Shown piece after piece: positions 1 through 64,000 of a DNA stretch of 64,000 bases. The notes beneath the pieces were generated by a model. It saw nothing but the letters and a program-made list of their open reading frames with translations, was not told the origin of the DNA and did no database searches. This stretch comes from Cantharellus purpuraceus. Its lineage: Eukaryota > Basidiomycota > Agaricomycetes > Cantharellales > Hydnaceae. Position 1 is the stretch's first letter. Each line of letters opens with the position of its first letter. A program made the position numbers and the translations under genes. The stretch spans positions 372,001 to 436,000 of the forward strand of contig JALBUN010000049.1 in assembly GCA_025174535.1 (NCBI GenBank). The letters run 5' to 3'.

Positions 1-3000
1 GATGCGTTGAAGCACCGAACCCCCGTAGCGTGGGTACTAGAAGTGAGTAGGATGGCTAAATGAGTGCCGTAATCAGTTACGGATTTTAATTGGAGAGAAG
101 CAAGAAATATACTGAGGATAGGGTCTAAAAATAACACTTACGCCAAAATGTAAAATCTGGTTGGACCAGGAACTCCACAAGCTGGGCCAACCGTGAACCA
201 GGAGGAGGGTGCGCGAGGCATTTGAATTAACGATATGCGTGTATTCTATATGAAGTTACAAAAAAAGACGTCAATAAACGCGGAAACAAGAGGTCAAGCA
301 CAGAAGGTCTGGAGTATGAAAGAATAAACGTATAATGTGAGTCGGCGGTGGAACAACCAAGCATACGTGTAGTTATGCTGCATCAAACATTGTTCCCCAA
401 TGAAATGTGACAGTATCATAATGTTCAGATATGACGACTCACGAAGTTGTATTTCCTTGACGTTTGGTCGACCGAAAACAGACCGATTAATCCCGGTACA
501 ACGAGCCATGTGTTGATAATGCTCGTAATCTCGAGGTTTGAAAGGAGAGGAGAAATTAGAAACCATCACCTGCTGCCCAAAAGGAACAGAGGAAGGTGGA
601 GCAGAGAGCACTGTCTGGTAGAAATCCGGTGACGAACCCAAAGCTGGAAGGGATGCTCCTAATAGGAGGGTCAACATACAACATGGAATCATCTTGGAAG
701 GTGGGGGATGACAGAGGACAAATGGTTAGATTTACGGGCATGCTAAGTGGATTTTATGTTGACCGTCCACCGCCCGGAATCATGAGCGCATCAATCAAAG
801 GAATACTGTTGGAAATTTCCGACCATACTATGCGGAAGAAGAGGCCTGCCGAGCTACAGAACTATTCCCGAAAATCTAAGAATCGGTCGAGGTGAGACTC
901 AAAAGCAAAGAAGTTCATAGGTGGTGATACCATAAGAACCACATGCCGTTCGAGATTAAACTTCTGTGCGGTTATGCCCTCGGGAAGATTCTGCACACCC
1001 CGAAAATTTCCGAGCAATTCGGAATGTGATAGTCTGGAAGATGCGTATAGCCGATGAACATTTGCCACGTGAGACTGCGAAAATACGGGTACCTATCAAT
1101 TATGGCGTTCTGAGAGATATGTAAAGTACTTAAAGTGGTAACGGAAGGGTCGGAAATCCAGAACAGAGGTGATGCCAAAGGAAGATTTCTTGAAACCCCA
1201 GTGATATTACGCGCATGAATAGGGTATTCATTCGAAATGTTATCATCACTATGGATACTTTGTTGATCACATGTAAGTGCATCAGGAGCTGTGTGAGATG
1301 GGAGATTACCATGGTCGGACCGCAAGCCCTGGTAGCTACATATACAATCATTTCCCGAACATCCTGAGAGTCGGTGGGATGCTGTTCAATGTTCATCAAC
1401 CGACACAGGGAGCCTTTACATGATGTGATGAATGACAAGTAGTTGGAGCGCTCAGCTCGGTTGCAGATAAAACTCCGCTCGTGATCATCTCCAGTTTTCG
1501 ACGGCCTTCGAAGGAGATCCCTGTCGATCAAGAGGTTAAGAAATGATCAGCTTTTGATCCGCGCCGTCGGTTATTACTCTATTGGGATTCGATCAATTTT
1601 TTTGCGATTGATTGGTGAACGAGCCTCCAAGTGAGGTTGGATCTCTACACGGTTCCAATCACAGTTGCCTAGACATACCTCGCAAGAAAAAAATAGTTTT
1701 CTTGTGGTTTCCGTTGAAGATAACGCGAAAACGTCTATTGGAGTCTCGTCTTTCATCAGACGTCTCGGTACCGAGCTATAAGGCAGTCCAAGACAACGCC
1801 AGCGGCTTATCATGGCACGCCAACGGTATATTTGACATATTTGACAATTCGACATTCAAGCAGTACCCATTACCCCCAATGAGTCACTATCCGATGGATC
1901 CATTCGGGTTTGGCAAGCACTGTTTATAGAATACAAGACGACGTGAGCGACGAACAGCTGCTAGTGTCTCCTTTGGAGACGCCTTTTGTTGTGGCTACGG
2001 TGCAAGCGTCTTCAAACAACGCCTCGGCACCGAGCATTGTCAGCAGTGAGACTGCCCGAGACAACTCCCGCATTTGTGTGATACCACCGTCTGGAATAAA
2101 TCCATCACCAGAATTTCGCTGTGTACCCTAAATAGACCATTCTCCATTTCATTATATTGGGCTAACTAACATGACGAAATGTAAGGATCTTGAGGCCCTT
2201 TTGATGAGTATGTGGACTATTCTTTCATACTCCATCGTCAACGATGTTGTCACAAGAAACCTGTGATCCCATCATTGCTCCAGACGAGGAACCATGCATT
2301 ACAGGCAAAAATGGCGTTCACCTCTACTTCTCTTCGATTCTACGGTTGTGTCGGAGTGTCCGGGCCCTTTATTGTCATGTCTCTCTGCAGATTGCAAATC
2401 GCGAGTCTTCCGAATCGGCAGCGAGAATTGGTAACAACTTTGCGACATACCAAGACATTTCCCGCGTCTTAATCTGCAGAATGACTAGGAAAAACGTCTG
2501 TGAATACTAGTCCGATGCCCCGCAATAGTTCCACGAGGGTTGTGTTTCGTAGAATTAGATGGGTCACCAGAATGGAAAGATCAAATAATCGGAAGTCTGT
2601 TGGGCTCTTCTGATGGCTTTCGAGACCGTCGATATCTGTCGTCAGAATCATCCTCACCGTCTAGAGACAGTCCCTATGACGTTACGTTCTCTCATCCTCG
2701 TATCAATTTCGGTATCTTAGCAGGTGCCTACTAGTGAACAACTCACTGATCCTGGTACAGAGATCATGCCCTCTATATTAAACATCCAATACTTCGACTT
2801 GTCTCACTATGTTTGAGAATTCGGCTCTATACCAGCGACATGCACTTCTCATCGATAACACGGGTGTTTTCATGACTCAGACTTGCTGCCAGTCATTTGG
2901 GAACCCTCACAGGTCTTACCAATTGATCGTGTGAGTGGGGTCGACCTGCAAACCAACCCACACAAGCCGAACGAGGGGCATGTGCAAGGTGTTCGCTCCC

Positions 3001-3369
3001 TCAGACTTTCTGTCGTAGGAACTCCCGTTCCGAAATGTCCTTGGGGCCCATAAACTCCAGGATGAATCCCAGCTCCAAATAGAATGCAGTTCTTCAGAGC
3101 CTGTCTCTCGGTCCATAAACCGCTACATCCGACCAGAGACGTACGGGCTAGTAGTAGATGCTAGTGCCCGTGGAAGAGACGCGAAGATGGTGTAAAGATG
3201 CAAACATAGTGAGAGGGGAATGCCAAATAGATTTCAGGAGAGAAATATAAGCTGCACTGAGTAAGATGGAAGCTTATTCGATAAATGACGATTGAAACAC
3301 CGTCATCGTCATACCATCAGCGCCTACGAGATACTCTCCAGACCGTGCCCTTCTACGGTATAGCTGACG
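1..3369. other. No confident gene; possible degraded coding remnants
   Basis: I see no recognisable gene here. Minus-strand frames around 862-1531 can be chained loosely, and plus-strand frames at 1612-2131 are open for 70-105 codons. None shows a domain, a convincing start or a clear intron pattern. No LTR, LINE or tRNA-like signature is visible. It may be an eroded gene or plain intergenic DNA. Confidence 0.4.
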
Positions 3370-4501
3370 ATGATCTTCCGTTTCTACACGTCGGGCCTGC
3401 TGCAAGGTCTCATAGCCTCATCAATGGCCTTCGCATCCCCCCACAAAATTGACCAAACAGTCCTATCACCACATGTATCGGAACCGGACAACCTCGCCGG
3501 CCTTGTACGTCCTGCAGGAAACCGCCCCTCGCTCGCCGATCTGCTCACCCTTGAGGGGCGTGCATCTATATTTTACTCGTACGCGAGGGAGACGGATATG
3601 AGTGCGCTGTTTACGCGTACGGTAGGGGACGGGGACGGGACGACTGTGTTTGTGCCAACGAATAAAGCAGTGCAGGCGTTGGCGAAGAAACCGTATGTAT
3701 TACCGTTTCTATTATGTTATCATAGACAGGTATGAACGATGTGGTATATCTTTTTCTTGGCAGACATGAGGATCCTGAGGAAACTGCGGTGACGCTGACA
3801 GATGCAGAGCATGAGGCGGTTTCCAAGCATAATGTGCAACGCTGGGTTGGGGCTCACATCATTCCTGTACGCATCGTCGATTCTTTTTTCCATACTTTCC
3901 CTTGTTCCTTTCCCTTGTTCCTAATTTCTTAATTTTATTGCAGACTCCTGAAGTGGACTTCACATCATCAAAACCGTATGACACGCTCACAGCAGGAGCA
4001 ACGATTACTTTTTCGGCTATTCAGAACGAGCATCTCCCTACTTACGAGCCTGATACCCACATCGACATCGATGCAGCGCATTTGGGTGCACTGAAGGGTA
4101 AAGAGTCGTATGGAGCTCACCTGATGGCCACTAAAAGATGCCCCTACGCGGACGCCTCCAGCCGGGTAAGCTGTCGTCCTTGTCGTGCAATGCAATGTCG
4201 TGATGATTAACCCCCCAGAAACATTCCAAGTATGGCCATTTTCAAGTCGACACCGATGCTGCACACCTCCCGTCTATAAAGGAAGCGATGACTCCTGACC
4301 ACGACGCTGCACAATTATTTGACCTGAAAGGATCGGTTGTGCAGGAGCCGATATGGAAGCAGTATGAGTTGAATGACGGTGTACATATTATTTCCATGAA
4401 GCAGGTGGGCTTCATCTGCTCTCATATTGGGAGCGAATTGACACTTTTGGCAGGCCTCGAATGGTGTGATGTATCTTATTGATGGTACGGTGCCTGTATA
4501 A
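3370..4501 (+). CDS. Fasciclin (FAS1) domain secreted protein
   Basis: My model joins 3370-3692, 3764-3866, 3944-4165, 4219-4404 and 4454-4501, which gives 293 residues with every intron GT-AG and all phases consistent. Residues 1-22 look like a signal peptide (hydrophobic GLLQGLIASSMAFA). A FAS1 core follows, with the hallmark TVFVPTNKAV at about residue 90 and KHNVQRWVGAHIIP at about 130. The C-terminal strand ASNGVMYLIDGTVPV matches the end of fungal FAS1 proteins. FAS1 proteins act in cell adhesion or in the vacuole/cell surface; no GPI or transmembrane tail is seen here. The start is the only ATG ahead of the signal peptide. The middle, where DAAHL occurs twice, is the least certain part. 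Confidence 0.8.
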
Positions 4502-5231
4502 TTTATCCTCATGAACGTTGTATTTTCAAATTCTTCCGTGTCATGTCTTTGATGGATGGAATGTACCGGGACAGATGATAGGTCTGTACCAGTGTTGAAA
4601 CACGGAGTAACATACACTGCCCACCCAACCTAAGCTTATATCGAAGCTTTGCAAATTTGTTAGCAGGAGCCGAACCGAGCTGAGCAGGGGTTGCTGCCAA
4701 TTCCACAAGAACTATAAAGATGCAGGGACTTTCGGGGTTCTCGAGTCTTCCGGATCGCTAGGCCAAGGTCGAGTCAGAAGATTTCAGTGAATAGGACTTT
4801 GCATCGGCCACGGCCATCGTAAATATATCATCGCACATAAGGAGGTGAAATTGTCTATTAAGTAGAATGGTGTATGATGGTTGTCGACCCACGTGGTACA
4901 CGGAAGCGATATTTGGAGAAACAGACCGAAACCGGGCCGCAAACCAGTGTTGCCTGAAGTGCCTTGAATGGGGTTAGTGCGCAGAATGCGTGCTAGAGGC
5001 AGCACTTGGTGTTCAGAGAGAGTCCCAAAGTGGCTGCATATGTTGAGCATTATCACGGTCCGTCACGTGATATATAATCCCCTGATATAACCATACATAG
5101 CGCGCACAGATGGGAATGGCAAGCTCGGCTTCGCGACGTCTGTACCGTAATCCGGACGTCCTTATCGGATAATTAATCACACAGTTTCTCCGAAGGGAAA
5201 CCTGTTTATAAGCTATCTTTTAACCGCAAGG
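4502..5231. other. Intergenic region between two host genes
   Basis: About 730 nt between the fasciclin stop codon and the reductase promoter. Only shadow frames are present; I see no gene or repeat. Confidence 0.6.
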
Positions 5232-5239
5232 TATAAATA
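5232..5239 (+). promoter_or_regulatory. TATA box of the aldo-keto reductase gene
   Basis: TATAAATA lies 70 nt before the start codon at 5309, which leaves room for a short 5' leader. The placement is typical of a highly expressed fungal gene. Confidence 0.55.
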
Positions 5240-5308
5240 CAGGTGACTGCTCTGTGCGTTCGTTCGTGTCCCACCGACGTATCTTTTATTCATCTACTAC
5301 GTGCAAAG

Positions 5309-7237
5309 ATGTCAGCAACGGTCGTGAAGCAAGAATTTGACAAGAAGGATATGATCTTTCGTAGGCTTGGGCCCTCTGGCTTGAGGGTGCCAGTGTTTTC
5401 CCTTGGAGGGTGTACGTTGGCGTAAGGCTGCGGCTTTGGTGTGTGAGCTGATTCAAGCTTTAGGGTTGACGCTTGGTGGAACGGTCAAGGGAGACCCCGT
5501 GAAGGACATCGTCAAAACAGCCTTTGATGCGGGTATCAACATGTACGCACCAACTCTACCGCAACATGTCCAATACAAAACTGTCACAACTCACCTCGTC
5601 TTTTTTACCATAGGTTTGACACGGCAGAATCGTATGCAGCTGGACAATCCGAAATCGAGATGTGCGTGTTTTTAGTCTTCAGTTTGACTCAGGTACTCGG
5701 GTCTAACGACATTGTTGCAGGGGACGCGTCATTAGGGAGCTAGGATACCGCCGCAGCGACCTTGTTATCACTACCAAGATCTTCTGGGGCGTACGCGAGG
5801 GCCCCAACGCTCAGGGCCTCAGTCGCAAACAGCTCAGCATGCTTCCTTTCAAATGTCGCTAGGCATTCACTAATACAGGCTATACAGCATTGTGGAAGGC
5901 ACAAGGGAGTCGCTGGAGCGGTTGGGCTTAGACTACGTGGATGTTGTTTTTGCACACCGTTGTGATATTACGATCCCCATGGTGCGCTGCCATAGCTTGT
6001 ATCGTCACGAACACGTGCACCAACATGGGCCATAGGAGGAGATCGTTCGCGCGTTCAATCATGTCATCGACAAGGGCCAAGTAAGTTCAAAAGTAATCCC
6101 TGTTATATAGATGCTTACCCGATGCTATTCATCCAGGCATTATACTGGGCTACCTCAGAGTGGACATCACAACAGATCGAGGAAGCATTCCGTCAGTTTG
6201 CGTCTCATTCCGGGTGATTTGCCCATTTATGCTCTTGTTTCTTTCGTAGATATCGCGGAAAAGCTGAACCTTATCGGACCCATCGCGGAACAATGCCAGC
6301 ATCAGTGCGTGCCGTGCCTTTTAACACCGCTCGTTAGAATTCCATCTATGTTTTTATTATTGTGTTGTTTGGAACAGCCTATTCCACCGCGAACGACCTG
6401 AGCTTGAATACGCGTAAGCAACGTACTGATCCCTCCCTCTGTCAAGCTCACTAATTTTCAGTCCGCTGTACCGTAAATACGGCATTAAAACGACCGTGTT
6501 TTCCGCTCTCGCCGGAGGCCTTCTCACTGGAAAGGTACACCGTAACTCTTACACTCCAGTTAATCAACCCTAACACTTAACACCCCGGTGAATCATCAGT
6601 ACAACAATGGCATCCCCGAGGGCTCGCGTCTGGACTTGCACAAGAATGTGGCGATGTTCCAGAAGACTATACAGGAGTATGGGAGTGAAGCGTACGTGTT
6701 TTTACGTGGTCGCAATTTCTATGCTTTTTTTGGACAGAAATAGTTGACCCTCGGTCTTGATTATTTCAATAGCGGCAAAGAAAAGATTGCAAAGGTAAAG
6801 AAGTTGACAGAGTTTGCGGAGAAGGGTGAGTTATTATGTAAATGTTTGGAGAAGGATAGAGCGGGGGTGAATCTCCACCTCTGCACCTTCCGTAGAGCTA
6901 GGCACGACGGTAACAGTCCTCTCCCTCGCATGGGTCGCCGCCCAGCCTAGCGTAAGCCCTCCATTCCCTTCCTTTTCTTTTTCTTCAGTAACGCTGAACA
7001 CCCCCCGTATCACAGACAAGCACAGTCATCCTCGGCGCCTCCAAACCTGAGCAACTCAAAGAAAACCTCAAAGCGCTCGAGGTACTCCCGAAGCTCACGC
7101 CAGAGGTGATGAAGCGAATTGATGAGATTGTGGGGACGGTGCCGAAGGCTGAAGTGCGTGTTTTCGTCTGTTTTTGGGTGTCTGGATGTTGATGTATTTC
7201 TGTTTGCGTGTAGGCTCAGTATCGTCAGAAGTTGTGA
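5309..7237 (+). CDS. Aldo-keto reductase, K+ channel beta-subunit type
   Basis: Fifteen exons join in frame to 353 residues: 5309-5411, 5464-5542, 5614-5661, 5721-5831, 5888-5981, 6036-6080, 6137-6191, 6250-6304, 6378-6413, 6462-6534, 6600-6691, 6773-6825, 6896-6951, 7016-7153, 7214-7237. The product is a TIM-barrel NADPH-dependent reductase, presumably cytosolic, closest in pattern to the KCNAB/beta-subunit group ([19 protein letters not shown] at the N-terminus). The catalytic tetrad is complete: Asp63 and Tyr68 in FDTAESY, Lys96 in VITTKIFWG and His137 in VVFAHR. The cofactor-binding segments [11 protein letters not shown] and [12 protein letters not shown] are present. Length matches the family. 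The intron after codon 113 (5832-5887) appears to begin GC rather than GT. An alternative acceptor eight bases upstream would also stay in frame. Confidence 0.88.
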
Positions 7238-7740
7238 GACAACTGAGCGAATGAACGATGACAAGCGACCAAGCGGGGAAGGGTTTTCCAATTTGCCATT
7301 CCTAAGAGCGATGCTTGAATTCTTCCCGCCAACATTGTTCTTGGCACATACGGAAAGTCCGAGTGCAATACATACCACGCACTTGTCAGACATACCATCC
7401 ATGGGCTCGAACAATAGATATATTCCATGCAACTTGCATGCTACCTTATGGTCTGCCTACCTGCCCGCGTTTACGACGTTTTACACGAACGCTTCACTCG
7501 TGCACAAAATGTCACAAGCTCACAAGGATAAAGTTGTAGTCGAATTATCACTTTTTAGGGTGCTCGAAGCGCTTGTGCGCTTATGGTGCACCGTAGCTAT
7601 GACAGGTTGTAGTATGTAGAATTCCCCTAATAGTTTTATTTAATGTGTGATAGGTGATGCAGTGAAACTTATTGAAATATGGAAGATGTTGCGTTGTTAT
7701 GAGCTGAATGTCTGGCCAATTTAATGGGTGACGACGCGAT
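7238..7740. other. Intergenic region downstream of the reductase gene
   Basis: The 3' flank of the reductase gene. The open frames here (7119-7619 and neighbours) are shadows with no domain signal. The 3' tail of the LINE begins at about 7740. Confidence 0.5.
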
Positions 7741-7810
7741 TCTAAACCTAACGCCCTTTGCGGGTAGATTGCACCCCTGGGTCATTTAGCCACTTACTGC
7801 GTAGGGATCC

Positions 7811-7832
7811 CGCACCTGGTTCTCCAGGTGCG
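7811..7832 (-). repeat. Perfect hairpin in the LINE 3' UTR
   Basis: CGCACCTGG and its complement CCAGGTGCG are separated by TTCT, giving a 9-bp stem with a 4-nt loop. Stem-loops near the 3' end are the usual recognition site for the element's own reverse transcriptase, so this is a plausible cis signal. Confidence 0.6.
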
Positions 7833-8103
7833 GTCAAAACTCCCCGCATCGCCAACATAGAAAGCTCTTAACGTTTGTATCGACACAGGCATTGGATATG
7901 TAATTCGCTGGGTGTGGTTGGGGATGTGTAAGGTGAGGGGGGGAGGGGGGGGGACTGAGCTGGGTCTGTTTGAGGTGGCTTTGCAGTTCGACTGGCGGGG
8001 CCGGGGGGGGGCGCGGGGCGGAGTGTGGTACCCCTTGAGGTTTGGCGGAAAGGTGCCTGAGATTGGGAGAGGCTGGTCTCCGGTGCATCTATGTGGATAG
8101 TGC

Positions 8104-9084
8104 TTAGGTGTTATTTTTCCACGTTAGATCCTTGTAGTGTTCAAATTTGCCCATCTTCCCAATATATGTGAGGGTGTGTTCGATAATCTCCGTATTTCTG
8201 AGTAGCTGAGGGATGGAGAGGCTGGCTTTTCTGGTGTTATGACGTAGTTTTCTGCGTTGTAAATCGTATTTCTTGCAGTGCTTGAGAAAGTGCGCGACTG
8301 TTTCTGGCTGCCTGCAGGTATTGCAAAGTGCCGTGTCGATGGCTTTGATACGTCTCAGAAAGCAGTTGAGTCCCACGTGTCCGGCTCGAAGCTGTACAAG
8401 GATACTAGTTGCACGACGCGAAAGGTTTAGGAGCATCCGTGTTATCTTCTGGTTGTGGAGCGATGGGTCGATCCTGGATACCCTCTCATATCTAGGCGAT
8501 TGTTGCCATAAGGCCTTCCATCTCGTGTTGATATCGCTTTTCTTGTGGGCTTTGAGAGCGGCAATGCTTGATGGCAGTTTGTGGTGAAGCAGATGTGGTA
8601 GGTCAGTTATGGGTGAGCATGTCCCTTCTGAGGCTTCTTTGGCGAGTTCATCTGCGTTCTCATTGCCGGCTGCTCCTTTGTGTCCCGAGACCCATTCGAA
8701 GTGGATATATATACGTCTGCGTCGGGTTTTGAGATTGCGGATGGCAGAGTGGATGGCGTCTAGTATGTATTGCGCCGGTTGGCTTGTGTTGTTGCTGAGT
8801 GCCATGATAGCTGCCTGGTTGTCGAGCGCGATGAGGATTGTGTGTGCTTCGTTGTGTTTGAGGGCGATGTGGATGGCTAATAGTACTCTTACTAGTTCCC
8901 CTTCGAATGCCGTATGTTTGTCTGTACTGCCGAGGCGGTATTGCAGGTTTGTGTTTCCTGTTTGGGTGTGTGCTGCTGCCCCTATGTGACCTTGAGAGCC
9001 AGAACCATCTGAGAAAATCTGAATGTCATCCATTCTTGTGCGGATTTTTCGTAGGGCGGATTCTGGATCTATACCGATGTTCAA
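8104..9084 (-). CDS. LINE RNase H domain with C-terminal zinc knuckle
   Basis: An open frame of 326 codons. RNase H begins near residue 20 with FSDGSGSQG (first catalytic Asp). FEGELVRVLLAIH carries the catalytic Glu, LDNQAAIMAL the second Asp, and WVSGHKGAAGNENADELAK holds the final His/Asp motif. The tail has CNTCRQPETVAHFLKHC, a C-X2-C-X8-H-X4-C knuckle common at the end of Tad/Jockey-type polyproteins. The true reading frame starts upstream in the RT and has been broken, so this is the 3' part of a larger polyprotein. Codon use and the lack of stops suggest a fairly recent insertion. Confidence 0.85.
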   Translation of the reverse strand: MNIGIDPESALRKIRTRMDDIQIFSDGSGSQGHIGAAAHTQTGNTNLQYRLGSTDKHTAFEGELVRVLLAIHIALKHNEAHTILIALDNQAAIMALSNNTSQPAQYILDAIHSAIRNLKTRRRRIYIHFEWVSGHKGAAGNENADELAKEASEGTCSPITDLPHLLHHKLPSSIAALKAHKKSDINTRWKALWQQSPRYERVSRIDPSLHNQKITRMLLNLSRRATSILVQLRAGHVGLNCFLRRIKAIDTALCNTCRQPETVAHFLKHCKKYDLQRRKLRHNTRKASLSIPQLLRNTEIIEHTLTYIGKMGKFEHYKDLTWKNNT

Positions 9085-9114
9085 GGTGAATTATGGATGC
9101 CAGCATGGGTGGTA

Positions 9115-9318
9115 TCAAAATGCTTCAATCGTTTTGATTGTGGCAGGGTTGAGCTGAAAGTGGGGGAGAAGATGATCGACGTCGGACTGATGTCCGCGGG
9201 GGTTGCATCTAGTACTATTGTGAACTATTGGCGCCAGGGGGTGAGATGGTGGTAGGGTGGTGAGACCTAGGGTTGTACGATAGCATGAGTCTGCAAGTCT
9301 GATCTGAACCGGGGTCAA
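9115..9318 (-). pseudogene. LINE RT C-terminal fragment
   Basis: The frame contains VQIRLADSCYRT followed by LTTLPPSHPLAPIV, a conserved stretch between RT and RNase H in fungal LINEs. It is separated from both neighbours by frame breaks. Confidence 0.6.
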
Positions 9319-9339
9319 GAGTGTCTGTTGCTGTGCAGT

Positions 9340-9604
9340 GAAAAGTGAAGGATATGGACACGAAGAGGGACTAGATATATAAACTTCGGTTGTGCGGGGA
9401 GCAATCAGCTGTAGATTCAGTAGCTACCTAGATATATAACTACAGAGCTCACGGTTAATGCAGTTAGACATGTGAGAATGAAATGGAACGTACACTTCAG
9501 TTGTGCGGGGAGCAATCAACTGAAGTGTCTGATAGAACGATATTGAACTTATATACTACCAAGTCAGGTGGGCAAAATAAAATGAGTATCGCCGTACTCG
9601 ACCG
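9340..9604. repeat. Insertion in the LINE with a perfect 12-bp hairpin
   Basis: LINE coding sequence is interrupted here. ACACTTCAGTTG (9492-9503) and CAACTGAAGTGT (9517-9528) are perfect inverted repeats around TGCGGGGAGCAAT. A second diverged copy of the same motif lies at about 9383-9412, and CTAGATATATAA occurs twice (about 9371 and 9429). I cannot assign the segment to a known family. Confidence 0.45.
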
Positions 9605-10120
9605 CTATGCGTATGTATTTGCACCTGTTGAACTTTGTGGTACCTCAACTATGCTTCCGTGTTCGTCGGCCTCGATACTCCAACAAAAAGCTCCTGTCAT
9701 TAGTTTGCATGCCAATCTTTGTACCTTTTCTATGCTGTTTGTGTGCTGGATTGAACCTGGTTTGCGTCCTGAGCGTGGGTATGTGCCGAGCAGTGTGTAC
9801 CACACAGGTAGGGCATATTCCCTTTTTGGGAGTACTATGGCTGTGTATAGACGGTGTACATATTTTTCTGGGAGGCCGAAGGATGGTATTGTTAGCCTAT
9901 TGATAGCCATGAGGAGTTTACTGCCCCCTGCTACTGCCTTCTACGTGGTGGTGCCATTGAAGCTGAGCGTCAATTTCTACACCTAGGAGTCTCGCATGCT
10001 CAACCAAGGGGATCACTGTTTGTTCTTGATCATTGGAAGTCAGGTTTTGCCATGCGTTTCTTTGTGAGTCTTAGCATTTGAATTTGGAAAGTTCTGCATG
10101 TGAGTTATGAGCCTTGGACC
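9605..10120 (-). pseudogene. LINE reverse transcriptase thumb/C-terminal fragment
   Basis: On the minus strand VIPLVEHARLLGVEID leads, after an in-frame stop and a frame change, to AVAGGSKLLMAINRLT, YVHRLYTAIVLPKREYALPV and EKVQRLACKLMTGAF. These are the standard motifs after the RT catalytic core in Agaricomycete LINEs. The core itself (YADD box) is missing, cut off by the adjacent LTR. Confidence 0.75.
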
Positions 10121-10128
10121 ATGCATGT

Positions 10129-10764
10129 TGTGACTAAAGTGACATACAGTGTCATCCTCTATCTCAGTAACTGTTGATTACCAGTTCAAGGATCTTTTAC
10201 AGTTGTGTAACTGTACTTGATTGCACTCGAAGTAGTGATATTCCTGCTTTGGGCGTGAGTGTAGTATCTGCCTCACATGACTACAAATCTACAGGGTGAG
10301 ATTGTCTGTCGATAGTCCTGCCATTAGTGCTCTTGTTTAAGTTACTAGTGTGTACTGCCTTTGCAGAGCATTAGAATCTTGAACTTGTGTGAAGCAGTTG
10401 CTAGACTACTTCACACATTGCTGTTACCCGCTTCTGAGTGCCACTGGTTGGACAGTTGGATTCATCCACCTACTTCCTTTAGCCTCTAAGTGCATTCCCC
10501 TCTTTTTGGAATATCTGGACCCCTAAGCATCCATGAACTCTGGACTCTGGAAGTCTTATTCATTTCTTGCTGCTAAGAAATGTATTACTTTTCTGCATAT
10601 AGTCTGCATTGACCAATACAAGAGATTGTAACCAAAGTACAAATGTTAAATTGTTTCTGGAGTTGTGCTGCAGCAGGGTTTGATATTCTTCTCAGCTGTT
10701 CATTCATGGAATTGTGGTGATTTAGAGTTTGCCCTAACACCATAATTTTGTGGGTTCCAAAACA
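10129..10764 (+). mobile_element. LTR family A, 5'-truncated copy (A1)
   Basis: Matches the R-U5 half of family A and ends in TTCCAAAACA. The U3 part is absent; the copy starts abruptly against LINE sequence. Confidence 0.8.
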
Positions 10765-10808
10765 ATTGGACCTAGTGTGTAACAGCATTAATGAATATGG
10801 TCATAACA
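10765..10808. mobile_element. Two abutting ends of LTR family B
   Basis: ATTGGACCTAGTGTGTAACA is the 3' end of LTR B in plus orientation. It is followed directly by GCATTAATGAATATGGTCAT and AACA, the 5' end of LTR B in minus orientation. The bodies are missing, so this is a rearranged remnant. Confidence 0.6.
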
Positions 10809-11244
10809 TAGCCTGTGCATATGATGGCTTTTCTGGGGCATAGGCTTGGTTTGATGTTACTGCTGATTTGATATCTGCTACTGCCAGCCAAAGCATGTCT
10901 TGGGTGACTAGATTGTTGTTCATATTCTCCTGTATAAAGACTGCCTCTTCTAGAAGTTTGGTGATTGCAATGAGTTGTGTAACACCCCCTTTCCTAATGT
11001 TGTAGGAGTTTGCCCTTTTGAAGTCTCTGAAGGAATGAAGTGCTGCTGCAAGGGCTGCAATATTAGCTTTGCTACCTTCATTGATGTCTTTTTGGGATAG
11101 TATTGAAACTGGTTCCCTGGGATCTATGGTGGCTGGGGATTGGGATCTCCTTGGTCATGTGTGTGTGGGTGCTTCTAGTGTGGATTGCATATTCAGCGGT
11201 GGCTGAGTCTGTGAAAGCAGGGTTGCTATGGGTAGTGGGGATGG
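10809..11244 (-). pseudogene. Gag-like open frame without ATG, cut by LTR A2
   Basis: Reading right to left there is one frame of about 140 codons with a single stop: a Pro/Ser-rich part followed by about 107 open codons including LAAALHSFRDFKRANSYNI and LVTQDMLWLAVADIKSAV. It starts without an in-frame ATG because LTR A2 is inserted at its upstream side. The composition (helical, then Pro/Thr-rich) resembles retroelement Gag proteins, but I do not recognise the family. Confidence 0.45.
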
Positions 11245-12680
11245 TGTTTTGGAACCTGCAAAATTATGGTGTTAGGGCAAACTCTAAATCACCACAATTC
11301 CATGAATGAACAGCTGAGAAGAATATCAAACCCTGCTGCAGCACAACTCCAGAAATGATTTAACATTTGTACTTTGGTTACAATCCTTTGTATTGGTCAA
11401 TGCAGACTATATGCAGAAAGGTAATATGTTTCTTAGCAGCAAGAAATGAATAAGACTTCCAGAGTCCAGAGTTCACGGATGCTTAGGGGTCCAGATATTC
11501 CAAAAAGAGGGGAATGCACTTAGAGGCTAAAGGAAGTAGGTGGATGAATCCAACCATCCAACCAGTGGCACTCAGAAGCAGGTAACAGCGATGTGTGAAG
11601 TAGTCTAGCAACTGCTTCACACAAGTTCAAGATTCTAATGCTCTGCAAAGGCAGTACACACTAGTAACTTAAACAAGAGCACTAATGGCAGGACTATCGA
11701 CAGACAATCTCACCCTGTAGATTTGTAGTCATGTGAGGCAGATACTACACTCACGCCCAAAGCAGGAATATCACTACTTCGAGTGCAATCAAGTACAGTT
11801 ACACAACTGTAAGCGACCCTTGAACTGGACAATCAACAGTTACTGAGATATAGAGGATGACACTGTATGTCACTTTAGTCACACTGGTGTGCAGAAGATG
11901 GGTAGGATATGTTTAATATGTTACTATTTCAGAGGCAGAATGGCCTCCTTATATATTGTATTTACAGGGGCTGACTAATGCTTCTGGAATATTCTACCTA
12001 TTAATAGATGGAAACTACTGGAAGGTTGTGGAAGGTGGAAGAAAGGGGTAGAATATTCCAAGCCAATCACAGGTTCTGATCACTGCATTAACACTGATCA
12101 GGAGCTGAATAATGGTTCTGGAAAGTTCTATCTAATAATAGAAGGAAACAGCTAGAATGTTATGGAAAGGGGTAGAATATTCCAAGGCAATCACCTGATT
12201 TGATCACCCATCAGCTGATTTGATCTCTGAACTAGGCACTGATCAGGCAAAAAGAAGGGTGTCCACCCTGTTTTCTGCACTGGTTTGGACATCCATGGAT
12301 AGCCACATCTCATGTGATGATCTGCATGGAAAATAGTGCCCTGAGAGGCTGTGGTTGTCAAGTTAGAGAATATTTATTGATCAGAGACATCTGAGCTTGA
12401 ATTCAGGCCAAATGCCTGGTCCAAAGGTGGATAGCCAGCTGTGCAAAGGTTTGTGGGCGCCTATGGGTCCACAACTGTAGCACAGCAGAAATAAATGATT
12501 CTGGGCTGAGTTCTGCATGGAATATTCCCAAAAAAATATGGAAAAATAGAGAATATTTGAATAAGTCCATTCCAGGTACAAGCATCAAATATATGCTGAT
12601 ATTTAGGAATGGAAAAGCAAAGAATAGCACATTGGTGCTGCATAAATGGAATTTGATAGGGAAAAGGTGGTTCCCATACA
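11245..12680 (-). mobile_element. Solo LTR family A (A2), TSD GATGG
   Basis: A complete 1,436-bp LTR running TGTTTTGGAACC to GGTTCCCATACA on the plus strand, so the LTR sense is minus. The 5-bp duplication GATGG sits at 11240-11244 and 12681-12685. No internal region is attached, so this is a solo LTR. In LTR sense, two perfect heat-shock elements lie at 12116-12128 and 11982-11994, with a TATA box just downstream. Confidence 0.92.
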
Positions 12681-13087
12681 GATGGCATGATGTGATATGT
12701 GTATTGTATGCATGAAGTTACAGTTTTAGGAGGGGCAGCTGTCAATTTTCAGGGACTTTTTTGTTTTGACCTAAGTAATTTGGACCGTGGGAAAACTGGA
12801 GATGGTGGTGGTATGAGAACAAGCGCCCTCCTTTGTTCAGTAAGATATGGACACAAATAAGAATCAACTAGGTAGCAGAGGATGAGGGAGAGAATGATAT
12901 GATTGGATACAGTTTGTGCTGTGATGAGAGCGAGAGGTGGGGAGGTTGATGAGATGTTAATAGCAGGGATGAGATGGTGCCTTTGAGATTCAATGCAATC
13001 AATGCAGCAACCAAAACCAAGATTAAAATCACAACATGCATGCGCAAGCAAAACCAGGGGTGCTCCCCCCTCAAATAGAATAAATAA
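12681..13087. other. Spacer between LTR A2 and the lipase gene
   Basis: The first part continues the sequence interrupted by LTR A2; the rest is the 3' flank of the lipase gene. No gene seen. Confidence 0.5.
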
Positions 13088-15203
13088 TCATGCATACTCC
13101 CACTCACAGCTCCCTGTCTTGACTTCGTTCAACGCTATCCAATAGCTTGCTGTTCCGTGGGCAACCACACCCCCAATCAGGGGCAACTTTTGCACCCATC
13201 GCAACAACTGCTTTTTCTTGACCGACTCCTTGTCCGAATGCAGCAGGGACACATTTGTCATCAGTGCACTCTCAATTTGCACGTGTGACCCAGGTACGAT
13301 GTGCGTCTCGCCGGAGACTATGCTGGGTGACGGCACGGCCTTCAGCCGTAGCTCGGTCCCGATGTGTGCGCTATTGTGGGAAGATGCGATGATAAGTAAC
13401 ATGGCTGGGAAAAAGGTAACGCACTATGAAAACAGGTTGTAAGGAGAAAGGTTCCAATCCGAATAGTCACCAGAGTGGGGCAAGCCACAAGCAACGACGT
13501 CGAGGCCATTGGTAACCCTCCACATTGTCCGGGGGTGATCAGCGTCATGGTTCATACGGTTGTTGAAAGCTGGCAGCAATGACGACAACAATCAGTAACC
13601 ACAATGTTAAATGCCAGGGTGGTTATACGCACCATTGACCGAGTCCACGTCACACAGAATCGGTGCTGCAAACAAGTACGCGTCGCGCACCATGACGTTC
13701 TTGCCCAAGTCGCGCGGCTCGTTGATCTGACGTGCGTACACGAGCGATGCAAGAGAGCATCCGGTTGAGTGACCAGTCGTCCAGACATTGATCTGAGTAC
13801 CAAGAGGCTTGTCCGCAAGTAGGAGCTTTGACGTTGCCTTGACAGCCTCACGAATCGTGTCGTACGGGAGACGAGCACCAGGCTTGATCTTGCGTGGGAA
13901 GATCTTGTCCACAAATCCGCCGTGAGCTGGAACACACGTCAGACAACACCATTCTAAACACACAACTGTAAGCCTTACCTTTTCCCCATCCCCTAATCCA
14001 ATGTCCAGCGTCGCGTGGGTTGAACGAAAAGTCCGTAGTCCATTCAACGAATTCGGTCGGGCTGGTCCCCTTGAAGGCAAGAATGATCCAACTACTCGCA
14101 GGGTCCCAGAACATCCCGCAGAATGCGCTGCCTTGGCTGTTGAGCTCGGAGACCGTGTTGTACCGCACACCAAGACGCGAGGCGAATGCGGCAAGTGCGT
14201 CCTCTTTAACATTTGCATGCAGGTGAATGTTCACATCCTGCGCAACATCGGGGCCAAGGATGGCGGATAGAAGTTCACCGGGTCTTGACGCTTGTAGGCC
14301 TGTAGGTTGGCGGTAAGCGTGTCGGCGTGGATGGTGGCGCGTGGAAGCGTCAAGTGCTCCACGAAGAGGTGCAGATGTACGCTCATACATCAGTGCCGAG
14401 CACTGTAATCTGAGGCAAGGCATGTGTCAGTGAGAACGTAGGGTGCGGCAAGATCACAAACAATAGCTTAGCGATCTAAACCACCCAAAGCTAGAGAATG
14501 AGCTACTCATTCGTCGGTAGCAAAAGAGATGCTTACATCAAGATTAAAGACTCGCTTGGTAGATGTGTTTAAACTGCCGTTCAGCGGCCTGGCTAAGGCG
14601 GCTCGAGCAGCTTCGATCTGCTCAGCTGACAACTCTTCGAACATCTTGGGGTATGCTGTTAAGAGAATGTCGTCAGGACCGTGAGCTGTAACCTTGAACT
14701 GCAAAACCTACTCACCGGCATTGATCATGCTCAGACCTTTGGCTCGTGTTCGCGACCAATGGATGAATGCTTTAGCCAGTAATGGATGGTTGGCGACGAG
14801 ACACCAGAGGAGCAAGAAGGACACGATCCACGAGGACACGAAAGCAAATGCGACAATAGATATCCCGTCAAAAATGGCTGTGAAACGATGAGATCAGAAC
14901 AATCGATTGAGGTCGGACCCGTATAAACTCACTTGTAGGAAAGAAGAATGTGCTCCATAGTGCTCTTGTCCACATGTCCCAAAGGTACTTGATATATCGA
15001 CGTGTCGTACGACAGAAGAGGTATGTATAGCTGTTAGAGATAACCTTGGGCACGGAACGCCGCCGCCATTGTTGAAAGAGGTATGCGAGCTTGTCTGCAT
15101 GTAGAGCACGCAGTTGTTCACTGGGTTTGTCACGGACATGACCCGCTTTTAGCCAGGAAGTCCCTGGGTATGGGGACGAGATGGCATGCTTGGCTCGTGC
15201 CAT
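13088..15203 (-). CDS. Class 3 lipase with N-terminal membrane segment
   Basis: Seven exons join in frame on the minus strand to 565 residues: 15203-14933, 14877-14716, 14655-14537, 14402-13979, 13926-13633, 13569-13425, 13370-13088, all introns GT-AG. Residues 97-121 (VAFAFVSSWIVSFLLLWCLV region) form a transmembrane helix. An alpha/beta-hydrolase of the lipase 3 type follows: oxyanion segment ILAFKGTSP, nucleophile Ser379 in TTGHSTGCSLAS, Asp447 in TNGLDVV and His474 in YAHIGTEL. The product is probably a membrane-anchored acylglycerol lipase. The start is the first Met in frame (MARAKHAI); an upstream exon cannot be excluded. The gene lies between transposons but shows no frame damage. Confidence 0.87.
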
Positions 15204-15249
15204 GGGAACTATCGTCGCAGGAGTAGGATAGAAGTTCACTGCTAAACGG

Positions 15250-16030
15250 TAACTCAGTCTGTCATTACAAATTCTCTAGAAACTATACCACATGATATCA
15301 CCTTAGTCCTCGGGTTGCTGGACCCCTCGATGTTAGGGAACTCGGCGTTTCATTCGCGTAACAAGTACGACACTCCCCTTCAATACAAGGATTCCTCGAC
15401 CCTGAGTTTGCTCACCAGATACCTATGCCGTTGCATGTCTAATCCCTTCGTCATAATGTCCGCTGGGTTTTCTTTTGACGAGACATAGGTAAGCGCTGCT
15501 TCGTTTGAAGACACTTTCTCGCGGATGAAGTGGTAAGTGACGGTTCTATGTATGTCGTGCGGGGGTGGTAGGTAACGTCGTGGGATAGCGATGACTCCCC
15601 GATTGGATGGACGTGGGACCCGCCTGTTCTAGCCCAACTCGGTGAGTAGGCTTTACATCCAGACTAATTGTTTCTTCCCTTCTGCCAGGGCGATGTATTC
15701 GGCCTCGGTAATTAACAAAGTCACCGACCATTGCTTTTGGAGCTCCAGGCTACGCGTCCACCTATGACCATAGCGACGTACCTGCCGATGGATAACGCTT
15801 CAATGCGGTTAGCATAACCGGTAAGTCCAGTTTTTCATCCCTGTTGAAAACAACACCAGGGTCGCGTGTCCCTTCAGATATGCTTCACTGCAGTCGGTGT
15901 TCAGTTCCTTGTGTTGTAGTGAACTGGCTGAGATGCTGGATCGCGAAGCCGAGGTCAGGGCGAGTGCTGAGCCCCCGTCAAACAAAAATCCTGCGGCGCT
16001 GGGAAACCAGCTATGGCCGGCCATTAGTTA
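15250..16030 (-). mobile_element. Decayed Ty1/copia 3' end (copia remnant 1)
   Basis: On the minus strand TEAEYIALAEGR (RNase H) is recognisable near 15700-15680. HFIREKVSSNEAALTYVSS and NPADIMTKGLDMQRH follow at about 15552-15390, ending in a stop at 15382-15380. This is the usual C-terminus of copia polyproteins. A polypurine tract (TTGAAGGGGAG in sense, 15383-15373) precedes TGTCGTACTTG at 15372, the likely start of the 3' LTR, which runs toward the lipase start codon. Frames are broken by several shifts. Confidence 0.7.
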
Positions 16031-16067
16031 TTGGTTGGCCTCTCATCACGTGAACAGCCACATCATC

Positions 16068-16262
16068 GACAATGTAAAAACTAGGGTTCATGGGAGTAGA
16101 AGACTAGTTAGATTGATAATATGTGCACTTATGATCATAACATCATACCTAGGGTTCGTGGGAGTAGAAGACTAGTATCTCCCACGAACCCCGCTGTCTA
16201 CTTCTATAGTTGCATGCCAAATAGATCCAAATGATTAGTCGTTGTCACGTCACTTCGCAACA
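16068..16262 (-). repeat. Putative LTR of copia remnant 2 with nested hairpin
   Basis: In minus sense the polypurine tract CAAGGGGGTG is followed by TGTTGCGAAGTG (from 16262), and a possible end CTAGTTTTTACA lies at 16068. Inside, CTAGGGTTCRTGGGAG plus TAGAAGACTAG occurs twice. GGGTTCGTGGGAG (16152-16164) pairs perfectly with CTCCCACGAACCC (16179-16191). The left end is my guess. Confidence 0.5.
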
Positions 16263-16285
16263 CACCCCCTTGACGCGACGCGTCT

Positions 16286-17052
16286 TTATCGAATTCCCAT
16301 CGACGATCGATTTCGTTCCATTGTTTCGCGTGGGAGGGCCTTGGTCAATATATCCGCGGTCATGTCTCTTGTCGGTACGTATTGCACTTTCAATTCTCCA
16401 TTTGTAACTCTGTCCCGCAGCCAGAAATATTGCAAATCCAGATGCTTCATACGTCCATGGTGCTCGGGGTTGCAGGCTACCGACAATGCTGATTGATTAT
16501 CCATATTCAGGTTTGTTGGTTTATCCTGTTGAGACCTACTTTGCCAAATAATTGTTGCATCCAGATTGTCTCTGTTCCTGCCATTGCTGCAGCTATGTAT
16601 TTGGCTTCCGTAGTCGATAATGCTACGACTGTTTGGAGCTTGCTCCCCCAGCATGTTGCACCTCCACCAAGTTTTAATACGTGTCCGGAAGTCGATTGCC
16701 CGCAGTCTGGATCACCTCCATGGTCTGCATCGGCCCATACTTCTAAGTCTTGGTTTGGGGCATCTGGTGAATAGGTGAGTTTGAGATTGATCATTCCTTT
16801 CAAGTAATGGAGCAAGTGTTTTACAGCCTGCCAGTGTGCTTGCCCTGGATTTGAACTGTACCTCGCTAGGTGACTGACAGCATATGCTATGTCTGGGCAT
16901 GTTGTGATCGCAACATAGTTTAGAGCTCCAACTGCATTGAGGTAAGGTATCTGTTCCATCCTTGCTTTTTCTTCCTGATTGGTAGGCCCCATGGCGGTAC
17001 TGAGCGGTAGTGCTGGGAGCATCGGTGTGGTCACTGGCTGGCAGTTGGACAT
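16286..17052 (-). pseudogene. Copia RNase H region
   Basis: Two overlapping frames cover the C-terminus of a copia polyprotein. VGALNYVAITTCPDIAYAVS, PGQAHWQAVKHLLHYLKG, WADADHGGDPDCGQSTSG and ALSTTEAKYIAAAMAGTE read in the first. Then NMDNQSALSVACNPEHHGR and RDMTADILTKALPRE follow in the shifted second frame. DNQSA and DADHGGD carry RNase H acidic residues. A frameshift near 16600 separates the two. Confidence 0.8.
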
Positions 17053-17058
17053 ATCAAA

Positions 17059-17377
17059 ATGATTCAGTATTTCCTCAATGTCCTGTTTGCCCTATTGTAT
17101 TTAACACCCACTCCAAGAAGCCCTGTGATTGGACCTAGATCTTTGAGCTTGAACATATCAGTGATACTCTGTTTGATGCAATCGATCTCCTGCTTGGAAT
17201 TTGAGATCAGTGTTAGATCATCAATGAAAACAGGTATGATAATCTTGATGGCTTTGTTCATCCATATGTATATGCTGGAATCAGATCGCAGCCATTTTAA
17301 TCCCAGGCCCTCTAGGCATCCCCCTAGTCTATCATACCAGAGTCTCCTGCTTTGCCATAAGCCATACAACCCCTTTT
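17059..17377 (-). pseudogene. Copia reverse transcriptase, C-terminal part
   Basis: Reads GLYGLWQSRRLWYDRLGG, then SIYIWMNKAIKIIIPVFIDD with LTLISN, where FIDDL replaces the usual YVDDL catalytic box, and LKDLGPITGLLGV. This is the palm/thumb of a copia RT. It continues on the far side of the LTR B insertion at 17918. Confidence 0.75.
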
Positions 17378-17917
17378 TGTTATGCACTAGGTCCGATTGG
17401 GGGTCGGAGATTGGGTCAGAAGTTGGGTTGGAGGTTTGGTTGGAGGCAGAGAGGGAGTCGGGGTACGTTGTGGGGTCGGAGTGGACTTGGCATCAGCTTA
17501 TGTGCTGCACCCTCACTAATACCGGTGTCTGAGATTTCAGAGATGGAGTATGACTTAGAGAGTTAGGATCGGACTTAGGAACTAGGCGTGATTTGATATT
17601 CAAACTGGGGAATGAAGTCCCCAGTTGGGCAACTTAAATACATATTTGAAATCTAATAATAATTACTCCAGTGATGGGTCTCCAAGGCCAACGGCCTTAC
17701 ATGAGTATGTCCGAGTCCAACAGGGACGGATGTCCTGGTTCCTATGGTGATGCTGATGCATCAATCTGAACCAGACACAGATGGGCGAGATTCAGTGGTG
17801 ACAATTGGACAGATAAGTGGAGATGTGACAGTCCCCAAATGGAGTATAGATTTCATATGCGTGGGGATCTGAGTGGATCGGACAGGGATCTGGGCATTAA
17901 TGAATATAGTCATAACA
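17378..17917 (-). mobile_element. Solo LTR family B, TSD CTTTT
   Basis: 540 bp from TGTTATGCAC to GTCATAACA on the plus strand (LTR sense minus), flanked by CTTTT at 17373-17377 and 17918-17922. Inserted in the RT of copia remnant 2. Closely related to the LTRs of the complete gypsy element at 46830-54605. Confidence 0.93.
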
Positions 17918-18129
17918 CTTTTGAATCTTGCAAACTTGATTTGGTCCTCCTTTACGATATCCTTCAGGCTGTTCCATATATATATTGGTGTTTGTGTTAA
18001 GTATGCCATTCAGGTAAGCATTTGATATATCTATTGATTCAATGTGTGCACCTGATATTGCCGCTTGTGCAAGGATGGCTCAGAGTGTTGCCCATCTGGC
18101 ATTAGGTGCAAAAATCTCATCAAAGTCAA
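17918..18129 (-). pseudogene. Copia reverse transcriptase, N-terminal part
   Basis: Minus-strand reading across small frameshifts gives FDEIFAPNARWATL, then ESIDISNAYLNGIL, then IYMEQPEGYRKGG and QVCKIQK. This corresponds to the D(I/V)xxAYLNG catalytic region of copia RTs. An in-frame stop follows WATL. Confidence 0.75.
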
Positions 18130-19170
18130 TGTTTTGGAACCTGCAAAATTAGGGCAAACTCTAAATCACCACAATTCCATGAATGAACAGCTGAGAAGAA
18201 TATCAAACCCTGCTGCAGCACAACTCCAGAAACAATTTAACATTTGTACTTTGGTTACAATCCCTTGTATTGGTCAATGCAGACTATATGCAGAAAAGTA
18301 ATACATTTCTTAGCAGCAAGAAATGAATAAGACTTCCAGAGTCTAGAGTTCATGGATGCTTAGGGGTCCAGATATTCCAAAAAGAGGGGAATGCACTTAG
18401 AGGCTAAAGGAAGTAGGTGGATGAATCCAACCATCCAACCAGTGGCACTCAGAAGCAGGTAACAGCGATGTGTGAAGTAGTCTAGCAACTGCTTCACACG
18501 AGTTCAAGCTTCTAATGCTCTGCAAAGGCAGTACACACTAGTAACTTAAACAAGAGCACTAATGGCAGGACTATCGACAGACAATCTCACCCTGTAGATT
18601 CGTAGTCACGTGAGGCAGATACTACACTCACGCCCAAAGCAGGAATATCACTACTTCGAGTGCAATCAAGTACAGTTACACAACTGTAAAAGATCCTTGA
18701 ACTGGTAATCAACAGTTACTGAGATAGAGGATGACACTGTATGTCACTTTAGTCACACTGGTGTGCAGAAGATGGGTAGGATATGTTTAATATGTTACTA
18801 TTTCAGAGGCAGAATGGCCTCCTTATATATTGTATTTACAGGGGCTGACTAATGCTTCTGGAATATTCTACCTATTAATAGATGGAAACTACTGGAAGGT
18901 TGTGGAAGGTGGAAGAAAGGGGTAGAATATTCCAAGCCAATCACAGGTTCTGATCACTGCATTAACACTGATCAGGAGCTGAATAATGGTTCTGGAAAGT
19001 TCTATCTAATAATAGAAGGAAACAGCTAGAATGTTATGGAAAGGGGTAGAATATTCCAAGGCAATCACCTGATTTGATCACCCATCAGCTGATCTGATCC
19101 CTGAACTAGGCACTGATCAGGCAAAAAGAAGGGTGTCCACCCTGTTTTCTGCACTGGTTTGGACAGCCAT
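18130..19170 (-). mobile_element. LTR family A, truncated copy (A3)
   Basis: Begins TGTTTTGGAACC directly after the copia fragment (left flank GTCAA). It follows the A2 sequence to a point just before the distal U3, where the next LTR A4 begins. Right end lost. Confidence 0.85.
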
Positions 19171-20624
19171 TGTATGGGAACTGGTTTTCCCTTAAAAGAT
19201 CTTGTTTAAAGTCCCGAAACTGTACAATTTCGCTTCATGGCCTTAAAATATCAGCATATATGTGCTGCTTTCTCTTGATTCAGGGCCATTCAAATATTCT
19301 CTATTTTTTCATATTTTTTTTGGGAAATTTCCATGCAGAAATGAGTCTACAAACTTATTGTTCTGCTGGGCGAAGTTTTGGGACCCACATGGACCCACAA
19401 ACCTTCGCAGATGTCAGCAGCCCCAAAGTCAGCTGGAGTCACCTGGACTACTGACTCATTTTCAATCACATGACTCATTTTAATCTCCGACTCAATCTGG
19501 TCACCACTGCCAGTAAATCCTCAATATCTTCGCAACCACTGCACCTCCTGACTCCATTTTCAGTGGAGAGTTCAATAGAAGCTGTGCCTACCCATAGCTG
19601 TGCTAATCAGCCTGGGAAACGAAGTATTGACCGAGTTATTTGAGTAATGGTGACTCATGCAATGACTCCTGCCATGACTCATGCTATGACTCCTTCCATG
19701 ACTCATACCATGACTCCTGTGATTACTCATACTATGACTCCTGCTCTGAGTCACACTATGACTCCATCCATGACTCATGCCATGAGTCAGAGCAAATCCA
19801 AGCAGCTCATTGGCTAGGAAACTTCCACCCCCTTCTCACATATTCCACTAGCTTCCAGTAGTTTCCATCTATTAATAGGTAGAAGTTTCCAGTAGTATTA
19901 GTCAGCTCCTGTAAATACAATATAAAAGGAGCCCATTCTGCCTCTGAATAAATAACCATTTTCCACCCCATCATTTGCACATCAGTGTGACTAGAGTGAC
20001 ATACAGTGTCATCCTCTATATCTCAGTAACTGTTGATTGTCCAGTTCAAGGGTTGCTTACAGTTGTGTAACTGTATTTGATTGCACTTGAAGTAGTGATT
20101 GTCCTGCTTTGGGCGTGAGTGTAGTATCTGCCTCACATGACTACAAATCTACAGGGTGAGATTGTCTGTCGATAGTCCTGCCATTAGTGCTCTTGTTTAA
20201 GTTACTAGTGTGTACTGCCTTTGCAGAGCATTAGAATCTTGAACTTGTGTGAAGCAGTTGCTAGACTACTTCACACATCGCTGTTACCTGCTTCTGAGTG
20301 CCACTGGTTGGACAGTTGGATTCATCCACCTACTTCCTCTAGCCTCTAAGTGCATTCCCCTCTTTTTGGAATATCTGGACCCCTAAGCATCCGTGAACTC
20401 TAGACTCTGGAAGTCTTATTCATTCCCTACTGCTAAGAAACGTATTACCTTCCTGCGTATTGTCTGCATTGACCATTACAACGGATTGTAACCAAAGTAC
20501 AAACATTAAATCGTTTCTGGAGTTGTGCTGCAGTAGGATTTGATATTCTTCTCAGCTGTTCATTCACGGAATTGTGGTGATTTAGAGTTTGCCCTAACAC
20601 CATAATTTTGTGGGTTCCAAAACA
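19171..20624 (+). mobile_element. LTR family A, subfamily II (A4)
   Basis: Runs TGTATGGGAACT to TTCCAAAACA, 1,454 bp. Its U3 differs from subfamily I: it has a 12-bp-period TGACTC array (19651-19789) instead of intact heat-shock elements. The TATA box is AATATAAAAGG. Left flank GCCAT and right flank GACGG do not match, so one side has been rearranged. Confidence 0.85.
19651..19789 (+). promoter_or_regulatory. 12-bp-period array of TGACTC/TGAGTC sites in LTR A-II U3
   Basis: Twelve units spaced exactly 12 bp apart, mostly alternating TGACTCA and TGACTCC with two TGAGTCA. TGA(C/G)TCA is the core site of Gcn4/AP-1-type bZIP factors. The same array has ten units in the copies at 40904-41018 and 45716-45830, so it expands and shrinks by whole units. 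It lies upstream of the LTR TATA box, the place expected of an enhancer. Confidence 0.6.
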
Positions 20625-20711
20625 GACGGGGATCTGGACGTTAATGAATATAGTCATAACATTCAGAATGATTGAGTTTGGATGTGGAAATCCATGATGA
20701 CTCTTCATTGG
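20625..20711 (-). mobile_element. LTR B end joined to a gypsy chromodomain fragment
   Basis: 20625-20661 is the 5' terminal 37 bp of LTR B in minus orientation. 20662-20711 matches the chromodomain coding region of the gypsy element (compare 58285-58330). It is a leftover of a minus-oriented gypsy copy whose 5' part may be 27332-28058. Confidence 0.6.
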
Positions 20712-21924
20712 TGTTTTGGAACCCACAAAATTATGGTGTTAGGGCAAACTCTAAATCACCACAATTCTGTGAGTGAACAGCTGAGAAGGATATCAAACCC
20801 TGCTGCAGCACAACTCCAGAAACAATTTAACATTTGTACTTTGGTTACAATCTTGTATTGGTCAATGCAGATGATATGCAGGAAGGTAATATGTTTCTTA
20901 GCAGTAGGGAATGAATAAGACTTCCAGAGTCTAGAGTTCATGGACACTTAGGGGTCCAGATATTCCAAAAAGAGGGGAATGCACTTAGAGGCTAGAGGAA
21001 GTAGATGGATGAATCCAATCATCCAACCAGTGACACTCTGAAGCAGGTAACAGCAATGAAGTAGTCTGCTTCACACGAGTTCAAGATCCTAATGCTCTGC
21101 TAAGGCAGTACACACTCGTAACTTAAACAAAGAGCACTAATGGCAGGACTATTGACAGACAGTCTCACCCTGTAGATTCATAGTCATGCAAGGTAGATAC
21201 TACACTCATGCCTAAAGCAGGACAATCACTACTTCAAGTGCAATCAAATACAGTTACACAACTGTAAGCAACCCTTGAACTGGACAATCAACAGTTACTG
21301 AGATATAGAGGATGACACTGTATGTCACTCTAGTCACACTGATGTGCAAATGATGGGGTAGAAAATGGTTATTTTTTCAGAGGCAAAATGGCCTCCTTAT
21401 ATACTGTATCTACAGGAGCTGACTAATCCTTCTACCTATTAATAGTTATGAGTCATGGCAGGAGTCATAACCTGAGTCATGGTAAGTGTATGGGAACCAC
21501 CTTTTCCCTATCAAATCCTATTTAGGCAGCACCAATGTGCTATACTTTGCTTTTCCATTCCTAAATATCAGCATATACATGGTGCTTGTACCTGGAATGG
21601 ACTTATTCAAATATTCTCTATTTTTCCATATTTTTTCAGGAATATTCCATGCAGAACTCAGCCCAGAATCATTTATTTCTGCTGTGCTACAGTTGTGGAC
21701 CCATCCTCTCAGGGCACTATTTTCCATGCAGATCATCACCTGAGATGTGGCTATCCATGGATGTCCAAACCAGTGCAGAAAACAGGGTGGACACCCTTCT
21801 TTTTGCCTGATCAGTGCCTAGTTCAGAGATCAAATCAGCTGATGGGTGATCAAATCAGGTGATTGCCTTGGAATATTCTACCCCTTTCCATAACATTCTA
21901 GCTGTTTCCTTCTATTATTAGATA

Positions 21925-22105
21925 GAACTTTCCAGAACCATTATTCAGCTCCTGATCAGTGTTAGTACTGTGATCAGATCCTGTGATTGGCTTGGAATAT
22001 TCTACCCCTTTCTTCCACCTTCCACAACCTTCCAGTAGTTTCCATCTATTAATAGGTAGAATATTCCAGAAGCATTAGTCAGCCCCTGTAAATACAATAT
22101 ATAAG
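21925..22105 (+). promoter_or_regulatory. LTR A-I core promoter: two heat-shock elements plus TATA
   Basis: GAACTTTCCAGAA (21925-21937) and GAATATTCCAGAA (22059-22071) each fit GAAnnTTCnnGAA perfectly. TATATAAG starts at 22098, 27 bp after the second element. The same arrangement recurs in the copies at 23950-24130 and 30579-30759 and in A2 on the minus strand. Confidence 0.65.
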
Positions 22106-22366
22106 GAGGCCATTCTGCCTCTGAAAGAATAACATATCATCATATTCTACCCATCTTCTGCACACCAGTGTGACTAAAGTGACATACAGTGTCATCCTCT
22201 ATCTCAGTAACTGTTGATTACCAGTTCAAGGATCTTTTACAGTTGTGTAACTGTACTTGATTGCACTCAAAGTAGTGATATTCCTGCTTTGGGCGTGAGT
22301 GTAGTATCTGCCTCACGTGACTACGAATCTACAGGGTGAGATTGTCTGTCGATAGTCCTGCCATTA

Positions 22367-22932
22367 GACGCTTATTCAGAAATACAACAAATACGTATGT
22401 ACAACCTATTTTCCTCAAATTTTATACAATACACTTCAATTCAAACTTATTTTCATATTTCAACATGATTCTCAAATTTTACACAATATACTAGATTAAA
22501 ACATATTTTGATATTTTGGCATAATTCTCAAAAATAATTGTTTTTTTCCTGATTTAGTGGTGGCAACTCTCTTGAGGGAACATCCAAATATCATTGATTC
22601 TTTCTTATACAATACTTGTAACATAATTTGAACTATCTTTAATCCCCACCTGGTATTTGTATATCTAAATACCCTATATAATACCAATTATATTCATATA
22701 TACATTCCTATTATATCCATGTAAATTATTATGTTCATCTCAACCAAATATCTCATCTTTTAAAGTTTATTAAAATATAGAATATATGTTTATATTTATG
22801 AAAATTTCACACATCCGAAATCTTTTAAGATATCCAAATTGTAACTCCCTGGCTTTATGTATCATTGAAATCCTGATGTATATCTCCTATACATCAGAAT
22901 ATTGTATACTGACATGATTCCGAACAAGCGTC
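22367..22932. mobile_element. AT-rich MITE with TTA target duplication (PIF/Harbinger-like)
   Basis: 566 bp inserted in an LTR A at GCCATTAGTGC. TTA is repeated at 22364-22366 and 22933-22935. The terminal inverted repeats GACGCTTATTCAGAA and TTCCGAACAAGCGTC match at 13 of 15 positions. No coding capacity. A TTA/TWA duplication is the mark of PIF/Harbinger-type transposases, so I infer mobilisation by one elsewhere in the genome. Confidence 0.8.
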
Positions 22933-23169
22933 TTAGTGCTCTTGTTTAAGTAACTAGTGTGTACTGCCTTTGCAGAGCATTAGAAGCTTGAACTCATGTG
23001 AAGCAGTTGCTAGACTACTTCACACATCGCTGTTACCTGCTTCTGAGTGCCACTGGTTGGATGGTTGGATTCATCCACCTACTTCCTTTAGCCTCTAAGT
23101 GCATTCCCCTCTTTTTGGAATATCTGGACCCCTAAGTGTCTGTGAACTCTAGACTCTGGAAGTCTTATT

Positions 23170-25412
23170 TGTTAGGAAAAGATGAGGGAGAGGTGTTGTG
23201 TATGAATGTGGAATGAAAGTGAGAGATGGTGGCGCAATAAATTTTGAATAGAGAAGCAGTTACTGCAAGGATGCAGATATATGCGGGGTAGATGGAAAGG
23301 TGTTGTTTAGTAGAGTGATGTTACCAAATATCAGAATATTCGGTTAAGAACTGGGACTTCTGCAAAATATTTGAGCAGGAATGGGAATAGCAACACTTGT
23401 ATGGGAATCACCTTTTCCCTATCAAATTCCATTTATGCAGCACCAATGTGCTATTCTTTGCTTTTCCATTCCTAAATATCAGCATATATTTGATGCTTGT
23501 ACCTGGAATGGACTTATTCAAATATTCTCTATTTTTCCATATTTTTCTGGGAATATTCCATGCAGAACTCGGCCCAGAATCATTTATTTCTGCTGTGCTA
23601 CAGTTGTGGACCCATAGGCGCCCACAAACCTTCGCGCAGCCGGCTCTCCCCTTTTGGACCAGGCATTTGGCCTCAATTCAAGCTCAGATGTCTCTGATCA
23701 ATAAATATTCTGTAACTTAACAACCACAGCCTCTCAGGGCACTATTTTCCGTGGAGATCATCACATGACATGTGGCTATCCATGGCTGTGCAAACCAGTG
23801 CAGAAAACAGGGTGGACACCCTTCTTTTTGCCTGATCAGTGCCTAGCTCAGGGATCAGATCAGCTGATGGGTGATCAAATCAGGTGATTGCCTTGGAATA
23901 TTCTACCCCTTTCCATAACATTCTAGCTGTTTCCCTCTATTATTAGATAGAACTTTCCAGAACCATTATTCAGCTCCTGATCAGTGTTAGTACTGTGATC
24001 AGATCCTGTGATTGGCTTGGAATATTCTACCCCTTTCTTCCACCTTCCACAACCTTCCAGTAGTTTCCATCTATTAATAGGTAGAATATTCCAGAAGCAT
24101 TAGTCAGCCCCTGTAAATACAATATATAAGGAGGCCATTCTGCCTCTGAAAGAATAACATATCATCACATTCTACCCATCTTCTGCACACCAGTGTGACT
24201 AGAGTGACATACAGTGTCATCCTCTATCTCAGTAACTGTTGATTACCAGTTCAAGGATCTTTTACAGTTGTGTAACTGTACTTGATTGCACTCGAAGTAG
24301 TGATATTCCTGCTTTGGGCGTGAGTGTAGTATCTGCCTCACATGACTACAAATCTACAGGGTGAGATTGTCTGTCGATAGTCCTGCCATTAGTGCTCTTG
24401 TTTAAGTAACTAGTGTGTACTGCCTTTGCAGAGCATTAGAAGCTTGAACTTGTGTGAAGCAGTTGCTAGACTACTTCACACATTGCTGTTACCCGCTTCT
24501 GAGTGCCACTGGTTGGACGGTTGGATTCATCCACCTACTTCCTTTAGCCTCTAAGTGCATTCCCCTCTTTTTGGAATATCTGGACCCCTAAGCGTCCGTG
24601 AACTCTAGACTCTGGAAGTCTTATTCATTTCTTGCTGCTAAGAAATGTATTACCTTTCTGCGTATAGTCTGCATTGACCAATACAAAGGATTGTAACCAA
24701 AGTACAAACGTTAAATCATTTCTGGAGTTGTGCTGCAGCAGGGTTTGATATTCTTCTCAGCTGTTCATTCACGGAATTGTGGTGATTTAGAGTTTGCCCT
24801 AACACCATAATTTTGCGGGTTCCAAAACAACACTTCGAAAAAGTGTTTGCTTAATAGAAATGGATGTAATGATCCAAATCGTTCGTAATTTGAGATAGCA
24901 ATAGATGATGCAATAAAAGATTTCAAATCGAATAGGTCATTTAGGAGTTATTCCAGGAGCAACAGAAAGTTGACACAAGCTGTTTGTTTGCAGCTTGGAA
25001 GGGATTCAGAATAGAATCCTAATTATTGATACTCGTACACAGTTGTAGCTAATATACAATTGGACAATCACATGATAGGAATGGTTTTTAGTAAGATTGA
25101 AACATATGATAAAAGAAATGATGCAGATACTGATAATATGTGATGTCATAGGGAAAAACTTTTTATTGAGAAAGGAGTTTTTACCCGTTTGACTTGAGGT
25201 TTATGACGAATGAAAATAATCATAATACCTCCCTTTTTGAGTAGTAGCCACCCCTGTAGAATGAAAGCATGGCTCACAAAATAAAATCAAAAATCACCTC
25301 CTCCTCATCCCTTAATCAAAAAATCCCCAAACTTTTCACAACTTTTCCTTATCATAAAACTCTCCCTTCTTACTCCAATAGGTCGTAATAGTACTTGAAT
25401 AAATTCTTGACA
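23170..25412. mobile_element. Solo LTR family C, TSD TTATT
   Basis: TGTTAGGAAAAG to TTCTTGACA, flanked by TTATT at 23165-23169 and 25413-25417, inside LTR A6/A8. After removing the nested LTR A7 the LTR is about 806 bp and AT-rich. No second complete copy is in the window, so boundaries rest on the TSD, the TG...CA ends and the uninterrupted A sequence. Confidence 0.8.
23398..24829 (+). mobile_element. Solo LTR family A-I (A7), TSD ACACT
   Basis: 1,432 bp, TGTATGGGAATC to TTCCAAAACA, with ACACT at 23393-23397 and 24830-24834. Inserted in LTR C. Heat-shock elements are at 23950-23962 and 24084-24096; TATATAAG starts at 24123. It is the innermost and hence youngest layer of the nest. Confidence 0.93.
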
Positions 25413-26240
25413 TTATTCATTTCTGCTGCTAAAAAATGTATTACTTTTCTGCGTATAGTCTGCATTGACCAATACAAGGGATTGTAACCAAAGTACAAAT
25501 GTTAAATTGTTTCTGGAGTTGTGCTGCAGCAGGGTTTGATATTCTTCTCAGCTGTTCATTCATGGAATTGTGGTGATTTAGAGTTTGCCCTAATTTTGCA
25601 GGTTCCAAAACAGTAAGAGTCATAGCATGAGTCACTATTACTCAAATAGCTCAGGCAATACTCCGTTTCCCAGGCTGATCATCACAGCTATGGGTAGGCA
25701 CAGTTTTTATTGAAAGCTCCACCGAAAATGGAGTGAGGAGAAGCTGTGGTTGCCAAGATATTGAGGATTTACTGGCAGTGGTGATCAGATTGGGTCGGAG
25801 ATTGAAATGAGTCATGTGATCAAAAATGAGTCAGTAGATCAGGTGATTCTGCTGACTTTGAAGCTGCTCATCTGCGAAGATTTGTGGGTCCATGTGGGTC
25901 CAAAACTTCACCCAGCAGGACAATAAGTTTGTGCACTCATTCCTGCATGGAAAATTCCCGAAAAAATATGAAAAAATAGAGAATATTTGAACAGCCCTAA
26001 ATCAATAGAAAGCAGCACATATATGCTGATATTTTAAGGCCATGAAGCAAAATTGTACAGTTTCAGGACTTTAAACAAGATCTTTTAAGGGAAAACCAGT
26101 TCCCATACATCAACCCTGAGTCACAAGGACTTCAGTCAGCATCCACAACAAATACTCCTTATTGTCTTAGTGATCCATCTCCATATGGTATCCCATTCCA
26201 AGGGTATTCAGTCCCTTTGCCTGACACGATGTAACCTGAG

Positions 26241-26810
26241 TGTTATGACTATATTCATTAACGCTCAGATCCCCGTCCAATCCACTCAGATCCCCATGCA
26301 TATGAAATCTATACTCCATTTGGAAACCACCATGTCTCCTGTCTGATTGTCACTGCTGAATCTCACCCATCCATCTCCAGTTCCGATTGATGCATCAGCA
26401 TCACCATAGGAACCTGGACATCCGTCCCCATTGGACTCACACATACTCACATAAGGCCGTTGGCCTTGGAGACCCATCACCAGAGTAATTATTATTAGAT
26501 TTCAAATGTGTATTTAAGCTGTCCAACCGGGGACTTCATCCCCAGTTTGAATATCAAATCACACCTAGTTCCTAAGTCTGATCCCAACTATCTAAGTCAT
26601 ACTCCATCTCCAAAATCTCAGACACCAGTATTAGTGAGGGTGCAGCACATAAGCTGAAGCCAAGTCCATTCTGACCCCCATGACGTACCCCCAACTCCCT
26701 CTCTGACTCCAACCCAACCTCCAACCCAACCTCCAACCCAACCTCCAACCCAACCTCCAACCCAACCTCTGACACAATCTCTGACCCCTATTTGGACCTA
26801 GTGCATAACA
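26241..26810 (+). mobile_element. Solo LTR family B, TSD CTGAG
   Basis: 570 bp, TGTTATGACT to GTGCATAACA, with CTGAG at 26236-26240 and 26811-26815. Inserted in the open frame of LTR D copy 1; the joined flanks read exactly as the uninterrupted D copy at 62119-62150. Confidence 0.95.
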
Positions 26811-26815
26811 CTGAG

Positions 26816-27124
26816 TCAGATTGAAGTGGGAGGATAGGTCGGCAATGGTGACTGAAACTCTACCTCATGTTCAACTCTTCTATCCATGTTACAATATAGA
26901 GGTGGTTCAATGGGATCGTGAAAGAATATGGGATCGCCAATGGCATAAGAGAGACATGGTGGGGATCTTGGACATTGAAAGTGTTTTGGAAGTATTTTGA
27001 CATGTGGAGGTGGCTTAACATGCCCATGGAGCTCAGTGTATTTTTGATAGTCCTCCATGTCCAGAGACCAGTGTGACATATTATTAGAAGAGACGTTGGA
27101 GAGAGGAATAGAATTGGAAGCCAT
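26816..27124 (-). pseudogene. LTR D internal protein, copy 1 (interrupted)
   Basis: Starts with an ATG at 27124 (MASNSIPLSN) and stays open to the LTR B insertion; the remaining C-terminal part lies at 26240-26110. It is about 85% identical by eye to the intact 144-residue protein at 61803-62237 and lacks seven residues in frame. No known domain. Confidence 0.7.
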
Positions 27125-27331
27125 GTGAATGACGATGAAAGGATCAGTGTGAATAGAAGGCTGATAATGATTGATGGCAATGAAACATGAGTGACGATTG
27201 ATGGCTAGAAATAGAGACTGAGGTGAGGAGGGAGTTGTGGTGCTATTTAAAAGTTTGATACAAAAAGATGCTTGCAGAGTTGGACTGTCAAAGTGGTTCA
27301 ATATACATCCTTGATGCATCCTGGCTTGTCA

Positions 27332-28058
27332 ATGGATGCTGCTGGCAAGTTGGGAGATGGCCTCTGCAAGGTTTGGTGGAGGTAGAGTGTCACCTTCATC
27401 TACAGACTCTATGTGGCCCATTGGCTCTTCAACAACTTTGGGGATGGTCTCAATGCTGGGGGCAGGCACTTCAACTGTTCATGCACATTTGGAGTTGACG
27501 GTGGGGTGTGGCATTGGGTAGAAGTGAGTGTGGCAGTTCAAATATACTATTATGCACTAGGTCTGATGGGAGGTCAGAACTTGGATTGGAGTTGGAGTTG
27601 GTGTCAGGGTGCATCATGGGAGTTGGAATGGACTTGGCTTCAGCTTATATGCTGTGCCCTCACTAATACCTGTGTCCAAGATTTTGGAGATGGAGTAAGA
27701 CTTAGATAGTTCAGATCAGACTTAGGAGCTAGACATGATTTGATATTTGAACTGGGGAATGAAGTCCCCAGTAGCATGACTTAAATACATATTTGAAATC
27801 TAGGAATAATTACTCTGGTGATGGATCTCTGAGGCCAACAGCCTTATGTGAATATGTCTGAGTCCAGCAGGATGGATGTCTGGTTCCTATGGTGATGCTG
27901 ATGCATCAGTGAAAAACCAGAGACAGATGGGTGGAGTCATGATGTGATTGGACAGACTATGGGAGATGTATGGTTTCCAAATGGAGTGAAGATTTCATAT
28001 GCAAAGGGATCTGAGGGATTGGATGGAGATCTGGGCATTAATGAATATAATCATAACA
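27332..28058 (-). mobile_element. Gypsy 5' end: LTR B plus start of gag
   Basis: 27548-28058 is LTR B in minus orientation (first base pair mutated, TATTATGCAC). 27547-27332 is the leader and gag start, equivalent to 47384-47600 of the complete element. Gag reads MPHPTVNS then, after a stop, EVPAPS. It is cut at 27331 by LTR D. Confidence 0.8.
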
Positions 28059-28339
28059 TGATTATGAGTGAGACCCTCATAACAGATGTAACATATTTGT
28101 CTAACAAAAGTATACATTAGTGGACATTGCCACAAAAGGTTCAATGAACAGCATCATTGCCACTAAGACTTTTTTGGATGACATGGAAAAGCTGACAACC
28201 TGCTGTAAGCTATGTTATCAAACAGGATACACATGTTGACAGATGCCCACAGCTGGCTAATGAATCTAATTTCTCATCCTGGATTGAGATCAATATATAA
28301 CATACTCCTTGTCAAGCCTGCAGATCTCATTTCAAAAGG
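28059..28339. other. Unassigned sequence between gypsy LTRs
   Basis: About 280 bp with a short frame at 28212-28340 (DAHSWLMNLISHPG). It has the feel of retroelement-derived DNA but matches no family I recognise in the window. Confidence 0.3.
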
Positions 28340-28772
28340 TGTTATGACTATATTCATTAACACCCAGATCCCTGTCCGATCCACTCAGATCCGATTGTCA
28401 CCACCAATTCCACCCATCCGTCTCCGGTTCCGATTGATGCATCAGCATCACCATAGGAACCCAGACATCCGTCCCCGTTGGACTCAGACATACTCATGTA
28501 AGGCTGTCAGCCTTGGAGACCCATCACTGGAGTAATTATTATTAGATTTCAAATATGTATTTAAGTTGCCCAACTGGGGACTTCATTCCCCAGTTCAAAT
28601 ATCAAATCACGCCTAGTTCCTAAGTCCGATCCTAACTCTCTAAGTTGTACTCCATCTCCAAAATCTCAGACACCGGTATTAGTGAGGGTGCAGCACATAA
28701 GCTGAAGCCAAGTATCGTTCCGACCCCCACAACATACCCTGACTCCTTCTCTGACTCCAACCAAACCTCCTG
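28340..28772 (+). mobile_element. LTR family B, 3'-truncated copy
   Basis: Begins TGTTATGACT and follows LTR B to the repeated CCAACC tract, then changes abruptly to unrelated sequence at TGCCACACTG. Confidence 0.8.
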
Positions 28773-29860
28773 CCACACTGTAAACTGAATAAGCACAATG
28801 AGCTGTAAGGCTGTTAGTGCAAAACATTGCTGTATCTATATAAACACTGAGGTCTCCTAAGACTTCTTTCCCCATGGCAAACTACAGTACAATGTCTCTG
28901 AACAAGATGACAGCCTCTACAAGCAAGAAATGACCATGAATCTCATAACCTAGATGAAGCCCTTATTTACAACACAGTGAGTACCTGAACTATCTCTAGG
29001 CATATACCACTAACAGTGGTATAGGAGGAGCTCAACTTCTTGTTGAGTGTGTATGGGACTCACCAGGTTCCACAGTAAGTGTTGTGACACTGTGTGTCAA
29101 CCTAGAGCAAGAACTGATGTTGTAGATGTCAGTGCAACACTTCCCACTCAGGAGGAGTTGCAGTCATTGGATGTTTTGAATCCCATGGGGATCAATGCGC
29201 TGATAGGCTTCAGCAAGCCATGGGCAAGTCAGCCCAGAATGGCAGATGGGACTAGGTGGGAAACAGCAACTCTGGGGCCTGTTGAAAAAATTTTGCCTTG
29301 CTGGGAGTGTGTGGAGAGTAGATTTCGAATAGAGACAGAGGGAGTGATGGGAGCTGGATGTATGCGTAGTCGAATTGAAGATATACTTGAGTAGTATCTT
29401 CCTACGAAATTTGATGGGATTTGGTGTGATCTTCGTCTAGATATCGACAATTTAAGCAGGGATCAGGAGCAGATGACTCAAACGAGAGTAAATGCTTAAT
29501 AGAAAATCAACCAGTGGAGCTTAGGCTTCGCAAACTGGGATTCGAATATATGTTGCAATACTCTGGAAGAGTATGCAAAAGATTGTAGAAATACGCGTTC
29601 GTTCTGGAGTTATTCCAGAAACGAATAGTTCAGACACACAGACAGAAACAGGTGAGAGGAAATTCTCTAGTCCATTGCATATCTATCTAGGCGTGTTTTA
29701 TACAAGATATGCATGCTAATAACTCGTGATAAAAGTTCTGTGTCATTTGAAACATGGGAAAGAAACCTGTGATAAAAATGAAATGGGGGGTGGAGCCAAT
29801 AGGGAAAAAATGACGAAATAAAATATAAAAGAAATATAGGAGAATGTTCTGATGTCTGTG
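28773..29860. other. Unassigned region with one 115-codon frame
   Basis: The plus-strand frame 29047-29394 contains PTQEELQSLDVLNPMGIN and LGPVEKILPCWECVESRF. I do not recognise it. 29440-29850 shares short motifs with LTR C (TGCTTAATAGAAA, GGAGTTATTCCAG) and may be a diverged relative. Confidence 0.3.
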
Positions 29861-29941
29861 GGGCTTACAGGGGCTTCTCCTCTTCCCTCCTAGCCATTTC
29901 CCTTCGCTTTCCTACCTCCCCCTCAACCTCCTGAGCCTCCT

Positions 29942-32340
29942 ATGTGCTCCTATTCCTCCTATCCCCTCTGTTCCCCCTCTGTTCCCCTCTCCCCTAGAAG
30001 TCCGGTCTTCCAAATAACAGGGCCAGTGTATGGAAACCACCTTTTCCTTATCAAATCCTATTTATGCAGCACCAATGTGCTATACTTTGCTTTTCCATTC
30101 CTAAATACCAGCATATATTTGGTGCTTGTACCTGGAATGGACTTATTCAAATATTCTCTATTTTTCCATATTTTTTCAGGAATATTCCATGCAGAACTCA
30201 GCCCAGAATGATTTATTTCTGCTGTGCTACAGTTGTGGACCCATAGGCACCCACAAACCTTTGCACAGCCGGCTCTCCCTCTTTGGACCAGGCATTCAGC
30301 CTGAATTCAAGCTCAGATGTCTCTGATCAATAAATATTCTCTAACTTGACAACCACAGCCTCTCAGGGCAATATTTTCCATGGAGATCATCATCTGAGAT
30401 GTGGCTATCCATGGCTGTCCAAACCAGTGCAGAAAACAGGGTGGATACCCTTCTTTTTGCCTGATCAGTGCCTAGTTCAGGGATCAGATCAGCTGATGGG
30501 TGATCAGATCAAGTGATTGCCTTGGAATATTCTACCCCTTTCCATAACATTCTAGCTGTTTCCTTCTATTATTGGATAGAACATTCCAGAACCATTATTC
30601 AGCTCCTGATCAGTGTTATTTCAGTGATCAGAACCTGTGATTGGCTTGGAATATTCTACCCCTTTCTTCCACCTTCCACAACCTTCCAGTAGTTTCCATC
30701 TATTAATAGGTAGAATATTCCAGAAGCATTAGTCAGCCCCTGTAAATACAATATATAAGGAGGTCAGTCTGCCTCTGAAATAGTAACATATTCAACCTAT
30801 TCTACCCATCTTCTGCACACCAGTGTGACTAGAGTGACATACAGTGTCATCCTCTATCTCAGTAACTGTTGATTACCAGTTCAAGGATCTTTTACAGTTG
30901 TGTAACTGTACTTGATTGCACTCAAAGTAGTGATATTCCTGCTTTGGGCATGAGTGTAGTATCTGCCTCATGTGACTACAAATCTACAGGGTGAGATTGT
31001 CTGTCGATAGTCCTGCCATTAGTGCTCTTGTTTAAGTTACTAGTGTGTACTGCCTTTGCAGAGCATTAGAATCTTGAACTCATGTGAAGCAGTTGCTAGA
31101 CTACTTCACACATTGCTGTTACCAGCTTCTGAGTGCCACTGGTTGGACAGTTGGATTCATCCACCTACTTCCTTTAGCCTCTAAGTGCATTCCCCTCTTT
31201 TTGGAATATCTGGACCCCTAAGTGTCTGTGAACTCTAGACTCTGGAAGTCTTATTCATTTCTTGCTGCTGAGAAACGTATTAAATACAAAGGATTGTAAC
31301 CAAAGTACAAATGTTAAATTGTTTCTGGAGTTGTGCTGCAGCAGGGTTTGATATTCTTCTCAGCTGTTCATTCATGGAATTGTGGTGATTTAGAGTTTGC
31401 CCTAACACCATAATTTTGCGGGTTCCAAAACAGCCAGGGGAATACCCATCAACAAGGTATCTCCCCAGTGTGGCAGCTCCATGGCCATACCCAGCAATGG
31501 GTATCTGTCAAGTGCACCCCCAGGGCTGTTTCAGTATGTGGCATATGGCCACATACAACCTGCACAGCATATTCAGGATGGTGGACAAGGGAGGTGCATG
31601 ACTTTGACATGATGAAATTGCAGAGAATGGGGCCGACGCGTGTTCAGGTCCACCATCAACACAGACAATTCTATTCACAACCGGGGGACGGCGTGGAATG
31701 CCACGACCTCCCCACAGCCAGCGCATACTAGTCATATGCAAGAGGGTGGAAACCCGACTGCATCGCTAATGGCCGCTCCAGTCCAGGATGGAGCTGTGAC
31801 AGGACCATCGCCGGCTGACACAACACCAGTACCATTACCAGCTGGAACGCCAGCACCACCACTGGCTACGTCAGCATCACATACCTCTTCGCCCGACACA
31901 ACCTCAATAGGACCATTGCAGGTTAGATCACTGGCAGCTGCAGCTCAGAATCGTCCATGGCGTCGTAAGTCACGTAAATGTGACTTTGGCGCTGCAGACG
32001 GCAATGTCTGCGGGTATGTCATGTCGCACAACTTCGACCGTCACTGGGTGACACATGGTCTCACTGAGTTGGAGGCAGTCCAACGGAGAAGACTCTCGAT
32101 GCAAGATGCCACGATTGTGAAATCGTTCAGTGTCAGGAGTTGCTTGCACGTCACCAGTTGACTTGTCCTCTGGGCTGCACGGATAATCGGACGCATCTGC
32201 TTACCTTCTCGAGGAAGGAACATCTCCGCCATCTGAGACATCACTGTCAGCGGCCGCACTCAGAGGAAGAGATTTCACAACTATTGAGCGAGGCCGAGAA
32301 ACCGATAGGGTGGAACCAGACTGCGAGGAAGCTCCATTGA
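29942..32340 (+). pseudogene. Pro/Ser-rich zinc-finger-like gene split by LTR A12
   Basis: A Pro/Ser/Tyr-rich frame (29942-30026) continues in the same phase after the LTR (from 31438: GEYPSTRYLPSVAAPWPYPA). After frame changes a 174-codon frame follows at 31640-32161, with a Thr/Pro-rich linker, a basic patch RPWRRKSRK and CDFGAADGNVCGYVMSHNF with DRH. A shifted frame at 32135-32340 has CPLGCTDNRTHLLTFSRKEH with LRHLRHHC. The spaced Cys/His groups suggest a divergent C2H2 transcription factor. The frame shifts and the insertion make it non-functional as it stands. Confidence 0.5.
30027..31432 (+). mobile_element. Solo LTR family A-I (A12), TSD GCCAG
   Basis: 1,406 bp, TGTATGGAAACC to TTCCAAAACA, with GCCAG at 30022-30026 and 31433-31437. 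Heat-shock elements GAACATTCCAGAA (30579-30591) and GAATATTCCAGAA (30713-30725); TATATAAG at 30752. Confidence 0.94.
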
Positions 32341-33321
32341 TTAGGGGACCATCAGCAAGCCGAGCACAGTTGTTCGGTTGAAGATGTTTGAAAGCGCTGT
32401 CGGGGCTTTTTAAACCACGTCAGCGGAGTGATTGGTTGATCGATTAGGGTGTTGAACGAATGTGGTGATGTTGAACCCATTGCAATTGGCAGTTGCTGCC
32501 GTGAGTTCCTAAGAACAGAATGTGGTGTAGGATCCGGATTGGCGAGACGCACATGCAATTATCAGAACATTGCTCATTTCTCCTATACCATGCACTTATG
32601 GCGCATCCATTTCTTGATCGGTCCCCTGCTAAATGACTTGGAATTGTGTTTGAGGTTGCCGCCTAACGCTGATAGCCCACATCGTGGCTGCTAGTGTGTT
32701 TGTGACACCGCCTTCGGTGCCAGTGAACAGTTGGAGTTTGACTTTAGTCGTAACTGATATTGATACGGATACACACACACACATATATATACATATATAT
32801 CTGATCCTGTAGATAGAGCTATGAATATTTCGATTGAGGCTCGCAAGGACTACAAGCTCTTTAATTATCATGCCACACACCTTGAACAGCGGACAACCCA
32901 GGACTCTACCTTATACTGCAGCTTCAACGGCCTTCCCTGCGTCTTCCTAGAGACCATCAAAAGCAAAGATTTTGAGACCCAGATCGATTGCTTTGTCTCT
33001 GTCTCGTTGGTACGATATAGTCTGGATATCCCTTCCAACAAGCAAGGTCCCCCCCCCTTGGGTCAAATTTGGTGTTCCTGTCCTTCTTATCATGAGAACA
33101 GGGTTTAGGGAACGGATTGGTTTATACCTAGGGAAGAATCTGTAATGATTTAAGCCAAACATTTTTATTTCAAGACGCTTTCATCTCTGCCGTTTAGACT
33201 TGTTTCAGTGTGTCCTGACGTGTGGCAACTCGGTCGCTTACATTACCAAACTTTCTCAAGCTTGAAAGTGACTCCCTTGCTGCTGGCCAACAAAACTTGA
33301 ATCTGTCCTAGCTTTCCTGTC
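32341..33321. other. Intergenic region with a short microsatellite
   Basis: No recognisable gene; the frame at 32821-33108 has no known motif. An (AC)n-(AT)n tract lies at about 32768-32800. Confidence 0.5.
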
Positions 33322-34320
33322 ATGGCCGCATCCGCCATTGTTGAGGAACGATACGATATTATCACGCAGCGACTTCAAGAGGTACTCGGAGGCGACGCTA
33401 TCAAAACGCTCCTACAGGAAGGCAAGACACCGAAATGTTACTGGGGTGCGCGGTGTGCGAATGCTTTTCTGCCATGAGTTTGATTGTGTTGATATGTGGA
33501 GATTGAGGAACGGCATCTACAGGACGTCGTGAGCAGTGTATTAGCTGACAATGCGATTTGAGAGGGCTCACATTTGTATTTTTTCCCGATCTCGAACAGC
33601 ACACATTGGATAATTTGTCGCATTCACAAAAATCGCGGATTTCTTGTGCAGGTGTTGAGGTCACTCTTATCTTTACCTTTCATTTATTCTGCTCCCTCAC
33701 ATCGTTGTTCTTCCTAGGTAATCATCCTCTTAGCAGGTTTGTCCTTATGCACTCTATCGCCATTCCAGATTCTGATCATTTGGATCTTGTACACGCCAGA
33801 TGTCCACGCCTTTTTAGACAACCTAAAAGCACCCCTAGCTCATCGAACACCGCACAAGGTACTGTGAACACTGCCTCCACGCCGTCTTCACCTCCCTTTC
33901 CATCCCCGTCTCCAAGCTCCGTTTCGTGCGGGGCTTGAGCTACCAGCTTTCCCGCGAGTACAACATGGACAAATTACAAGCTCTGCGCCGCCGTCACGGA
34001 GCACGACGCGAAGAAGGCGGGCGCCGAGGTCGTGAAGCAAGTCGAGAGCCCCCTCTTGAGTGGGCTGCTCTACCCTGGGCTGCAGACGCTCGACGAGCAA
34101 TACCTAGATGTCGACTTTCAATTTGGAGGTGTGGATCAGGTGAGTTGCCCCCCCCACCTTGGCAATAGAATGTCTAACCTACACACAGCGCAAAATCTTC
34201 ACCTTTTCCGAGCTCTACCTCTCCCGTCTGGGATACCGCAAACGCGCACATGTCATGAACGCCATGGTCTCCGGGCTGCGGGGCTCCAAAATGTCCTCCT
34301 CGGTCCCCAGCTAGCACCGG
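33322..34320 (+). pseudogene. Tyrosyl-tRNA synthetase, truncated and frameshifted
   Basis: Exon 1 (33322-33445) encodes ERYDIITQRLQEVL up to KCYWG, then GT. The next exon is damaged. The HIG signature is seen at about 33602 and KIADFL at 33633, but the TAPTGRP lead-in is missing. DVHAFLDNLKAPLA appears at 33800, [18 protein letters not shown] at 33920, [20 protein letters not shown] at 34000 and [11 protein letters not shown] at 34110. After a normal 51-nt intron comes [20 protein letters not shown] and [10 protein letters not shown] (the KMSKS loop). At least three frameshifts, including one extra A at about 33970, and loss of the whole C-terminal domain show it is a dead copy of a cytosolic TyrRS; a functional gene must exist elsewhere. 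It ends at 34320 by fusion to another gene fragment. Confidence 0.82.
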
Positions 34321-35074
34321 GGTGATTAACGCGATAAGAGGTATGATGGTTAGTGAGGAGCCCGATGATATGCTGCATAGTGTTGTGGAAGAGGATGAGG
34401 GAGAGGAATGCGGTGTGGGCAATGATGAGTTGCCAAATTGGGCGAGACGTTCAATGTTTGTGGATGATCCTCTCGGTAAGGCTATAGCTTGTCTTGGTAG
34501 GACAATGTACTCAACTCAAGCTTTGCATGTGTTTAGGGCGTCTTAGCCTACTTGTTCTGCTTCTCCCTTCTGAACTGCTTTCTCTCCTTCCTCCGCTCCA
34601 CAACTTTTATGTACTGCGTATAACTTTGGGGTCCGGAAATCACGCAAGCTATGGGAGTATATCACTAAGACTGTCATTCATGATATAGCCGCTCTTGGAG
34701 CTCAGGCTTGCGAAGACTCCGAAGCCGACAAGGAAAAGAAGAATATAGGGTGGACGTTCAGACGTACTGATAACCTCCGTTTATGGGCTGAAGTCGCTCC
34801 TTAATCTGCGTCTGAAATTGGCTCGTTTATAACCATTGTTTCTTGAGGTGCCCTGAAATTACGTTATATGATCCCAATTGGTCCTCCCAAGAACTTCCGA
34901 GGCAATACTCCGACGGCGTCGCCTTCTGCGAATCAGCTAGCATTCCCTGGCATTCCTATTACTATTCGATCCGCAGGTTGTCGCGAAGCGTGAGGAGGGT
35001 TGGGATGCCATGCTTGAGAGTGCGGTGTTGAAGTGGATGTGGTGCGTTGTCGGTGAGCGACGAGAGGGCAAGTA
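34321..35074 (+). pseudogene. Unknown host protein, 3' fragment (duplicate 1)
   Basis: Matches 37264-37796 closely: RGMMVSEEPDDMLHSVVEED, ELPNWARRSMFVDDPLGKA, then the post-intron part LLPSELLS and a decayed C-terminus. It also retains the 3' end, PSANQLAFPGIPITIR, then after a one-step frame break VVAKREEGWDAMLESAVLKW and a stop at 35072-35074. I do not recognise a named family. The intron donor GTAAG of the other copy is GTAGG here. Confidence 0.6.
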
Positions 35075-35730
35075 AGATGCATTGTCCTTTGCTTCAACAT
35101 CCAATTTCAAGACACCGACCTATGCCACTTGTCTAATGACTCGCTTTACGATGGATCATGATCACCGACGCATAACTTGCACAAATACCTCTCTCCCCCC
35201 TGTTTCACCTCTTCGATCCAAAGTCTCTTTTGATCAATGTATACCGCACACTCACTCATACCAAACATCCAGCACAACGTTATTTCCCACGCATTGCACA
35301 TCACATGTTTCTTTCTTCCTTTGCTTTGAAGCTTTGTTGCATCCCATACTTAGAAAGTTATAGTTAGCCTCCCGATCGTTCTAGGTATAACGATACTATG
35401 ATTAGCTCCGTGTAGCAATTGATAATTGATCGTTGTGATCAGCTGAAAACGAAGGCAGTACCACGCATGATCAGGAGATGCGTCTATAGATGGACATTGC
35501 GTCTCAACTATTGAAGCAGTCTCTAAGCCATAAGTACCAGGGAGTAGGCAAGTTAATTAATTTTTGTTAACTTTTCCATTTATTAAAACAGCGGTTATTC
35601 AAAGTGAGGGCTTTTCATAGAGTATATCACAAGTCAACACCTCCCAAATATTTTTGAGGAGGGCTATCGAACCCGCCGACGAGCAAGTCCGAGCCCTTAA
35701 GGCTCCAACCGACTGCAGGAGCATTACAGG
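35075..35730. other. No gene seen
   Basis: Short shadow frames only. On the minus strand GGGTTCGATAGCCC near 35660 resembles a tRNA B box, perhaps part of a decayed SINE. Confidence 0.4.
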
Positions 35731-35840
35731 GACGATGGCGTAGTGGTACAAGGCGTAGCTTAGGGTCGTTGGGCTGGCCACCCGCGGCTCTCGGCTACGA
35801 ATGCCTAGAGGTTGCGAGTTCGATTCCCGTTCGTCACCAA
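35731..35840 (+). repeat. tRNA-like Pol III element (SINE or tRNA relic)
   Basis: TGGCGTAGTGG (35736-35746) fits the tRNA A box and GTTCGATTC (35818-35826) the B box, 71 bp apart. GACGATG at 35731 can pair with CGTTCGTC near 35835 with one mismatch, and CACCA follows. The centre does not fold into a normal anticodon arm and the T-stem has a mismatch, so I favour a tRNA-derived SINE head over a working tRNA gene. Confidence 0.4.
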
Positions 35841-36490
35841 TGGTTCTCCAAAAATAGACGTCAAATATGTACACATCAAGCGGTGCCGTCTAAGAATTGT
35901 TGTTGGCGAATTGGAATCATCTTTCGAGACCTTGATGAAGCATTGTACACTTTCGAGTGTACTCCTGCAATCACCTGTCATGTTAATCAGCGAAGCCACT
36001 ACCGTTGCCCCTCTTTTTTTAATAGTCTTTATTACCTCTTACCACAGCTGCCTCTTTATCATGGTCTAACCTCTAGCTCCCTTGCAAAATCAAACCTAGC
36101 AGGTCCTTCTCATCGCACTCATGTTGGGAATACCTAGCATTCCCTCACCTGAACTCATGTCAAAATCGGAATAGCATCAATACTAGCCAAAGCCCCTGCC
36201 CTAAACTTGCTGTCCCATCATGAAACCCCATAAAGCTGGCTTGCTCCGCCTCGACGCGCTCGTGCTTTCTTTCTCTCAGCCCCGGGTCAGTTGCAGTAAG
36301 CCCCCCTTAGAGCATAATGCAGTCATATTATTTTTGAATTCTACTAATCCATCACCTAGTCGCCAGACGGCGTGAGTCGCCATGGGGACACCGTAGGCGT
36401 CACGTCTCCGCTATCATATCGTGACAATTACTGGATTTTTTACTGTCACTCGCACACGCGGCCCCATAACATTGGACGATAACCACCAGC
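35841..36490. other. Upstream region of the methyltransferase fragment
   Basis: 650 bp with only shadow frames. It may include the promoter of the following gene; no clear TATA box. Confidence 0.4.
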
Positions 36491-36910
36491 ATGAAGATAT
36501 CGAATGTGCTCGCTGCCATCACCGAGGTTCGCCTCTCGATTCAACAGGCGTTTCGACCGACCTTGCTGGCTGTTGTAAAGTCTCCGACGCTCATATTCCG
36601 CCCCCGTGCCTTGTCCAGGTTATTTTTCTATCATGTGTGGTCGAAGCTTTGTCCTGGGTTAAACGAGAATACCAACGATCTTATATCCCCACACGCTAAA
36701 GGGATCGTACTTGACATTGGCGCAGGTAGAGCGTCCTGAGCCATGTCACCATTATACAAACATGACCTCTCTTCACAGGAATGGGACACACTGCATTATA
36801 CCTTTCTCCAAGCCGTGTAACGAAATATGTTGCCCTCGAACCTAACATGTTTATGCACCCCCACATCAAGGAGTACGCCAGGCAGGCTGGATTCACAGCG
36901 GAATTCCAGT
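36491..36910 (+). pseudogene. SAM-dependent methyltransferase, 5' fragment
   Basis: Exon 1 (36491-36725) starts MKISNVLAAITEV and ends in GIVLDIGAG, and a 53-nt GT-AG intron follows. Exon 2 (from 36779) reads GMGHTALYLSPSRVTKYVALE. Together they form the glycine-rich SAM-binding loop (DIGAGMGHT) and the acidic end of strand 2. Then comes PHIKEYARQAGFTAE, after which the sequence changes to an unrelated acidic protein at about 36910. The catalytic half is missing. Confidence 0.7.
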
Positions 36911-37796
36911 CTGGAGTGATGATGAGGATGATGATGAAGATGAGGATGTGGAAGAGAAACGAGAATGGTGGGATGAACGGCTCGTGCTTGGTGGAGGATG
37001 GCTTTACAAGCAGGATTTGACACTGGAAGCATTGAGCACTGAACGTGAGGCAGTGAGGAGGTACCTCAAGGCGGCTGACAAGGCATTGTTTGGAGGACAA
37101 GATGAAGATGGGCGACGTGGGTGGGAAAAAGAGAAGGAGCGAGTAGCGGCAGAGAAACAGAGGGAGGCCAAGGCTAGTAAATCGCAACGGGCGAGTGCTG
37201 GCGATGGGGAAGGTCAGAGGCTATCTGTCCAAACTGATGGATGTGCAAGACGGGTCGTCAGCACAGGGGTGATTGAGGCGATGAGAGGTATGGTGGTTAG
37301 TGAGGAGCCTGATGATATGCTGCATAGGGTTGTGGAAGAGGATGAGGGAGAGGAAGGTGGTGTAGGCAATGATGAGTTGCCAAATTGGGCGAGACGTTCA
37401 ATGTTTGTGGATGACCTTCTCGGTAAGGCTATGGCTTGTCTTGGTAAGACAACGTACTGAACTCAAGCTTTGCATGTATTTAGGTTGTCTTAGCCTACTT
37501 GTTTCGCTTCTCCCTTCTGAACTGCTTTCTCCAACCCATGACTCCGACAGAGCGACGCTACTATTCAGGCTTTCCTCCGAGCAAATTTTGTGTACTGCAT
37601 ATAACATTGGAGTGCGGAAGTCACGCTAGCCATGAGGGTCTTTCACTAAGTCTGCCATTCATGATATAGCCACTCTTGAAGCTCAGCCTTGCGAAGACCC
37701 CGAAGCTGACAAGGAAAAGAAGAATATAGGGTGGATGTTCAGACGTATTGATGACCTCTGTTTATCGGCTGGGCAAGCCACTCCCTAGTCTATGTA
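36905..37796 (+). pseudogene. Unknown host protein, central part (duplicate 2)
   Basis: Fused to the methyltransferase fragment. The frame opens in an acidic run (DDEDDDEDEDVEEKREWWDE), then GGGWLYKQDLTLEALSTERE, a charged coiled-coil-like region, ELPNWARRSMFVDDLLGKA and a donor GTAAG at about 37445. After a 40-nt intron come LLPSELLSPTHDSDRATLLF and LCTAYNIGVRKSR, then stop codons where a longer reading is expected. The family is conserved-looking but unknown to me. It is broken by stops after KSR and by the missing start. Confidence 0.55.
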
Positions 37797-37974
37797 ACAC
37801 CCCTGTTGCTTCTTATCAGATATGCGATGGGACCGCGCACAGAGTTCTAATTGGAGGGGCTTAGCTATTCTACAGTGTACCAGCTGTCGTACCAGCTGTT
37901 CAGCAGTGTCTTGGTAAATTTTATATCAAACCCAAGAGCCTGGCCTCCGCCTGTCCCTCACGCGACTCTAAACC

Positions 37975-38420
37975 TTCTGTGCTTGTTTCATGGGTGGTCA
38001 TCACCTGCACTTACTCACCACACACTGCCGCACACAGCGAGTGCCTTTGGTTGCTGGGTGAACTGAAGCCTCGCGCTCAGTTGTAAATCCTTAAGGCCCC
38101 CTCTCTGTTTCACTGCCTGCCTTCGATTTGCTATTCCAACCTTTGAATTGATTTGGTTCACTGCACACCGCTGCACACAGCGAGTGCATTTGGTTGCTGG
38201 GTGAACTGAGGCCTCGCGCTCAGTTGTAAATCCTCAAGGCCTTACCCTCTTAGTTCACCGCCGGCCTTCGATTTGCTATTCCAACCTTCGAGTAAATTTG
38301 GTTCACCGCACACCGCCGCACACAGCGAGTGCATTTGGTTGGTGGGTGAACTGAAGCCTTGCGCTCAGTTGTAAGTCCTTAAGGCCTTACCCTCTTGGAT
38401 TCACTGCCGGCCTTTGATTT
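37975..38420. repeat. Three-copy tandem repeat, unit about 144 bp
   Basis: CACACAGCGAGTGC recurs at 38031, 38174 and 38319 (steps of 143 and 145). Each is followed by a GGTGAACTGA(A/G)GCC block, CGCTCAGTTGTAA and a GCCTTCGATTTGCTATTCC block. Units differ by about 10%. No coding sense. Confidence 0.8.
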
Positions 38421-38602
38421 CAACTTCTTCACCCCTCTATCCAAACTCATGGCCTAAACCTTCCGTGCTCATCTCATGTGCCGTCATCACCTGCACTTGC
38501 TCACTGCCGCACACAACAAGTAACTTCATACTTCTGTCTCATATACTCCTTTTCTATAATCACTGTGAATGTGTGCATTGGTATATGCTAGAACCAAGAG
38601 AA

Positions 38603-38950
38603 CTACGCAATGATATTTCTAGAACACCCTTCCTCCATTTCCTCACCCTCATCCTCATTAAAAATAATATGACAGTTCTTAGGCACACCCTTGTGCACTG
38701 ACACCTTACGGTGTTTATAGACCTCTTCACCGGCAGCCTCCCAAGCATGATTCTCCTCTATCCGGGATGTCAACTCTTCACTTAGCTTTTCCCACCTACA
38801 AAATCCATTCTTCAATGCCTGGTGTAGCCGATTTAAGTCACCTTGAGACCCAGCCTTTGCTGGATTAACCACTTTCTTGAGGGGCCACCCATGGAGGGTA
38901 ACTCCCCAGTTCTCTACCATTTGCCACTCATAATTATCATAGTTCATCAA
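38603..38950 (-). CDS. Hypothetical transposon-associated protein fragment
   Basis: A 115-codon frame starting MMNYDNYEWQMVENWGVTLH, with GWPLKKVVNPAKAG and an acidic C-terminus. The NYDNYE...GWP...NP pattern is one I associate with proteins repeated in Agaricomycete genomes near transposons; the function is unknown. Probably one exon or remnant of a longer protein. Confidence 0.4.
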   Translation of the reverse strand: MMNYDNYEWQMVENWGVTLHGWPLKKVVNPAKAGSQGDLNRLHQALKNGFCRWEKLSEELTSRIEENHAWEAAGEEVYKHRKVSVHKGVPKNCHIIFNEDEGEEMEEGCSRNIIA

Positions 38951-39247
38951 TGTCTTGTCTAGTATCTTATTTTCTGGAGGGTATTTACTTGATAACCATT
39001 AGTTCTGATCATCTTTAACCAGCAATGAAGCACATACCCAGTCCTTCTTGTATCATTTGACAGCACTGGCTAACAACTACTTTTCTTCCTAAATGAGTAG
39101 ACTGATGATGTGCTGTTTCTAGTTATGAACAGTGAGTATATACCAAGGTACACCTATGCTTACTCTTGTCAAAGCCTGCAACCACATAGGACTCCATTTG
39201 GAGTGCCAGTCTGTAAGTACCCTAGGTACTTACTTGCAATAGAGTAG

Positions 39248-40041
39248 TGTTGGGAATGCGGCCATTATGTAAGCCTGTACGATGGTCCGTGCACTCAGCG
39301 CCTGCCGCCTGGCAGGATATATAAACGCATAGAAGTTTTCACTCCACCTCAGTGAAGGAATATCACTGAGGTGGTATGTTACGCACTAGGTCCGATTGGG
39401 GGTTGGAGATTGGGTTGGAGGTCAGGTTGGAGGTTGGGTCGGAGTCGGAGCACGTCATGGGGTCCAGAACGGACTTGGCTTCAGCTTATGTGCTGCACCC
39501 TCACTAATACCGGTGTCTGAGATTTCGGAGACAGAGTACGACTTAGAGAGTTAGGATCGGACTTAGGAACTAGGTGTGATTTGATATTCGAACTGGGGAA
39601 TGAAGTCCCCAGTCAGGCAACTTAAATACATATTTTGAAATCTAATAATAATTACTCCGGTGATGGGTCTCTGAGGCCAACAGCCTTACATGAGTATGTC
39701 CGAGTCTGATGGGGACAGATGTCTGGGTTCCTATGGTGATGCTGATGCATCAATCAGAACCAGAGATGGATGGGCGGAATCAGCGGTGACAATTGGACAG
39801 GTAGATGGAGACGGCGGTTTCCAAATGGAGTATAGATTTCATATGCGCGGGGATCTGAGTGGATCAGACGGGGATCTGGATGTTAATGAATATAGTCATA
39901 ACATGGTACGTAGTCATTTTACTTATGATAGAGTATTAACGTACACTAGTTATCACACTAGGTAATTAGTTCGATGTATACTCAGTGATGGAATATCACT
40001 GAGGTGTTATCACACTAGTCCATCACACATTAGTTGCTACA
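39248..40041 (+). repeat. 5' LTR of copia E
   Basis: TGTTGGGAATGC to TTGCTACA. Minus the nested LTR B and one TSD it is 262 bp, against 265 bp for the 3' LTR. TATA-like GATATATAAACG lies at about 39317. CTCAGTG(A/T)(A/T)GGAATATCACTGAG palindromes occur twice in each LTR. Confidence 0.85.
39377..39903 (-). mobile_element. Solo LTR family B, TSD TGGTA
   Basis: 527 bp, TGTTACGCAC to GTCATAACA on the plus strand, with TGGTA at 39372-39376 and 39904-39908. Inserted in the copia E 5' LTR. Confidence 0.95.
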
Positions 40042-40053
40042 GGTTATGGGCCC
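40042..40053 (+). promoter_or_regulatory. Primer-binding site of copia E (half-tRNA type)
   Basis: GGTTATGGGCCC starts at the first base after the LTR. It is complementary to the GGGCCCATAACC anticodon stem-loop found in eukaryotic initiator tRNA-Met. This is the Drosophila-copia style of priming by a tRNA cut in the anticodon loop. Confidence 0.6.
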
Positions 40054-40075
40054 CACAGAACCAACTCAGCTGAAC

Positions 40076-41499
40076 TGTTTTGGAACCCGCAAAATTATGG
40101 TGTTAGGGCAAACTCTAAATCACCACAATTCCGTGAATGAACAGCTGAGAAGAATATCAAATCCTACTGCAGCACAACTCCAGAAACAATTTAATGTTTG
40201 GTTACAATCCGTTGTAATGGTCAATGCAGACGATACACAGAAAAGTAATACATTTCTTAGCAGTAGGGAATGAATAAGACTTCCAGAGTCTAGAGTTCAC
40301 AGACGCTTAGGGGTCCAGATATTCCAAAAAGAGGGGAATGCACTTAGAGGCTAGAGGAAGTAGGTGGATGAATCCAACCGTCCAACCAGTGACACTCTGA
40401 AGCGGGTAACAGCAATGTGTGAAGTAGTCTAGCAACTGCTTCACATGAGTTCAAGATTCTAATGCTCTGCAAAGGCAGTACACACTAGTAACTTAAACAA
40501 GAGCACTAATGGCAGGACTATCGACAGACAATCTCACCCTGTAGATTCGTAGTCACGTGAGGTAGATACTACACTCACGCCCAAAGCAGGACAATCACTA
40601 CTTCAAGTGCAATCGAATACAGTTACACAACTGTAAGCGACCCTTGAACTGGACAATCAACAGTTACTGAGATATAGAGGATGACACTGTATGTCACTCT
40701 AGTCACACTGATGTGCAAATGATGGGGTAGAAATGGTTATTTATTTCAGAGGCAGAATGGGCTCCTTTTATATTGTATTTACAGGAGCTGACTGATACTA
40801 CTGGAAACTTCTACCTATTAATAGATGGAAACCACCGGAAGCTAGTGGAATATGTGAGAAAGGAGTGGAAGTTTCCTAGCCAATGAGCTGCTTGGATTTG
40901 CTCTGACTCATGGCATGAGTCATGGATGGAGTCATAGTGTGACTCAGAGCAGGAGTCATAGTATGAGTAATCACAGGAGTCATGGTATGAGTCATGGAAG
41001 GAGTCATAGCATGAGTCACCATTACTCAAATAACTCGGTCAATACTTCGTTTCCCAGGCTGATTAGCACAGCTATGGGTAGGCACAGCTTCTATTGAACT
41101 CTCCACCGAAAATGGAGTCAGGAGGTGCAGTGGTGGCGAAGATATTGAGCATTTACTGGCAGTGGTGACCAGATTGAGTCGGAGATTGAAATGAGTCATG
41201 TGATCGAAAATGAGTCAGTTGTCCGGGTGACTCCGGCTGACTTTGGGGCTGCTGACATCTGCGAAGGATTGTGGGTCCATGTGGGTCCCAAAACTTTGCC
41301 CAGCAGAACAATAAGTTTGTAGACTCATTTCTGCATGGAAAATTCCCGAAAAAATATGAAAAAATAGAGAATATTTGAATGGCCCTGAATCAAGAGAAAG
41401 CAGCAGATATATGCTGATATTTTAAGGCCATGAAGCAAAATTGTACAGTTTCAGGACTTTAAACAAGATCTTTTTTAAGGGAAAACCAGTTCCCATACA
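40076..41499 (-). mobile_element. LTR family A-II (A10) with chimeric flanks
   Basis: 1,424 bp, TGTTTTGGAACC to TTCCCATACA. Left flank TGAAC, right flank TATAT. The bZIP-site array is at 40904-41018. It shares a small private deletion in U5 (around 40190) with LTR A11, its inverted partner. Confidence 0.9.
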
Positions 41500-42827
41500 T
41501 ATATTCAACTGTTGCTTTCAGGTATTGGAGGACTGTCAGGGTTTTAGTATTTTCTCTTGACGCCCCTATCAGCACAGCCTGTCAGGGTGCGTCTCCCCTA
41601 TTTCATTGCCCCTATCACTTCCCCTATCCTTCCCCCCTAATATTCCCCTATCTTGGTTCTCCTATCCATCTCCATCATTTAGTATAAAGACTCACCTTGG
41701 TGCAGTGTGATCCCCTCAGCTTGATCTCTGAGGATATCCGCTGCACCAGGTAAGTCCCATGTATTTATCAGAAACAGCTGTATAGACTGAGGATATCCGC
41801 TGTACCAGCTGGCATTATCTCTTTTCAGCTCTCATCTATCGAGTATCTTGTTGTTGTGGCCTCGTCATCAGCGTCACCCTCACAAGGACTCTTTTGACTG
41901 ACTCCCAATGTGGTCTCCCTGGGTTTTGCATGAATTGGGACAGGTGCGTCACCACGAACACAATGTTGGGACGTGTTCCTAACGCTGCATACATTCGGGA
42001 CCCGATGGCTTCTTGGTATGGTACCCTTCACATGTCTTCATGCTCTCACGGTGTGGATGGGCACTGACCCAAGCTCAACTTGCTGTGCGGGTCGAGTGGC
42101 GATGTGAGTGATCTCGCATTCTCCATTCCAAATCTCTCTAACACTTTCATGATGTGGGCTTTCTGTGAGAAAGATATCGTGTGTGTGTGGCAGTCCCATT
42201 TGATCTCGATCCCCAGTAGCCATCATAAGTCACCTAAGTCCTTTATCTTGAACCTTGAATGCAGCTGATCCTTGAATTCCTGGATCACCAGTCTGCTGCT
42301 TCCAGCCATTGTGAGGTCATCTACGTCCGCTGCGATGATGATGCTGTTTGAGGAGGTATGTTTGAAGAACACAGCATGCTTGACCTGCATTGTGAGAACC
42401 CTAGTTCATACATGATGCCGGTTAATAACTCATACCACTCTCTTCCTGCTTGCTTTAGACTGTAGATCGCGCGTCACAACAGGCAGACCTTATGCTCTTC
42501 GCCAGGGATCTCGTAGCCTCTTGGCTGTCACATATATATTGTCTCCTTGAGCGGGGCATTGAGGTATGCTCCATCCACATCTGTTTGTTCAATCTCCCAA
42601 TCATTCTGTGCAGCTATGGTGCAGATGATGTGTATTGCAGTCAGCTTTGCTGTCAGAGAGAATGTCTCATGGTAATCAATGCCTTCTGCCTGTGAGAACC
42701 CTTGTGCGATGAACCTGCTCTTTCGGCTTGCTATATCTCCCTCCACATCCCGCTTGTACTTTAGGACCATCCTGCTGCCAACAATGTTGGCACCTTTGGG
42801 GGGTTCAACTAGTTCCCAGGTGCACAT
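41500..42827 (-). pseudogene. Copia E reverse transcriptase, inverted and split by LTR F
   Basis: Minus-strand reading: WELVEPPKGANIVGSRMVLK, YKRDVEGDIASRKSRFIAQG and WEIEQTDVDGAYLNAPLKE (42827-42528). After stops come IIAADVDDLTMAGSSRLV (VDD catalytic box), FKIKDLGDL, MYAALGTRPNIVFVVTHLSQ and PGRPHWESVKRVL. Then LTR F intervenes, followed by VLQYLKATVEY at the inversion boundary. The last codons join those at 46659 (AAGCTGGTG) if the inversion is undone. Confidence 0.8.
41534..41884 (+). mobile_element. Solo LTR family F, TSD AGGAC
   Basis: 351 bp, TGTCAGGGTTTT to GTCACCCTCACA, with AGGAC at 41529-41533 and 41885-41889. The TATA box AGTATAAAGA lies at about 41681. GAGGATATCCGCTG(C/T)ACCAG occurs twice downstream of it. 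Inserted in copia E between RT and RNase H. Confidence 0.88.
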
Positions 42828-42884
42828 GCATTGATGCTGATCAAGCTCATTTCTGATTGATTTGTCCCATTCAGGCCAGTCATC

Positions 42885-43439
42885 TCAGGATCGTGCATCA
42901 TTGATGTCCCACAGGTCATCTGTGATGGTGCATGCCACCATCGCTGCCATTGCTACCTCAAATGGTGGGTCGGACTCCCCCTCAATCTCTGCCTCATCTT
43001 CTGCATGACTGATGTGTGCTATAGCGGCAGTGGGCAGGTCCTCCCTTGGTGCTGGCATGCCTCGTGGGAGCATGGAATCTTTTGTCCACCCAAGGGCTGT
43101 TCCTCGCCCCTCCATGATGTCACAGATGTATGCGCTGGGCTTGCGTACCCGCTGCCCACGTCCTTGTTCTGGTATGGACTCTGGATTCTCAAATCCCTGA
43201 AGCAGGTCAGTAAGTGACCTCCTGTCTTCAGCCGCTTTTGGATCAGACATTGAGATTGGGGTTTCAGGTAGAATGTCAGTGGTGGGGATTGGCTGGTCCT
43301 TGCCATTCTGATTTGGCACTTCTGGTGCGTGTTCTTGTCCAGTGGTGGCCTTGCTGACGGGATCCTCTTCTAGGCTGGCAGGCACAATCATCCTGGTGCC
43401 GTTGAAGGTTACGTTATGCTCAACGCTTATTTGGTGCAA
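42885..43439 (-). pseudogene. Copia E linker between integrase and RT
   Basis: A 184-codon frame, Pro/Glu-rich, containing RRSLTDLLQGFENPES and GQRVRKPSAYICDI. This low-conservation linker normally separates integrase from RT in copia polyproteins. It is joined to the integrase frame through a stop near 43450. Confidence 0.65.
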
Positions 43440-43454
43440 TGCAGGTAAGTAAAT

Positions 43455-44384
43455 TCAGTGCCCTTTGCTCTCACCACTATAACCCATCCAGCGTATTTCT
43501 TCAGTTCTCTGCTCCAGCTTCCCTTGGTCTGAGCGGAGCACATGGACTTGTGTGCCCCATTCTGGCAATCTGGTGAGGTCAGGTATGTGTTTGTATACCA
43601 TCTCAAATGGGGTCTTCCCGTTTAATGCACGTGTAGCGGTGCGGTTCTTGAGCCAGACTGTGTGGTGGATCATCTCAGGCCATAGGGTTTTTGGTAAGTT
43701 GGCGGCCATCAACATGGCACATGCGTGCTCCAGGAGGGTGCAGTTCAATCTCTCTGCCACACTGTTCTCTTCAGGGGTGTCATGTACGGTAAGGCTCCTC
43801 ACTGTTCCCTTTGACTTCAAGTGTGCCATGAACTCACTAGATAAGTACTCTCCTCCTCGGTCACTTTGCAGCCATTTAATCCTGACCCCGTGCTGTGTTT
43901 CTATCCAGGCCTCATATTTGGTATAGCATTTCAGTGCCTCACTCTTCTTCTCTACGGTATTTAGGTGTGTCCACCGTGTATGGTCATCTGTAAAGCTGAC
44001 GAAGTACTCCTTTCGATTATAGCTTCTGGGTTTTGCTGGTCCCCATACATCTGAGTGGACCTTGTCGCCAAGTTTGCTGGAGCGGTCATTGATACGCTCT
44101 TTTGGTATGGGTTTCCTAGCTGACTTTGCCTTCGCACAGGCATCGCAAAAAGAAGATTCACTTGACATGTCCAGGTCTATTCCGGTGACAATCTTATCCT
44201 GTATCAACTGTTTTGCAACCTGTGGGGATATGTGACCCATGTGACGGTGCAGTTCATCCAATGATATCGGTTTGCTGGTGGTACTTGCAGTACTCAGTAA
44301 GTGGCCTTGGTGATCTACTTGGTACAGTCCATTGACAAGTGGATCAGTCCTATAGTTATTCCACACGTATCTCAGATGCAGCAC
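43455..44384 (-). pseudogene. Copia E integrase
   Basis: A 309-codon frame. The zinc-binding N-terminus HRHMGHIS and CDACAKAKSARKPIP is present. The rve core has its first Asp in KVHSDVWGPAK, the second in WLQSDRGGEYLSS and Glu in NSVAERLNCTLLEHA, so the DDE triad is complete. The C-terminal GKTPFEMVYKHIPDL part follows. It is the best-preserved part of the element but lies opposite to the RNase H end and LTRs because of the inversion. Confidence 0.85.
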
Positions 44385-44439
44385 TTTTTGTCCTTCAGCA
44401 TCACTGAGTAGCCTGTGAGGTCACATTGTGCAAGGGATA

Positions 44440-45236
44440 TCAGGGTGAACGCTAAGCCGGGGCAGTACAGTACATCTTTGAGTGTGAACTCTGTGGACAG
44501 TCATCTGACTTTGAGCCATTGGATCCTTGGTTCATGCCATTCCCTTGGTTGCGTCCTTTCTCTTTGGCTGTGAGTGCATTCTCCGTTGATTTGAGTTGTC
44601 GTTCCTCAATGGAGAGTCGGTCAAATTCATCAAGTAGTGACTTGACTATGACAGCGGGTTGGAGCTTGATGTTTGCATGCCTAGCGGACATGGATATGGC
44701 ATTTATGAGGGGGCGGTAGGACTTTGGGAGCGATCTGAGAATGAGGGTGACTAGCTCAGTGTCGGTGAGCCCATCGCCCATGCTGGTGAGTTGTTCCTGA
44801 GTCTTCATTAGGTTTTCAAGATGCGTCTGGACATTTGCATCATCCTTGCATTTCATTTCGTACATATGGTGTCAGATGTCCACCTTGACAGCGATTGCTT
44901 TTGCTTCATGCTTTGTGCATACTGCATCCCATATCTTCTTTGCTGTTGCAAGCTTCTGAACTTCGATCAGGAGGCTCTCTGGGCTTTGATTACTGCTTCT
45001 CGCTGGTTATAGTCATCCCATTGCCGCTCAAGCTTCTTGAGCTTCTCCTCCTTTTCAGCCATCAGGATGAGTGTGGCAATGTTCTTGGGGAGGGGCTGGG
45101 ACCCTGGCTGTCCCCTGTATGTGTCGCATTACACCACAACTAGAAGCCAGAACAGCAAGTGTTTGGCTTTTCCAGGTTACTCAATTGGACCCATCCAGGG
45201 CTAGTTTGGGTACAGTGAAGGACTTGGTAGAGTTCA
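44440..45236 (-). pseudogene. Copia E Gag, inverted, with stops and 3' deletion
   Basis: At the right end of the inverted block: FTVPKLALDGSN, then stops, then the open frame 44865-44452 with MYEMKCKDDANVQTHLENLM and LPKSYRPLINAIS. This is the retrotransposon copia Gag (UBN2-like) pattern. The zinc knuckle and protease are missing: the sequence jumps from CPQSSHSKMYC to PGLAFTLISLAQCDLTGYS, just before integrase. Confidence 0.75.
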
Positions 45237-46658
45237 TGTATGGGAACTGGTTTTCCCTTAAAAGATCTTGTTTAAAGTCCCAAAACTGTACAATTCCGCT
45301 TGATGGCCTTAAAATATCAGCATATATCTGCTGCTTTCTCTTGATTCAGGGCCATTCAAATATTCTCTATTTTTTCATATTTTTTCGGGAATTTTCCATG
45401 CAGAAATGAGTCTACAAACTTATTGTTCTGCTGGGCAAAGTTTTGGGACCCACATGGACCCACAATCCTTCGCAGATGTCAGCAGCCCCAAAGTCAGCCG
45501 GAGTCACCCGGACAACTGACTCATTTTCGATCACATGACTCATTTCAATCTCCGACTCAATCTGGTCACCACTGCCAGTAAATGCTCAATATCTTCGCCA
45601 CCACTGCACCTCCTGACTCCATTTTCGGTGGAGAGTTCAATAGAAGCTGTGCCTACCCATAGCTGTGCTAATCAGCCTGGGAAACGAAGTATTGACCGAG
45701 TTATTTGAGTAATGGTGACTCATGCTATGACTCCTTCCATGACTCATACCATGACTCCTGTGATTACTCATACTATGACTCCTGCTCTGAGTCACACTAT
45801 GACTCCATCCATGACTCATGCCATGAGTCAGAGCAAATCCAAGCAGCTCATTGGCTAGGAAACTTCCACTCCTTTCTCACATATTCCACTAGCTTCCGGT
45901 GGTTTCCATCTATTAATAGGTAGAAGTTTCCAGTAGTATCAGTCAGCTCCTGTAAATACAATATAAAAGGAGCCCATTCTGCCTCTGAAATAAATAACCA
46001 TTTCTACCCCATCATTTGCACATCAGTGTGACTAGAGTGACATACAGTGTCATCCTCTATATCTCAGTAACTGTTGATTGTCCAGTTCAAGGGTCGCTTA
46101 CAGTTGTGTAACTGTATTCGATTGCACTTGAAGTAGTGATTGTCCTGCTTTGGGCGTGAGTGTAGTATCTACCTCACGTGACTACGAATCTACAGGGTGA
46201 GATTGTCTGTCGATAGTCCTGCCATTAGTGCTCTTGTTTAAGTTACTAGTGTGTACTGCCTTTGCAGAGCATTAGAATCTTGAACTCGTGTGAAGCAGTT
46301 GCTAGACTACTTCACACATTGCTGTTACCCGCTTCAGAGTGTCACTGGTTGGACGGTTGGATTCATCCACCTACTTCCTCTAGCCTCTAAGTGCATTCCC
46401 CTCTTTTTGGAATATCTGGACCCCTAAGCGTCTGTGAACTCTAGACTCTGGAAGTCTTATTCATTCCCTACTGCTAAGAAATGTATTACTTTTCTGTGTA
46501 TCGTCTGCATTGACCATTACAACGGATTGTAACCAAACGTTAAATTGTTTCTGGAGTTGTGCTGCAGTAGGATTTGATATTCTTCTCAGCTGTTCATTCA
46601 CGGAATTGTGGTGATTTAGAGTTTGCCCTAACACCATAATTTTGCGGGTTCCAAAACA
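45237..46658 (+). mobile_element. LTR family A-II (A11) with chimeric flanks
   Basis: 1,422 bp, TGTATGGGAACT to TTCCAAAACA. Left flank GTTCA, right flank ATATA. The bZIP-site array is at 45716-45830 (ten units). Partner of A10 in the inversion. Confidence 0.9.
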
Positions 46659-46829
46659 ATATAAGCTGGTGATTGGTGGAAAAGGTCACTTTACCTGGGC
46701 AAAATTGGAGCTGCAAGGACAAAACGGCCTTGAGGGTTTCACCAATGCAGATGGGAGTACACAGGAGCACCGGCGTGCAATCTCGGGATATGTATTCTCG
46801 ATCGACAGTGGCGCTGTGTCCTGGAGTTC
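46659..46829 (+). pseudogene. Copia E RNase H, N-terminal part
   Basis: KLVIGGKGHFTWAKLELQGQ, EGFTNADGSTQEHRRAISGY and VFSIDSGAVSWSS on the plus strand, interrupted by the gypsy insertion. It continues without loss at 54611. Confidence 0.85.
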
Positions 46830-47383
46830 TGTTATGACTATATTCATTAACGCCCAGATCCCTGTCCGATCCCCTCAGATCCCCACACATATGAAATCTA
46901 TACTCCATTTGGAAACCGCTACGTCTCCATTTACCTGTCCGATTGTCACCGCCGATTGTCACCGCCGATTGTCACCGCCGATTCCGCCCATCCGTCTCCG
47001 GTTCCAATTGATGCATCAGCATCACCATAGGAACCCAGACATCCGTCCCCATCAGACTCGGACATACTCACGTAAGGCCGTCGGCCTTGGAGACCCATCA
47101 CCAGAGTAATTATTATTAGATTTCGAATATGTATTTAGGTTGCCCGACTGGGGACTTCATTCCCCAGTTTGAATATCAAATCACGCCTAGCTCCTAAGTC
47201 CGATCCTAACTCTCTAAGTCATACTCCATCTCCGAAATCTCGGACACTGGTATTAGTGAGGGTGCAGCACATAAGCTGAAGCCAAGTCTGTTCCGACCCC
47301 CACGACGTACTCCGACCCCAACCCAACCTCCGACCCAACCTCCGATCCAATCTCTGACCCCCAATTGGACCTAGTGCGTAACA
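46830..47383 (+). repeat. 5' LTR (family B) of the gypsy element
   Basis: 554 bp, TGTTATGAC to GTGCGTAACA. GATTGTCACCGCC is tandemly triplicated at 46941-46979; other copies have one. AAGGCCG/CGGCCTT and the stem ACTGGGGA/TCCCCAGT (loop CTTCAT, about 47144-47165) are conserved palindromes in the family. Confidence 0.92.
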
Positions 47384-47415
47384 GTATATTCGAACTGCCA
47401 TACTCACTCCTACCA

Positions 47416-48527
47416 ATGCCATGATCCACCACCAATTCTGAACATGCACGAATCGTCGAGGTGCCCGCCCCCAGCATTGACACCATCCCCGAGGTCGTCG
47501 AGGAACCGACAGACCACATAGAGGCCATCAATGAAGAAGACGACACCCCACCCTCTCCAAATCTGGCGCAAGCCATCTCCCTGCTTGCTAGCAGCATCTG
47601 TAACCCACAAGCCCCTAAGTCCCGGACCAAGGTCCAAGAACCTGACCCATTCGATGGCTCCAATCCACGTAAACTCCAGCCGTTCTTGGTGCAATGCCAG
47701 TTGAATTTCCGCAACTGCCCCAACGCATTCACATCCGATCGGGCGAAGGTCACCTTCGCCATGTCCTATCTCAAAGGCACCGCACTGGACTACTTCGAAC
47801 CAGCGCTCATGGACGACTCCGATGATGGTCAGAGGACTACTCCGACTTCATCTCCGAACTTCGGACCAATTTTGGTCCGTACAACCCCGAGGCCGATGCC
47901 GAGAATGAACTTGATTGACTTCAGATGAAGGAAAATCACAAAATCGCAAAATACATTGTGAGTTTCCAGCAGCTAGCTCTGAAAGTCCAATGGGGCAACG
48001 CTGCACTCCAACGCCAATTTTACGTCAGACTCCCATCCCGCATCAAGGACGAGATATCACGCGTTGGTAAGCCAGATACTTTGGCTACCCTCCGCAAGCT
48101 CGCCCAATCCATCGATGCCCATTATTGGGAACGTCAATCCAAGGTCTCCCGCGAAAATTCGGCCAACAACAAATCGGACAAATCATCGGACAAGACACCA
48201 AAGTCCAACAAGGGGTCCGATAAGCGGGCCACCGCCAACTCAGGCCAGAAGTCAAACACTGGTAATGCTGCCACTTCTGGTTCCGGTCAGAACAACTCCG
48301 GCACCAGCAATAACTCCAGAGCTCGCAAGAGTACTCCGGACCTCTCCACCAAGCTGGGGAAGGACGGGAAACTTACCCAGCAGGAACGCCAGCGCCGCAT
48401 GGACAACAACCTCTGTCTGTTCTGCGGAAAGCCTGGTCACCAAGCCAAGGATTACAACAAGGCAACCTCATCTGCAGCAAAGGCAAAGGGCCGCACCGCC
48501 AACGCCACGACGGACCAAAAAAAATAG
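47416..48527 (+). pseudogene. Gypsy Gag (capsid and zinc knuckle)
   Basis: The likely start ATG at 47416 is followed two codons later by TGA; the 27.5-kb gypsy copy shows the same start without that stop. Capsid: VQEPDPFDGSNPRKLQPFL, then VTFAMSYLKGTALDYFEPAL. A frameshift near 47840 and a stop near 47922 follow, then YIVSFQQLALKVQWGNAALQ and VRLPSRIKDEI. A Ser/Asn/Lys-rich linker leads to the knuckle CLFCGKPGHQAKDYNK, whose last Cys is Tyr, so the C-X2-C-X4-H-X4-C finger is broken. Confidence 0.82.
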
Positions 48528-48535
48528 TAAGCAGT

Positions 48536-51500
48536 CCTATAGCCTCCGTACAGGCTGAGGGCTGCGTTGGTACTCCCCGTACGACAAACGAGGTCCGCCT
48601 GAATGCATCCACTCGTTCCCACTCCAACTCCCTCACCCTCCTCATCTACTCTGACTCCATTCCCAATACCACTATTCAAGCATTAATTGACTCTGGTTCT
48701 ACTCACTGTTTCCTCGATTCCTCTTTTTCTGATTTACATAAACTCCATACATACACCATAACTCCGATACCACTCCGATTATTTGACGGCACTACTAATG
48801 CTGTTATTTCATGAGCTATAGATCTGTCTATCCGTTTTTCTGTTGGAGAAATCCAGAACCTTACATTCTATGTTACTCCGCTTGACTCCAGCTGTTCTGT
48901 GGTTCTCGGACATAACTGGCTCACCCGCTACAATCCGTTGATTGACTGGGTATTGGGCCATATCACATTCCGTTCTCCAGCACAGGCTGTGTCATCCCCG
49001 ACGTCACCAGCAACTATAGGTGCAAAATTATCTTCTGCCTCTGCTGACTCCGCTCCGATAGATACTCCGTCTACCCCTCCGTTTATATCGATGGTGGACG
49101 CTATGGTCTTCACCAGACTAAGCAAGCTGGACAGTTCTCACACATTCCAGGTCCACCTCTCCGATCCGATATTCCTCGCTGCTTGTTCCGCCCGATCCAC
49201 TCCACCGGCCTCTCTATGGTTCCCAAGGAGTATCATGAGTTCGCCGACGTGTTCAGCAAGTCTAAAGCCGACTCCCTAGCAGAACACCGACCATATGATC
49301 TCAAGATTGAACTGGATGACAACTCCACCCCTCCACTTGGCCCTATCTACTCGCTATCACAAAAAGAGCTACTGGCTCTCCAAACATTCATAGATGAGAA
49401 CTATAGATGAGAACTTGGCCACAGGCTTCATCCACCCATCCCTATCTCCTCATGGAGCTCTGGTCCTATTTGTCTGCAAAAAAGACAGATCACTCCATCT
49501 ATGTGTCGACTTCCGTGGACTCAACAAGATCATCAAGAAAGACCAATACCTGATACCCCGCACCGCGGACCTACTCGAGAGTCCTCGAAAGGCTAAGATC
49601 TACTCCAAAATAGATCTCCGACATGCCTACCATCTAGTCCGTATCCAAGAAGGCGATGAATGGAAAATGACCTTCCGCACACGACATGGATCTTTCAAGT
49701 GGTGCGTCATGCCCTTTGGACTAACCAATGCTCCGGCTGCCTTCCAGAGGTTCATGAATGATACCTTTGCTGACCTCCTCGATGTGACCGTCCTCATTTA
49801 CTTAGACGACATTTTGGTATATTCGGACAACGAAGAAGAACATCGGACACATGTTCGAGAGGTACTCCAACGTCTCCAAAAACATGGCCTCTTCGCCCAC
49901 GCTGACAAATGCAAATTCCACTCCAACTCGGTCAAATACCTAGGCTATATCCTCTCCCCAGCAGGATTGACAATGTCCGATGACAAAATCAAAGCCATAC
50001 AGGAATGGCCAGAACCCCAGAAAGTCAAGGACGTACAGTCCTTCCTAGGGTTCGCCAACTTCTACCGCCGCTTTATTCACGGCTACTCCTATATCACTGT
50101 TCCGCTCACCCGACTCACTAGGAAGGGTATCCAATGGAATTTCACTGACGAATGTAGACAGAGTTTTGAGACCTTGAAAAAGGCCTTTACTTCCACTCCA
50201 ATACTGACTCATTGAGTTCCAGACGTTCCCATCCTATTAGAGACCGACGCCTCCAACTATGCACTTGCCACGATCCTGTCCATCATCTCTCCGGACGACG
50301 GACAAGTCCACCTGATCGCTTTTCACTCGCATACATTTATGCCCCCCGAACTGAACTATGACATCCATGACAAAGAGCTCCTTGCCATATATGAAGCCTT
50401 CCGGATATGGAGACACTACCTTGAGGGTCCCTCCGATCCGGTGGACGTCATAACTGACCACAAGAACTTGGAATACTTCTCCACAACAAAACTGCTCACC
50501 CGGAGACAGGTCCGATGGTCCGAATACCTATCTCAGTTCAATCTCATTCTCCGTTTCCGTCCAGGTCGACTTGGAGCAAAGCCCGATGCATTAACTAGAC
50601 GCTGGGACGTCTACCCTAAAGAGGGGAATAGCGACTATGCCACTGTAAACCCACACAACTTTCATCCTGTGTTCACTAATGAGCAGCTGGCATTGTCCCT
50701 ACGAGCATCCACCCTCATGACTCCCACCCTCCGAGCTGTCACCATTATGGACATCAACCAACTCCACTCCGACATCCGCTCATCACTCCGATCTGATCCT
50801 GTTGCGGTTCAACACTTGGACAACCCTTCCGATCCAAAATGGTCACTTGACCCTGAAGGGCACCTCTGACACAATGACTGGATATATGTCCCCGATGCCA
50901 ACGGCCTCCGACTCCAAATTTTGCAGTATTATCATGATCACCCAATCTCTGGCCACTTCGGGCAAAATTGCACACAAGGATTAATCCAACGAGACTATGT
51001 ATGGCCAAAAATGCGGGAATAGATTCAACACTACTGTAACTCCTGTACCACGTGTACGCGCTCAAAATTGCAAAGGCACAAACCCTACGGAACGCTTAAG
51101 CAACTTCCGATCCCGAAGCAACCATGGAACTCCATCTCCATGGATTTCATAGAGAAGCTCCCCCCATCGCTTGGATATGACACCATACTCGTGATTGTCG
51201 ACAGGTTCACCAAACAGTCACTATTCATTCCGACGCATGACACCATCACCTCCGCCTCACTAGCTAAATTGTTCGTTCTCCACATATTCTCTAAACATGG
51301 AGTCCCATCGCATGTCACGTCCAATCGGGGCTTGGAGTTCGTGTCCTCCTTCTTCCGTACATTAGGAAAGGCTCTCGACATGAAGCTTCATTTCACCTCC
51401 GGATACCACCCTGAAGGAGACGGACAAACGGAACAAATGAATCAGTCCCTGGAACAATATCTCTGAATTTATTGTAACTATCAATAAGACAACTGGGCTG

Positions 51501-52219
51501 ATCTACTTCTGATCACAGAGTTTGCCTACAACAATGCTCCAAACGCGACTACTGGCATCTCTCCGTTCTTTGCTAATAAAGGCTACCATCCAAACATCTC
51601 CGTCCACCCCGAGAAAGAACTTGCCTCCACCAAAGCCCACCAATTTGTAACCGACCTCGATCAACTACACCAACATCTCCGAGAAACCATCTCCGATGCC
51701 CAGAAACAATATCAAGTCTCCGCAGACCAACGCCGCATTCCAGCTCTGGACCTGCAAATTGGAGACAAAGCATTCGTTAAGGCTGAACACTTCCGGACCA
51801 CCCGTCCATCAAAGAAACTCTCCGAGAAATACTTAGGTCCTTATGAGGTCATTGCTCGCGCGGGCAGCAGGTCTTTCACCCTCCGCCTCCCAGACCACTT
51901 CCAAGCAGTTCATCCGGTCTTCCATATATCAATGCTTGAACCCGCTACCACGAACAAGATCTCCGGTTGCACGCAACCTCCACCTCCCCCGATCATCATC
52001 GAAGGAGACAATGAATATGAGATCTCGGAGATCCTGGACTCGAAGATCGACTGTCAATACAAGTGCAAGCTCCAGTACTTAGTCAAATGGACTGGATACG
52101 AAGGCACCAATGAAGAATCCTCATGGATTTCCGTGTCCAAACTCGATCACACATCTGAATCCGTCTCCGACTTTCACTCCGCTTATCCAGACAAACCTGG
52201 CCCCCTTATGAATCTTTAA
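48536..52219 (+). pseudogene. Gypsy Pol: protease, RT, RNase H, integrase, chromodomain
   Basis: Protease: ALIDSGSTHCFLD at about 48685 and [14 protein letters not shown] at 48895. RT: GALVLFVCKKDRSLHLCVDF near 49455 and VLIYLDDILVYS near 49795 (catalytic YLDD intact). RNase H: ETDASNYALATIL at 50240 and DHKNLEYFS. Integrase: HDHPISGHFGQN with CNSCTTC, SMDFIEKLPPS (first Asp), VTSNRGLEF, where Asn replaces the usual second Asp, and EQMNQSLEQYL. The chromodomain at 52013-52200 contains YLVKWTGYEGTNEESSW. Stops at about 50214, 50868, 51018, 51464 and 51485 break the frame. Confidence 0.9.
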
Positions 52220-52366
52220 GTTCGATTACTAATGCTAATTCTATTATTTTGCATCATCATTTTATTACAAGTCAAGGGAAATTACATGCCTGCCCAAAAG
52301 CTCCGAAGGAATCACTCCACCTCATTTTTCTCCGTTCCAAAATTTATAATCATTTTCATTCTTATT

Positions 52367-54042
52367 TTATACATCGCGTTTCCTTTTTCCCTTTCCCTTA
52401 TCTACCTCAGGCTCCGTCTCCGACTCCTCATCACTCTCTACATCCAACACCCAATCTTTCTCATCTCCCATGTCCGAATCCTCGTCCAACGGGGCCATGA
52501 ACTTCCGCAACCAACATAACTCAGCTGTCCGACGACCCTCCAGAACCTCCTTCCGTTTCATCGTCCTCACCAAGTCTACTAACAACCCCTCCATCCGCCG
52601 AAGGTGCTCCGACTGCAGGTTAACCAGCCGGATAAGCTGGCCCACGGTGCTATTGGGCACCGAAACGCGCCCCGTACCTGCACCGGTCGTCGCCCCTTCC
52701 AATCTGACACCGCTACCCCTGGCTGCCACAGCACCCGTCTCCGTCCACCTCTTTTTGGTCGGACGACCCTCCGATTCCTTCTCTGCCCCTCCTTGTACCA
52801 CTAGTCGGGGCTTGATGCTCCGACTCTGGGGATTGAACTTCCCATCAATCCTACACCCTCCTTTCCGACCCTGACAACGATCGCAGGACTGAAGTTGGCG
52901 AGTTGGGCTGGTAGGCCACACGCACTCCACACCCGCATCACGACATAAGTCACAAGTTACACCGGGTCCGCCAAATGGCTCCGTTGGAGCCAGAGCCTTG
53001 GGTGGTCTGCCCCTTCTCGCTGTGGCCTCCAAGTGTTCCCTCTCCTCCTCCTTGTCCTGCTGTTCTGCTGCCGCCTTCTCCATCTCGCGCTTGCAAAGCT
53101 GGATCGCCGACCTCGCGACACGCAGCTCCTTCTTACGGGTCGCCAACACACGACTCTCCGCCTTGCACCATATGACCCTCCGGTCCGCCTCTCGCCTCTC
53201 CGTATCAGCACTCGGGTACGCCTTCAATGAAAAGACCGCGACATTGAGATTCTTCTTGGTGGTAGCGGCATAGAGCTCCACTCTTTTGTGAGCCCTGCAG
53301 CTACCCAAGCCATCTCCTTGTAGGAATTCGAAGTGGGATTTGGCTCCGCATCCGTCCCAACATCCACGCCCGCCTTGGGCTCCGCATTTGCATCGAGATC
53401 CACATTGGCATTGGGATCCGCCTCCACCTCCACCCTCTCCGTCTCTGCCGCATCATCTTCCTCAGCTGCCCCCAACTCAAATAGGGGCCATGCCCGCGGA
53501 TGTAACAGCGAGTCCTCCGCAGTGACAGTCCTCGAACGAGTTGTCTCCGTCCATGTAACGGAGATGATGGCGACTTCTGGGGTCCCTGGCTGTATTGGCA
53601 CACTCGGACTTCCTGGGTGGCTGGTTCCCCCTGCCCCGGTCACCTCCTCCTCTACCTCCATGGCGGCCTCTAACTCGTGCACCTGCTCCTCCACTTCTTT
53701 CAGTCTTGCAGCCTCCATCGCTGCCGCAAGTTCCTTCACCATGCAGGCCCTCTCGACCTTCGCTTCCTCCTCTTTCCTTCTCCGTTCTGTTTTTGCCGCC
53801 TCTTTCCACCGCTGCTCTTCCTCCTCCTTCCGTCTCCGTTCCGCCTCCTCCTCCTCCTTCCGTCTCCGTTCCGCCTCCTCCTCCTCCTTCCGTTTCCATT
53901 CCACCTCCTCCTCCTCCTTCCATCTCCGTTCTGCTTCCTCCTCCTCTTTCCGTTTCCGCTCCTCTTCCTCTTCCTTCCGTTGGGCCAAGAGCAACTGCTC
54001 AAGCTCGGCCACGCTCATGCTTGCCAAAGGGTTTGACATCAT
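52367..54042 (-). pseudogene. Antisense module: coiled coil, AT-hook-like, Zn2Cys6-spaced protein
   Basis: Encoded opposite to gag-pol between chromodomain and 3' LTR. It begins MMSNPLASMSVAELEQLLLA at 54042. Next is a long Glu/Lys/Arg coiled coil of nine-residue repeats (about residues 25-130), an acidic Pro/Thr-rich middle, a conserved LYAATTKKNL helix, RRGRPPKA (AT-hook-like), then C-X2-C-X6-C-X12-C-X2-C-X6-C (CDLCRDAGVEC ... CDRCQGRKGGC). It ends in a leucine-rich helix and an acidic tail with KGKGKRKRDV. The cysteine spacing equals that of fungal Gal4-type Zn2Cys6 domains. A 4-nt loss near 53290, relative to the copy at 56334-58057, shifts the frame, so this copy reads as two frames. About 558 codons in total. 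Function unknown. Confidence 0.7.
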
Positions 54043-54072
54043 TGAGGATAAGACCTCAATCATGCCCCTCCT

Positions 54073-54080
54073 TTTATATG
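54073..54080 (-). promoter_or_regulatory. TATA box for the antisense module
   Basis: CATATAAAAGGAGGG in minus sense lies about 30 bp before the ATG at 54042 and is conserved at 56296-56310 in the second copy. This indicates that the antisense frame has its own promoter inside the element, next to the 3' LTR. Confidence 0.5.
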
Positions 54081-54180
54081 TCTCCAGACCCCCAGTATAA
54101 CTCTGACCGCGCCCAATCATCTCACCTATTCAATCCACGGACATGAGGCCTCAGGGGCTCAGCCTTAAATGGAGAGATAC

Positions 54181-54605
54181 TGTTATGACTATATTCATTA
54201 ATGACCAGATCCCCATCCGATCCCCTCAGATCCCCACGCATATGAAATCTATACTCCATTTGGAAACCGCTACATCTCCATTTACCTGTCCAATTGTCAC
54301 CGCCGATTCCGCCCATCCGTCTCCGGTTCCAATTGATGCATCAGCATCACCATAGGAACCCGGACATCCGTCCCCATCAGACTCAGACATACTCATGTAA
54401 GGCCATTGGCCTTGGAGACCCATCACTGGAGTAATTATTATTAGATTTCAAATATGTATTTAAGTTGCCCGAGGGCGCAGCACATAAGCTGCCAAGTCCG
54501 TTCCGACCCCCACGACGTACTCCGACACCAACCCAACCTCCGACCCAACCTCCAACCTAACCTCCAATCCAATCTCCGACCCCCAATCGGACCTAGTGCG
54601 TAACA
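54181..54605 (+). repeat. 3' LTR (family B) of the gypsy element
   Basis: 425 bp, TGTTATGAC to GTGCGTAACA. It lacks about 100 bp around the conserved hairpin found in the 5' LTR, a later deletion. The purine-rich AAATGGAGAGA at 54167-54177 is the likely polypurine tract. Confidence 0.9.
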
Positions 54606-54977
54606 AGTTCAAAGAAGCAGTCAATTGTCACGTTGTCTACCACTGAAGCGGAATATGTGGCCTCTATGCATGCTGCTGCAAAGGAAGCCCTATGGATCTG
54701 GATGTTCCTATCCGACATCATGTGTCCGCTCGAACAACTGACCACGATGTGCTGTGATAGTCAGTCAGCAATTGTGATATCCAAGGACAACCGCTACCAC
54801 TCACGGACGAAACATATTGATATCTGTTACCATTTCATTCGCAACATGGTACAGAGGGATCTCATATCCGTTCACTACTGCCCTACGAGTGACATGGTGG
54901 CCGACATGCTCACAAAGCCCCTTGCGGTGCCCATGCTCAACCACTTGGCCGGACTTGTAGGAGTGGGTCAGGCTTAA
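54606..54977 (+). pseudogene. Copia E RNase H, C-terminal part
   Basis: Continues the frame from 46829: STTEAEYVASMHAAAKEALW, CCDSQSAIVISKDNRYHSRT, KHIDICYHFIRNMV and SDMVADMLTKPLAVPM, ending at a stop codon at 54975-54977. DSQSA holds a catalytic Asp and ADMLTK is the usual copia C-terminus. TAAGGGGGAG at 54975-54984 is the polypurine tract before the 3' LTR. Confidence 0.88.
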
Positions 54978-54984
54978 GGGGGAG

Positions 54985-55249
54985 TGTTGGGAATGTGGCC
55001 ATTATGTAAGCCCATACAATGGTCCGTGCACTCAGCGCCTGCCACCTGGCAGGATATATAAATGCGTAGAAGTTTTCACTCCACCTCAGTGAAGGAATAT
55101 CACTGAGGTGGTACATAGTCATTTTACTTATGATAGATTAGTATTAACATACACTAGTTATCACACTAGGTAATTAGTTCAATGTATACTCAGTGAAGGA
55201 ATATCACTGAGGTGTTATCACACTAGTCCATTGCGCATTAGTTGCTACA
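54985..55249 (+). repeat. 3' LTR of copia E
   Basis: 265 bp, TGTTGGGAATGT to TTGCTACA, with TATA-like GATATATAAATG at about 55053. Followed by the TSD AGTAG. Confidence 0.92.
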
Positions 55250-55494
55250 AGTAGTATATATTAATATTAGTATATACAGCATTCCCTTAAGGAGTGCTGC
55301 TTTTCTTGATAGATATATGCACCCTATGGGTGCATATGTATAGTTATTATATAATCAAGTGGGCCCAAGTATACATGTGGATCCACATGTAGTTAGAGTA
55401 ACTTAGATTTTACCACACCACTGTTGCACATAGCACAACCAATATAACTTGGTTGAGTTCTGTGTTGGTGTGAAATAACTCTAACCTTACACAG

Positions 55495-55722
55495 TCACTT
55501 CAGTTCAAGGTCCAAAACATCCTTCACAAACTTTTTGGCCACTGGGGAGAACCAGGCCTTCAGGTCATGATACTGCTCAACATCCCCATGCACAGCCACA
55601 TAGAACCCCTCAATCCCTGTCCTCTCTATTGCTGCAGACCACCAAAATACAATTGTCAATGCCACATTATGATATATTGCAGTGTATGTACCTCCTGATT
55701 CATTGCTGCAAATGTTCATCAA
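55495..55722 (-). CDS. Hypothetical protein fragment near repeat P
   Basis: A 75-codon frame with ESGGTYTAIYHNVALTIVFW, VAVHGDVEQYHDLKAWFSPV and AKKFVKDVLDLEL. It may be an exon of a transposon-associated protein. I cannot name the family; no start context or splice sites are certain. Confidence 0.3.
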   Translation of the reverse strand: MMNICSNESGGTYTAIYHNVALTIVFWWSAAIERTGIEGFYVAVHGDVEQYHDLKAWFSPVAKKFVKDVLDLELK

Positions 55723-55835
55723 TGTTCCTTTGTGTTGCCTTTGGATTGGTGTGTTTTACTTTAGCACAATCCTCATGAAAGGCAGTAAGATCCTTTTGAA
55801 GCACCTTCCATTCAAATCTGCTGAGCTTTGCATAT

Positions 55836-55965
55836 GTAAGTATCCAAGGTGCTTACTTACTATAGTATATAGTTATATAGATAATTAATGTATGTGGCAT
55901 TCCTTTAAGGAATGCTGTCTTCTTGATAGATATATGCACCCATAGGGTGCATATGTATAGTTATT
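55836..55965. repeat. Palindrome-rich repeat P, copy 2
   Basis: 130 bp matching copy 1 with its three palindromes: GTAAGTATCC/GGTGCTTAC, GCATTCC/GGAATGC and ATATGCACCC/GGGTGCATAT. Compensating changes keep the second stem paired. No TSD or terminal repeat is evident. Confidence 0.65.
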
Positions 55966-56333
55966 GTTGATTATGGGGAGATAAGGGGCTAGGAGAGAGT
56001 GGGCAACTTAAATACATATTTGAAATCTAATAATAATTACTCCAGTGATGGGCCTCCAAGGCCGACGGCCTTACATGAGTATGTCCGAGTCCGATGGGGA
56101 TGGATGTCTGGGTTCCTATGGTGATGCTGATGCATCAATTGGAACTGGAGACAGATGGGTGGAATCGGTGGTGACAATTGGACAGGTAAATGGAGACGTA
56201 GCGGTTTCCAAATGGAGTATAGATTTCATATGTGTGGGGATCTGAGTGCATCGGATGGGGATCTGGGCGTTAATGAATATAGTCATAACAGGAGACATAT
56301 AAAAGGAGGGCCATGGTTGAGGTCTTATCCTCA

Positions 56334-58057
56334 ATGATGTCAAATCCTTTGGCAAACATGAGTGTGGCTGAGCTTGAGCAGTTGCTCCTGGCCTGATGGA
56401 AGGAAGAGGAAGAGGAGCGGAGATGGAAGGAGGAGGAGGCAGAACAGAGATGGAAGGAGGAGGAGGCAGAACAGAGATGGAAGGAGGAGGAGGCAGAACA
56501 GAGATGGAAGGAGGAGGAGGCAGAACAGAGATGGAAGGAGGAGGAGGCAGAACAGAGATGGAAGGAGGAGGTGGTGGTGGAACGGAGATGGAAGGAGGAG
56601 GAGGAATGGAGAAGGAGGAGGTGGAACAGAGACAGAAGGAGGAGGAGGAGTGGAGATGGAAGGAGGAAGAAGCGAAAGCCAAGTGAGCCCACAGGGTCAG
56701 GGAGCTTGCAGCTGCGATGGAGGCCACGAGACTGAAGGAAGTGGAAGAGCAGGTGCATGAGCTAGAAGCTGCCATGGAGGTAGAGGAGGAGGTGACCGGG
56801 GCAGGGGCGACTAGTCACTCAGGGAGTCTGAGTGTGCCAATACAGGTGGGAACCCCTGAGGTCACCATTATCTCAATTACATGGATGGAGTCAACCCGTC
56901 TGACAACTGTCCCTCCAGTGGACTCACTGTTATGTCTGTGGTCATGGCCGTTATTTGCAGTGGGTGTGGCTGAGGAGGATGACACGGTGGAGGCAGAGAG
57001 GGCTGAAGTAGAAGTGGATCCTGATGCCAATATGGAGCTCAATGCAAATGCAGGCAGGTGTGGATGTTGGGATGGATATGGAGCCAGATCCCACCTCAAA
57101 TTGTTACAAGGAGGTGGCTTGGGTAGCTGCAGTTGAAGCTTGCAAAAGGGCAGAGCTCTATGCTGCTACCACCAAGAAAAACCTTGAGTTGCGATCTTTT
57201 CATTGAAGGTGCACCCGAGTGCTGATATGGAGAAGCAGGAGGCAGATTGGAGGGTCATATGGTGCAAGGCGGAGAATCACATATTGGCGACTCATAAGAA
57301 GGAGCTGCACATTGCTAGGTCAGCGATCCAGATCCACAAGCGTGAGATGGAGAAGGCGGTGGCAGAATAGCAGGACAAGGAGGGGGAGAGGGAGCACTTG
57401 GAGGCCACATCGAGAAGGAGCGGACCACCCAAGGCTCTGGCCCCAACAGAGCCATTTGGCAGGCCCGGTGTAATTTGCGTGTCGTGATGCAGGCATGGAG
57501 TGTGTATGGCCCACTGGCCCAACTCACCACCTTCAGTCCTGCAATTGTTGTCAGGGTCGGAAAGGAGGGTGTAGGATCAATGGAAGGTCTGATCCCTGAA
57601 GTTGTAGTGTCAAGCCCTCACTAGTGGTACAAGGAGGGGCAGAGAAAGAGTCAGAAGGTCATCTGACCAAAAGCAGCAGATGGAGATGGGTGCTGTGGCA
57701 GCTGGAGGTAGTGGTGTCGGATTGGAAGGAGCAACGACCGGCGCAGGTATGGGGTGCGTCTCTGCACCCAACAGTACCGTGGGCCAGCTTATCCAGCTGG
57801 TTAACCTGCAGTCAGAGCACCTCTGGCAGACTGAGGGGTTGTTAGTGGAGTTGGTGAAGACAATGAAACGGAAGGAGGTTCGCAAGGGTCGGCAGACTGC
57901 TGAGTTGCATTGGCTGCGGAAGTTCATGGCCCCCTTGGATGAGGATTCAGACATGGGGGATGAGAAAGATTGGGTGTCAGATGTAGAGAGTGATGATGAG
58001 TCAGAGATGGAGCCTGAGGTAGACAAGGGGAAGGGAAAAAGGAAATGCAATGTATAA
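56334..58057 (+). pseudogene. Antisense module, copy 2
   Basis: Same product as at 52367-54042. It starts MMSNPLANMSVAELEQLLLA, with a TATA box (TATAAAAG, 56298-56305) 28 bp upstream. A TGA follows LLLA. The coiled coil is drawn out by a 27-bp tandem repeat (56436-56575, unit AEQRWKEEE, about five copies). KEVAWVAAVEACKRAELYAA is uninterrupted here. Stops occur after RSFH and within the Zn2Cys6 region, whose cysteines are partly lost. The C-terminus (VGQLIQLVNLQSEHLWQTEG to KGKGKRKCNV) is open and well kept. Confidence 0.7.
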
Positions 58058-58216
58058 CTTGAAAAATGAAAATGAAAATGATTGTAATATTTTGGAGCGG
58101 AGAGAAATGGGGTGGAGTGAGATTCCTTCCGAGTTTGGGGTAGACTTGTAATTTCCTTTGTGACTTTGTAATGAAATGATCATGCAAAATAATATAATTA
58201 GTATCAGTAATGGAAC

Positions 58217-59831
58217 TTAAAGATTCATAAGAGGGCCAGGTTTGTCTGGATAAACAGAGTGAAAATCAGAGATGGATTTGGATGCATGATTGAGTTTGGA
58301 CACGGAGATCCATGAAGACTCTTCATTGGTGCCTTCATATCCAGTCCATGTGACTAGGTACTGGAGCTTGCACTTGTATTGATGATTGATCTTCGAGTCC
58401 AGGATCTCAGATATCTCATATTCATTATCTCCTTCGATGATGATTGGAGGTGGAGGTTGCATGTGACTGTTTGTAGTAGCAGGTTCAAGCATTGATATAT
58501 GGAAGACTGGGTGAAGTGCTCGGAAGTGGTCCGGGAGGCGGAGGGTGAAGGACCTGCTGCCTGTGCGAGCAATGACCTCATAAGGACCTAAGTATTTCTT
58601 GGAGAGTTTCTTCAATGGACAGGTGGTCCGGAAGTGTTTGGCCTTAACAAATGCTTTGTCTCTGATTTGCAGGTTGGAGCCAGAATGCAGCATCAGTCCG
58701 CAAAGACTTGGTATTGTTTCTGAGCATTGGAGATGGTTTCTTGGAGATGTTGGTGTAGTTGGTCGAGGTCAGTTACAAATTGGCAGGCTTTGGTGGAGGC
58801 AGGTTCCTTCTCAGGGTGGATGGAGATGTTTGGATGGTAGCCTTTATTAGCAAAGAACGGAGAGATGCCAGTAGTTGCGTTTGGAGCGTTGTTGTAGGCA
58901 AACTCTGTGATCAGAAGTAGATCAGCCCAGTTGTCTTGTTGATAGTTACAATAGACTCGGAGATATTGTCCCAGGGACTGATTCATTCATTCCATTTGTC
59001 TGTCTCCTTCAGGATGGTATCCAGAGGTGAAATGAAGCTTCATGTTGAGAGCCTTTCCTAATGTGCGGAAGAAGGAGGAGATGAACTCTGAGCCCCAATT
59101 GGATGTGACATGCGATGGGACTCCATGTTTAGAGAACACATGGAGAATGAACAACTTAGCTAGTGAGGTGGAGGTGATGGTGTCATGCATCAGAATGAAT
59201 AGTGACTGTTTAGTGAACCTGTCGACAATCATGAGTATGGTGTCATATCTGAGCGATGGGGGGAGCTTCTCTATGAAATCCATGGAGATGGAGCTCCATG
59301 GTTGCTCTGGGACCAGAAGTTGCTTAAGTGTTCCATAGGGTTTGTGCCTTTGTGATTTTGAGCGCATACAGGTGGTACAAGAGTTACAGTAGTGTTGAAT
59401 GTACTCTTGCATTTTTGGCCATACATAGTCTCGTTGGATTAACCCTTGTGTGCGATTTTGCCCAAAATGGCTGGAGATCGGGTGATCATGGTAATACTGC
59501 AAAACTCAGAGTTGGAGTCCATTGACATCAGGGACGTATATCCAGTCATTGTGTCGGAAGTGTCCTTCGGGGTCAAGTGACCACTTTGGATCAGAAGGGT
59601 AGTCCAAGTGTTTAATTGCAACAGGATCAGATCGGAGAGATGAGTGGATGTTGGAGTGGAGTTGGTCGATATCCATAATGGTGACAGCTCAGAGGGTGGG
59701 AGTTGTGAGGGTGGATGCCTGTAGGGATGATGCCAGCTGCTCGTTAGTGAACAGAGGATGAAAGTTGTGTGGGTTTACAGTGGCATAGTTGCTACTCCCC
59801 TCTTTAGGGTAGACGTCCCAGCATCTAGTTA
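58217..59831 (-). pseudogene. Gypsy copy 2 Pol: RNase H end, integrase, chromodomain
   Basis: Minus-strand frames: integrase zinc finger and core at 59502-58987 (HDHPISSHFGQN, CNSCTTC, SMDFIEKLPPS, VTSNWGSEF again with Asn), MNQSLGQYLRVYCNYQQDNW at 58986-58693, then the chromodomain at 58693-58217 with YLVTWTGYEGTNEESSW. Fewer stops than the complete element. Confidence 0.85.
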
Positions 59832-60957
59832 ATGCATGAGATCCTGGACTCGAAGATCGATCATCGATACAAGTGCAAGCTCCAGTACTTAGTCAAATGG
59901 ACTGGATACAAAGGCACCGATGAAGAGTCTTCATGGATCTCCGCGTCTGAACTTGATCATGCATCCGAATCCATCTCCAACTTTCACTCTGCTTATCCAG
60001 ACAAACCTGGCCCTCTTATGAATCTTTAAGTTTGATTACTAATGCTAATTCTATTGTTTCACATCATCATTTTATTACAAGTCACAAGGGAAATTACCAG
60101 CCTAAAATACTCCGAAGGAATATCACTCCGACTCATTTTTCTCTGCTCCAAAATTTATAATCATTTTCATTTTTTATTTTTATACATCACGTTTCCTTTT
60201 TCCCTTCCCCTTATCTACCTCAGGCTCCGTCTCCGACTCATCATCACTCTCCACATCCAACACTCAATCTTTCTCATCCCCCATGTCCAAATCCTCGTCC
60301 AAAGGGGCCATGAACTTCCACAACCAACGTAACTCGGCTGTCCGCTGACCCTCCAGAACCTCCTTCCGTTTCATCGTCTTCACCAAGTCCACTAGCAACC
60401 CCTCCGTCCGCCGGAGGTGCTCCGACTGAAGGTTAACCAGCCAGATAAGCTGGCCCACGGTACTATTGGGTGCAGAGACGTGCCCCGTACCTGCACCAGT
60501 CATTGCCCCTTCCAATCCGACACCGCTACCCCCGGCTGCCACAGCACCTGTCTCCGTCCGCCGCTTTCTGGTCGGACGACCTTCCGATTCTTTCTCTGCC
60601 CCTCCTTGTACCACTAGTTGGGGCTTGACGCTCCAACTCCAGGGATCAAACTTTCCATCGATCCTACACCCTCCTTTCCGACCCCGACAACGATCGCAGG
60701 ACCGAAGGCGGCAAGTTGGGCTGGTAGGCCACATGCACTCCATGCCTGCATCATGACAAGTCGCAAGTTACGCCGGGCCCGCCAAATGGCTCCACTGGAG
60801 CCAGAGCCTTGGGTGGTCTGCCCCTTCTCGCTGCAGCCTCCAAGTGTTCCCTCTCCTCCTCTGTTATGACTATATTCATTAACATCCAGATCCCCATCCG
60901 ATCCACCCAGATCCCTGCGCATATGAAATCTATACTCCATTTGGAAACCACTATGTA
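59832..60957 (+). mobile_element. Gypsy copy 3, chromodomain plus antisense module plus LTR start
   Basis: The plus-oriented chromodomain (59832-60029, YLVKWTGYKGTDEESSW) begins mid-gene at the head-to-head junction. The antisense module is kept at 60866-60264 on the minus strand (RRGRPPKALAPVEP, CDRCRGRKGGC, NSTVGQLIWLVNLQSEHLRR). It is then cut and joined to the first 96 bp of LTR B at 60862-60957. Confidence 0.8.
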
Positions 60958-60963
60958 AGGGAG

Positions 60964-61206
60964 TTGGATGCGCTGGAGTTGGAAGCTCTGGGCGCTGTAT
61001 ATGACACGGACTCAAACTCCTCAGGATCTTGGGACTCCTCAGAGAATCTCAATAGGTTGGATGATGAGAGGTGGTGGTCATGGGAGGAGATAGATAGGAT
61101 GCTCAGGGAGCAGGAGTTGGAATCAGAGAATCTGGAGAAGGAGGGAACCGTGGATGGGGAATCAGAGGAGTCAGGTGTAGGAGAATTGGAGATAGAGGAG
61201 AAGTGA
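60964..61206 (+). CDS. Acidic unknown small protein
   Basis: An 80-codon frame, very acidic, MDALELEALGAVYDTDSNSS, then WWSWEEIDRMLREQELESEN and an acidic tail. No known domain. It may be the end of a different transposon or host protein truncated by the LTR B junction. Confidence 0.3.
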   Translation: MDALELEALGAVYDTDSNSSGSWDSSENLNRLDDERWWSWEEIDRMLREQELESENLEKEGTVDGESEESGVGELEIEEK

Positions 61207-61596
61207 TGTATCTAGAGAACATGATGATGACTAGTGAATGACTGAGTTTCTTGGATAAAAACTGGAGTGAATCAAAACAATATGGGGCTGGGTTCAATCA
61301 CTACTTTGAGTGCAATCAAATACAGTTACACAACTGTAAGCAACCCTTGAACTGGACAATCAACAGTTACTGAGATATAGAGGATGACACTGTATGTCAC
61401 TCTAGTCACACTGATGTGCAAATGATGGGGTAGAAATGGTTATGAATTGGTTATTTATTCAGAGGCAAAATGGCCTCCTTATACAGGAGCTGACTAATCC
61501 TTCTACCTATTAATAGCTACAGGAGTCATAACCTGAGTCATGGTAAGAGTCATAGCATGAGTCACTATTACTCAAATAACTCGGGCAATACTCCGT

Positions 61597-63010
61597 TGAC
61601 GAGCCAGGACGCATCGAGGACGCATATCGAACCACTCTGACAGTCCAACTCCGCCAGCGTCTTTTCGTATCAACTTTTAAATAGCGCCGCAACTCCCTCT
61701 CCACCTCAGTCTCTAATTCTAGCCATCGATCGTCACTCGTGTTTCATCGCCATCGATCATTATCAGCCTTCTATTCACACCCATCCTTTCATCATCATTC
61801 ACATGGCTTCCCATTCTATTCCCCTCTCCAACATCACTTCTAATAATACGTCACACTGGTCTCTGGACACAGAGGACTATCAAAAATACGCCGAGCTCCA
61901 CGGGCATGTTAAGCCACCTCCACGTGTCAAAATACTTCCAAAACTCTTTCAACGTCCAAGATCCCCACCATGTCTCTCTTATGCCATTGGCGATCCCATA
62001 TTCTTTCACAATTCCGTTGAACCATATACATTCCTCGACATTTCACCTCTATATCGTAACACGGATAGAAGAGTCGAACGTGAGGTAGAATTTCAGTCGC
62101 CATTGCCGACCTATCCTCCCACTTCAATCCGACTCAGGTTACATCGTGTCAGGCAAAGGGACCAAATACTCTTGGAGCGGGATACCATATGGAGACGGAT
62201 CACTAAGACAATAAGGAGTATTTGTTGTGGATGCTGACTGAAGTCCTCATGTGACTCAGGGTCAATTAACCTTCGGAGCCGTAGGGAAGATGGTATTGGT
62301 GGACGTTTCTATTGTTCTTTTATATGACTCACCCCTGTTTCATCTTTTAATTCATTCATACACGACTTACTCATCCTTGTTCTATTTTGGTTCTTTTATT
62401 ACTCATCACCCCCTATTCTTACAAAGATTACCCCTATCTGTCATTTCATTTCTCCATGATTTCCCCTTTAGTAGTTCAACTTCACACGCTTCGTCAGCTG
62501 GCTTGATCAGCATTTCTTGCATCATATCGCATCATTTGCTCCTCATATTGTGTTGTTGTGCCCTGGGGATTTGTATATAAAAGGGCGCTAGTTTTCACCT
62601 TTGGAATCAATCAACAAGTTTTCAGCCAACGCTCTAAAGTCAAAGTCCACGCTCTAAGTCTACGCTCTACGCTCTACATCACAATCCATCATCTCTACAC
62701 TAAGGTAAAGCACCTTGGTTCCACGATCAGATTTCCCTCCTCCACCGAGAGGTTGCTTCTCTTGAAACCAGCTTTCGCGTACCTCCCAATCGGGCTCCGC
62801 ATTGTCATCCAGTCACAGAGCACGATCAGCCATCGGGACCGACCTTTTGCTCCCATCCTCATCCAACCACAGAGCACTATCCCACTTCCCTGTTACGTAC
62901 CCCTCGCCCTGATTGATCTTTGGAGTGCTGAACAACTGCGTTACACACCGTCTGCTTGCTAGGACCGTTGCGCGCAGGCTTATAGGATCTATTCCTTAAG
63001 CGAACCGACA
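61597..63010 (+). mobile_element. LTR family D copy 2 carrying an open frame, TSD CCGT
   Basis: 1,414 bp, TGACGAGCCAGG to GCGAACCGACA. CCGT flanks it at 61593-61596 and 63011-63014 (a fifth base, T, is shared with the element end). It contains a coding frame (61803-62237) with a TATA-like TTTAAATAG at 61676, and a second, strong TATATAAAAGGG at 62575 followed by a CTCTA-rich leader. The second promoter fits the U3/R boundary of an LTR. Confidence 0.75.
61803..62237 (+). CDS. LTR D-encoded 144-residue protein, intact copy
   Basis: Starts ATG at 61803 (MASHSIPLSNITSNNTSHWS). It continues with a Tyr/His/Pro-rich middle (KPPPRVKILPKLFQRPRSPP), YAIGDPIFFHNSVEP, then a strongly basic helix (QSPLPTYPPTSIRLRLHRVR, LLERDTIWRRITKTIRSICC). 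No stops. A second copy at 26110-27124 keeps the frame apart from an LTR insertion and many CpG-type changes. The basic C-terminus could bind nucleic acid; I know no family. Confidence 0.6.
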   Translation: MASHSIPLSNITSNNTSHWSLDTEDYQKYAELHGHVKPPPRVKILPKLFQRPRSPPCLSYAIGDPIFFHNSVEPYTFLDISPLYRNTDRRVEREVEFQSPLPTYPPTSIRLRLHRVRQRDQILLERDTIWRRITKTIRSICCGC

Positions 63011-63036
63011 CCGTTTCCCAGGCTGATCAGCACATT

Positions 63037-64000
63037 GATTTCCCCACATTGGCATGCTTGAGAGCATGCCTGAAATTGTCCCAGCATTTGCGATAATTTG
63101 TACACTGGGCTTCCTCCAGCGTCTTCAACACTGGGTCTTTTAAGGTATGGCTGGCATCATCAGCCATATATTCCTTTTGAAGCTGATCAATCTCAGCTTC
63201 GATTTCTGATAGGGCAAACTCAAAGAGTTTGCCCGGTTGCTTAGCACCCTTGGGAATGCTAGCTAGGAGGAGACCATGATTGTGGTCATATCCCTCCCAG
63301 ATTGGGTTGGTGTCATCCCAATCTTGACCCTTGAACCCTTGAGGGTCAACCTGAGGCAATTTGCTTGGGTGATCATTCTCTTTGGTGAGATCGATTGTTT
63401 CCTGTGATGATGAAGCCATGGGCTGTGATGGCATAATAGCAGGCAATGATTTGCCTGCTGTAGCATGTGATAGCGATGCTACTGGGGCTAAGCACACCAT
63501 TGTGAGCTTGGTCTTGAATGTAGGAGGTGCTCTATCTGCAGCCTCCTTCAGTGTTTTTAACTCACCTCTGAGACGAGTTACTTCAGACTTCTCATTGTCA
63601 AGAAGTCCTTCAAGTTCTTGGACCTGCACAAACAGGTCCAAGTTATCCCTGTACATCTTATCATAGTCTTCACAATAAGGTGTCACGATGTCATCTTCAA
63701 TGTCGCATATAAGTCATGGCCATGCAACTCTTAATGCTCTTTCCACTGAAGTGGTGGAAAGATATAGTCAGCCTCCATTTTGGGCCTCGATTAAGTGCGA
63801 CACATATGCATCGCACTTGTTGCCCCCATGAGGGTGATGGATGGCAGCACCACCATGCCATCTGCTGATTTTCCAGGTCATCTCATCTTGATGACCTCTG
63901 ATCATCTCTGCAGCACTCATTGCCAGTGCTGCTGCTGTGGAAGTTTGTCCATTGGATGCTCAGCCTGAGCATCCATCATCTCCCTTCTGAGAGATGACAT
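63037..64000 (-). pseudogene. Transposon-associated coiled-coil protein, runs off window
   Basis: The minus-strand frame 63686-63037 has YDKMYRDNLDLFVQVQELEG, a coiled coil, a Ser/Pro linker, DPQGFKGQDWDDTNPIWEGY, HGLLLASIPKGAKQPGKLFE and KCWDNFRHALKHANVG. It is cut by the LTR A fragment after HANVG. Further upstream, in another frame, MSAAEMIRGHQDEMTWKISR and HPHGGNKCDAYVSHLIEAQN are readable to about 63740, followed by stops. I associate this pattern with proteins repeated in Agaricomycete genomes; function unknown. Confidence 0.5.

Follow-up and report, generated by a model that had tools for sequence, protein, structure and literature searches.

The 64,000-nucleotide stretch of Cantharellus purpuraceus DNA analysed here, hereafter the window, holds a chromodomain Ty3/Gypsy retrotransposon with an additional gene on its antisense strand. 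Comparison of the copies shows that this gene codes for a protein, lies inside the element and has been under purifying selection during multiplication of the family. The central inference of a preliminary description of this DNA, according to which the element has an antisense protein gene of its own, is supported by the comparisons of substitutions, related copies and base composition by which it was to be judged. Backward genes are known in a few other retrotransposons; the one described here has a candidate motif for DNA binding and bears clear marks of selection, and it is this codon-level selection that identifies the antisense accessory gene as a functioning protein gene belonging to its element.

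Host element and antisense module

The features of the window are listed below by position and strand.

46830..54605, + strand: Ty3/Gypsy chromodomain LTR retrotransposon, a single insertion (LTR alignment and flanks; RVT_1 and Chromo domains)
46830..47383, + strand: 5' LTR, TGTTATG...GTAACA (LTR alignment)
49394..50215, + strand: reverse transcriptase part of pol (Pfam RVT_1, 2.1e-39)
51932..52219, + strand: chromodomain end of pol (Pfam Chromo, 6.7e-07, 29.6 bits vs cut-off 25.1)
52367..54042, - strand: antisense gene, interrupted in this copy by a frameshift in the overlap 53224-53308
52853..52954, - strand: six-cysteine motif C-x2-C-x6-C-x12-C-x2-C-x6-C
52994..53017, - strand: RRGRPPKA, AT-hook-like in the window copy (RGGP in most copies)
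54070..54078, - strand: TATA box TATAAAAGG, 39 nt ahead of the ATG of MSNP (54039)
54181..54605, + strand: 3' LTR (LTR alignment)
56291..58057, + strand: second module copy, diverged and frame-broken, in an oppositely oriented host element
60180..60861, - strand: third module copy, with more than half of the gene missing on the N-terminal side; an LTR abuts at 60861

The host element is a member of the chromodomain Ty3/Gypsy family, with a reverse transcriptase, a C-terminal chromodomain, LTRs of the form TG..CA and a 5-bp target duplication (AGTTC at 46825-46829 and 54606-54610). The 5' LTR exceeds the 3' LTR in length owing to a tandem duplication. The LTR pair, in an alignment that starts 8 bases ahead of the LTR proper, differs at 22 of 421 aligned sites, and 19 of these differences are transitions.

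The placement of the antisense module between chromodomain and 3' LTR, as described earlier, is confirmed. The module had been given about 558 codons; a single intact frame of 538-649 codons is indeed found in 10 of the 60 fetched copies, but the first copy in the window consists of two overlapping antisense frames (53224-54120 and 52367-53308). An intron or a programmed frameshift at 53224-53308 was ruled out, because other copies keep one open frame without either. Likewise, the three copies reported for the window are present, the latter two at about 56291-58057 and 60180-60861, although the third is the truncated one.

The family occupies more than 100 places in the one genome. The order chromodomain, antisense module, LTR was seen in 52 of 60 loci; three of the remainder are without a chromodomain match and five without an LTR match, and a different order occurs in none. 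The module was recorded within 1.5 kb of the chromodomain at no fewer than 62 of 150 listed chromodomain places. Among the 88 places without a module in the matches listed, all seven that were read carry at least part of it (one with a match of only 232 bases, three interrupted), and absence of the module from some family members was not upheld. The frame is present in the related copies examined, most of which were chosen for matching the module itself.

Coding status and selection

A six-frame comparison of the module revealed that only the antisense frame is open, with 0.65 stops per copy and no stop in 29 of 62 copies. In 61 copies, 40 stops were observed in this frame vs 147 expected, compared to 49 observed and 105 expected for the integrase. 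Openness is thus not explained by composition. Sense-strand ORFs reaching about 300 aa do overlap the N-terminal half of the antisense gene, and could suggest that its frame stays open as a reflection of base composition or of a sense-strand gene. This is extremely unlikely, as the best sense frame over the module contains 6.06 stops per copy, is uninterrupted in none of the 62 copies and gives a ratio of non-synonymous to synonymous changes (N:S) of 32:36 among shared variants, vs 18:51 in the antisense frame.

The latter ratio refers to variants found in at least four copies, with CpG changes excluded. It lies far below that of the singletons (127:52, p = 2e-10), in contrast to the absence of selection that would have spoken against the gene. 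The shared non-CpG variants fall on codon positions 1, 2 and 3 in numbers of 12, 8 and 49, and in the helical and six-cysteine segments in numbers of 1, 1 and 17. As a positive control, the integrase in its sense frame yielded 72:47 for singletons and 2:26 for shared variants; the antisense protein is less constrained than the integrase. The result depends on the CpG-filtered variant set. With CpG changes included the contrast is small (shared 208:184 vs singletons 184:96), since CpG changes that arise repeatedly resemble shared variants. Such filtering provides a way to tell inherited changes from decay in CpG-mutating repeats.

Decay of this kind is heavy, with CpG retention at 0.51-0.59 in LTR, module and integrase, and 0.39-0.43 in the gap (5 sites); the family is therefore probably under methylation-like attack. 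In the LTR, 21 of 25 CpG sites stand in a CCG/CGG context vs 128 of 217 in module and integrase (p = 0.016, a post hoc comparison). Retention of the CGG/CCG triplets in the LTR was no better than that of other sites (0.57 vs 0.51-0.59), and CGG-triplet binding sites in the LTR are counted as a null result.

Indels were also compared. In the antisense frame 24 of 44 are multiples of three vs 10 of 50 in LTR and gap (p = 6e-4; LTR 5/22, gap 5/28). This test is weak, since the coding integrase itself reaches only 8 of 36, and it was dropped as proof of coding. For the N-terminal repeat the figure is 100 of 222, in alignments that overlap. Diverged relatives, at 38% identity, retain the cysteine spacing and a similar N-terminal start.

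Motifs of the antisense protein and its putative promoter

The spacing C-x2-C-x6-C-x12-C-x2-C-x6-C is as first described and is kept by diverged copies, all six cysteines being present in 59 of 61; identical spacing was found in 13 of 33 JGI relatives. Its earlier assignment to the Gal4 type stands in part. As in fungal Zn(II)2Cys6 factors (Zn_clus, PF00172), there are two C-x2-C-x6-C halves, one of the form CDRCxxRKxxC. Conversely, the antisense protein differs from these factors in its 12-residue linker and in profile scores that always remained below the curated cut-off: the best was 16.9 bits, for an excised 59-residue segment, vs the Pfam cut-off of 21 bits. None of four half segments matched Zn_clus, relatives matched in 2 of 19 cases (best E 9.7), and Zn_clus was not reported for longer proteins in the Pfam search. 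Moreover, in 4 of 7 six-cysteine segments matching Zn_clus the best stretch was the opposite half of the profile. On the basis of the sequence, a Zn2Cys6-like DNA-binding domain with sub-threshold similarity is plausible.

The AT-hook reported beside the cysteine motif is not a family feature and was rejected as such, the RGRP core being present in only 13 of 62 copies vs RGGP in 45 of 62. The codons underlying this variation are GGCGGA, GGTGGA and GGCAGA, and none of the GRP matches of 34 proteins was RGRP. In the simplest reading, RGRP is probably a product of CpG decay.

The conserved TATA box noted ahead of the ATG was recovered: of 52 aligned copies, 51 span the site completely, and 50 of these retain TATAAAAGG. 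Shared variants near it number 2 in 136 sites, a rarity comparable to that in the LTR (6 in 292), and therefore no special conservation of a promoter is demonstrated. With codon-level selection, the candidate DNA-binding motif and the copy-shared TATA box, in a family of more than 100 places, the function of such genes becomes directly testable.

Proposed role and related antisense genes

AlphaFold2 predicted helices at residues 12-77 and 199-249, mostly with pLDDT >80, and gave low confidence for the six-cysteine region. The gene belongs to a chromodomain Ty3/Gypsy family as an antisense accessory gene, and we consider it somewhat probable that it encodes a nuclear DNA-binding protein that tunes the element's own expression. 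The roles first suggested for it, regulation, silencing evasion or targeting, are kept as candidate roles. Its transcript would begin at the internal TATA box, which lies immediately inward of the 3' LTR, and run counter to gag-pol. From its N terminus onward, the protein would comprise a charged coiled coil followed by an acidic linker and a long helix, then a six-cysteine zinc cluster, a further coiled coil and a basic tail. It may oligomerise, enter the nucleus and bind DNA, with regulatory sequences of the element itself as the most likely target, so as to tune transcription of the sense genome.

Alternatively, the protein could act post-transcriptionally, binding nucleic acid as a partner of the integration complex in nuclear entry or in site choice with the chromodomain. 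This is possible, if doubtful: the gene adjoins the chromodomain, the protein combines a basic tail with helices of coiled-coil type, and the data fit transcription and integration roles alike, but an antisense promoter of its own would presumably uncouple the protein from gag-pol. The heavy CpG decay could also be taken to indicate a protein that counteracts host silencing (methylation or RNAi), a rather unlikely role to which no Pfam or NCBIfam family above cut-off points.

Zinc clusters occur widely in the host proteins of fungi, and the gene might have been captured from the host recently and be carried along as a passenger. This appears very unlikely, as the copies examined carry at least part of the module, including the seven chromodomain loci without a listed one, and the JGI relatives show the divergence and frequent fragmentation to be expected for repeats. 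Moreover, the genome matches to P0001, P0002 and P0003 that were read, among those listed, all belong to the element family. Finally, the antisense RNA itself could be the functional product, since it might form double strands with the sense genome, as raised for plants in the available text of PMC7264820; selection acting codon by codon on the protein, and protein similarity that endures at 38% identity, render this quite unlikely.

Reports of LTR elements with antisense accessory genes go back to the 1990s; their functions are stated to be unknown in PMC7264820, and genes at the same place have been published for plants (PMC7264820) and for a Botrytis chromodomain element (PMC4227169). Boty-like elements of Botrytis cinerea carry the antisense gene brtn (Zhao et al. 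2011, cited in PMC7264820, PMC8365987 and PMC4227169). Boty is likewise a fungal LTR retrotransposon with a CHROMO domain (PMC4227169), and one further gene, in antisense, separates its pol from the 3' LTR (PMC7264820), a likeness in domain content and gene placement. The plant examples, i.e. Grande gene23, RIRE2, Retand and PvRetro13, share position and strand with the present gene and occur in most copies (PMC7264820). The proteins are described there as without clear similarity to others, PvRetro13 ORF2 having an SMC domain; gene23 has a promoter upstream and a nuclear product. GENE23 has been proposed to fill in plants the role suggested here, that of tuning sense transcription. The C. purpuraceus gene belongs with accessory ORFs of this class by its occurrence in most copies (at least 62 of 150 places and seven of seven others read) and by selection that has conserved it at the protein level. 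It differs from the plant ORFs in its six-cysteine motif and documented codon-level selection.

The lineage is present in this genome and has relatives in JGI sequence that is probably environmental. A further-reaching view, in which a fungal lineage autoregulates its element by an antisense, half-swapped Zn2Cys6 protein of new zinc-cluster topology, as an independently evolved counterpart of HBZ, is offered tentatively and seems unlikely at present. HBZ of HTLV-1 is a bZIP protein made from LTR-initiated transcripts, both spliced and unspliced, with a role in tuning transcription of the sense genome. Both are antisense-encoded coiled-coil proteins, and a nuclear location is proposed for that of C. 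purpuraceus, whose gene, unlike HBZ, needs no intron, has an internal TATA box and encodes a cysteine cluster. PMC7264820 mentions that the HTLV 3' LTR contains an antisense promoter.

Host element and placement of the antisense gene

The window (G000:C49:372001-436000, from a 40-Mb genome of 50 contigs) holds a Ty3/Gypsy element whose pol includes a reverse transcriptase (RVT_1, 2.1e-39).

Features of the element
46830-54605: Ty3/Gypsy element, LTRs plus a 5-bp AGTTC duplication on both flanks
46830-47383: 5' LTR, starts TG, ends CA
51932-52219: chromodomain at the end of pol
52367-54042 (-): antisense module, in two overlapping frames (53224-54120 and 52367-53308)
54181-54605: 3' LTR, starts TG, ends CA

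The LTR pair with its AGTTC flanks and the chromodomain-ended pol place the antisense module within one single insertion. The LTRs differ at 22 of 421 sites, with 19 transitions, in an alignment that begins 8 bases ahead of the 5' LTR. The 5' LTR is 129 bases longer than its 3' counterpart, partly due to a 26-base insertion of two CCGATTGTCACCG units. By eye, the insertion interrupts a Copia-like element within its RNase H region (...VSWSS / STTEAEYVA...; 46642-46829 and 54611-54977).

The module recurs throughout the genome. A search with P0001, a JGI-sourced relative of the antisense protein, matched at least 113 places and a chromodomain search at least 150. Among the matches listed, 62 of the 150 chromodomain places had an opposite-strand module within 1.5 kb; seven of the other 88 were fetched, and the module was at least partly present in every one, so that no chromodomain copy lacking it was found among these seven. 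We read 60 module-bearing loci (40 places from the DNA search and 20 of 79 further places from the P0001 search). The order chromodomain, antisense module, LTR was found in 52; within the fetched stretch, three lacked a chromodomain match and five an LTR match, and no fetched locus (0/60) showed a different order. Three copies, namely one in the window (at 60861) and loci L045 and L047, miss the N-terminal part of the gene, and the LTR abuts the remainder at a different breakpoint in each. In L050 (3158-4158) two LTR copies flank 144 bases from the start of the module, and L004 and L006, separated by about 7.4 kb on a single contig and near-identical in match layout, are perhaps in tandem.

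This antisense gene has known counterparts. PMC4227169 describes a Boty-like element that has brtn along with a CHROMO domain, and PMC8365987 reports brtn in BcGypsy1. Among the titles and abstracts listed in searches of the open-licence literature, none concerned a basidiomycete element bearing a six-cysteine gene in antisense; the host here is presumably a basidiomycete.

Coding constraint on the antisense frame

The preliminary description's single open frame was not borne out for the window copy, which reads in two. An unbroken frame from MSNP through the basic C-terminus is present in 10 of the 60 loci (538 to 649 codons), and the gene is readable without any intron. Much of the length variation falls within the Glu/Arg/Lys repeat at the N-terminus; alignments double up there.

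Selection was assessed on the non-repeat part of 62 sequences (the 60 loci plus two more copies from the window), in the columns of L013, a copy with a naturally open frame. Because copies decay strongly at CpG, transitions at sites after C or before G in any copy were excluded. CpG retention in L001-L060 (51-59% of copies, alike in LTR, module and integrase; 39-43% in the chromodomain-module gap, with five sites only) is a sign of this CpG-directed decay.

Single-copy variants, mostly post-insertion decay, numbered 127 nonsynonymous to 52 synonymous in the antisense frame, against 18:51 for variants in at least four copies (Fisher p = 1.9e-10), which are mostly inherited via active elements. 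With CpG changes kept, the contrast was smaller (184:96 versus 208:184). Shared variants fell 12, 8 and 49 on codon positions 1, 2 and 3, with 1, 1 and 17 in the helical and six-cysteine segments and 6, 7 and 18 in the looser acidic linker. The sense frame of the integrase-chromodomain region gave 72:47 single-copy and 2:26 shared, thus the antisense protein is constrained, though less than integrase.

Could base composition, or a sense-strand frame with coinciding third positions, account for the openness? That sense frame shows N:S 32:36 and 6.06 stops per copy and is open in 0 of 62 copies; the antisense frame has 0.65 and is open in 29 of 62 (non-repeat part), and the other four frames carry 10 to 19. 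When each copy's differences were redistributed by base and CpG context (300 shuffles, 61 copies), 147 stops (121-183) were predicted in the antisense frame versus 40 observed; for integrase, 105 were predicted and 49 observed. The openness thus exceeds base composition, and the antisense gene is a real observation, better supported than by sequence reading alone. Distinct indels were multiples of three in 24 of 44 cases in the antisense frame versus 10 of 50 in LTR and gap (p = 6e-4), a test given little weight because coding integrase has only 8 of 36.

Six-cysteine region and relatives

Of the Zn2Cys6-like domain proposed earlier, the cysteines stood: all six are retained in 59 of 61 copies, and the commonest residue has a mean share of 0.995 at Cys codons versus 0.898 over the segment. 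The window ORF gave no Pfam match to Zn_clus, and excised segments reached at best 16.9 bits, under the cut-off of 21. Zn_clus matched seven of twelve whole segments (absent in five) and none of four halves searched singly. Four matches fit best on the opposite half of the profile (the second half of P0003 and P0005 on 1-14, the first half of P0002 and the window segment on 20-38) versus three in normal order (P0004, P0006, P0009), which makes a half-swapped zinc cluster a possibility, not a result. The suggested AT-hook did not hold up: 13 of 62 copies carry RRGRPPKA and 45 carry RGGP, and the codons there (GGCGGA, GGTGGA, GGCAGA) are what CpG decay would leave.

P0001 was the sole initial match (38% identity, E 6.8e-33). 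A profile of P0001 and the window protein retrieved 33 proteins including P0001, all from contigs between 1 and 4.5 kb long and likely metagenomic and fungal. Contigs of equal size (3806, 2325, 2296, 1445) recur with different protein pieces, as expected of decayed repeats. Exact C-x2-C-x6-C-x12-C-x2-C-x6-C spacing is kept in 13; P0012 spans the region with the first Cys replaced, and most of the other 19 miss it wholly or partly. Relatives with an N-terminus start like P0003, MSSSVENMSIADIEKLL; the comparable window start is MSNPLASMSMAELEQLL. The source labels P0009, P0016, P0026 and P0027 'uncharacterized coiled-coil protein SlyX', a bacterial name probably prompted by the C-terminal coiled coil.

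Possible role and promoter

AlphaFold2 (19 sequences) gave helices at 12-77 and 199-249, mostly with pLDDT >80, and an uncertain six-cysteine region. The coiled coils, Cys cluster and basic tail suggest that the protein would oligomerise, enter the nucleus and bind DNA. We infer autoregulation of the element as the highest-rated role; targeting, nuclear entry and silencing escape are rated below it.

A TATA box stands between the antisense gene and the LTR, which suggests that the gene would have its own promoter. From 54045 to 54180, two variants are shared by at least four copies over 136 sites; the LTR is similarly poor (6 over 292), and the gap behind the chromodomain holds 12 in 147 sites. 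Two relatives, P0005 and P0020, have a frame that continues upstream, with YK 13 codons ahead of the start methionine, coinciding with the TATAAA position in the window element (39 nt); that these codons spell TATA is a guess, both relatives being known as proteins.
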